From assembly GCA_025454635.1 (NCBI GenBank), contig JALOOB010000004.1, positions 1-34,761 of the forward strand: a stretch of 34,761 nucleotides of DNA. The letters run 5' to 3'. Made by a program: the position numbers and the translations under genes. This stretch comes from Anaerolineae bacterium. GTDB lineage: Bacteria > Chloroflexota > Anaerolineae > CG2-30-64-16. Position 1 is the stretch's first letter, and each line of letters begins with the position of its first letter. Positions 1 to 34,761 of this stretch are shown piece by piece. Under the pieces are notes generated by a model. That model was not told where the DNA came from. It did no database searches and was given only the letters and a program-made list of their open reading frames with translations.

Positions 1-1
1 G

Positions 2-2425
2 ATGCTGCCGGCGCTCTCCGAGCCGAAGCGCAGCCGCGCGGAGAATCTGTGGCAGCAGGCACAGGCGCTAGTCGGCGAGACCGCCGCGCAGGCGCGCGCA
101 TACGAGCATTTTCGCGCGGATCAGGACACGCGGCGCCTCAGCGAGTTCAGCCAACGCATCCAGACCGCGGCGAATCGCGCGGCGCTCTATGACGCGCTGG
201 CCGCAGGCCTGCCCCATTTCGGCGTTACGAGCTGCTTCCTGACGCTCTACGAAGACGCGGAGCAACCCGCGGCCGGCGCGCGGCTGGTCCTCGCCCTCGA
301 TCGCGGCGCGCGCTTCGACCTGCCGCGCGATGGGCTGCGCTTTCCCACCCACACCCTGTTGCCGGAGGCGCTGGCTGAGTGGCCGGAGAGCCTGCTCACG
401 CTGCCGCTTTACTTCGCGGCGCGCCAGCTCGGCTGCCTCCTGATCAGCGCCGACGAGCGCGGACTGGCGTTGAGCGAGACGTTCCGCGCCGAGGTGAGCG
501 CGGCGCTCGACAGCCTCTTCCTGCGCGAGGAAATCCGGGAGGCGTGGCAGAAGGCGGAGGAGTCAAACCTGCTCAAGAGTCGCTTCCTATCCACGGTCAG
601 CCACGAGTTGCGCACCCCTCTGAGCCTGATCGTCGGCACCATCGAAATGATGCAGCGCGACGCGTCCATCGAGACGGTCTTCGCGGGGCCGGCGGGCGAG
701 GGGTTCCGCCGCGACCTGGACAGCATTCGCACCGGCGCGCAGCACCTCTCGCACCTGATCGGCGACGTCCTCGATCTTGCCAGCAGCCAGGCGGGCGAAC
801 TGCGCCTCTCCTGCGCGCCGCTGCCGCTTGGCGATGTGCTGAGCCGGGTGGCGGTGCTGGGCGAGACGATGGCGCGCGAGCGCGGGCTGGCGTGGCGCGT
901 GGACCTGGGCGGCGGCATTGAAGGCCCGCTGCCGCTCGTGTGGGGGGACCGCACGCGGCTGCAGCAGGTTGCGCTCAACCTCATCAGCAATGCGGTCAAG
1001 TTCACTGCGAAGGGCACGATCACGTTGTGGGTCGAGGTTGGCGCGCGCGAGGTCATGGTTGCGGTGAGCGACACGGGCATGGGCATCCCCCTTGCCGAAC
1101 AGGGGTTGATCTTTGACGAGTTCCGCCAGTCGGACCGCGCGGCGCGGCGCGGCTTCGGCGGTATGGGGCTCGGGCTTGCGATCAGCAAGCGGCTCGTCGA
1201 ACTCCATGGCGGGCGCATGGGCGTGCTCTCGACGGGCGCCGAGGGCTCCGGCTCGACTTTCTATTTCACCCTGCCGGTGCTCACCGAAGCTGCAGTTGCG
1301 GCGGAGCGGCTGCCGCAAGGCGGCGACGCGGTCCTACTGCTGACCGAGCGTGAGCCGGCCCGGGGAACGCCGACCGCGGCGCTGCGCGATCATCTGCTCG
1401 CGCGCGGGTTTGTGGTTTCGGTCCTGCCCGTTGGCGAGCGCAGCGACTGGCTGGCGCAGATCGTGGCCGCGCCTCCGGGCGCCATCGCGCTCGACTATGA
1501 GCCCGCGGCCGAGCAGGCATGGGACCTCATGCGAGTGCTCAAGCTGGACCCCGCCACCAGCGATATCCCCGTCCTCTTCTTCGCGCTCGGCGACGACGAG
1601 CGGGGCGCAGTGCTCGCAATGGACTATCTCGCAAAGCCGCTTGGCGGAGAAGCGCTCGCCGGCGCGCTGGCGCGGCAGGGACTCAGCGACTCCGAGCGGG
1701 CATTCGACCTCCTGGTGGTCGACGACGATGAGACGATGCGCGAACTGCACGCGCGCATGGTCCGCTCCGCGCTGCCGGCTGCGCGCGTCCTGACTGCGGC
1801 AGACGGCCGCGCGGCGCTCCAGGTGATGGAGGAGATCTGCCCGCACCTTGTCTTGCTCGACCTGATGATGCCCGAGCTGGACGGGTTTGGCGTTCTCGAA
1901 GCGATGCGCGATGATCCGCAGTTGCGGGGCGTGCCCGTCATCGTCCTGACCGCGCAAATCCTCGGCCGCCGCGAGATGGAGCGGCTGCAAGGGGGCGTTT
2001 CCGCCGTGCTTGCAAAGGGCCTGTTTGAGCAGGGCGAAGTGCTGGCGCAGGTTGAAGCCGTGCTGGCGCGCGGCAAGCGGCTCGGGAGCGAGGCGCAGCG
2101 GGTCGCGCGGATGGCGATGGCCTACATCCATGAGCGCTACGCGGAGCCGGTTTCGCGCGAGCAAATGGCGCGTGATCTCAACGTGAACGAGCGCTATCTG
2201 ACGCGTTGCTTTGGGCAGGAGACTGGCCTCACGCCCATCGCCTATCTGAACCGGTATCGCATTGCCCAGGCCCGCGCCCTGTTGGATCGCAGCCGCCTGA
2301 GCGTGACCGAAGTTGCGTTGGCCTGCGGCTTCTCCGATAGCAGCTACTTTGGCCGCGTCTTCCAGAAGGAAGTCGGCCTCTCGCCCACGGTGTATCGCCG
2401 CCATACGCTGTCCCATCCCGACTGA
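2..2425 (+). CDS. Hybrid sensor histidine kinase / response regulator with C-terminal AraC domain (probably 5'-truncated)
   Basis: This is a cytosolic one-protein phosphorelay and transcription factor. Residues about 30-170 look like a GAF-type sensor. A HisKA segment follows with H201 in SHELRTPLS, then a HATPase with N326/N330 in NLISNAVKF and the DTGMGIP and GMGLGL boxes. Residues about 440-560 form a degenerate receiver that keeps a YLAKPL lysine but lacks the N-terminal acidic pair. A complete receiver (VVDDDE, phosphoacceptor D620, LTAQ) follows, and residues about 700-807 are an AraC HTH pair. No transmembrane segment is visible. Homologues often sit beside sugar ABC transporters and control them, which fits the downstream RbsA/RbsC genes. 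The first ATG is at base 2, so the true start probably lies upstream, outside the window. The sensed ligand is unknown. Confidence 0.9.
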   Translation: MLPALSEPKRSRAENLWQQAQALVGETAAQARAYEHFRADQDTRRLSEFSQRIQTAANRAALYDALAAGLPHFGVTSCFLTLYEDAEQPAAGARLVLALDRGARFDLPRDGLRFPTHTLLPEALAEWPESLLTLPLYFAARQLGCLLISADERGLALSETFRAEVSAALDSLFLREEIREAWQKAEESNLLKSRFLSTVSHELRTPLSLIVGTIEMMQRDASIETVFAGPAGEGFRRDLDSIRTGAQHLSHLIGDVLDLASSQAGELRLSCAPLPLGDVLSRVAVLGETMARERGLAWRVDLGGGIEGPLPLVWGDRTRLQQVALNLISNAVKFTAKGTITLWVEVGAREVMVAVSDTGMGIPLAEQGLIFDEFRQSDRAARRGFGGMGLGLAISKRLVELHGGRMGVLSTGAEGSGSTFYFTLPVLTEAAVAAERLPQGGDAVLLLTEREPARGTPTAALRDHLLARGFVVSVLPVGERSDWLAQIVAAPPGAIALDYEPAAEQAWDLMRVLKLDPATSDIPVLFFALGDDERGAVLAMDYLAKPLGGEALAGALARQGLSDSERAFDLLVVDDDETMRELHARMVRSALPAARVLTAADGRAALQVMEEICPHLVLLDLMMPELDGFGVLEAMRDDPQLRGVPVIVLTAQILGRREMERLQGGVSAVLAKGLFEQGEVLAQVEAVLARGKRLGSEAQRVARMAMAYIHERYAEPVSREQMARDLNVNERYLTRCFGQETGLTPIAYLNRYRIAQARALLDRSRLSVTEVALACGFSDSSYFGRVFQKEVGLSPTVYRRHTLSHPD

Positions 2426-2441
2426 ATGAAAGTTATCTCCG

Positions 2442-3008
2442 ATGAACAAGCTTTTTTCGTCTGCGGAAATCGAAGCTCGTCTTTCTGCGCTCGGCCCGTC
2501 CCCCCGCGACCACGGGCGACTTGAGCTTATCGTGGCGCGTCCCGAGCCAGGGGGCCGGCGGATTCTGGACTGCGGTGAGCTCGACCTCGCCATGGGGCTG
2601 GTGGGCGACAATTGGCTGGAACGCGGCAACCCAAACGCGCCAGACGGCCGCGCCAACCCCGATGCGCAGATCACCCTGATGAACTGGCGCGTCATCCAGG
2701 CCCTCGCTGAGGACCGCGCCCAATGGCTGCTCGCCGGCGACCAACTGTTCGTCGACCTCGACCTAAGCGAGGAAAATCTCCCGCCGGGCCGGCGGCTGGC
2801 AATCGGCGCTGCCGTCCTTGAAGTGACCGCCACGCCCCACACCGGTTGCGTCAAGTTCACCGAACGGTTCGGTCACGACGCAATCCGGTGGGTTAACTCG
2901 CTGGAAGGACGGCAACAACGCCTGCGCGGAATGAACATGCGCGTCGTTCGACCGGGCAGAATCTGCGCGGGCGACGCCGTTACCATTTTGGAAGAGGAAG
3001 TGCGCTAA
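2442..3008 (+). CDS. MOSC domain protein
   Basis: This 188-residue protein matches the stand-alone MOSC family, named after the molybdenum cofactor sulfurase C-terminal domain. The family's signature cysteine is present at C136 in TPHTGCVKF, followed by RGMNMRVV and a C-terminal beta strand typical of the fold. MOSC proteins are thought to carry sulfur on that cysteine or to bind molybdenum-cofactor enzymes, but the substrate here is unknown. The gene starts 17 bases after the kinase and shares one base with the next gene in a TAATG overlap. It is therefore almost certainly co-translated with the URO-D gene. No molybdoenzyme is encoded in the window, which leaves its partner unexplained. Confidence 0.85.
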   Translation: MNKLFSSAEIEARLSALGPSPRDHGRLELIVARPEPGGRRILDCGELDLAMGLVGDNWLERGNPNAPDGRANPDAQITLMNWRVIQALAEDRAQWLLAGDQLFVDLDLSEENLPPGRRLAIGAAVLEVTATPHTGCVKFTERFGHDAIRWVNSLEGRQQRLRGMNMRVVRPGRICAGDAVTILEEEVR

Positions 3009-4201
3009 TGGAAGCCGTTGCTACGCAGCTCTGGACTACCGTTCCTTTGACGCCCGCCGAGCGGAGCGAGTTTGAGGCCTTGTTCGCCGCGCGCCTGGCC
3101 AAGGTCAAGGCCAAAACAGCCGACGTTTTCGCCTTTCGCAAGACGGACGCGCCGCCCTTCATCGTCAACAGCGCGCTGTACTGGGTGTTCGGCCTCGACC
3201 CCGAAACCTTCCCTGACGATTACTTTGACCCGCGCGTGATGACCGCCTTTCAGGAGCGCACGTATTACGACCAGGTCAAGTCCATCGACGACGACTTCGT
3301 GCCGTATCTGATGCCGTGGTACGGCACCGTGGTTGCAGCGTCCGCGCTCGGCTGCCAGATCGAGTTCTATCCGAAGCAGGACCCGGCGGCGAACCCGCGC
3401 TATTATCCGGTCGTCACCCCGGAAGACGTACGCCGGCTGGAGATCCCTGATCCCGAGAAGGACGGCCTCATGCCGCGGGTGCTGGACTGCTTGCGCTACA
3501 TGAAGGCGAACAGCTTCCTGCCGGTGGGTTACACCGATTTTCAGGGCCCGTTAACGACCGCTAACCAACTCATGGGCTACGATAAACTCATCTATCTTAT
3601 GCATGACCACCCCAATGCGATGCACGAGTTGATGGACAAGGTCACGGAGACGCTCATCCGTTGGGTTAAGGCGCAGAAGGCGGTCATCGGCGAGCCGCTG
3701 AACGAGTGCATCGGCGACCAGCAGGTATATACCGGCGAGCACGCGGGCGTCTGGTTCTCCGACGACGACGCGGTGCTGATGTCCGTAAGGACGTACCGCG
3801 AGTTCGTCGTGCCGTACAACTCGCGCGTGCTCGAAGCGTTTGGGGGCGGCTGCATCCACTACTGCGGCAACGCCACGCATCATGCCGACAACTTCCTGGC
3901 GACGAAGGGGCTCAAGGCCCTCAACATCTACAACCTCTACAACATCCCATCGGTGAGGAGACTGCAGGAGCGGCTGCAGGACAAGGTCGTCCTCTTCGTT
4001 TGCGATTTCACGCCGGTGGAATACGAGGCGTACTTCGACGAGATGCTTGCGACGCTTGACCCGCGCGGCGTCGTCATCTGCTCGCAATACTCGCCGGTGG
4101 TGGGCCTGCTCAAGGGCGGCAAGTATGACGCTGTGCGGCGCGACCTGCGCACGGGGCGGGAGGCCGTCTACAACTACTTGCGCCGGAGGCTGAACCCGTA
4201 G
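3008..4201 (+). CDS. Uroporphyrinogen decarboxylase superfamily protein (URO-D-like, methyltransferase type)
   Basis: This 397-residue protein has the URO-D TIM-barrel pattern. It is not expected to be the heme enzyme, because no heme genes are near. It carries H284-Y285-C286-G287, comparable to the metal-binding HxCG of cobalamin/coenzyme M methyltransferases of the MtaA/MtbA kind. Other recognisable stretches are the GYTDFQGPL segment and the C-terminal VVICSQYSP. In that branch the His and Cys bind zinc and activate a thiol for methyl transfer. Its ATG overlaps the MOSC stop codon. A second, quite different URO-D-type gene lies at 9491-10639, so the pair brackets the transporter. A role in handling a methylated transported compound is inference; another decarboxylase- or lyase-like role is equally open. 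Confidence 0.8.
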   Translation: MEAVATQLWTTVPLTPAERSEFEALFAARLAKVKAKTADVFAFRKTDAPPFIVNSALYWVFGLDPETFPDDYFDPRVMTAFQERTYYDQVKSIDDDFVPYLMPWYGTVVAASALGCQIEFYPKQDPAANPRYYPVVTPEDVRRLEIPDPEKDGLMPRVLDCLRYMKANSFLPVGYTDFQGPLTTANQLMGYDKLIYLMHDHPNAMHELMDKVTETLIRWVKAQKAVIGEPLNECIGDQQVYTGEHAGVWFSDDDAVLMSVRTYREFVVPYNSRVLEAFGGGCIHYCGNATHHADNFLATKGLKALNIYNLYNIPSVRRLQERLQDKVVLFVCDFTPVEYEAYFDEMLATLDPRGVVICSQYSPVVGLLKGGKYDAVRRDLRTGREAVYNYLRRRLNP

Positions 4202-4234
4202 AGGGACGCCGCGGCGCGGGGCTTGCGACGAGAC

Positions 4235-4266
4235 CCGGTTCCAATCGTCCGAACGACCGGTTCCAA
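4235..4266 (+). promoter_or_regulatory. Candidate operator: two 10-bp direct repeats, 22 bp apart
   Basis: CCGGTTCCAA occurs at 4235-4244 and again at 4257-4266 in the same orientation. Their starts are 22 bp apart, about two helical turns. The spacer holds a small TCGT/ACGA inverted repeat. AraC-family proteins commonly bind direct repeats spaced this way, and a protein with an AraC domain is encoded just upstream. The site lies 41 bp before the lone receiver gene and ahead of the transporter genes. The same decamer also occurs in coding DNA at 26210-26219, so the sequence alone is not unique. The rest of the 4202-4307 gap shows no clear promoter. Confidence 0.4.
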
Positions 4267-4307
4267 GAGTGCGAGACAGTGGGGGCGACGTGTGGTGAAA
4301 TGAGGAC

Positions 4308-4688
4308 ATGTCCCCCATCTGTCTCATTGGCGAGTCCGATCCGTTTCTAGCCCGACTGCTTTCGCGTTTTTGCGAGGCGTCGGGCCTTTCTGTCATTCGC
4401 GCACAGGTGGGTGAGGAGTTCGTTGCGCTGGCCCGGCGCGAGCATCCCGACTTGATGATCCTCGACGTCGAGCTGCCGGGCGAGCAGCGCGGGTGGCAGG
4501 CGGCGCAGACGCTCCGCGGCGAACTGGACGGCGCGGCTGCGCCGGTCATCGCGTGTTCGTGGCTGCCTCGGGCCGATGCGGTTGCGCTGATGTCCGGTTG
4601 CGCGGCTTACCTGCAAAAACCCGAATTACACTACGATGATTTTGTCGCGGCCCTCAAGGAAGCCGGCTTCGAGCCGGCACAAAGGTAG
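4308..4688 (+). CDS. Single-domain response regulator (receiver only)
   Basis: This 126-residue protein is only a CheY-like receiver. The acidic pocket is E9/D11, the phosphoacceptor is D53 in LMILDVELPG, the switch residue is S84, and the conserved lysine is K104 in YLQKPEL. There is no output domain, so it must act by contact with another protein or as a phosphate intermediate. It lies between the hybrid kinase operon and the ABC transporter genes, all on one strand. The upstream kinase could be its phosphodonor, which is inference. No strong Shine-Dalgarno sequence is visible before the ATG at 4308. Confidence 0.85.
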   Translation: MSPICLIGESDPFLARLLSRFCEASGLSVIRAQVGEEFVALARREHPDLMILDVELPGEQRGWQAAQTLRGELDGAAAPVIACSWLPRADAVALMSGCAAYLQKPELHYDDFVAALKEAGFEPAQR

Positions 4689-4741
4689 GCCCGACCTTAT
4701 ACGTCGCCCCATCGATTCATACCGAATCAAAGGCGGAAGGC

Positions 4742-6274
4742 ATGAATCAACCCAGCAACTCACTACTACGCGTCGAAGGCATCTCCAAAGCCTTTCCGGG
4801 CGTGCAAGCGCTCTCCGACGTTTCGCTTGACGTGCGAGCGGGGGAAATCCTTGCCCTGGTCGGGGAGAATGGCGCGGGCAAGTCAACGCTTATTCATATC
4901 CTCGCGGGCGCGTACCATCCCGACGCGGGCCAGATCTATCTCGACGGGCGGGAGGTGGCGTTCGGGAGCACGCAGGCCGCGGAGCAAGCGGGCGTCAGCG
5001 TGGTATTCCAGGAATTGAGCCTGGTGCCCAACCTGAGCGTCGCGGAGAACGTCTTCGCCAACAGCCAGCCGCTCGGCGCGCTCGGCCTGATCGATCAGCG
5101 CGCGATGTATGCCCGCACAAAGGAACTGCTGGACCTGTTCAAGGTGGATTTCCGCCCGAATGCGCAGGTGGGTCGCCTGTCGATGGGCAACCAGCAGATG
5201 GTGGAGATCGTCAAGGCACTGGCCCGCAACGCCAAAGTGCTCGTCCTCGACGAACCTACCTCGTCGCTCACACTGCAGGAGGCCGCGCGTCTGTTCGAGC
5301 GGCTGAACCAACTGCGCGGGCAGGGTTTCGCGATCATCTACGTGTCGCACCATCTCGAAGAGGTGCTCGAAATCTCGGACCGGGTGGCGGTGCTCCGCGA
5401 CGGCAAGTTGGTCGGCATCCGCCCCACGGCGGAGCTGAACGAACACCAGATCGTCAGCATGATGGTTGGCCGCGAGCTGGAGGCGTTTGCGGACCGCGGC
5501 GCGGAGCGCGAGCGCGGCGCGGAAGCGATGCGCGTCGAAGGATTTTCGCGGGGGACCGTCTTTGAAGGCGTGAGTTTCACGCTCCACGAGGGCGAAGTGC
5601 TCACGTTCTTCGGCCTCGTCGGCGCCGGGCGCACGGAAGTGGCGCGCGCGCTGATGGGGCTGGACAGCGGCGCGACAGGCGCAGTGCAGTTGAGCGGCAA
5701 GCCGGCGCACATCACCACGCCGAGCGCCGCGATGCGCGCGGGCATGGCGTACCTGTCCGAGGACCGCAAAAACGAGGGCCTCTTCCTCGATAAGACCATC
5801 ACAGAGAATTTCCTCGCGCCGAACCTGCAACGGGTCTCGCCGGGTGGGTGGCTGCGCTGGGACGCGCTGAACAAGATCACGACGCACTACACCAAGCAGC
5901 TCGACGTGAAGACGCCGAGCCTCAAGCAGAAGCTCCGCAATCTCTCGGGCGGCAACCAGCAGAAGGTGTTTCTGGGCCAGTGGCTCGCCCGCGACCCGAA
6001 GATCCTGATCGTGGATGAACCCACGCGCGGCATCGACGTCGGCACAAAGCAGGAGATTCACCGCCTGTTGCGTGAGTTGGCCGCGGGCGGAAAGGCCGTG
6101 ATGGTCATCTCGTCGGACCTGCCCGAGGCGCTCCGCGTGAGCGATCGGATTGCGGTCATGCGCGAGGGCAAGCTCGTCGATATCGTCCCCGGACGCGGGG
6201 CAACCGAAGAACAGATTATGGCGCTGGCGGCCGGCGTGACGGGCGCGAAGCAAACCGAGGAGGTGAGGGCATGA
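4742..6274 (+). CDS. Sugar-type ABC transporter ATPase, two nucleotide-binding domains (RbsA/MglA/XylG type)
   Basis: This 510-residue protein drives import through the permease that follows. The first domain has Walker A GENGAGKST at residues 41-49, the signature-like LSMGNQQMVEIVKAL and a Walker B VLVLDEPTSSL. The second domain has a degenerate Walker A (FGLVGAGRTE), as is normal for this family, followed by LSGGNQQKV near residue 401 and LIVDEPTRGIDVG. The length and two-domain layout match carbohydrate-uptake transporters of the RbsA group. The GGCGGAAGG Shine-Dalgarno sequence is strong. Its stop overlaps the permease start as ATGA. A small inverted repeat, GATTC/GAATC at 4714-4728, lies just upstream. 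The substrate cannot be read from the ATPase. Confidence 0.95.
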   Translation: MNQPSNSLLRVEGISKAFPGVQALSDVSLDVRAGEILALVGENGAGKSTLIHILAGAYHPDAGQIYLDGREVAFGSTQAAEQAGVSVVFQELSLVPNLSVAENVFANSQPLGALGLIDQRAMYARTKELLDLFKVDFRPNAQVGRLSMGNQQMVEIVKALARNAKVLVLDEPTSSLTLQEAARLFERLNQLRGQGFAIIYVSHHLEEVLEISDRVAVLRDGKLVGIRPTAELNEHQIVSMMVGRELEAFADRGAERERGAEAMRVEGFSRGTVFEGVSFTLHEGEVLTFFGLVGAGRTEVARALMGLDSGATGAVQLSGKPAHITTPSAAMRAGMAYLSEDRKNEGLFLDKTITENFLAPNLQRVSPGGWLRWDALNKITTHYTKQLDVKTPSLKQKLRNLSGGNQQKVFLGQWLARDPKILIVDEPTRGIDVGTKQEIHRLLRELAAGGKAVMVISSDLPEALRVSDRIAVMREGKLVDIVPGRGATEEQIMALAAGVTGAKQTEEVRA

Positions 6275-7269
6275 GCATCTCAGCAAGCAAGGGCGCCACA
6301 ACGGCCGAAGCCCGCCCCAGCATCTTCCGCCGCCTGCTCGAGCAGCGCGAGCTCAGCATCTTCATCGTCGTATTGATCGTGGCAGCCGGCCTCCGGATCG
6401 CATCGCCCAATTTCCTGAGCCAGGCGAACCTCACCGCGCTGGTGCTCGGACTTTCGTTCAACGCCATTGCGGCGGTTGGCATGACCGTGCTGCTCATCTC
6501 CGGCGGCTTTGACCTCTCGATCGGCGCGTCGCTGGCTCTGGCGGGCGCGGTAGCGGGCATGGTGATGACGAAGTTTGGGATGCCCGCGCCAATTGGCATT
6601 CTCGCCGGGCTTCTGGCGGGCGCGGCGGTCGGGCTTGCGAACGGCCTGATTATCGCGAAGGTGGGGGTTAATCCGTTAATTGCCACGCTTGGCATGCAGC
6701 AGGTGGCGCGCGGCATCGTCTTCCTGCTCACGTCGGGCCTGGGCATCCCGAACCTGCCCGACGAGTTCAACGTCATCGCGCAGGGCAAACTTTTCACGCT
6801 CCAGTACCCCGTCTATATCATGCTCATTGTCGTTATTGTGGGGGAGATCCTGCTGCGGCGCTGGCGTTTCTTCCGCCAGAGCTACTTCATCGGCGGCAAC
6901 GAGCGCAGCGCGCGCCTCTCCGGCATCAACGTCGACCGCGTGAAGATCATCAACTACATCCTGATGGGCACGCTTGCCGCGTTGAGCGGCGTGCTGCTCA
7001 CCGCGCGCATGGGCACCGCCTCGGTGTCTGCCGGCCTCGGCGTCGATCTGCAAGTTATCTCGGCTTGCGTTATCGGCGGCGCCAGCCTCGCCGGCGGCGA
7101 AGGCTCGGTGCTTGGCTCGCTGCTGGGCGTCATCCTGATGGCGCTTATCCTGAACGGCCTGAATCTGCTGGGCATCAATCCGTACTGGCAGACCATCGTC
7201 ATCGGCGGCGTCCTGATCCTGACCGTCGCGGTCGACGCGCTCAACCGCCGCCGGAGCTCCAGCAAGTAA
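6271..7269 (+). CDS. Sugar-type ABC transporter permease (RbsC type)
   Basis: This 332-residue integral membrane protein has about 8-10 hydrophobic segments. It shows the family stretches GGFDLSIGASLALAGA and VIGGASLAGGEGSVLGSLLG, which are typical of BPD_transp_2 permeases for ribose, xylose, galactose and related solutes. It would form the channel, probably as a homodimer, with the upstream ATPase. The start codon overlaps the ATPase stop by four bases. Downstream, 131 bases containing a palindromic repeat separate it from the binding-protein gene. There is no second permease gene, so a single permease serves a binding protein that carries two ligand domains. Confidence 0.95.
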   Translation: MSISASKGATTAEARPSIFRRLLEQRELSIFIVVLIVAAGLRIASPNFLSQANLTALVLGLSFNAIAAVGMTVLLISGGFDLSIGASLALAGAVAGMVMTKFGMPAPIGILAGLLAGAAVGLANGLIIAKVGVNPLIATLGMQQVARGIVFLLTSGLGIPNLPDEFNVIAQGKLFTLQYPVYIMLIVVIVGEILLRRWRFFRQSYFIGGNERSARLSGINVDRVKIINYILMGTLAALSGVLLTARMGTASVSAGLGVDLQVISACVIGGASLAGGEGSVLGSLLGVILMALILNGLNLLGINPYWQTIVIGGVLILTVAVDALNRRRSSSK

Positions 7270-7277
7270 CGCTTTCT

Positions 7278-7356
7278 TCACCACGAAGCGCCGAAGAAGC
7301 AAAGTTTCACCAAACCTCCCTGCGCGCGCCTTTGGGTCTTCGTGTCTTCGTGGTGA
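7278..7356. repeat. Imperfect palindromic repeat element, copy A
   Basis: Outer arms TCACCACGAAG (7278-7288) and CTTCGTGGTGA (7346-7356) are perfect inverted repeats of 11 bp. Further CGAAGAAG/CTTCGTG and CAAAG/CTTTG matches lie inside them. It fills most of the 131-bp gap between the permease and binding-protein genes. A related element with the same CCACGAAG arms lies at 25567-25647. This looks like a dispersed REP- or MITE-like sequence. In this position it could act as a processing or attenuation hairpin between permease and binding protein, although no U-tract follows. Confidence 0.6.
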
Positions 7357-7400
7357 CTCGTCACTAACCGCACCACATACTCAGGAGGAAGGAGTCTCAC

Positions 7401-9422
7401 ATGCAACGTCGACTGTTGTCTATCCTGTGCCTCGTGACGATCTTCGTCATGCTGGCGGGCTGCGCTGCTCCGCAGCCGGCTCCCGCGCCCGCGGCTCAGG
7501 CGACCACGGCCCCCGCGGCCGAGGCGACCAAGGAACCCGCCGCTGCGGCCCCCGAGGCTGCGCCCACGACCGCGCCCGCTGCGGAAGCCCCCAAGCCCGC
7601 GGAGGGCGAGAAGCTCTACTTCGAGGCGCTGGCGCTCACGAACCTGCCGTACTTCATCGACCACCGCGTCGGCCTGGAGTTTGCGGGCAAGGCGCTGAAC
7701 GCAAAGACGAAGTTCGTCGGCCCGGTCGATTACGACATGACCGCGATGATCAACTCGATGGAACAGGCCGCGGCCGAGAATCCGTCGGGCATCAATGTCG
7801 TCGGGTTTGACCCTGCGCTGAAGCCGGCCATCGACCAATTGGTCGAAGCGGGCGTTCCGGTCGTGACGCTTGACGCGGAAGTTTACGGCTCAAAGCGCCT
7901 GACCTTCCTCGGCACCGGCAACTTCAACGCCGGCGTCGTCGGCGGTCGCATCCTCGCGAACCTGATCGGCGGCAAGGGCAAGGTCGCGCTGATCACGAAG
8001 GTCGGGCAGAGCAACCTTGAAGAGCGCATCGCGGGCTACAAGGATGTCTTCGAGAAGGAATTCCCCGACATTGAGCTGGTCCAGATCATCGACGACCAGT
8101 CGGATTCGGCGAAGGCTGCGGACGGCCTGAAGGCCGTGCTCCAGCGCGAGCCGGAACTGGCGGGCGTCGGCTGCGTCGAGGCGGCGGGCGGCGTGGGCGC
8201 GGCGACCGCGTCCAAGGAGCTCGGCCTTGTTGGCAAGCTGAAGATCGTGTCGATGGACCGCGACGACGGCACCCTCAAGTTCATCGAAGACGGCGTCATC
8301 GACGCGTCCATCGCGCAGAAGAGCGCGCTGATGACGTTCTACGGCACGCTGCTGATGGACGGCCTCGTCTTCAACCCTGTGCCGATCGTGGCGGACAACA
8401 AGGCCGCCAATGTCGTGCCCATGCCGGAAGCGGTGGACACGGGCGTCGTCGTTATCAACAAAGACAACGCGAAGCTGTTCTACCACACCGAAGATCCCTA
8501 CGACTTCAGCAACGTCCCGTTCACCGAGCCGACGCCGGACGAGACCTACGTCGAGGTGCTCGCGCTGACCAACCTGCCGTACTTCATCGACCATCGCCTC
8601 GGCCTGGAGTTCGCGGGCAAGGAACTGGGCGTCAAGACCAAGTTCGTCGGCCCGGTCGACTACGACATGACCGCAATGATCAACACGCTGGAACAGACCA
8701 TCGCCGAGAAGCCCGCGGGCATCCTCGTCGTCGGCTTCGACCCGGCGCTCAAGCCCTCGATCGACAAGGCCGCGGACGCCGGCATCCCGATCGTCACGCT
8801 GGACGCGGAGGTCTACGGCTCCAAGCGCCTGACCTTCCTTGGCACGGGCAACAAGAACGCCGGCCACGTGGGCGCGAAGCTGCTGGCCGAGCAAATCGGC
8901 GGCAAGGGCAAGGTCGCCTTGATCACCAAGGTCGGCCAGAGCAACCTCGAAGAGCGCATCCAGGGCTACAAGGACGAGTTCGCCGCCAACTACCCGGACA
9001 TCGAGATCGTCCAGATCATCGACGACCAGTCTGACTCGGCGAAGGCCGCAGACGGCCTCAAGGCCGTGCTCCAGCGCATCCCGGACCTCGCCGGCGTTGG
9101 CTGTGTGGAGGCTGCGGGTGGCGTGGGCGCCGCGACCGCCGCGAAGGAACTGGACCTGGTCGGCAAGCTGAAGATCATCTCCATGGACCGCGACGACGGC
9201 ACGCTGAAGTTCATCGAGGACGGCGTGATCCAGGGCTCGGTGGCGCAGAAGACCGCGCTGATGAGCTACCTCGGCACCAAGTTCATGTACTACCTGAACC
9301 ATGCGCCGGTCCCGGTTGTGGCCGACAACAAGGCCGCCGGCCTAACGTCCATGCCGGAGTCCGTTGACACGGGCACCATCGTGATCAACAAGGACAACGC
9401 TGCGTTCTTCTATCACAAGTAA
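7401..9422 (+). CDS. ABC transporter substrate-binding lipoprotein with two tandem ligand domains
   Basis: This 673-residue secreted lipoprotein has a signal sequence with lipobox LAGC (C21) and an Ala/Pro/Thr linker to about residue 72. It then carries two copies of a periplasmic-binding domain of the ribose-binding group (residues 73-362 and 383-672), joined by a 20-residue linker. The copies align without gaps, and I count 227 of 290 identical residues (78%). Both keep PYFIDHR, GFDPALKP, TLDAEVYGSKR, KVGQSNLEER and MDRDDGTLKF. Normal family members have a single domain of about 300 residues. The Shine-Dalgarno sequence AGGAGGAAGGAG is very strong, fitting high expression. It surely feeds the upstream RbsA/RbsC transporter. 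The second copy has no signal peptide of its own. Confidence 0.95.
   Translation: MQRRLLSILCLVTIFVMLAGCAAPQPAPAPAAQATTAPAAEATKEPAAAAPEAAPTTAPAAEAPKPAEGEKLYFEALALTNLPYFIDHRVGLEFAGKALNAKTKFVGPVDYDMTAMINSMEQAAAENPSGINVVGFDPALKPAIDQLVEAGVPVVTLDAEVYGSKRLTFLGTGNFNAGVVGGRILANLIGGKGKVALITKVGQSNLEERIAGYKDVFEKEFPDIELVQIIDDQSDSAKAADGLKAVLQREPELAGVGCVEAAGGVGAATASKELGLVGKLKIVSMDRDDGTLKFIEDGVIDASIAQKSALMTFYGTLLMDGLVFNPVPIVADNKAANVVPMPEAVDTGVVVINKDNAKLFYHTEDPYDFSNVPFTEPTPDETYVEVLALTNLPYFIDHRLGLEFAGKELGVKTKFVGPVDYDMTAMINTLEQTIAEKPAGILVVGFDPALKPSIDKAADAGIPIVTLDAEVYGSKRLTFLGTGNKNAGHVGAKLLAEQIGGKGKVALITKVGQSNLEERIQGYKDEFAANYPDIEIVQIIDDQSDSAKAADGLKAVLQRIPDLAGVGCVEAAGGVGAATAAKELDLVGKLKIISMDRDDGTLKFIEDGVIQGSVAQKTALMSYLGTKFMYYLNHAPVPVVADNKAAGLTSMPESVDTGTIVINKDNAAFFYHK
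7617..9416 (+). repeat. Intragenic tandem duplication, 930-bp period
   Basis: Copy 1 spans 7617-8486 and copy 2 spans 8547-9416. The offset is exactly 930 bp, that is 310 codons including the linker. The DNA is also very similar, with many differences in third codon positions. This suggests an old duplication under selection rather than a recent copy error. Divergence is concentrated near the ends of each domain and in a few surface helices. Confidence 0.9.
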
Positions 9423-9430
9423 AACCTCGC

Positions 9431-9471
9431 CCCTTGGCCCCCTCTCCTTTGCCGGGAGAGGGGGCCAAGGG
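9431..9471 (+). terminator. Strong hairpin after the binding-protein gene
   Basis: Perfect 17-bp arms lie at 9431-9447 and 9455-9471 (CCCTTGGCCCCCTCTCC and its complement) with a 7-base loop. The hairpin begins 8 bases after the stop codon. No U-tract follows, so it may be a transcript-stabilising or REP-type element that protects the binding-protein mRNA rather than a true terminator. Confidence 0.6.
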
Positions 9472-9490
9472 ATCAGGCAAGAGGCGTCGT

Positions 9491-10639
9491 ATGAATTCTC
9501 GTGAGCGAGTGCTTGCCGCTCTGAATCACCGTGAGGGCGATCGCGTGCCGTTCGACATGGGCGGCACGGTCATCACGGGCATCCACCACAAGGCATACAC
9601 GAATCTGCGCGCTGCGCTCGGCCTGCCCGCGCGCGAGCCGAAGATCATCGACATGATCCAGCAATTGGCGCAGGTTGAAGACGACGTCATGGATTGCCTC
9701 GGCGTCGATGTGAAGAACATCTCGCCCCGGTCGTCCGCGACGTTCGAGATCACCGTGCGGGACATGGGGGAGTACACGGCCTTCTACGACGAGTTCGGGA
9801 TCGGCTGGCGCTCGCCCAAGGACGGCGGGTGGTATTACGATATGTTCGACCACCCCCTGCGCGGGCAGAAGGACGTGGCCGACGTCGAGCAGTTCCCCCT
9901 GCCAGACCCGCTCGACCCGGCGCGCTTTGCAGGGCTGCGCGAGGCCGCGATCAGGATTCGCGACGAAGAGCAGCGCGCGGTCGTCTTCGGCAACATGTCG
10001 GCGGGCATCTTCGAGTTGCTGACCTGGCTGCGCGGGTACGAGGACGCCTATGCGGACTGGGGATCCAACTCGCCGGTCGCGACGAAGCTGATGGACCGCG
10101 TGCTGGAGATGCAACTCCGGTATCTCGAAAAGGGCCTGTCGGTCGTCGGGGACGTCATCGACGTGGCGCAGATCGCGGACGACGTGGCGGGGCAGTACAG
10201 CCTGCTCATCTCGCCGCGCAGCTACCGCCGGCTGCTGAAGCCGCTGCACAAGCAGCTTTGCGACTACATCCACAGCCACTCGAACGCGAAGGTGTTCATG
10301 CATTCGTGCGGCGCGATCCGCGACATCCTGCCCGATCTCATCGAAGTCGGCGTCGATATCATCAACCCGGTGCAGGTCAGCGCGGCAGGGATGGACTCGG
10401 CCGAGCTGAAGCGCGAGTTCGGCAAGGACATCGTTTTCTGGGGCGGCGGCGTGGACACGCAGCGCGTCCTTGGCACGGGCACGCCGGAAGAGGTGCGCGC
10501 GGAGGTCAAGCGCCGCGTCGAGGACTTCAAGCCCGGCGGCGGGTTCGTGTTCAACACGGTGCACAACATCCAGGGGAATGTCCCCGCGGAGAACCTGGTC
10601 GCGATGTGGGAGGCGGTGCGCGAGTACGGGACGTATTAG
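9491..10639 (+). CDS. URO-D superfamily protein with HSCG motif (MtaA/CmuA-like methyltransferase type)
   Basis: This 382-residue protein starts MNSRERVLAAL. An in-frame TTG at 9434 lies inside the hairpin and is rejected as a start. The motif H271-S272-C273-G274 followed by IRDILPDLIEVGVDIINPVQ is the typical metal-binding region of methylcobalamin:thiol methyltransferases and their many uncharacterised relatives. FWGGGVDTQRVL and the C-terminal GGGFVFNTVHNIQGNVP complete the family pattern. It follows the binding protein by 68 bases on the same strand. With the URO-D-like gene at 3008 it flanks the ABC transporter. A corrinoid-linked demethylation role is plausible but unproven, and no corrinoid protein is encoded nearby. 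Confidence 0.85.
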   Translation: MNSRERVLAALNHREGDRVPFDMGGTVITGIHHKAYTNLRAALGLPAREPKIIDMIQQLAQVEDDVMDCLGVDVKNISPRSSATFEITVRDMGEYTAFYDEFGIGWRSPKDGGWYYDMFDHPLRGQKDVADVEQFPLPDPLDPARFAGLREAAIRIRDEEQRAVVFGNMSAGIFELLTWLRGYEDAYADWGSNSPVATKLMDRVLEMQLRYLEKGLSVVGDVIDVAQIADDVAGQYSLLISPRSYRRLLKPLHKQLCDYIHSHSNAKVFMHSCGAIRDILPDLIEVGVDIINPVQVSAAGMDSAELKREFGKDIVFWGGGVDTQRVLGTGTPEEVRAEVKRRVEDFKPGGGFVFNTVHNIQGNVPAENLVAMWEAVREYGTY

Positions 10640-10670
10640 ACTGTACTGCCCACTCCGGATTGCCGTCTTG

Positions 10671-10703
10671 AAGACCTGGCAGGTTCATCACCTGTCAGGT
10701 CTT
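10671..10703 (+). terminator. Hairpin terminator-like repeat
   Basis: Arms AAGACCTGGCAGGT (10671-10684) and ACCTGTCAGGTCTT (10690-10703) pair over 14 bp with one G-U wobble and a 5-base loop. It lies 32 bases after the second URO-D gene stop and ends the transporter locus. The short T-run after it (TCTTTGCTT) is weak. The remaining bases to 10798 show no clear promoter. Confidence 0.6.
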
Positions 10704-10798
10704 TGCTTAAGGTTACGACAATGCGACGGTGACATTCCCGGCAGAGTGCGCGATTGATAGGGTGTTGAGTTGATGGTGGCTTTCGGGAAGGCGCGGGA

Positions 10799-11311
10799 AT
10801 GGCGGATCTCAAACGGATCAGTGGCGTTGACATAAACCAGGATATGGATTATCAGCGGCGAGAGTGGCGCGCCGAGCGTATCGCGTGGGTCTTCTTCTCG
10901 CTGGTGATCGTTGCCGCGCTGCTCGGCCTACTCGGACAGGGACCCTTGTCGGGCGGCCATGCGGGCGACCCAACTTCCGGGTTGGAGTTGGACTGGCAGC
11001 GCATCGACCGCAACCGGGCGCCAACGCAGCTGACCCTGACGCTGGCGCCGACCCTCATCCAGGGCAGCGCCGTCCGGATTGCGTTCGACGAAGCGTACCT
11101 GGACCGGATCGAAATCGAGGAGATCGTGCCCGAACCTCAATCGGTCGAGACGGCGGCGGACGCTGTGACTTACGAGTTCGAGGCGACAGACAGTTCTCAA
11201 CCCGTCGAGGTGAAGGTGGACTATCAGCACGCGCGGCCAGGGTTGGCGCGCGGCGAGGTGCGGGTTGAGGGCGGTCCCAGCCTGCGGTTCGACAGCTTTG
11301 TGTGGCCGTAA
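10799..11311 (+). CDS. Membrane-anchored hypothetical protein, first gene of a DUF421 operon
   Basis: This 170-residue protein is of unknown function. It has a cytosolic basic N terminus, a single transmembrane helix at about residues 28-46 (IAWVFFSLVIVAALLGLL), and an outer domain of about 120 residues rich in beta-strand-like and acidic stretches. The strand pattern LTLTLAPTLIQGSAVRIAF is visible, but no catalytic motif. It is 24 bases ahead of the DUF421 gene with a GGAAGG ribosome binding site between them. A small membrane protein of this form often accompanies DUF421 genes, so it may be a partner subunit; this is inference. Confidence 0.75.
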   Translation: MADLKRISGVDINQDMDYQRREWRAERIAWVFFSLVIVAALLGLLGQGPLSGGHAGDPTSGLELDWQRIDRNRAPTQLTLTLAPTLIQGSAVRIAFDEAYLDRIEIEEIVPEPQSVETAADAVTYEFEATDSSQPVEVKVDYQHARPGLARGEVRVEGGPSLRFDSFVWP

Positions 11312-11335
11312 TGGAAGCGGAAGGTTGACGTATCG

Positions 11336-11791
11336 ATGGACAGTGTGCTGCGCGCTCTGGCAGTCTATTTTGGCTTACTGATTATCTTTCGCCTGACCGG
11401 GCGACGCGCGCTGGCGCAGATGACGACGTTTGACCTGGTTCTGGTCCTGATCATCAGCGAGACAATCCAGCAGGCGATGGTCGGCGACGATCAGTCGATG
11501 ACGAATGCCTTGGTTCTCGTGCTCACGCTGGTCGGGAGCGCGGCGCTGATCTCCGTGCTCAAGCAGAAGTCGACGCGCGTCGAGAAGTGGACGGAGGGGC
11601 TGCCGGTTTTCGTCATCGAAAACGGCAAGATGCATGAGGACCGCATGGCCGAGCTGCGCGTGGACGAGGACGATATCATGGCCGCGGCGCGGCAGACGCA
11701 GGCCGTCGAAAAGATGGACGATATCAAACACGTTGTCGTGGAGAACAGCGGCCAAATCTCGGTCATTCCGAAGCAGCAGAAGGCAGAGTGA
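11336..11791 (+). CDS. DUF421 (YetF-type) membrane protein
   Basis: This 151-residue protein begins with two to three hydrophobic helices (RALAVYFGLLIIFRLTGRR, TFDLVLVLIISETIQQAMVG, ALVLVLTLVGSAALISVL). A small soluble domain with the DUF421 hallmarks follows, in which PVFVIENGKMHEDRM and LRVDEDDIMAAAR are recognisable. YetF relatives are membrane proteins of poorly known function. It is the middle gene of a three-gene operon. The Shine-Dalgarno sequence of the next gene (GAGGG) overlaps its stop codon, so translation is coupled. Confidence 0.85.
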   Translation: MDSVLRALAVYFGLLIIFRLTGRRALAQMTTFDLVLVLIISETIQQAMVGDDQSMTNALVLVLTLVGSAALISVLKQKSTRVEKWTEGLPVFVIENGKMHEDRMAELRVDEDDIMAAARQTQAVEKMDDIKHVVVENSGQISVIPKQQKAE

Positions 11792-11797
11792 GGGACC

Positions 11798-12106
11798 GTG
11801 TATCTCGTTCAGATACTCCTGCCCGTGTACGACAACGATGGCCGCGCGCTGGCGCGCGACCTGTATGACGCGGTCTTTCGGCAGCTGACCGAACGCTTCG
11901 GCGGCGTTACGGCGTTTACGCGCGCGCCGGCGGAAGGGGCATGGAAGGAGCCGGGCGCGGGCACAAGTCGCGACCGGGTCGTCATTTTTGAGGTGATGGC
12001 GGAGCGTCTGGAGCGCGATTGGTGGGCGGCCTATCGCCGGCAACTCGAAGCCGACTTCAGGCAGGAGAAGATTATCATTCGCGCGATGGGCGTCGAAGAG
12101 CTTTAA
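11798..12106 (+). CDS. Conserved small hypothetical protein
   Basis: This 102-residue soluble protein starts at GTG (MYLVQILLPVYDNDG), 6 bases after the DUF421 gene. It reads like a compact alpha/beta domain with ERFGGVTAFTRAPAEG and DRVVIFEVMAERLERDWW. I recall small proteins of this pattern as a conserved unnamed family, but know no function. GAGGG just before the GTG supports the start. It completes the DUF421 operon. The 27 bases up to the convergent glycosyltransferase hold no clear terminator. Confidence 0.75.
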   Translation: MYLVQILLPVYDNDGRALARDLYDAVFRQLTERFGGVTAFTRAPAEGAWKEPGAGTSRDRVVIFEVMAERLERDWWAAYRRQLEADFRQEKIIIRAMGVEEL

Positions 12107-12133
12107 GGCGGTCCCTGCGGGCGGATGGCCGCG

Positions 12134-13114
12134 TTACTTCTTTCGCCAGTGGATCTCCGGCCGCTGCCAGTTCCTGATGCGCCACACCCATCCCGCAGGA
12201 TACCCGGCCATTTTCGCCACATCGCCGACGACGCGAATCAGCGGGACCAGCGCGACCGCGCGCGCCTGCTCCCGCGGTTCCAGCGCGGGCAGGCGCTTCG
12301 CGAGCCTGCGGTAGGGCGTCCTGCAATACGCGCCCACGCCGGCCAGCAGCGCCAGCAGCCACCAAGGCCGGTGGAACAGGGTCAAGCCGAGCAGCAGAGG
12401 CAGCGCGAGCAGGTAGGTTCCGTAGCGGATCGCGTGTCGCTTGCGCCAGAGATCGGCCTTGCCGTCGCCGCGCGCGTAGCGGTAGTACTGCTTGGCGAAG
12501 GCCTTCGCCGTGCCGCGGGGGCGAAAATGCGCCAGCGCCTGCGGCGCCCAGGCGAAATGCGTTACCTCGTCGCGCAACCGCAGGTCGAAGATCAGGTCCT
12601 CGCAGTAGTCCAGCCATTCGGGATACTTGCCCGCGCGCTCCCAGGCGGAACGGGTGAATGCGACGGACCGGCTGGAAGGCAGGAACGTCTGCGGGTCGAT
12701 GTCCTCTTCGTCGGGCAACGTCGTCGCGCCGAGCGCAATCTCGAACGTCGAGCGAGGGTCGCTTACGAAGAAGCCGCCCGTCACCTCTGCTGCGCCTGCC
12801 TCAATAGGCCCGACCAATTCCGCGAGCCACTGCGGCTCCAGCCGGACGCCCGCGTCGCACGACGCGATGATATCGCCCCGCGCGGCGGCGACGGCCACGT
12901 TGCGCCCGCGTGAGATGTTGGCCCCTGGCTCGACGATCACGCGTAGCGGCAACCGGTCTTCATACTCGCGCAGCACCGCGACGGTGTTGTCGCGCGAGCC
13001 GCCGTCCACGAAGACGACCTCGTCGGGGCGCCGGGTCTGCGCGACGAGAGTATGAAGCAGCGCCCGGATCGATTCGCCTTCGTTAAGGACAGTGCAGATT
13101 ACGGAAACAGACAT
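12134..13114 (-). CDS. Family 2 glycosyltransferase with C-terminal membrane segment
   Basis: This 326-residue protein has a GT-A fold. It shows the nucleotide-sugar site CTVLNEGESI, then VDGGSRDNT, RGRNVAV and the acidic SCDAG in place of a canonical DxD. The acceptor-side acidic CEDLIFDLRL and QYYRYARGDG (the QxxRW-like position) follow. Two hydrophobic stretches near residues 230-265 (GTYLLALPLLLGLTLF and WWLLALLAGVGAY) anchor it to the membrane. It probably adds a sugar to a cell-surface glycan or lipid carrier. It is a single gene facing the DUF421 operon. The promoter region is shared with the divergent DUF937-like gene. Confidence 0.9.
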   Translation of the reverse strand: MSVSVICTVLNEGESIRALLHTLVAQTRRPDEVVFVDGGSRDNTVAVLREYEDRLPLRVIVEPGANISRGRNVAVAAARGDIIASCDAGVRLEPQWLAELVGPIEAGAAEVTGGFFVSDPRSTFEIALGATTLPDEEDIDPQTFLPSSRSVAFTRSAWERAGKYPEWLDYCEDLIFDLRLRDEVTHFAWAPQALAHFRPRGTAKAFAKQYYRYARGDGKADLWRKRHAIRYGTYLLALPLLLGLTLFHRPWWLLALLAGVGAYCRTPYRRLAKRLPALEPREQARAVALVPLIRVVGDVAKMAGYPAGWVWRIRNWQRPEIHWRKK

Positions 13115-13207
13115 AAAAAGACTCTATCTTGGTTTAGTTGTACTTACCCGGCGTTTGGGGGACAATTATACCTGTATGCCGGAAAATCCCCACGAAAGGA
13201 ACGCAAG
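13115..13207. promoter_or_regulatory. Divergent promoter region
   Basis: This 93-bp gap separates divergent genes. On the - strand TATAAT occurs at 13165-13170, about 50 bases upstream of the glycosyltransferase start, but no good -35 is seen. On the + strand TATACC at 13167-13172 has TTACCC 17 bp upstream. A Shine-Dalgarno sequence AAAGGA at 13195-13200 serves the + strand gene. The two -10 boxes overlap, so transcription in the two directions may compete. Confidence 0.4.
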
Positions 13208-13810
13208 ATGAGCGCAAAGAAAGCGAAACCGCAGCCGCCGCAGGATGAAAGTCGCGGCGTGGAGGATATACTGGGCGGCCTGATGGGCTCCAACGCCGGT
13301 GGGATGCCGCAGGCCGGCGCGAACGATGCCCCTGCGGGCGGGAGCGATCTCGCGGGGATGCTCGGCGGGCTGATGGGCGGCGGCGCATCGGGACAGGGCG
13401 GCGGCAGTGGCGACCTGATGGGCATGCTTGGCGGGCTGATGGGCGGCGGCGCATCGGGACAGGGCGGCGGCGGTGGCGACTTGATGGGCATGCTTGGCGG
13501 CCTGCTGGGCGGGGGATCGCAACAGGGCAGCGGGGTTTCAGCCGGCGGCCCGTCGATCATTTCCGCGCTGCTTCCGCTGGTGATGGGGATGCTGGCCGGC
13601 GGCAAGCGGTCCGGCGGGGTCGACATCGATCAGCGCACGTCGAACGAGTTGCAGGGCATGTTCGGCGCGGCGCAGTCCGGCCAGCTTGACCTGGACCAGG
13701 TTCGCTCGTCCGGCGTCGTGCAGGATGTGGCGGCGCAAACAGGCGCGTCGGAAGACGAGGTTGCCGATACGCTTGCCCAGTTGATGCGAATGATAGGGAG
13801 TCAGGGCTAG
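13208..13810 (+). CDS. Glycine-rich DUF937-like protein
   Basis: This 200-residue protein starts at ATG 13208 (MSAKKAKPQPPQ), supported by AAAGGA eight bases upstream. Reading further upstream only adds non-coding-like sequence. Residues 20-115 are Gly/Met/Leu-rich with repeated MLGGLMGGG units. Residues about 118-200 form a helical domain (SIISALLPLVMGMLAGG, then LDLDQVRSSGVVQDVAAQTG and DEVADTLAQLM) resembling DUF937/YidB-like proteins. No catalytic residues are evident and the function is unknown. It is monocistronic, between divergent and convergent neighbours. Confidence 0.75.
   Translation: MSAKKAKPQPPQDESRGVEDILGGLMGSNAGGMPQAGANDAPAGGSDLAGMLGGLMGGGASGQGGGSGDLMGMLGGLMGGGASGQGGGGGDLMGMLGGLLGGGSQQGSGVSAGGPSIISALLPLVMGMLAGGKRSGGVDIDQRTSNELQGMFGAAQSGQLDLDQVRSSGVVQDVAAQTGASEDEVADTLAQLMRMIGSQG
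13343..13540 (+). repeat. 66-bp tandem repeat inside the glycine-rich gene (3 copies)
   Basis: Three in-frame 22-codon units lie at 13343-13408, 13409-13474 and 13475-13540. Each encodes a DLxGMLGGLMGGG-type segment followed by a Gly/Ser/Gln stretch. Copies 1 and 2 are nearly identical and copy 3 has diverged in its second half. Such repeats readily change number by slippage. Confidence 0.8.
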
Positions 13811-13833
13811 AGGTTACTTAAGGAGTTTACCAG

Positions 13834-13873
13834 GATCGGCGCAGCTCCCGGTCCGGTGGGACCTGCGCCGATC
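13834..13873 (+). terminator. Hairpin terminator after the DUF937-like gene
   Basis: GATCGGCGCAG (13834-13844) and CTGCGCCGATC (13863-13873) form an 11-bp perfect stem, with an inner TCCC/GGGA pairing. It sits 24 bases after the stop codon. A second small hairpin (CCTGCT/AGCAGG, 13900-13917) follows. No U-tract is present. Confidence 0.5.
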
Positions 13874-13969
13874 TGCGGACTCAGTCCTGCTGTGTCCTGC
13901 CTGCTGGTGATAGCAGGATATTCGCAATCTGTTGCGCCGGTATGCAGAAGTAGAAACAGCGCGGTAACG

Positions 13970-13993
13970 CCGTGTTACGAGCTTGTAACACGG
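13970..13993 (-). terminator. Hairpin terminator of the regulator-kinase-lipoprotein operon
   Basis: CCGTGTTAC (13970-13978) and GTAACACGG (13985-13993) form a perfect 9-bp stem with a 6-base loop. It lies directly after the stop codon of the - strand lipoprotein gene. There is no long U-run, so its efficiency is uncertain. Confidence 0.5.
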
Positions 13994-15472
13994 TTAGCCG
14001 CGCCACCAGTCATAATGCTGACCCCAGTCGATGTATCCGTAGTTCCCCACGAGGTCCGGCGCAGGAGTCAACTCGTCCACGACGAGCTGCGGTTCCCCAC
14101 CGTTTGCCGGAATAACCCATACCGACGCCTGGCCTTCACTGGTGATCCGAGCGAAGAGGATACGCGTTCCCTCGTCTGACCAGAGCGGCCGCTCGTCCCT
14201 GAAGCGTTCGTCCGTGGTGAGCTGCCGGCTTGCGCCCGCGGCCGGAGCGGCGGTCCACAGCTTGCGCCCTTGCATGGCAAGGCTTGCGGCAGGCCCGAGG
14301 CTGATGCCCGGCGTGTCAGGCATGGCGATGTAAGCGAGCCGGATGCCGTCGGGCGCCCAGGCGGGCGCGATTGCGGCGAGTGAGGAGGGCGTGCGAAAGC
14401 TGCCGGAAGCGAGCCGCTTGTTCGTCCACGTTGCGGGGCCGACCCCCGTCACGAAGGCGATAGGATTGTCCTGGCTGGCCGGGCCGACGGCAACAAAGTC
14501 GCGCAGCGGCAGCATGGGCTCCGGGGTCAGGAGGCGAGCGCTCGGCGGCGCGCCGCCATCCGGCAGGGGGGCGCGGGCCGCGTAGAGCCACGCGCTGTCC
14601 TCGGGCTGGGCTGCGCGATCTTCCTGCTGCCAGAAGAGCACATCGTCGCCCGCCCATCCCGACAGACTCGGCCGCGACCGAATGCTGGCATGCGCGAGCA
14701 GCGGGGCGCCGCCTGAAGCGTTGATGACGTAAATACCCGCGTTCGCTGCGGGCACGGTCGGCTGGTCTTCCTCTGCGACCCATTCGTACGCAAGGCGCAG
14801 GCCATCTGCGCTCCAGGCGATGTCATCGACGCTTGCGCCGGCTTCGGCGCTTACCAGCCGGTATTCCGCCTCGGTGACCGGGTCGACCACCTGCAGGTGC
14901 CCCTGATCGGACACAAAGGCCAGCCGGTCCAACTGGGGCGACCAGGCGAAGTGCCGCACCGTAATGCCGAGGTTCAGGACGCGCGCATCTTCACCCGTGC
15001 GACGCATGGTCCACACCTGCTCCTGGAAGGTTGACACGGTCTCCCTGCAAGGCGGTTCGCCCTGTCGCAGCGGCTCCCGGCACGGCACGTCCCGCTCCAG
15101 CAGCACCGCGCGATCCTTGCGATAGGCCAGCCACTCGCCGGAGGGCGACCAGCGGGGCTCCCGGTTGTATCCGTCGATGGTCAACCGCTGGTGTGGCCCG
15201 GCCGGCGCGACGACAAACCACAGGTCACCGCCCTTGATGTAGGCGACCCGGCCGAGCGTGGTTGGCGCAGCAGTGGGCGGCGCAACCGCAGTCGCAAGCT
15301 CGGCAGAGAGCCGGTCGATCTCCTCCTGCATGGCGCTCAAAGTGGCCGCCGGCGCGAGGTCGGGGGTGGGGGTTTGCTCAACTCCCACCGATAGCGTGCC
15401 CGCGCAGGCCGAGAGCAGTAGCACCGCTGCCGCAAACGCACCGAATCGACGGGGGAGGGCGGGTCGATTCAT
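13994..15472 (-). CDS. TolB/PD40-like beta-propeller lipoprotein
   Basis: This 492-residue exported lipoprotein has lipobox LSAC with C23. A short coiled segment (SAMQEEIDRLSAELATAV) leads into repeated propeller blades with the PD40/WD40-like signature. Examples are YNREPRWSPSGEWLAYRKD, FAWSPQLDRLAFVSDQG, IAWSADGLRLAYEW, IAPAWAPDGIRLAYIA and PLWSDEGTRILFAR. Such propellers usually bind proteins or ligands and have no catalysis. Its ATG overlaps the histidine kinase stop (ATGA), making it the third gene of a regulator-kinase-lipoprotein operon. It may act as an external sensor or regulated surface component for that system; this is inference from gene order. Confidence 0.85.
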   Translation of the reverse strand: MNRPALPRRFGAFAAAVLLLSACAGTLSVGVEQTPTPDLAPAATLSAMQEEIDRLSAELATAVAPPTAAPTTLGRVAYIKGGDLWFVVAPAGPHQRLTIDGYNREPRWSPSGEWLAYRKDRAVLLERDVPCREPLRQGEPPCRETVSTFQEQVWTMRRTGEDARVLNLGITVRHFAWSPQLDRLAFVSDQGHLQVVDPVTEAEYRLVSAEAGASVDDIAWSADGLRLAYEWVAEEDQPTVPAANAGIYVINASGGAPLLAHASIRSRPSLSGWAGDDVLFWQQEDRAAQPEDSAWLYAARAPLPDGGAPPSARLLTPEPMLPLRDFVAVGPASQDNPIAFVTGVGPATWTNKRLASGSFRTPSSLAAIAPAWAPDGIRLAYIAMPDTPGISLGPAASLAMQGRKLWTAAPAAGASRQLTTDERFRDERPLWSDEGTRILFARITSEGQASVWVIPANGGEPQLVVDELTPAPDLVGNYGYIDWGQHYDWWRG

Positions 15473-16368
15473 CAGCGCGCTCCCCGGAGTTTAACGGTCA
15501 CGACCGTGCCGCGACCGGGCCGGCTGCGGATTGCGAGGGTCCCGCCGTGGCGCGTGATGATCGCGCGCACGAGCGCGAGGCCCAGCCCACTGCCCTCGAC
15601 GCCTACCGCGCCGCTGCCGCGGTACAACTCCTCACCCAAGTGCGGCAGTTCCTCGGGCGGCACGCCGGGCCCGGTGTCGGCCACTTCCACTCCGACGTCC
15701 GAGCCATCCTCGAACGCGCGGATCTCGATGGTCGCGCCATCGCCGCTGAACTTGAGCGCGTTGTCGATCAGGTTATGGAACGCGAGGAACAGGAGGTCGC
15801 GGTCGCCGGGGACGGGCGTGAGGGGCCACGGCGCTTGCGGCAGGCCGAGGATGATGCGCCGGCTGGCGGCATCCGGGCGATCCTGCGCGGTTTCGACAAG
15901 CTCCGACAGGAGGGCGGGGAGGTCGACGTCATCCATCTCCAATGGCTGGATTTCCAGGTCGGTTAACTTGCGCAGGTCAGCGCTCAGGCGCGCGAGCCGA
16001 TCTACCTGGTTCCTCATACTGCGCATGGTAGTCGGGTCGAAGCTGCCGTTGATGTTGGCGAGGGCCGCGCGCATCGCGGTCAGCGGGTTTTTCACCTCGT
16101 GATCGAGGCGGCGCATGAAACGCCGTCGCGACTCCGCCTCGGCTTCGGCGGCTTGTTGAGCGGCGCGCGCGACGGCCGCGCGGCGGCGCTGGCCTGCCAA
16201 GACGATGCCGAGCGCGACGAGCGAGCCTGCCGCGCCGAGCAGCAGAAACGCGGTGCCAACGTCGGCGCGCAGGTAGAGGATCGGGTTGGCCCGGATGCCG
16301 GCCTGCCAGAGGGCTGCCAGCAGCAGGCCCGCGGCCAGCGGCGCAAGCGCGAGCAAGTAGCGGATCAC
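15472..16368 (-). CDS. Two-transmembrane sensor histidine kinase
   Basis: This 298-residue kinase starts at GTG 16368, which overlaps the regulator stop as GTGA. Earlier in-frame codons would lie inside the regulator gene. Two transmembrane helices (residues about 4-22 and 38-58) flank a very short outer loop of some 15 residues. A coiled segment follows, then the H-box H90 (DHEVKNPL), the N-box N203 (NLIDNALKF), DTGPGVP and GSGLGLALV. The near-absence of an outer sensor domain suggests it senses the membrane or a partner protein. The co-encoded propeller lipoprotein is an obvious candidate partner. Confidence 0.92.
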   Translation of the reverse strand: MIRYLLALAPLAAGLLLAALWQAGIRANPILYLRADVGTAFLLLGAAGSLVALGIVLAGQRRRAAVARAAQQAAEAEAESRRRFMRRLDHEVKNPLTAMRAALANINGSFDPTTMRSMRNQVDRLARLSADLRKLTDLEIQPLEMDDVDLPALLSELVETAQDRPDAASRRIILGLPQAPWPLTPVPGDRDLLFLAFHNLIDNALKFSGDGATIEIRAFEDGSDVGVEVADTGPGVPPEELPHLGEELYRGSGAVGVEGSGLGLALVRAIITRHGGTLAIRSRPGRGTVVTVKLRGAR

Positions 16369-17096
16369 CGGCCAACCTCGACGTTGGCGACGAAGCGATA
16401 GCCCTGGCCGATGAGGGTTTCGATGAAGCGCGGGGTCTCCGCGTCGTCCTTCAGCGCGCGTCGCAACTCGGCAATGCGCGTGTCGACCGCGCGCGTCGCG
16501 GCGGGATAATCCCAGCCCCACACCGCGTCGAGCAGACGCTCGCGGGAGAGCACTTCGTCCGGGTGCAGCATGAGGTATTCCAGCACGGCGATGGCCTTGG
16601 CGGTCAGGGCCACTTCACGGCCGCCGAGCAGGGCGCGCCGCGCCTGCCGGTCGAGCTCGAGGCTGCCCGCGCGCAGCCGGTGCGCGCCGGCCAGGGATGG
16701 CGCGCCGGCGCGGCTACGCCGGAGGACTGCGCGGATGCGCGCAACCAGCTCGTAAGGCTCGAAGGGTTTGCCGAGGTAGTCGTCCGCGCCCTCGTCGAGC
16801 GCGACCGCGCGCTCCGTTGGCGAGCTAACGCGGGTCAGGAGGATCACCGGGGTCCAGTTCCCCGACCGGCGCAGGCGGCGGAGCGCCTCGCGGCCGTCCA
16901 GGTTGGGCATGAGTACGTCGAGGATGATCAGGTCGACCGGCTGGCGCGCGACCAGGTCGAGCGCCAGCGCGCCGTCGGCCGCATAGGTCACCGCGAAACC
17001 GGTGCGCTCCAGGAACGCGCCGACATGCTCGGTGATACCGGGATCATCGTCGACCAGAAGGATACGGGTTGGCTGCGGCGTCGCGTCGGGTGCCAT
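16365..17096 (-). CDS. OmpR/PhoB-family response regulator
   Basis: This 243-residue DNA-binding regulator has a receiver with acidic pocket VDDD at residues 15-18, phosphoacceptor D60 (IILDVLMPNLDG), LLTR switch and K110 (DYLGKPFEPYEL). A winged-helix output domain follows (residues about 145-240, with VALTAKAIAVLEYLM, RERLLDAVWGWD and RAVDTRIAELRRAL). It is phosphorylated presumably by the overlapping downstream kinase. It is the first gene of the operon. CGGAG before the ATG is the ribosome binding site. Confidence 0.95.
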   Translation of the reverse strand: MAPDATPQPTRILLVDDDPGITEHVGAFLERTGFAVTYAADGALALDLVARQPVDLIILDVLMPNLDGREALRRLRRSGNWTPVILLTRVSSPTERAVALDEGADDYLGKPFEPYELVARIRAVLRRSRAGAPSLAGAHRLRAGSLELDRQARRALLGGREVALTAKAIAVLEYLMLHPDEVLSRERLLDAVWGWDYPAATRAVDTRIAELRRALKDDAETPRFIETLIGQGYRFVANVEVGR

Positions 17097-17113
17097 CGAG
17101 TGCTCCGAGGGCC

Positions 17114-17119
17114 AGTATA
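17114..17119 (-). promoter_or_regulatory. Putative -10 box for the regulator-kinase operon
   Basis: TATACT on the - strand lies 18 bases before the regulator ATG. TTTGCG sits about 18 bp further upstream as a weak -35. This would give a very short leader that includes the CGGAG ribosome binding site. Confidence 0.35.
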
Positions 17120-17151
17120 GCGCGACGCTCAGGGGGACGCAAACAAGGGTT

Positions 17152-17805
17152 TTAGCTGAGGTACGGCCTCAACTCGGCCGGCACCAGGCCCTTGCGCGTC
17201 GCGTACAACACGGCGTGCGCGCGACCGGCCAACCCGAGCCGCCCGAGGATGTCCTCCAGACCCGCTTCGGCGCGTGTGAGGTCGCACGCCAGGGCCGCGG
17301 CAATCTCCGCCGCGGAATAGCCTTCGCTCAGCAAGCGCAGCATCTCGCGTTCTTCGTCAGGCAGGCTGGCAGGGTCGACGTCAGGCGTGGGGACCTCGCG
17401 CAACAGCCGGCCCGCACTGTCCGGGGGAAAGCGGACCCGACCGTCCGCCGCCGCAAGCACGGCGTCGCGCAGTTCGTCCGGCCGGGTGTCCTTGAGCACG
17501 TAACCGATCGCGCCGGCTTCAATGGCGAGGTGAATGCCCGATTCCTCCACCACGCTGGTCATTGCGACGGTATGGCACGCAGGAAGCAACTGCCGGAGGG
17601 CTTTGATCGTCGTGGCGCCGTCCATGGCGGGCATCAGCAGGTCCATAAGCACCACGCCGGGGCACAACTCCGGCGCCATGCTCAATGCCTCTTCGCCGTT
17701 ACGCGCCTCACCGACGATTTCGATGTCCGGGTCGTCCTCGAAATACATCCGCAGGCCCTGTCGGACCATTGCGTGATCGTCGACCACCAGGACTCTCACC
17801 GGCAT
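17152..17805 (-). CDS. NarL/FixJ-family response regulator
   Basis: This 217-residue regulator starts at ATG 17805 (MPVRVLVVDDH), preceded by GGGGGA. More upstream in-frame codons run into the promoter and cysE end and are rejected. The receiver has D9/D10, D55 (VVLMDLLMPAMDG) and K105 (YVLKDTRP). The C-terminal LuxR-type HTH has LPDEEREMLRLLSEGYSAAEIA. The HTH recognition part (ALACDLTRAEAGLEDILGRL) departs from the usual S-TVK-H pattern, so its DNA target may be unusual. No kinase gene is adjacent on its transcript. It lies between cysE and the OmpR regulator with its own promoter. Confidence 0.9.
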   Translation of the reverse strand: MPVRVLVVDDHAMVRQGLRMYFEDDPDIEIVGEARNGEEALSMAPELCPGVVLMDLLMPAMDGATTIKALRQLLPACHTVAMTSVVEESGIHLAIEAGAIGYVLKDTRPDELRDAVLAAADGRVRFPPDSAGRLLREVPTPDVDPASLPDEEREMLRLLSEGYSAAEIAAALACDLTRAEAGLEDILGRLGLAGRAHAVLYATRKGLVPAELRPYLS

Positions 17806-17851
17806 ATTTCCCCCAAGGAGCGGAGCGCGCAAGATGGTGTCTGGAGACATA

Positions 17852-17880
17852 ATTATAACGAACGAAGGCGCGCGATGCAA
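17852..17880 (-). promoter_or_regulatory. Sigma-70-type promoter for the NarL-type regulator
   Basis: On the - strand TTGCAT (17875-17880) and a perfect TATAAT (17852-17857) are separated by 17 bp. The ATG at 17805 is 47 bases downstream of the -10 box. It lies in the intergenic space after the cysE stop codon. Confidence 0.7.
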
Positions 17881-17911
17881 CGGCCGGCCACAGAATGTCG
17901 TGCCTCCGGAA

Positions 17912-18610
17912 TCATATATGACTGCCGCCGCCATCCACCCAGACGTCAGCAGTGCGCCGGTCATCATCGAGCCGCAGGTGTGTCATCGAGGCTTCGAGCG
18001 CGACGACGCGCGCGGCCAAGTGACGCAGCATCTCGTTGTTCGGGTCGGGCAGGCGGTCATGCTGGAGGTCGATGCGCTCCGGCTCGGGCGTGTCGCCGTT
18101 GCGGCTCTTGATGCGCCCCGGCACGCCGACCACGACCGAGTGGGGCGGCACATCTTTGACGACGACGGAGTTCGCGCCGATGCGACTGTGCGCGCCGACG
18201 AGGATCGGCCCAAGCACCTGCGCGCCCGCGCCGACGACGACGTGATCCTCCAGCGTGGGATGCCGTTTAACCTTCTCCCAGCTTACGCCGCCGAGGGTGA
18301 CGTTGTGGTACAGCGTAACGTTCTCGCCGATTTCGGCGGTCTCACCGATCACCGTGCCCATGCCGTGGTCGATGAAGAACCCCGGGCCGATCGTCGCGCC
18401 GGGATGGATTTCGATGCCGGTGAGGAAGCGCGAGATATTGCTGACGAGACGCGCCAGCCAGTTGAACCCATTCATCCACAGCGCGTGCGCGACGCGGTGC
18501 GCCCAGACGGCATGGAGTCCGGGATAGAGGAATATCACTTCCACGACCGAGCGCGCGGCCGGATCGCGGTCGAATACAGCTTGAATATCGCGGCGAAGTG
18601 TCGCTAACAT
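17912..18610 (-). CDS. cysE: Serine O-acetyltransferase
   Basis: This 232-residue enzyme makes O-acetylserine from serine and acetyl-CoA, the first committed step of cysteine synthesis, in the cytosol. It matches the short CysE/EpsC branch. A helical N-terminal segment is followed by a left-handed beta-helix with hexapeptide repeats. Catalytic D81-H82 lie in [14 protein letters not shown], and H102 in LYHNVTLGG. The C-terminal arm [12 protein letters not shown] is the usual family tail, here extended by about 60 residues. ATG 18610 is chosen because the family starts near [16 protein letters not shown]. Upstream in-frame codons would run into the terminator hairpin. The long leader carries a leader peptide and terminator, indicating control by transcription attenuation. 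Confidence 0.95.
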
Positions 18611-18655
18611 AATCTCGCCCCTGTCACTTACCGACTCCACGGAGGAGCCTGAAAT

Positions 18656-18694
18656 AAAAAAGACCCATGCAGGCGCAAACGCCGGCGATGAGTC
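18656..18694 (-). terminator. Intrinsic terminator within the cysE leader
   Basis: On the - strand GACTCAT and ATGGGTC pair (7 bp, one wobble). Inside them GCCGGCG/CGCCTGC pair over 6 of 7 positions with a 4-base TTTG loop. Six U residues follow immediately (18656-18661). It lies 46 bases upstream of the cysE ATG, inside the cysE transcript, so it must be conditional if cysE is to be expressed from the upstream promoter. Confidence 0.75.
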
Positions 18695-18816
18695 TAGTAG
18701 TTCCATGTTGCGGCGGGACGATCCCTCGTCCCGAACCGTCTATGCAGGTTAGCCTGTTCCCTGCGCAACCCATCGCACCCAGCGCGGTGGAGCAGCGGGA
18801 ACGGCGGGCGATCTGC

Positions 18817-18930
18817 TCAAGCGCCAACCTTGTTGGCGTATGTCAGCGAGCTGATCGACCGGCCGTCCCGCTTGATACAGAAGCACGCGAGTGCCACTGC
18901 AAGCGCAATCGACCCAACCTGATTTTTCAC
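18817..18930 (-). CDS. Putative cysE leader peptide (37 aa) with Cys-Phe-Cys
   Basis: A short frame starts at GTG 18930, with AAGGTG as Shine-Dalgarno at five-base spacing. An in-frame TAA lies just upstream, so the start is well bounded. The peptide begins MKNQVGSIALAVALACFC and ends at TGA 18817. Cysteine codons are number 16 (TGC) and 18 (TGT). It also has a short hydrophobic stretch. It starts about 15 bases after the predicted transcription start. The position before an intrinsic terminator and cysE fits a ribosome-stalling leader that reads Cys-tRNA supply. No homologue is known to me, and a chance frame cannot be excluded. Confidence 0.5.
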   Translation of the reverse strand: MKNQVGSIALAVALACFCIKRDGRSISSLTYANKVGA

Positions 18931-18951
18931 AACTTCACCTTACTAAAATAC

Positions 18952-18980
18952 ATTTTACGCGAAAATGTGACGGAAGTCAA
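18952..18980 (-). promoter_or_regulatory. Sigma-70-type promoter of cysE
   Basis: On the - strand TTGACT (18975-18980) and TAAAAT (18952-18957) are separated by exactly 17 bp. The AT-rich stretch stands out from the GC-rich surroundings. The predicted transcription start is near 18945. The JAMM-type gene upstream ends at 19026, so cysE has its own promoter. Confidence 0.75.
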
Positions 18981-19025
18981 GTAAGATACGGCACAAGGGC
19001 GCAGGGGAGGCCCGGCGAACCCGCG

Positions 19026-19406
19026 TTAGGGCGTGAGGCGGAAGGCGCGAAGCTGCGGGTGTGACCGGTCGGCGAGGCTAACGATCACGTATACCGCATC
19101 AGGATACGTCGCCTGCGCGATGTCTGTTTCCGAGGGCGCGGGAGGTCCGTGCGGGTGCGAATGGTAGATCGCGAGCAATTCCAGCCCTTCATCCTCCCAT
19201 TCGATCATACGCGCGAGCGTTTCCACGTCCACCTCGTAAGCAATGCGCGGGGTGGGCGAGACGTTGCGTGCGTGATATAAGGCGACCGGTTCGTTGCCCC
19301 GCCCCGCGACCAAGCCGCACACCTCTTCGGGATAGCCAGCCTCCGCGTGGGTGATAATCTGGTCGACCATCATCTGCGGCAGGGGCAGGGCAATCTCCGT
19401 TACCAT
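19026..19406 (-). CDS. JAMM/MPN+ metallopeptidase (Mov34/RadC-like M67 type)
   Basis: This 126-residue cytosolic zinc peptidase has the complete JAMM site. A conserved glutamate lies in PEEVCGL (E27/E28), and H82-x-H84-x7-S92-x2-D95 is in YHSHPHGPPAPSETD. Prokaryotic members remove ubiquitin-like sulfur-carrier proteins. The actinobacterial enzyme Mec frees cysteine from CysO-cysteine. Its ATG at 19406 overlaps the last 7 bases of the metallo-hydrolase gene. It is the last gene of a - strand operon and lies just upstream of the cysE promoter. That position hints at sulfur metabolism, but no CysO or CysM gene is in the window. Confidence 0.9.
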   Translation of the reverse strand: MVTEIALPLPQMMVDQIITHAEAGYPEEVCGLVAGRGNEPVALYHARNVSPTPRIAYEVDVETLARMIEWEDEGLELLAIYHSHPHGPPAPSETDIAQATYPDAVYVIVSLADRSHPQLRAFRLTP

Positions 19407-20038
19407 TCCTCGTCCAGGAACGGGTTGTTCCGCCGCTCGCTCCCCACGGTGGTCGCGGGTCCGTGGCCGGAGTGGACCGCATAGTCGTCGGGCAGCGACA
19501 GGATCTTGCCGCGGATGCTCCGAAGCAGCGTCGCATGATCGCTGCCGGGGAAGTCTGTCCGGCCGATGGAGCCGGCGAAAAGCGCGTCGCCGGTGAGGGC
19601 GAGGCGGTTGGCGTGGTCGACAAAGGTGACGCCTCCGGGCGAGTGGCCCGGCGTGTGGCGCGCTTCCAGCGAGATATCCCCGAACTCCAGCCGCTCGCCC
19701 GGCGTGATGTCGCGGTCGACCGACGGGGGTTCGCCCGGATCGTAACCGAGCCATGCCATGCACGTGCGCTGCATCGCGGCCACGAGGGGCCGATCCGCCG
19801 GGTGCAGGTGGAAGGGCGCGCCGGTCGCCTCCTGCAGCGGCCGGCACGCGAGCAAGTGGTCGAAGTGCGCGTGCGTGCCGAGTATGGCCGTCAAGGTCAG
19901 GTCGTGGCGCCGCAACGCGCCGAGGATCGCGCCCGGCTTGTCGCCCGGATCGACGACAATAGCCTGCTTCGTGCGTTCGCAGCCGAGGATGTAGCAGTTC
20001 ACCTGCAACATCCCGACCGGCATTGTGAGAAAGATCAA
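19400..20038 (-). CDS. Metallo-beta-lactamase-fold hydrolase (glyoxalase II-like)
   Basis: This 212-residue protein has the two-metal site: T55-H-A-H-F-D-H61, H132 in HTPGHSPGG, D in LALTGDALFAG, and a final H in VHSGHGPATT. The order and length fit the YcbL/glyoxalase II-like group, which hydrolyses thioesters such as S-lactoylglutathione analogues. A TTG start at 20038 is chosen because GGGGGAG lies six bases upstream and the family begins near MIxxTxPVG. The ATG at 20023 has no ribosome binding site. It overlaps the JAMM gene and follows the membrane glycosyltransferase by 16 bases. Confidence 0.9.
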   Translation of the reverse strand: MIFLTMPVGMLQVNCYILGCERTKQAIVVDPGDKPGAILGALRRHDLTLTAILGTHAHFDHLLACRPLQEATGAPFHLHPADRPLVAAMQRTCMAWLGYDPGEPPSVDRDITPGERLEFGDISLEARHTPGHSPGGVTFVDHANRLALTGDALFAGSIGRTDFPGSDHATLLRSIRGKILSLPDDYAVHSGHGPATTVGSERRNNPFLDEEW

Positions 20039-20054
20039 GGTCGACTCCCCCGCG

Positions 20055-22511
20055 CTACTGCGGCCGCTGCACGCGCACGGCGCCGAGGTATGCTCCGCCC
20101 GCTTCCGTCTTCTCGTCGGGCATCATGGTCAGGCTCAAACGGTAGGTGTCGGGCGGCAGGTCGGGCGGTATCTGGAGGTCGTGCTCCCCGCGCACCACTT
20201 CGCCATCCTGCCACAGGGTGGTCAAATATGTGTCACTCACCAGCGGCGCGCGCATCGTTGCGACCGGCTTACCCTCGCCGTCGCTCAGGGCCAGCTCGAA
20301 CCACCAATCCGCGCGCGGCGCGACATTGGCGCGCCAGTAGAACGTGAGGTGCAGCAGGTCGCCCGCAAGAATCGGTTCGTCCGGGTTGTGGCCGTACCCG
20401 CGCTTGTATTGATCGTGCCCCAGGAGCGTGATTGCGCCGAAGTCGAAGCTCTGGCGGTCCATCATGCTGAGCGCGTCGAGCGTCGGTGGGGTCTTGGCGC
20501 GCTGCACGTTGACCGGCGGCAGGCTGACGAAGTCGCTGCCGTCCGCCAGTTTGAGCCGTTCGCCGGTCTCCGCGTCGTACAGACCGACGATGCGGCGATA
20601 GCTGCCTGGCGGCGTGCCCGGCGGGATCAACACGCCGTGGTTGTCGAAGATGGGCTCGCCCGCGGCCCACGTCGTCGTCGGACGGCTCTCGCCTGCAGGC
20701 TGCGCATCCCGCTGGGCAATGACCTGGTTGCGCGCGTCGAGCAGTTGCAGGAAAACCTTGTAGTTCCGATCGGGCGGCTGATCGGCCCGCCACGTCAACT
20801 GCACCTGGGTGACCTCACCCGCGGTCGGATTCAGGTTCCATCCCTGATAGCCTTCCAGCGTAATCCGGTCGCCGAGCCGCGCGTCGAGCGCGTCGACCAC
20901 CTCGTCCGGCGGCCGCTGCTCCGGCATCACATACACAGCCAGCCGCGCATTGCCGTGCCACTGGTCGAGCGTCTTGTATCCGCGCTGATCGAGCCAGTGC
21001 TCGACAAAGCCCTGCGGGTCTGACTCGTCCGTCGCCCAGTAGAGGGCGTAAATCTTGTCGTGGCTGAGCAAGTTGGCGAGGTCGATCTCCGTCTGCGCGG
21101 GGTCGAGCGGCCTCTGGCGGGGCAGCGGATAGACCGGCAACTCGCCGTCGTAGTAGTAGCCGAAGACCTCTCCCTGGCCGGGCGCATTGAGCAGAATCGC
21201 ATCGTTCGGTTGGCTCGTCGCGTCGATAAAGTGGCTGATGCCGCGGTAATCGTCACGCGCTGCGGCAGGATCGTTGAAGTAGCGCAGGAGCCCGGCGCTA
21301 AAGGTCGAGAACGTGATCGCAATGACCCCAAGGACCCAGGTGACGGCGAGGACGCCCAGGACCATGCTCCGCCGGCCACGGGCGGAAGGCTCCGGCGTCT
21401 CGATCGCTGCGAGCAACTGGCCTGCAGGTCCCAGCGCGGCGCGCGCGACGAGCAGCGCGAGCGCAGGGCTGCCGATCAACAGGAACTTGAGATAAGACCC
21501 GCGATACAGCCCGAGCGCCAGGATCATCAGAACCGGCGCGAGCAGCCACGCGAGCGGCAGCAGTGACCGGAGCCAGTCGAGCCGGGCGGAGCCGGCCTGG
21601 CCGTCGCGGCTGAAATAGGGCCATGGCCACGCGCCGGCGAGCGCGATCAGGAAGAGAACAGGCGCCCAGGGCAGGGTTGCGGGAGCAGGAACCGGCCCGA
21701 ACGCGAGCATGGAAACGATGCCGTGGACCTGCTCGACAAGGCCGATGGTCGCGTTTGGCGCGGGCCACGACGTTAACTGCCTCACCGCGGTCGCGAGCCA
21801 CGGGGCATACAGCCCCAGGCTCAACGCCAGGAACAGGAACCACCGCGCGACGCGCTGTCCCACACAGCCGCGACTCCTGCTGGCGATCAGCCACAGGGCA
21901 TAGACGCCGGAGCAGAGCGCTATGATGAGCGGGAACGCATAATGGGTGTAAAGTCCTGCGGTCCATGCCAGCACCAGCAGTTGGCCGGAGAACGGGAGCC
22001 AGCGCACTCGCCGGCGTTGCCCTGCCTGGCAGGGCAGGCGCACGTCCTCCTGGCTGAGCAGCCACCAGAAGAGAAGCACCGATACGCTTGCCAGCAGCGC
22101 GACGAGGATGTACATCCGCGCTTCCTGGCTGTAATACACCTGGAAGGGCGCCAGCGCGGCGACCAGCCCCGCAGCGAGCCCGGCTGCGCTGTGGTAGATC
22201 CGACGGCCAAGTTCCGCAATGGTCAGCACGAGCAGAACGCCGAGGACGGCGCTCAACGAGCGCAGCGCAGCCTCGGAGAATCCGAAGATGGCGGTCCACA
22301 GCCGGAGCAGCCAGTAGTAGAGCGGAGGGTGGATGTCGTTCGCCGCGTCGCGGGTGATCTGAGTGAGCGAGCGCGCAGCGAGCGCGGCGCTGTTGCCTTC
22401 GTCTGCCCAGAGGCTCTGAGAGTCGAGGTTATAGAAGCGCACCGCCGCCGCAATCCCAAGGATCAGCAGCAGGAAGAGGAGAAGCAGGCCCGTGTCTCGC
22501 CGCGAGCGCAT
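20055..22511 (-). CDS. PMT/GT39-type membrane glycosyltransferase with C-terminal soluble domains
   Basis: This 818-residue protein is a polyprenyl-phosphate sugar transferase of the PMT_2 (dolichyl-phosphate mannosyltransferase-like) family. The first outer loop carries SLWADEGNSAALAAR, with the catalytic acidic position, and DIHPPLYYWLLRLW. About ten transmembrane helices fill residues 8-440. The soluble part from about residue 450 includes two beta-rich modules that look related to each other (LTWRADQPPDRNYKVFLQLLD and LTFYWRANVAPRADWWFELAL). It follows the glycosidase-like gene by 17 bases and precedes the metallo-hydrolase by 16. It probably glycosylates exported proteins or lipids. Confidence 0.9.
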   Translation of the reverse strand: MRSRRDTGLLLLFLLLILGIAAAVRFYNLDSQSLWADEGNSAALAARSLTQITRDAANDIHPPLYYWLLRLWTAIFGFSEAALRSLSAVLGVLLVLTIAELGRRIYHSAAGLAAGLVAALAPFQVYYSQEARMYILVALLASVSVLLFWWLLSQEDVRLPCQAGQRRRVRWLPFSGQLLVLAWTAGLYTHYAFPLIIALCSGVYALWLIASRSRGCVGQRVARWFLFLALSLGLYAPWLATAVRQLTSWPAPNATIGLVEQVHGIVSMLAFGPVPAPATLPWAPVLFLIALAGAWPWPYFSRDGQAGSARLDWLRSLLPLAWLLAPVLMILALGLYRGSYLKFLLIGSPALALLVARAALGPAGQLLAAIETPEPSARGRRSMVLGVLAVTWVLGVIAITFSTFSAGLLRYFNDPAAARDDYRGISHFIDATSQPNDAILLNAPGQGEVFGYYYDGELPVYPLPRQRPLDPAQTEIDLANLLSHDKIYALYWATDESDPQGFVEHWLDQRGYKTLDQWHGNARLAVYVMPEQRPPDEVVDALDARLGDRITLEGYQGWNLNPTAGEVTQVQLTWRADQPPDRNYKVFLQLLDARNQVIAQRDAQPAGESRPTTTWAAGEPIFDNHGVLIPPGTPPGSYRRIVGLYDAETGERLKLADGSDFVSLPPVNVQRAKTPPTLDALSMMDRQSFDFGAITLLGHDQYKRGYGHNPDEPILAGDLLHLTFYWRANVAPRADWWFELALSDGEGKPVATMRAPLVSDTYLTTLWQDGEVVRGEHDLQIPPDLPPDTYRLSLTMMPDEKTEAGGAYLGAVRVQRPQ

Positions 22512-22528
22512 GCGAATCGCCTACCCTT

Positions 22529-24364
22529 TCACTCTCTCACCCCGCGCCACAGCCGGCGCTGCGGGTGGACGGGAGGTTCGCCGGCGCCGGGGAAGCGCGG
22601 CTCCGGCGCGTAGGTGGATTTTCGGCGGGATCGAATAAAGCGCGCCAGTTGCCTCAGCATGAAGACGAACGCAACCGCGCCGATCAAGGCCAGCGCGGCC
22701 CACAGCAGCGTTGCCGGCAACTCGCGGCGGATGGTCAGCGCGGCCACGCCGGCGCGGCCGTCGAGCACCTCGATGGTCACGTCGCGCTTGCCCGCGGGCA
22801 ACCACCGCGCAACCCAGTGCGCGCCCGAATTGGCCGTCAGCGTCACCGGCTCGCTGCCCTCGATATACACCTTAAGGCGTCCTTCGCAGCCGGCGTCGGG
22901 AGGGCAAGCCGTGTCGATGAGCAACGCGCTGCCGTCGAGGGCGAAGTTTAATGCCGCGCCCGCATCTGCCACGCGCACCGTCCCGTAAGGCGCGCCGGCC
23001 GCGTCGATGCTCTCCCAGCGCCCCTCTTCGCTGATGCCCCAGCCCTGCGGCTCGCGCATGCCGGGATGCAACACAGGCGCGGACTTGTTCAGGCTATCCT
23101 TCAGGCTTGCATAGACCGGCTGCAGGGTGAAGTCGGGGTCGGCCAGCCGGAAGTACGCCTCCGGCCGTCCGGCCTTCAGCCACTCGTCTGTCGCCCGCTT
23201 GAAGTACCAGGTGTTGACCACGCCCGCCCACGGCCATTCCGCCTGCGCGCGTTCGTAGGCCAGCGGCGTATAGCGCGCCTGCTGTTCGGGCGTGACGCGG
23301 CCAAAGCGCTGGTCCGGCGCGTCCTCCGGCACCGCGTTCCAGCCCATCTCGCTGATCCAGATCGGCTTCTCCTCGTCGCCGTTCCTGACCATCAGGTCGC
23401 GGACGAACTGCGGCCGGCCGTAATTCATGACGCGCGGGTGCATGCGCTTGTCGGTCGGCCCGGACCACAGCCCGTACCCCTGCATCGCCATGATATCAAA
23501 GTACGGCGCGGCGCCCGCGTCGTACATCCGCTGCAAGTAGATGAGGTCGTTGAGCGCGTTGCCAGGTGGCGGCGCGTCGGGCGAAAGCTCGATGGTGCTG
23601 GCGAGCGCGCCGGCAATAATAACGACGTTCGGATCGGCCTCGCGGGCGCGCGTTGCGCCCACCTTGAGCAATTCGGTGTAGTCCTCCGGGCTGATGGGAT
23701 ACGCGCCCCACTCCGGATAGATGTTCGGCTCGTTCCAGAGCTGATAGTACTTGATGCGCCCCTTGTAGCGGTCTACCAGCGCGTAGACGAAATCGCCGAA
23801 ATCGTCGTAACTGTCGGGCGGCGCGAACGCGCCCACCTCTTCGCCGCGCGCGCGCGTCCACGCGGGCGGGGTGCTGACGCGGACGATCAGCTCCATGCCG
23901 TACTGGTCGGCCAGGTCGACGATCTGGTCGTATTTCTCCCAGGCGGAGCGAGTGGGCTGGTTACGCCGGTCCTCGAAGTCGCCTTTGCCGTGGATCTCGA
24001 TGTCCTGCCAGGGGAATTCCTGCCGGAGCCAGTGGAAGCCCGCCTCGGCCGCAAGCTTGACGATCTGCTCGCGTTTGGCCGGCTCGACTTCTTCGTTGAG
24101 GAAGACGTTGACGCCGTACGGGTTGAGGTTGACGTGCCTGACCGGGGCTTCGGGCGCGAGGCTGAGCGGGGGGCGCAGCAGGCCGGCGGAGAGGTCCGTC
24201 AGGCCCTTCATCTGCGCGAAGAACTTTTCCTCGCCGGTCAGGTTGAACAGCGTATTCTCGATGCCGGATCGAATCGCCTTGCGCTCGCCCCAGATGACGA
24301 GCGCGACAAAGGCGACGAGGACGAGCGCCACGACGTGACGGAGGCGGAACTTACGCCGGTTCAT
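22529..24364 (-). CDS. Membrane-anchored glycoside hydrolase-like protein (clan A TIM barrel)
   Basis: This 611-residue protein has an N-terminal signal anchor (VVALVLVAFVALVIW). A TIM-barrel domain follows with the clan A pair, acid/base E212 in QLWNEPN and nucleophile E339 in WISEMGWN. It resembles GH39/GH5-like proteins. A beta-sandwich region follows (residues about 440-545), then a second transmembrane helix near 555-573 and a basic cytosolic tail. Both ends are therefore membrane-held with the catalytic domain outside. It is encoded directly before the PMT-like gene, so the two may act on the same surface glycan. Family assignment beyond the clan is uncertain. Confidence 0.85.
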   Translation of the reverse strand: MNRRKFRLRHVVALVLVAFVALVIWGERKAIRSGIENTLFNLTGEEKFFAQMKGLTDLSAGLLRPPLSLAPEAPVRHVNLNPYGVNVFLNEEVEPAKREQIVKLAAEAGFHWLRQEFPWQDIEIHGKGDFEDRRNQPTRSAWEKYDQIVDLADQYGMELIVRVSTPPAWTRARGEEVGAFAPPDSYDDFGDFVYALVDRYKGRIKYYQLWNEPNIYPEWGAYPISPEDYTELLKVGATRAREADPNVVIIAGALASTIELSPDAPPPGNALNDLIYLQRMYDAGAAPYFDIMAMQGYGLWSGPTDKRMHPRVMNYGRPQFVRDLMVRNGDEEKPIWISEMGWNAVPEDAPDQRFGRVTPEQQARYTPLAYERAQAEWPWAGVVNTWYFKRATDEWLKAGRPEAYFRLADPDFTLQPVYASLKDSLNKSAPVLHPGMREPQGWGISEEGRWESIDAAGAPYGTVRVADAGAALNFALDGSALLIDTACPPDAGCEGRLKVYIEGSEPVTLTANSGAHWVARWLPAGKRDVTIEVLDGRAGVAALTIRRELPATLLWAALALIGAVAFVFMLRQLARFIRSRRKSTYAPEPRFPGAGEPPVHPQRRLWRGVRE

Positions 24365-24395
24365 AGGTTAGGTAGTTCAAGTGGTGAGTAAGCTG

Positions 24396-24424
24396 CGCGC
24401 CAGGCGCCACAGGCGCCTGGCGCG
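24396..24424. terminator. Perfect GC hairpin between lipoprotein and glycosidase genes
   Basis: CGCGCCAGGCGCC (24396-24408) and GGCGCCTGGCGCG (24412-24424) form a 13-bp perfect stem with a three-base loop. It follows the SH3 lipoprotein gene on the - strand by 25 bases. There is no U-tract in either direction. Confidence 0.5.
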
Positions 24425-24449
24425 TCGCACGCGCTACTGCACGCGGAGT

Positions 24450-25436
24450 CTAGTCCCCAACAAAGGTAATGCCCGTGCACTGCTCGCTGGCGTTGATCGT
24501 CCGCACCCACTTGTCGGACTTCGGGGCCAGGTCCGAGAACCCGGTATTGAGGTCCTGGCCGCCCTCGGTGACGCCCTCGCAGCTTACAACGTAGATCTCC
24601 ACGGTCGTGCCGGGCGGCGCCGGATTGCCACCGAAGGGCGAGAAGCCCCAGTTGCCGTCGCCCACGCCACCGCAGCCGCTGCACTTGGTCTGGCGGGGGC
24701 CGAAGAAGGCAATGTGCACGCAGACGCCGTTGCGCGGCGAGTTGTTGCGATAGCGGACCACGCCGTTGAAGTAGGTTGTCCCCGCATTTGGCTCGCACTT
24801 GGCAGACCCTTCCACGTATTGGAAGGGGAATGCCGGCCTGGCCGTGGGCTGCGGCGGCGGAGGCGCGGGCGGCTGCGTCGGCTGAACGGGCCGCGGGCGC
24901 GCGGTCGGCTGCGGCCGCGGGGTCGGGACGGCGGGCGCCTGCGCGACCTCGACGCCGTTCAGGTCGCCCTCGACGCTAACGAGCGCAAAGGTTACCCAAC
25001 CCTCGCGGCCGTCGTAGTCGAACTTGACCCAGTCGCCCGATTCGCTGCGGCCGGTCACGTCGAACGACTGTCCGGCGGTCAGGCGGCCGATGGCCGGGTA
25101 GACGGTGCCGGGGCCGCTGCGGACGTTCACATTCTGATTTGCGGTGAAGCGGATGGCCTCCGGCGCCTCCGTCGGCGCCTCAGTGGGCGCGGCAGTGGCT
25201 TCCGGCGCGGCGGTGTCTTCGGGCGCGGCAGTCGCTTCGGCCGGGGCAGCGGTGGGCTGGACCTCGGGCGCAGTCGTCTCAAAAGCAATAGACGTCGGCG
25301 TCCAATCAGGCGTCGGCGTAAAGGTCGGCTTGGGCGTCTTGGTCGGCGGCACCGGCTGCGGCGTCGGCGCAGCGCATCCTGCAACCAACCCGACGACCAG
25401 GAGCGCGAAGACTAGGACAAGGATTTTCCTGGACAT
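24450..25436 (-). CDS. SH3-domain lipoprotein with Cys-rich C-terminal domain
   Basis: This 328-residue exported lipoprotein has lipobox VAGC with C21, then a Thr/Pro/Ala linker of about 65 residues. A bacterial SH3 domain follows (NVNVRSGPGTVYPAIGRL and GREGWVTFALV), then a second Pro-rich linker and a C-terminal domain of about 110 residues. That last domain carries seven cysteines, including KCSGCGG, VCVHIAF and SCEG, suggesting disulfides or a metal site. Bacterial SH3 domains bind cell-wall peptides. The ATG at 25436 is chosen, with AGGTG nine bases upstream, over an in-frame GTG at 25448 that overlaps this ribosome binding site. The C-terminal domain is not recognised. Confidence 0.8.
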   Translation of the reverse strand: MSRKILVLVFALLVVGLVAGCAAPTPQPVPPTKTPKPTFTPTPDWTPTSIAFETTAPEVQPTAAPAEATAAPEDTAAPEATAAPTEAPTEAPEAIRFTANQNVNVRSGPGTVYPAIGRLTAGQSFDVTGRSESGDWVKFDYDGREGWVTFALVSVEGDLNGVEVAQAPAVPTPRPQPTARPRPVQPTQPPAPPPPQPTARPAFPFQYVEGSAKCEPNAGTTYFNGVVRYRNNSPRNGVCVHIAFFGPRQTKCSGCGGVGDGNWGFSPFGGNPAPPGTTVEIYVVSCEGVTEGGQDLNTGFSDLAPKSDKWVRTINASEQCTGITFVGD

Positions 25437-25471
25437 GGAAACGAACACCTCATGTGAGTTTGGAGCCGTGA

Positions 25472-25494
25472 CGCGGCGCGCAAAAAGCGCCGCG
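25472..25494 (-). promoter_or_regulatory. Hairpin in the SH3 lipoprotein leader
   Basis: CGCGGCGC (25472-25479) and GCGCCGCG (25487-25494) form an 8-bp stem with an A/T-rich loop, in the presumed 5' leader. A -10-like TACAAT lies upstream on the - strand near 25525 without a good -35. Confidence 0.3.
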
Positions 25495-25566
25495 CCTCCA
25501 GCATCCGCAGGTTTTCGGATTGTAACATAACGATAGGCGTTGGCCTAAAGTTGGCTCAAGACGCTA

Positions 25567-25647
25567 ACCACGAAGGATCGAAGAACCAAAGTTGCGCAAA
25601 GTCTTTGAGCAACTTCGTGAACCTTCGGTTCTTCGGTTCTTTGTGGT
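25567..25647. repeat. Imperfect palindromic repeat element, copy B
   Basis: The first 29 bases (from ACCACGAAGGATCGAAGAAC) are complementary to the last 29 with about seven mismatches. Its outer arm ACCACGAAG resembles the arms of the element at 7278-7356. It fills the gap after the TPR gene and before the SH3 lipoprotein gene, both on the - strand, and may end the upstream operon. There is no U-tract. Confidence 0.6.
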
Positions 25648-25655
25648 GTGGGCCT

Positions 25656-26777
25656 CTATTTCTGACACCGGCGAATCCCGTCTTTTGCGGGTTTCGACTC
25701 AGGATTGATTTCCAGCGCCTTCTCGAACCACTTGATCCCGTTCGGGCAGTCTTCGAGGTACGAGTACGCCAGGCCCAACTCGTAGAAATACTCTTCGTTC
25801 TTGAGCCCAAGCCCGAACGCCGTGTTGAAGCTCTCGATGGCCGACTCCCAGTTCAACTGGGTGTAATAGAGACGCCCGAGATGCGCATGCGCGGGAGCGT
25901 ACTCAGGGTCGAGTTCGATTGCCTTGCGCAGCATGGCCTTGCCCCGGTCCGGGTCGCCGTTGAGCGCGCTCGCGTGCCCCAGCGCATCGTACCCCGTCGG
26001 GATATCCGGATTGACCGCCACGGCCTTCTCGAACTGCTCGATGGCCGCGTTGTAGTCGCTCAGGATCATGTAGATATTGCCCGCGCTGATGTTAATGTAT
26101 CCATACTTCGGGTCGAGTTCGGTTGCCCGCGCGTATGCCTCCAGCGCCTCTTCCGACCGCCCCTGCATCGACAGCACGTAGCCGAGATTGCGGATCACGT
26201 AGAAGTTGTCCGGTTCCAACTCCTCGGCCTGCCGCGCCTCGTCGATCGCGCGCTGCCAGTTGTTGCGGTCCGCGTAGACCTCGCCCAGCGTCGCGTGCGC
26301 GATGGCCGAGAGGGGGTCGGCGTCGACGGCCTTAAGCGCGGTCTTAATCGCCTCGTCGTAGTCCCCGCTCCAGTCCTGCGCCATCGCGAGCATGGACAGG
26401 TTCTCCGCGTTCGGCTCCGCGTCGACCGCGCGCTGCGCGAGGGGAACGGCCCGTTCCGGATGTCCGCGCAAGATCCACAGCCACGCCATGCGGTTGAGCG
26501 TCCGGTGGTTATCCGGCTCCAACTGGAGCATCTTATCGTAGCTCTCCGCGGCCTTGGCGAACAGGCCGGCGTTGTACGCGTCCTCCGCCTCCGCGAGATA
26601 GCTCACGGCCGAGCGCGTGGGCGTGGCCGTAGGCGCGAGCGGATTGAACGGGTTCTCGAAGAAGCGCGTGCGGGTTGCCAGCAGGTACACGCCGGGTATC
26701 AGGATGATGGCGAGCAGAAAGATGAACGGCCACGGCGACCGCTTCTTGCGCCCGCGATACCGGCGGTCGATGTACAT
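25656..26777 (-). CDS. Membrane-anchored TPR protein
   Basis: This 373-residue protein has a basic N terminus, one transmembrane helix at about residues 16-35 (PFIFLLAIILIPGVYLLA), and a short linker. About eight tetratricopeptide repeats run from about residue 58 to the end. Clear units include AEDAYNAGLFAKAAESYDKM, AHATLGEVYADRNNWQRAI, YVLSMQGRSEEALEAYARA and AHLGRLYYTQLNWESAIESF. TPR arrays are protein-docking scaffolds and the partner is unknown. The start overlaps the inositol monophosphatase stop by one base (TGATG). It is the last gene of the aminopeptidase operon. Confidence 0.9.
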   Translation of the reverse strand: MYIDRRYRGRKKRSPWPFIFLLAIILIPGVYLLATRTRFFENPFNPLAPTATPTRSAVSYLAEAEDAYNAGLFAKAAESYDKMLQLEPDNHRTLNRMAWLWILRGHPERAVPLAQRAVDAEPNAENLSMLAMAQDWSGDYDEAIKTALKAVDADPLSAIAHATLGEVYADRNNWQRAIDEARQAEELEPDNFYVIRNLGYVLSMQGRSEEALEAYARATELDPKYGYINISAGNIYMILSDYNAAIEQFEKAVAVNPDIPTGYDALGHASALNGDPDRGKAMLRKAIELDPEYAPAHAHLGRLYYTQLNWESAIESFNTAFGLGLKNEEYFYELGLAYSYLEDCPNGIKWFEKALEINPESKPAKDGIRRCQK

Positions 26778-27613
26778 CAGGCGCTCCCCGCCGCCGCAAC
26801 CTGCGCGGCTACTCGGGCCACAGTATCCATAATGGCGGTGTCGATGACCGGCTGCGCGTTGCTGATGATGAGCGTCCCGCTGGTCAGCTTTGCCGGCGTC
26901 CCATCGTACTCAATCAAGTGCCCACCGGCCTCGTCGACCATTACCCAGCCCGGCGCGAAGTCCCACGGCTTCAGGCCGGTCTCCCAGTAGGCTTCGAGAT
27001 TGCCCCCCGCGACCCACACCATCGTCATCGAAGCCGCGCCCATGCGCCGCACGGACTGAGTTTGATTGTCAAGGATGGCGAACTCGGTGTGTCGCGCGCG
27101 CCCGGCGTCAAGCCGCGAGTACTGAAATCCCGTTGCGAGAACCGAGCTCTTGAGCTCGTTAATACTTGAGACTCGCAAACGGGTCTCACCGTTCCCGTTT
27201 CTTTGCCATGCTCCCCGGCCGCGTAACGCCCAGTAAGTCCGGTTATTCGCCGGTTCGTGCGTGACGCCGAGCACGGGATAGCCGTTGTGGGCCAGCGCGA
27301 TGTTCACCCCGTAGATGGGCAGGCCGTGACTGTAATTCGTCGTGCCGTCCAACGGGTCGACGATCCACGTCCACTCCGCGTCGGAAAAACCCTTGTTGGT
27401 TTCCTCGGAAATAATCCCGTAAGCGGGGTATGCGGCCTTGAGCTCGGACAGGATGAACCGCTCGGACGCGAGGTCGGCTTCGGTCACGATGTCGAAGTGA
27501 CCCAGCTTAGCCTGGATTGTCTCCGGGTTGAGCCCGCGCTCGCGGATGCCGAGCAGGATATCCCCGGCGCGCTGCGCCAGGTCGATGGCAAAGTCGAGGT
27601 GCGCGTTGTCCAA
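26777..27613 (-). CDS. Inositol monophosphatase family protein
   Basis: This 278-residue Mg-dependent sugar-phosphate phosphatase has the full metal site. It includes E in DIVTEADLASE, E in GIISEETN, D-x-L-D in WIVDPLDGTTNYSHGLP, and D in KPWDFAPGWVMVDEAGG. Relatives act on inositol-1-phosphate, 3'-phosphoadenosine phosphates or fructose bisphosphate, and the substrate here is undetermined. The start is TTG at 27613 (MDNAHLDFAIDLAQRAGD). Its GGAGG Shine-Dalgarno is 11 bases upstream and lies inside a perfect palindrome. Translation may therefore be held back when that hairpin forms. It overlaps the TPR gene by one base. Confidence 0.92.
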   Translation of the reverse strand: MDNAHLDFAIDLAQRAGDILLGIRERGLNPETIQAKLGHFDIVTEADLASERFILSELKAAYPAYGIISEETNKGFSDAEWTWIVDPLDGTTNYSHGLPIYGVNIALAHNGYPVLGVTHEPANNRTYWALRGRGAWQRNGNGETRLRVSSINELKSSVLATGFQYSRLDAGRARHTEFAILDNQTQSVRRMGAASMTMVWVAGGNLEAYWETGLKPWDFAPGWVMVDEAGGHLIEYDGTPAKLTSGTLIISNAQPVIDTAIMDTVARVAAQVAAAGSA

Positions 27614-27619
27614 TTAAAT

Positions 27620-28405
27620 CTAAACCTCCGAGGTCGCGTCACCTGCCGTGACGGACGAGACCTCGGAGGTTTGTTCCCCCGAGGACGCCTGCAATCCCAG
27701 GCGCAGCAGATTGCCGCGCGCTTGCCGCGCGTAATCCGGTCCGAGCAGGCGAAGCATATCCCGCACCGTCTTGCGTCGCGTGTCGTCGCCGCGCGGGCAG
27801 AGTGGCGGGGGCGGCGGAAAACCAGCCGCGCGGGCAAAGCGCGCCAGATCGCGCTCCGGCGTGCGCACGAGCGGCCGGATCAAGCGGAACTGGCCGCGAA
27901 AATAGCTCGCCGCCGGCGCTAGTGAGTTGACGCTGCCGCCGTACAAAAGGTTCAATAACGTAGTTTGCGCGACGTCGTCCGCGTGGTGCGCGTACGCCAG
28001 GACATTGCAGCCCAGTGCGCCCGCCGCGGTGAACAGCGCCTTCCGCCGCAGCCACGAGCAGCGCTGGCAATCGAGCGGCGGCGCATCGTCTACGGCCAGC
28101 TCGGGCTTCATGATGCGGAACGGAAGGCCGCGCGCGTTTAGCCAGGCCACCAGCGGCGCGTGCGGCTCGATGACGCCGGTTGCGTCGCCCAGCACATGAA
28201 TCGCGAGCAAGTCGTACCCGACCGGCGCGATTTGCCGGTAGCGGTCCATCAATTCCAGCAGCGCGAGGCTGTCCTTCCCGCCCGACACGGCCACGGCGAC
28301 CCGGTCGCCCTCGCGCAGCATGTCGTAATCGCGGACTGCCTTAGCGAAACGCCGCAAAAGGAAGTGCGCCTGAGCGTCGACGGAGCCTGCCACGGATTTC
28401 GCCAA
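27620..28405 (-). CDS. TtcA-like tRNA thiolation ATPase
   Basis: This protein of about 261 residues belongs to the PP-loop family, which adenylates a tRNA base so that sulfur can be added (2-thiocytidine or a related thiolation). The PP-loop SGGKDS is at residues 41-46. C113 and C116 (DCQRCSWLRR) plus C203 (PLCPRGDD) match the three cysteines that hold the iron-sulfur cluster in TtcA. AHHADDVAQTTLLNLLYGG is the family's metal/ATP segment. The start is uncertain; TTG 28405 is used and GTG 28393 is the alternative. The gene starts only 5 bases after the PHP gene. The last 17 residues, from QTSEV, are encoded by a palindromic repeat and look like a late addition. Confidence 0.88.
   Translation of the reverse strand: MAKSVAGSVDAQAHFLLRRFAKAVRDYDMLREGDRVAVAVSGGKDSLALLELMDRYRQIAPVGYDLLAIHVLGDATGVIEPHAPLVAWLNARGLPFRIMKPELAVDDAPPLDCQRCSWLRRKALFTAAGALGCNVLAYAHHADDVAQTTLLNLLYGGSVNSLAPAASYFRGQFRLIRPLVRTPERDLARFARAAGFPPPPPLCPRGDDTRRKTVRDMLRLLGPDYARQARGNLLRLGLQASSGEQTSEVSSVTAGDATSEV
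27622..27672. repeat. Perfect palindromic element forming the TtcA-like C terminus and the next gene's ribosome binding site
   Basis: Outer arms AAACCTCCGAGGTC (27622-27635) and GACCTCGGAGGTTT (27659-27672) are perfect inverted repeats. CGTCAC/GTGACG form an inner stem. On the - strand the element encodes the end of the TtcA-like protein, and the TAG stop lies at its edge. The GGAGG at 27625-27629 is the only plausible Shine-Dalgarno for the inositol monophosphatase gene, and it is paired within the hairpin. Confidence 0.75.
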
Positions 28406-28410
28406 GGCAA

Positions 28411-29280
28411 CTAACTGGCAGAGTTCGCGAGATTCGCGGCGGCCTTCTCTTTGAGGCGCCGAACCACTTTCATTGGCACATAAACGCCGCCGAGGTCGGG
28501 TTCGTTGGGTCGGATGCCGTGAAAGTCCGTCCCACCGGTGGCGAGCAGCCCGTAGTGGCGGGCGGTGTTCAGCAGTTGTTCGATCGTGACCGCGTCGTAG
28601 CCCGTGTAATAGACTTCCATGCCGGCCAAACCTGCCTCGAGCATTCCGGGCAGCAGGCCGCCCTCGTCGAAACGCGCCTTGATTTTGCCCCACCGGTCGA
28701 AATGGACCGGATGGGCCAGCACGGGCAATCCCCCCGCGCGGCAGATCAGCGCGCACGCTTCGGCGGGCGTGAACTTCATCCGCTCGATGTAGGCGGGGCT
28801 TTCGCGGCCGATGTATCTGGTAAACGCTTCGGAGTAGGAGGAGATATGGCCTGCCTCCAACAGCGCCTGCGCCACGTGCGGACGACCCACTGACCCCTCT
28901 CCCGCGATCTCCAGGATGCGCTCGAAGCGGATGGGCGCGCCCATCTCGGTCAGCACTTCGGCCATTTTCTTCGCCCGGCCCACGCGGCCCTCGCGGATGC
29001 GGGCGAGCTGCTCGTTTAGCTCGGCGTGCCCCGGGTCGATAAAGTAGCCGAGAACGTGCACCTCGGCGCCCGGCACATCCGTGTTGATCTCGACGCCGGG
29101 GATGACCTCGACGCCGCACGTCGCGCCCGCGGCCTGCGCATCTGCGACTCCGGCGACGGTGTCGTGGTCGGTGACGGCAAGCACCTTCAGCCCCACGCGG
29201 CAAGCGCGCTGGACGAGTTGCGCCGGGGTGAACTGCCCGTCCGACGCGGTCGTGTGCGTGTGCAGGTCGACTTGATTCAA
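28411..29280 (-). CDS. PHP-domain phosphoesterase
   Basis: This 289-residue metal-dependent phosphoesterase has the PHP motifs H7-T-H9 with D14 (DLHTHTTASDG), TDHD at residues 37-40, HPVHFDRW and a final GGTDFHG. The length matches the stand-alone YciV/TrpH-like group, whose members remove 5' nucleotides from RNA or hydrolyse nucleoside bisphosphates. The start is TTG 29280, overlapping the aminopeptidase stop (TTGA), with AGGGAG seven bases upstream. Reading further upstream would run through the aminopeptidase gene in another frame. The TtcA-like gene follows after 5 bases. Confidence 0.9.
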   Translation of the reverse strand: MNQVDLHTHTTASDGQFTPAQLVQRACRVGLKVLAVTDHDTVAGVADAQAAGATCGVEVIPGVEINTDVPGAEVHVLGYFIDPGHAELNEQLARIREGRVGRAKKMAEVLTEMGAPIRFERILEIAGEGSVGRPHVAQALLEAGHISSYSEAFTRYIGRESPAYIERMKFTPAEACALICRAGGLPVLAHPVHFDRWGKIKARFDEGGLLPGMLEAGLAGMEVYYTGYDAVTIEQLLNTARHYGLLATGGTDFHGIRPNEPDLGGVYVPMKVVRRLKEKAAANLANSAS

Positions 29281-31316
29281 GCTGAAACTCCCTGGACGTC
29301 CAGGTTCGCCGCCCGCTCTTCCAGCCGGATCTGACCGATCTCCGCCAGCAACTCGAAATAGGCCAAGGTGTTCTCGTCCGCCGCGTGATCCAGTTCGAGG
29401 TCGGCCAACTCGCCGATCTCGGCCACGGAGCGCGTCCCGTCGGCCCAGTATTGCAGCACGGGCTCGTAGTTGTGCGCGGCCGGCCCGATCCGCTCGTAAA
29501 GCTCCCACAGCCGCGGCATCAACTCGGGACGCTCCGCGCGGAGGATCATCGCGGCGTCGATCGGTCCCGGCTCGCAGCGACAGGGGTAGAGCGCGCGGGC
29601 GCGCGCCAGCCACTCCTGTTCGACCGCGCCGGCGCGCTCCTCCTGCTCTGGCTCCCCCAGCGCCTGCGCGGCCCACCGCCGTTCGCTCGCCTCGATCTCG
29701 GCCACGCGGGCTTGCCATTCAGGCAGGCTCGCCGTCGCGCTCAAATCGATCCGCGCGAGGTCGGCCAGAGCGACGCGCATTCGCTCCGCGCGAAATGCGG
29801 CGAGCCGGAGATGCCGCTGCCATGCGCGGCTGCGCTGCTCCTCCGAGCGCGCGGCCTGCGCCGATTCGACGGCCGCGGCGGCCGCCCGGCCCGCCCAGGC
29901 CGCGAACCGCGTGATCATCCAGTGGCCGAGCCACTTCGCCTCGGCCGCGCCTGCGCCGGCGAGCCAATAGGCGTACACCGCGGCCAGCGCGCCGCTGCGC
30001 GCGAGGCTGTCCGGGCTGACCTTTTCCGGCGTATCTTCCGAGGTGTGGTAGAACTTGTCGGGCCAGTGGATGAGCATGGGCGAGGGAATGCCGACCGTGG
30101 GGTCGGAGAGGATATAGTGGTCGGAGCCGGCGCTGAACGTCGTCTCGGTGTGGCGCACCCCGTCGAGGAACGGTTCTCGCAGCCACGCCAGGAGGTGATC
30201 CGCGAACGAAGCGCCGGCCAGCGGCAGATCCACTAACTCCCACTGCCCGCCGGTCTGCGCCTGATCCGCGCCCACCATGTCGAGGTTCAGCCCCGCGAGC
30301 CAGCGCGAGTGGTCGAGCGCGCGCCCGTCCTCGCACGTGCCGCGCGCGTTGGCGATCTCGGCCAGGTACGCATAGGTTCCCGTCATTTCGGGCGGCCAAA
30401 TGAAGCGGATGCCGCGCCGAGGCGCGGGCAGCTTGCCGTCGGCCACGAGCCGCGCCAGTGTCACCGCGGCCTCGATCAGCGCGGCCGCGCCCGACGCGTT
30501 GTCGTGCGCGCCGGGCCGCGGATGGCACAGGTGGCTTACGAGCAGGATTTCTTCCCCGTCGGCCATTGCATCACCAGGCAGGAGCGCCTCGACGACCTCG
30601 ATTGCGCCCGCGTAGAACTCGCTGTCGACCGACGCGCGCACGCGCAGCGTCTCGCCCTTCGCGAGCCGCGATCGCAACTCACGCCCCACGCGCGGGCTCA
30701 CGACGAAGCCCCATGCATCCGGTTCCGCGCTCCCGCCCCACCAAAACGACGTGTATTGCAGGGCGTCGGGCAGGTCGAGGTCGGTGCGACCGCCGGCCTC
30801 CATGCCGTCGAACAGAACCCCTGCCGCGCCAAGCTGCCGGATGGCGGTGGCGGCGACGCGCGCGACTGGCTTGCTTGTGAGCACGACCTTTCCAGCCACA
30901 TCAAGGCCCGCGTAGTCCTCCGACGCAATGCCCCCCTTGCCGCCCGGCGCGACGATCTCGAACTCGCCCTCGACCGACACGCTACGCTGGATCAGGCTGA
31001 TGGGCACGGCGCTGAAGTCGCAGAGGAGCCGGGCGCCGCCGTTGTCCTGCGCGGGCAGCAGGTGGAGCGTGGCGGCATCGCAGCTCCATTCCTGAAAGCT
31101 CGGCGAGGACCAGAAGCGGGTGGCGCCGTCGGCCTGGTAGCCCAGCACGCGCACCTGCAGGCCGGCGTCGGCGAGCTGCCCGGCGACGTAGTTCGCAGCC
31201 GCGCGGTAGCCGGGGCTGGCCTGGATGCGGTGGTGGCTGCTGATCGCGGTGACGTGACGGTGCGCCATCTCCCCGCGATAGGCCGCGCGGATCAAGTCAG
31301 TGTAGATGTAGGGCAT
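29277..31316 (-). CDS. M28-like aminopeptidase with DUF4910-type architecture
   Basis: This 679-residue zinc peptidase is probably cytosolic because no signal peptide is seen. An N-terminal part of the catalytic domain precedes an inserted PA-like region (residues about 115-235, DYAGLDVAGKVVLTSKPVAR). The metal and catalytic residues follow: H265 and D272 in HPRPGAHDNASG, E310 in WPPEMTGTYAYL, D346 in LDMVGA, and H424 in KFYHTSEDTP. The last 200 residues are helical and charged. The pattern fits aminopeptidases annotated as DUF4910. It leads the operon that continues with PHP, TtcA-like, phosphatase and TPR genes. A -10 box lies about 38 bases upstream. Confidence 0.85.
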   Translation of the reverse strand: MPYIYTDLIRAAYRGEMAHRHVTAISSHHRIQASPGYRAAANYVAGQLADAGLQVRVLGYQADGATRFWSSPSFQEWSCDAATLHLLPAQDNGGARLLCDFSAVPISLIQRSVSVEGEFEIVAPGGKGGIASEDYAGLDVAGKVVLTSKPVARVAATAIRQLGAAGVLFDGMEAGGRTDLDLPDALQYTSFWWGGSAEPDAWGFVVSPRVGRELRSRLAKGETLRVRASVDSEFYAGAIEVVEALLPGDAMADGEEILLVSHLCHPRPGAHDNASGAAALIEAAVTLARLVADGKLPAPRRGIRFIWPPEMTGTYAYLAEIANARGTCEDGRALDHSRWLAGLNLDMVGADQAQTGGQWELVDLPLAGASFADHLLAWLREPFLDGVRHTETTFSAGSDHYILSDPTVGIPSPMLIHWPDKFYHTSEDTPEKVSPDSLARSGALAAVYAYWLAGAGAAEAKWLGHWMITRFAAWAGRAAAAAVESAQAARSEEQRSRAWQRHLRLAAFRAERMRVALADLARIDLSATASLPEWQARVAEIEASERRWAAQALGEPEQEERAGAVEQEWLARARALYPCRCEPGPIDAAMILRAERPELMPRLWELYERIGPAAHNYEPVLQYWADGTRSVAEIGELADLELDHAADENTLAYFELLAEIGQIRLEERAANLDVQGVSA

Positions 31317-31353
31317 TGTGACATCCCAGGGGTGCGAGTAATTGAGTCAGGGC

Positions 31354-31359
31354 ATTATA
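31354..31359 (-). promoter_or_regulatory. -10 box for the aminopeptidase operon
   Basis: A perfect TATAAT on the - strand lies 38 bases before the ATG at 31316. A weak TTCCGT lies 17 bp upstream as -35. Confidence 0.5.
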
Positions 31360-31484
31360 GCTTAAGGTCGGGGAGAACGGAATTCGACGCCGATGGCGCA
31401 GATAGGTAGAGTTCAGGACGATCCTCCCCGATCTGAGTCGCCTGTGCCGAATTCCATCCCTTACGCAAAACGACCAACTTATGC

Positions 31485-31490
31485 TATTAT
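31485..31490 (+). promoter_or_regulatory. -10 box placing transcription start at the RNase ATG
   Basis: TATTAT ends six bases before the ATG at 31497, with TTACGC about 18 bp upstream. Transcription would start at or next to the ATG, giving a leaderless mRNA. No Shine-Dalgarno sequence is present before this ATG. Confidence 0.45.
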
Positions 31491-31496
31491 CATTCC

Positions 31497-32002
31497 ATGT
31501 CCAACACACCCACCCGCACCCTGCGCAGCGTGGCGCTCGCGCTGCTCGCCGCGGTTTTCGTCTTCTCCTCGGTCGCGGCGTGTGTTGCCGCGCCGCAGCA
31601 GCCGCAGTCTGCGGCTGCGCCTGCCCTGGCCACGCGCAAGCCCGCTGCCACGCAGACGCCGCGCAAAAAGGCCACCGCCACGCCGAAACGCCGCGCGACG
31701 GCCACGCCCAAGGCCAGCGTCAAGGCGACGCGCACGCCCGACGACGGCCTGCCCACCATCGCCTACGACAGGTTGCCAAAAGAGGCGAAAGAGACGATCC
31801 GCCTCATTCGCAAGGGCGGACCGTTCCCGTATGACAAGGATGGCTCGACCTTCGGCAACCGGCGAACGGCTATTACAGGGAGTACACCGTGATCACGCCC
31901 GGCTCGCGCGACCGCGGCGCGCGGCGCATCGTGGGCGGGCGCGAGGGCGAGTTGTACTACACCGACGACCACTACGACAGTTTCAGGCGAGTCGTGGAAT
32001 GA
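31497..32002 (+). pseudogene. Lipoprotein ribonuclease of the RNase Sa/barnase type, frameshifted
   Basis: The open frame from ATG 31497 gives 131 residues. It has a lipobox VAAC (C29), a Thr/Lys/Pro linker and the N-terminal half of a guanyl-specific ribonuclease (LPKEAKETIRLIRKGGPFPY, DGSTFGNR). It then runs out of frame near 31860 and stops at 31892. The rest of the domain is intact in another frame from 31868: GYYREYTVITPGSRDRG, then YYTDDHYDSFRRVVE, ending at TGA 32002. The catalytic Glu (codon 31880), two Arg and His (codon 31970) are all after the break. Compared with RNase Sa, about 22 bases are missing between FGNR and GYY. The restored end overlaps the barstar ATG. Confidence 0.85.
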
Positions 32003-32487
32003 CGGGGAAGGCTATGACGCAAGACCTGGCGCGCGCGCTGGCGAAAGGGAAAGACTCCGAGCTCTACCGGCTGCCCGGCCGGACCTCCGCCGCAACCATC
32101 GAGCAGGTGGCCGAAGGGGCCGGTTGGCGCTTTCTGCATCTCGACCTTGGCAAGGTCGACAGCAAAGCCGAGTTTCTCCGCGCGGCGGGCAAGGCGCTGG
32201 ACTTCCCGGAGTGGGCCGGCCGCAACTGGGACGCGTTCGAGGAACTGGTCAGGGACCTCTCATGGCTCCCGCCGGCGGAGGGCTACGTGCTCCTGATCGA
32301 GCGGGCGAGCGGGCTGGCCGAGAGGCAGCCGGACACCTTGAGCATGGCGCTCGACATCATCGGGGACGCGCTGCGCGCGCGCAAGGGGGATCCGCCGCGC
32401 GTCGTGGCGCTCGTGCGCGGCGCGGGCGAGCTGGCCGCGAAGCTGCCCGCGGTCGAGATCGAGAAAGCCGCAACGAAGGGGAGCTAA
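31999..32487 (+). CDS. Barstar-like ribonuclease inhibitor
   Basis: This 162-residue cytosolic protein is of the barstar family, which binds and blocks barnase-type ribonucleases. The core motif FPEWAGRNWDAFEELVRDLSW (residues 69-89) corresponds to the inhibitory helix and loop, with D78 as the likely key acidic residue. Its ATG at 31999 overlaps the restored ribonuclease stop at 32002 (ATGA), showing that the two were once translationally coupled. ATG 32014 with GGAAGG close by is an alternative start. An N-terminal extension of about 40 residues precedes the barstar core. The gene is open from end to end, unlike its toxin partner. Confidence 0.9.
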   Translation: MTGKAMTQDLARALAKGKDSELYRLPGRTSAATIEQVAEGAGWRFLHLDLGKVDSKAEFLRAAGKALDFPEWAGRNWDAFEELVRDLSWLPPAEGYVLLIERASGLAERQPDTLSMALDIIGDALRARKGDPPRVVALVRGAGELAAKLPAVEIEKAATKGS

Positions 32488-32489
32488 CG

Positions 32490-34190
32490 ATGAAAACCCT
32501 GGTCGTCCTTGCGCTGCTGCTCGCCCTCGCTGCCGGCTGCTCGGCGCCGCCCGTTTTTCCGTCACCAACCGCACCCGCGCCAACGATCGAGCCTGCGCCG
32601 ACGCCGGCGGCGACTGCACTGCCTGAGGCCGAGCCAACTGCGCCGCCGACCGCGACGGCGCTCGCTTCGCCTTCTCCCGCGGCGGAGCCGACGCGCGCGG
32701 CCACATCAGCGCCCGCGGCCACTGTAACCGCTCAGCCGGTGACTGTGGCCACGGTGGCCCGCCCGACGGTCGCGCCGGTCGTGGTGGCGACGCCGGAGCA
32801 AGGTGGCCTCGGGAGCACAGAAGTGATCACCCCGACCGACGCGTCCGCCACCACCTACCGCGTCGCGGAGATCACCCTCGCCACGTATCCTTACGCGCCG
32901 TTCCTCTCGCCCACGACCGACCCGCAGGTGTCCGACTATCCCGCGCTCAGCCTTGACAGCGCGGCGTATGAGGCGAGCAACCCGCAGCCCGCGGCGAAGA
33001 CCTACCGCTTGCTCGTGCTGGAGAACCGCTATCTGCGCCTCGGCATTCTGCCCGATCTGGGGGGGCGCATCTACGAATGCGTGTTCAAGCCGACGGGCGC
33101 GAACGAGTTCTACGCGAACCCGGTCGTCAAGCCGACGCAGTGGGGTCCGGCCGCGCCGCCTAATGTCGCAGGCGCGAACTGGTGGCTGGGGACAGGCGGG
33201 CTGGAGTGGGGCTTCCCGGTGGAGGAACACGGTTACGAGTTCGGCACGGTGTGGGGCTTCGATCACGTCAGCCAGCCGGACGGCGGCGTGATGCTCACGC
33301 TGTTCACGAAGAACGGCCCGCAGGCGCCCTACGCTGTGATCGACATCATCCTGCCGCCCGACACGGCCTACTTCGTGATGCAGCCGCGCGTGGTCAACCC
33401 GCTGGGCGCGGCGTTCCGCTTCAAGTGGTGGGCGAACGCGATGCTCGCGCCCGGGCGGCCGAACACCGTCTCGCCGGACCTCCGCTTCGTCGTGCCGGGG
33501 AGCGAGCTGACGGTGCACAGCACGGGCGACCCGTCGCTGCCGCAGGCGGGGCAGGCGCTTCCCTGGCCGGTGGCGAACGGCCGTGACCTGTCGCGCCTGG
33601 GCAACTGGCAGAGCTATCTCGGCGCGTTCAGCCGGCCGGCCGCAAACGGCGGGTACGCGGCAGTGTATGACCCCAGCCTCGACGAAGGGATGGTGCGCGT
33701 CTATCCCCCGGAAGTGGCAAAGGGGCTGAAGATTTTCGCGCTGCGCGGAGCGGACGGCCTCGATCCCGCGCTGTGGACGGACGACGGTTCGACCTACGTG
33801 GAGTTGCACGGCGGCATCGAGCCGACCTTCGACGAGTGGAGCGAGCTGGCGCCGGGCACGGAGGTGACGTGGAGCGAGTTCTGGTACCCGGTGGCGGGCA
33901 TCGGCGGGCTGACCCATGCGAATGACCGGGCCGCGCTGGCGCTTGTTCCACACGAGGGTAAGCTGCGCGTGGGGCTGTTCCCGACCGTGGCGCTGAGCGG
34001 GCGCGTCACGATCACGGTGGAGGGCGGCTCGCCGGTGGCGCTGGACGCGCAGATGAGCCCCGACCAGCCCTTTCTCGCGGACCTGGTGCTGCCGGACGGC
34101 GTTCCGGCGGAGGGCGCGGCCGCGGTGACGGTGGTGGATGCGGGGGGCGCGATGGTCTACGAATGGAGCGGCCGCGTTCCTTTGCGATAA
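32490..34190 (+). CDS. DUF5107-like lipoprotein
   Basis: This 566-residue lipoprotein has lipobox LAAGC with C17 and a Pro/Thr/Ala linker to about residue 110. A large beta-rich domain follows with the DUF5107-like signature: RYLRLGILPDLGGRIYEC, TGGLEWGFPVEEHGYEF and WSEFWYPVAGIGGLTHAN. The first two resemble the galactose-mutarotase-like fold used by carbohydrate-active proteins, and ILPDLGGRIYE suggests sugar-ring binding. A C-terminal beta-sandwich of about 100 residues ends the protein. It begins 2 bases after the barstar stop, with AAGGGGAG as ribosome binding site, so it may share that transcript. The substrate is unknown. Confidence 0.8.
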   Translation: MKTLVVLALLLALAAGCSAPPVFPSPTAPAPTIEPAPTPAATALPEAEPTAPPTATALASPSPAAEPTRAATSAPAATVTAQPVTVATVARPTVAPVVVATPEQGGLGSTEVITPTDASATTYRVAEITLATYPYAPFLSPTTDPQVSDYPALSLDSAAYEASNPQPAAKTYRLLVLENRYLRLGILPDLGGRIYECVFKPTGANEFYANPVVKPTQWGPAAPPNVAGANWWLGTGGLEWGFPVEEHGYEFGTVWGFDHVSQPDGGVMLTLFTKNGPQAPYAVIDIILPPDTAYFVMQPRVVNPLGAAFRFKWWANAMLAPGRPNTVSPDLRFVVPGSELTVHSTGDPSLPQAGQALPWPVANGRDLSRLGNWQSYLGAFSRPAANGGYAAVYDPSLDEGMVRVYPPEVAKGLKIFALRGADGLDPALWTDDGSTYVELHGGIEPTFDEWSELAPGTEVTWSEFWYPVAGIGGLTHANDRAALALVPHEGKLRVGLFPTVALSGRVTITVEGGSPVALDAQMSPDQPFLADLVLPDGVPAEGAAAVTVVDAGGAMVYEWSGRVPLR

Positions 34191-34210
34191 GGGCGGCCTT
34201 CGGCTATACT
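34182..34210 (+). promoter_or_regulatory. Promoter of tRNA-Pro
   Basis: TTGCGA (34182-34187) and TATACT (34205-34210) are separated by 17 bp. The -10 box ends nine bases before the tRNA. The -35 box overlaps the last codons of the lipoprotein gene. Confidence 0.55.
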
Positions 34211-34219
34211 GCCGGTGTT

Positions 34220-34294
34220 CGGGGCGTAGCGCAGCCAGGTTAGCGCGCTTGATTTGGGTTCAAGAGGTCGGGAGTTCGAATCTCCCCGCCCCGA
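34220..34294 (+). tRNA. tRNA-Pro(TGG)
   Basis: This is a complete 75-base cloverleaf. The acceptor CGGGGCG/CGCCCCG pairs fully and the D-arm is GCGC/GCGC. The anticodon stem CTTGA/TCAAG encloses loop TTTGGGT, giving anticodon TGG. The T-arm GGGAG/CTCCC has the TTCGAAT loop. The discriminator is A and the 3' CCA is not encoded. Confidence 0.95.
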
Positions 34295-34312
34295 CAGAGC
34301 GCGGCGCGCAGA

Positions 34313-34341
34313 TTGACAAGGGAAGAGGGCGCAGGTAGACT
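34313..34341 (+). promoter_or_regulatory. Promoter of the interrupted tRNA-Gly
   Basis: A perfect TTGACA (34313-34318) and TAGACT (34336-34341) are separated by 17 bp. The tRNA begins ten bases later. This shows the broken tRNA derives from a normally expressed gene. Confidence 0.6.
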
Positions 34342-34350
34342 GCGCCATGT

Positions 34351-34397
34351 GCGGGTGTAGCTCAGGGGTAGAGCGTCTGCCTTCCAAGCAGAATGTC
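34351..34397 (+). pseudogene. tRNA-Gly(TCC), 3' part missing
   Basis: The first 47 bases are a standard tRNA-Gly: acceptor 5' strand GCGGGTG, D-arm GCTC/GAGC, anticodon stem CTGC/GCAG with loop CTTCCAA (anticodon TCC), and variable bases ATGTC. The sequence then switches abruptly to the end of a DinB-like gene on the other strand. The T-arm and the 3' acceptor strand are absent here and are not found elsewhere in the window. Confidence 0.85.
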
Positions 34398-34761
34398 AAT
34401 CCAAATCGCCGGGCGAGCGGCCGAGGCGCGTGAGCTCGGCGGCGACCTCGGCGCGGTGCTGTATGGCGTGGGTGAGCGGCTGCGCGAGCATCCACCAGCG
34501 GCGCAGTGCGCGGGGATTCCCGCGCGGGTCGGGCACGACGATTTCCTCCGCCAGCTCCTCCTCCGTGAAAGGCCTCAATGCGGCGAGTGCGGCGGCATTG
34601 ACGTTGCGGTGATACGCGGCGAGGTCGTCCACGCTCACGCACTCCTCCAGCTTGCGCCACGCCGTGGGATAGCGCCCCTCGGCCAGCACGTGCGCCCACA
34701 CCTCCAGCGCGCCGGTCGCGTGGAAGAGGATCTGGCGGATGCTCCCCCGCCCGTACTGCGT
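34396..34761 (-). CDS. DinB-like family protein, partial (5' end beyond window, C terminus cut at junction)
   Basis: The visible 121 codons read inward from the right edge as TQYGRGSIRQILFHATGALE and continue through WMLAQPLTHAIQHRAEVAA to LGRSPGDLD and a TGA stop. This is the typical end of DinB/DUF664-like four-helix metal-binding proteins: the HAIQHRAEV histidines are metal ligands, and SPGDLDF-type endings are usual. Normal members run several residues further. Here the stop codon is made by the first T from this gene and the last two bases of the tRNA-Gly fragment, exactly at the junction. The start lies outside the window. Function is probably a metal-dependent, thiol-linked transferase; this is uncertain. 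Confidence 0.8.
   Translation of the reverse strand, partial: TQYGRGSIRQILFHATGALEVWAHVLAEGRYPTAWRKLEECVSVDDLAAYHRNVNAAALAALRPFTEEELAEEIVVPDPRGNPRALRRWWMLAQPLTHAIQHRAEVAAELTRLGRSPGDLD

Follow-up and report, generated by a model that had tools for sequence, protein, structure and literature searches.

The window analysed here, a whole stretch of 34,761 nucleotides from an Anaerolineae bacterium (assembly GCA_025454635.1, contig JALOOB010000004.1), contains a CUT2-type operon in which the genes for a double ATPase (RbsA) and a BPD_transp_2 permease (RbsC) adjoin the gene for a binding protein (Table 1). The binding protein gene is a single open reading frame on the forward strand, from the ATG at 7401 to the stop codon ending at 9422, which encodes 673 amino acids and is preceded by a strong ribosome-binding site (AGGAGG at 7383-7388 and AGGAG at 7390-7394). 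The protein contains two stretches that match Peripla_BP_4 (PF13407; 309.7 bits summed against a curated cut-off of 35.1), with the match in the second domain covering residues 391-631, and thus combines two full domains in place of the one binding domain per polypeptide that is the usual form, although no strict requirement, in CUT2 systems.

The two domains (hereinafter d1 and d2) align without gaps, with 227 of the 290 residues identical, and only one signal peptide, with the lipobox LAGC at residues 18-21, is present. This recount agrees exactly with an earlier reading made from the sequence alone (hereinafter the sequence-only reading), which had placed two gap-free copies, about 78% identical, at the same coordinates, together with a single signal peptide and a 20-residue linker. 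At the DNA level, d1 and d2 are 78.6% identical (63.8% at third positions) and use the same codon for 159 of the 227 shared residues, indicating that the duplication is not recent. The linker motif PYDFS spans residues 366-370, and P366, Y367, D368, F369, S370, T375, E381 and T382 are invariant in six aligned sequences, the window protein among them. The AlphaFold model of the full tandem (mean pLDDT 56) is too poor for a fold search, and secondary structure alone was taken from it.

Table 1. Features of the tandem binding protein gene and its operon.
Feature	Position	Strand	Evidence
URO-D superfamily protein 1, conserved neighbour	3008..4201	+	PF01208; orthologues 73-79% identical in L038, L040, L041, L042
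RbsA/AraG-like double ATPase	4742..6274	+	Two ABC_tran stretches; best model AraG, below its cut-off
RbsC/AraH-like permease (sole permease gene in the operon)	6271..7269	+	BPD_transp_2; best models AraH/RbsC, below cut-off
Signal peptide with lipobox LAGC; Cys21 is the predicted lipid anchor	7401..7463	+	Translation; Cys21 invariant in orthologue alignments
Pro/Ala-rich tether, residues 22-72	7464..7616	+	Translation; degenerate direct repeats 7483-7610
Binding domain 1 (d1), residues 73-362	7617..8486	+	Peripla_BP_4; 78.3% identity to d2
C-lobe of d1, domain positions 81-232	7857..8312	+	Homogenised with d2; orthologue d1/d2 identity lost; AU test
d1-specific part of last N-lobe helix, residues 313-325	8337..8375	+	6/8 fixed d1/d2 differences; model helix 304-324
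Inter-domain linker, residues 363-382 (20 residues)	8487..8546	+	PYDFS motif conserved
Binding domain 2 (d2), residues 383-672	8547..9416	+	Peripla_BP_4; closest solved relatives 3g1w, 6sw4
C-lobe of d2, domain positions 81-232	8787..9242	+	Homogenised with d1; AU test
d2-specific part of last N-lobe helix, residues 623-635	9267..9305	+	Fixed d1/d2 differences; model helix 614-634
URO-D superfamily protein 2, start perhaps ATG 9491	9434..10639	+	PF01208; MtaA/CmuA models below cut-off

Operon context and the ligand

In L038-L042, the orthologous loci whose flanking regions were compared, genes for RbsA and RbsC homologues always lie upstream of the tandem gene, and each locus has one or more URO-D genes nearby. 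Orthologues of URO-D protein 2 are 75-78% identical in L009/L043 and L039 and 50-63% identical in L038, L040 and L042; the solved relatives of the URO-D proteins are remote. Genes for corrinoid proteins (L039, L040), a pterin-binding methyltransferase (L039) and a CobW protein (L042) are also found in these loci and, together with the URO-D genes, point to corrinoid-dependent methyl transfer. The importer probably takes up a small polyol or sugar, which, given the corrinoid methyl-transfer genes in the orthologous operons, is possibly methylated, the latter being the weak step. None of the NCBIfam equivalogs (RbsB, rhizopine, allose, rhamnose) exceeds its cut-off, the best being rhizopine with 150 bits against 420, so that family membership does not identify the ligand; a name derived from NCBIfam or PDB matches was dropped for the same reason.

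Two genes upstream of the transporter, one encoding a hybrid histidine kinase with an AraC-like helix-turn-helix region at its end (2-2425) and the other a small receiver-like protein (4308-4688), are possibly the operon's own regulators. Homologues of both are found in the same placement in L043, and of the receiver-like protein alone in L039. The region between the RbsC and binding protein genes (7279-7355) contains an inverted repeat, CACCACGAAG ... CTTCGTGGTG, which is a possible attenuator or small repeat element; its exact 18-mer CTTCGTGTCTTCGTGGTG occurs 2 times in the genome.

Conservation of the tandem and other multi-domain binding proteins

The source genome is a fragmented metagenome-assembled genome (MAG) in 549 contigs, so that the concern that two paralogous genes or two strains were falsely joined is a fair one. 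However, the same tandem protein is found in five Chloroflexota records with different isolate names (L038, L039, L040, L041 and L042; scan of one genome per species) and in a sixth genome (L048 in G489) identified by the class search, and in all six of these Anaerolineae MAGs the two domains are located at an identical spacing of 310 residues. The frame is open across the join and the linker is conserved. An assembly artefact is, on the evidence of these assemblies, extremely unlikely and already refuted for the family: the misjoin or collapse near 8487-8546, which the sequence-only reading had named as the outcome that would undo its proposal, is contradicted by the spacing shared with six more MAGs. 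The proposal itself, that one RbsA/RbsC importer is served by a binding protein with two domains, is supported, and the search that it suggested, for proteins with two Peripla_BP_4 domains next to URO-D genes in Chloroflexota, yields these six MAGs in the same register, with RbsA/RbsC and URO-D genes nearby where flanks were compared. The doubling is real, old and conserved. A phylum-wide search of 400 genomes detected no additional orthologue.

A single-domain orthologue is encoded in L043 (5339-6433; the same genome as G002). Its domain is a d1/d2 hybrid, with d1 states at positions 26 and 60 and d2 states at 241-252, which fits recombination between the copies either in the cell (domain loss) or in the assembler (collapse).

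Among the matches listed for 13 genomes (the source genome and near relatives), ORF 7401-9422 is the only frame with two PF13407 domains, in line with the earlier statement that family members normally have a single domain. In the wider class, this statement holds less well: tandems are not uncommon among other subfamilies, and a search of 60 relatives brings the genomes with verified tandem frames, other subfamilies and the window included, to 7 of 61. Additional tandem or triple Peripla_BP_4 proteins in Anaerolineae fall into those with copies 89-100% identical (L010, L037, L082 with three domains, L084, L085, L041 12226-13962 and L083 8750-10867) and those with copies about 31-34% identical (L012, L016, L017 and L055). 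In the tree, the copies of each near-identical tandem cluster with one another, a pattern consistent with several independent duplications; for these near-identical copies, concerted evolution and assembly effects are possible alternatives. 

In G489, a second, unrelated tandem binding protein with 100% identical matched stretches (L083:8750-10867) is encoded directly downstream of the first, and in L041 another unrelated tandem with copies about 99% identical (12226-13962) lies about 4 kb downstream of the first; behind such identity there may be a recent duplication, gene conversion or an assembly effect. The genome that contains L041 also encodes an 886-amino-acid frame with three Peripla_BP_4-like domains of 89-92% mutual identity (L082:1366-4023). 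The heterologous tandem of L012, L016, L017 and L055, found in several families of the class, combines domains from different subfamilies, the first of which is close to the single-domain proteins L014 and L015. An intact Treponema relative (L086) has one domain; two other Treponema matches (L044 and L045) are truncated where their contigs end and are compatible with either one domain or two. No tandem form was detected on plasmids, where the best matches among those listed all span about 900 bases and accordingly represent single domains only. A literature search, with subscription papers outside its scope, found no paper on tandem Peripla_BP_4 proteins or free tandem binding lipoproteins.

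Ligand pocket and lobe-wise divergence of the two domains

The putative ligand pocket was delineated by aligning the domains, at low identity, to E. coli RBP (sequence checked against PDB 2dri) and transferring 14 positions that we take to be its ligand-site contacts. All 14 aligned positions are identical in all 14 domains of the seven proteins, compared with 145 of 290 positions overall (p 4e-5), and none of the 63 differences between d1 and d2 of the window protein falls on them. Domain positions 103 and 107, the F/K and V/H sites that the sequence-only reading had taken as a possible sign of two ligand specificities, are Y/Y and R/R in most orthologues and are not copy-specific. The pocket comparison that the same reading had recommended thus reveals no difference between d1 and d2 at the aligned positions, two specificities are unlikely and their derivation from these sites was rejected. 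Given a pocket without variation at any aligned position, the two halves very likely bind one and the same ligand, with second-shell effects on specificity possible.

In a sliding comparison of the seven species, a signal specific to d1 or d2 is seen mainly in two regions of the domain, positions 1 to about 80 and 226-270, and is nearly absent between them. The 14 domains were accordingly divided for tree construction into an N-lobe set (positions 1-80 and 233-290) and a C-lobe set (81-232), boundaries that were set after the identity profile was known, the contrast being large. By alignment to E. coli RBP (RBP 103 corresponds to domain position 100 and RBP 235 to 234), and assuming the lobe limits of the RBP fold as we know them, the first set is mostly N-lobe and C-terminal tail and the second is essentially C-lobe. 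In the N-lobe tree, the d2 sequences form one clade (support 99/98, DNA), and in six of the seven proteins a grouping of d1 with the d2 of the same species is rejected. In the C-lobe tree, conversely, the data reject a clade of d2 sequences (AU p about 1e-42 for DNA and 2e-5 for protein), and the two copies of the same protein pair in L038, L040 and L048 (DNA). The two C-lobes of the window protein do not pair (p 0.11 DNA, 0.013 protein), suggesting that its last exchange was not recent. These trees are most simply read as the result of an old duplication after which the C-lobe segment underwent gene conversion. The sequence comparisons as a whole establish that the tandem arose in the ancestor of the orthologue group by duplication of a single-domain gene.

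The N-lobe of d1 has changed 2.1 times faster in amino acid sequence than that of d2 (in 21 of 21 species pairs, which are not independent), whereas the C-lobe rates are about equal. In the N-lobe, single-domain relatives from Anaerolineae, Treponema and Bradyrhizobium resemble d2 more closely than d1; their C-lobes are not consistently closer to either copy. Taken together, the slower change and this closeness mark d2 as the copy that is ancestral-like and under the tighter constraint. At eight positions, d1 and d2 carry different fixed states throughout the seven proteins; all eight lie in the N-lobe (p 0.0015), and six of them fall in its last helix. The median dN/dS is 0.07-0.14 per lobe in both copies, with dS near saturation in several pairs, and both copies are, as judged from these substitution ratios, demonstrably under strong purifying selection.

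A putative bivalent receptor and its known counterparts

We consider it fairly probable that the tandem protein is a bivalent, same-ligand, lipid-anchored receptor for one CUT2 importer, with d2 as the main docking unit. Under this scheme, a single importer of the CUT2 type (RbsA ATPase and RbsC homodimer) would be served by both domains, which would recognise one and the same small ligand and alternate in docking to the one RbsC dimer. The C-lobes are homogenised within each protein, for which gene conversion is the simplest explanation, and the N-lobes retain their copy-specific character. The role of d2, whose N-lobe is ancestral-like and the slowest to change, as the main docking unit is suggested by this constraint and is speculative; slower evolution of d2 may instead reflect packing against d1. 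With its diverged N-lobe, d1 would mainly capture ligand and raise the supply of loaded domains near the permease, so that higher local ligand capture is a possible benefit. In solved type I importers (MalE-MalFG), the two lobes of one binding protein already span both permease halves, which makes simultaneous docking of d1 and d2 improbable and turn-taking more probable; the earlier idea that the two domains grip both halves of the permease dimer is, for this reason, unlikely. More tentatively, and with less confidence than in the bivalent receptor as such, a division of labour can be envisaged in which the C-lobes and the pocket remain interchangeable through gene conversion and the N-lobes specialise, for docking in d2 and for capture and hand-over in d1, within a broader tendency of the class to place several binding domains on a single lipid anchor.

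Other explanations of the doubling fare worse. That d1 serves mainly as a spacer or stabiliser lifting d2 off the membrane, with incidental ligand binding, would fit its position closer to the lipid anchor and an N-lobe evolving twice as fast as that of d2, but d1 retains all pocket residues under purifying selection, and a spacer does not need an invariant pocket; we regard this possibility as unlikely. Different ligand specificities of d1 and d2, which would widen the range of the importer, have a precedent in GlnPQ (PMC8025302) and could be read into the divergence of the domains to 78% identity. The lack of any pocket difference among 14 domains, the absence of copy specificity at the sites named earlier and the homogenisation within each protein of the C-lobes, which make up half of the pocket, render such a widening rather unlikely as well. 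Similarly improbable is a functionally near-neutral duplication, held by gene conversion and by purifying selection on fold stability: seven genomes keep a fixed register, the linker motif and copy-specific N-lobe residues, even though unrelated binding proteins of the class have repeatedly been duplicated in tandem, often into near-identical copies, and one relative (L043) may have reverted to one domain.

The bivalent receptor, if correct, is a natural, conserved case of two probably same-ligand domains on one anchor with one permease and with fixed differences in one lobe. This built-in comparison of d1 with d2 makes it testable in a CUT2 system whether extra domains raise uptake and which lobe determines docking. 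The recurrent tandem and triple binding domains in Anaerolineae suggest a little-noticed adaptation.

Among known systems, the binding proteins of the RbsB/AraP/TM0114 type (2dri, 6sw4, 3g1w, 2h3h) match each half of the window protein end to end and share the operon order ATPase-permease-binding protein, but the solved relatives found are single-domain chains, in contrast to the two domains on one anchor described here. The other multi-domain proteins of Anaerolineae likewise combine complete binding domains, two or three of them, in a single frame but belong to different subfamilies; with respect to the identity of the copies, the window group lies between the near-identical and the heterologous tandems and shows lobe-wise homogenisation. 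The closest functional parallel is GlnPQ of Lactococcus lactis, in which the tandem domains SBD1 and SBD2, joined by a linker of 14 amino acids, bind independently, and transport is affected by linker length (PMC8025302). Both systems have two binding domains in series on one tether, with a short linker (20 residues in the window protein), for one importer. However, the GlnPQ domains are fused to the permease polypeptide, whereas the window tandem is a free lipoprotein with the permease encoded by a separate gene; the former bind amino acids with differing specificity, whereas the latter belong to the sugar-binding Peripla_BP_4 type and agree at all aligned pocket positions; and the two lobes evolve differently in the window tandem. 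Tandem binding domains as such are already known from GlnPQ; what sets the present case apart is that homogenisation and divergence are split between the lobes and that multi-domain binding proteins recur in the class.
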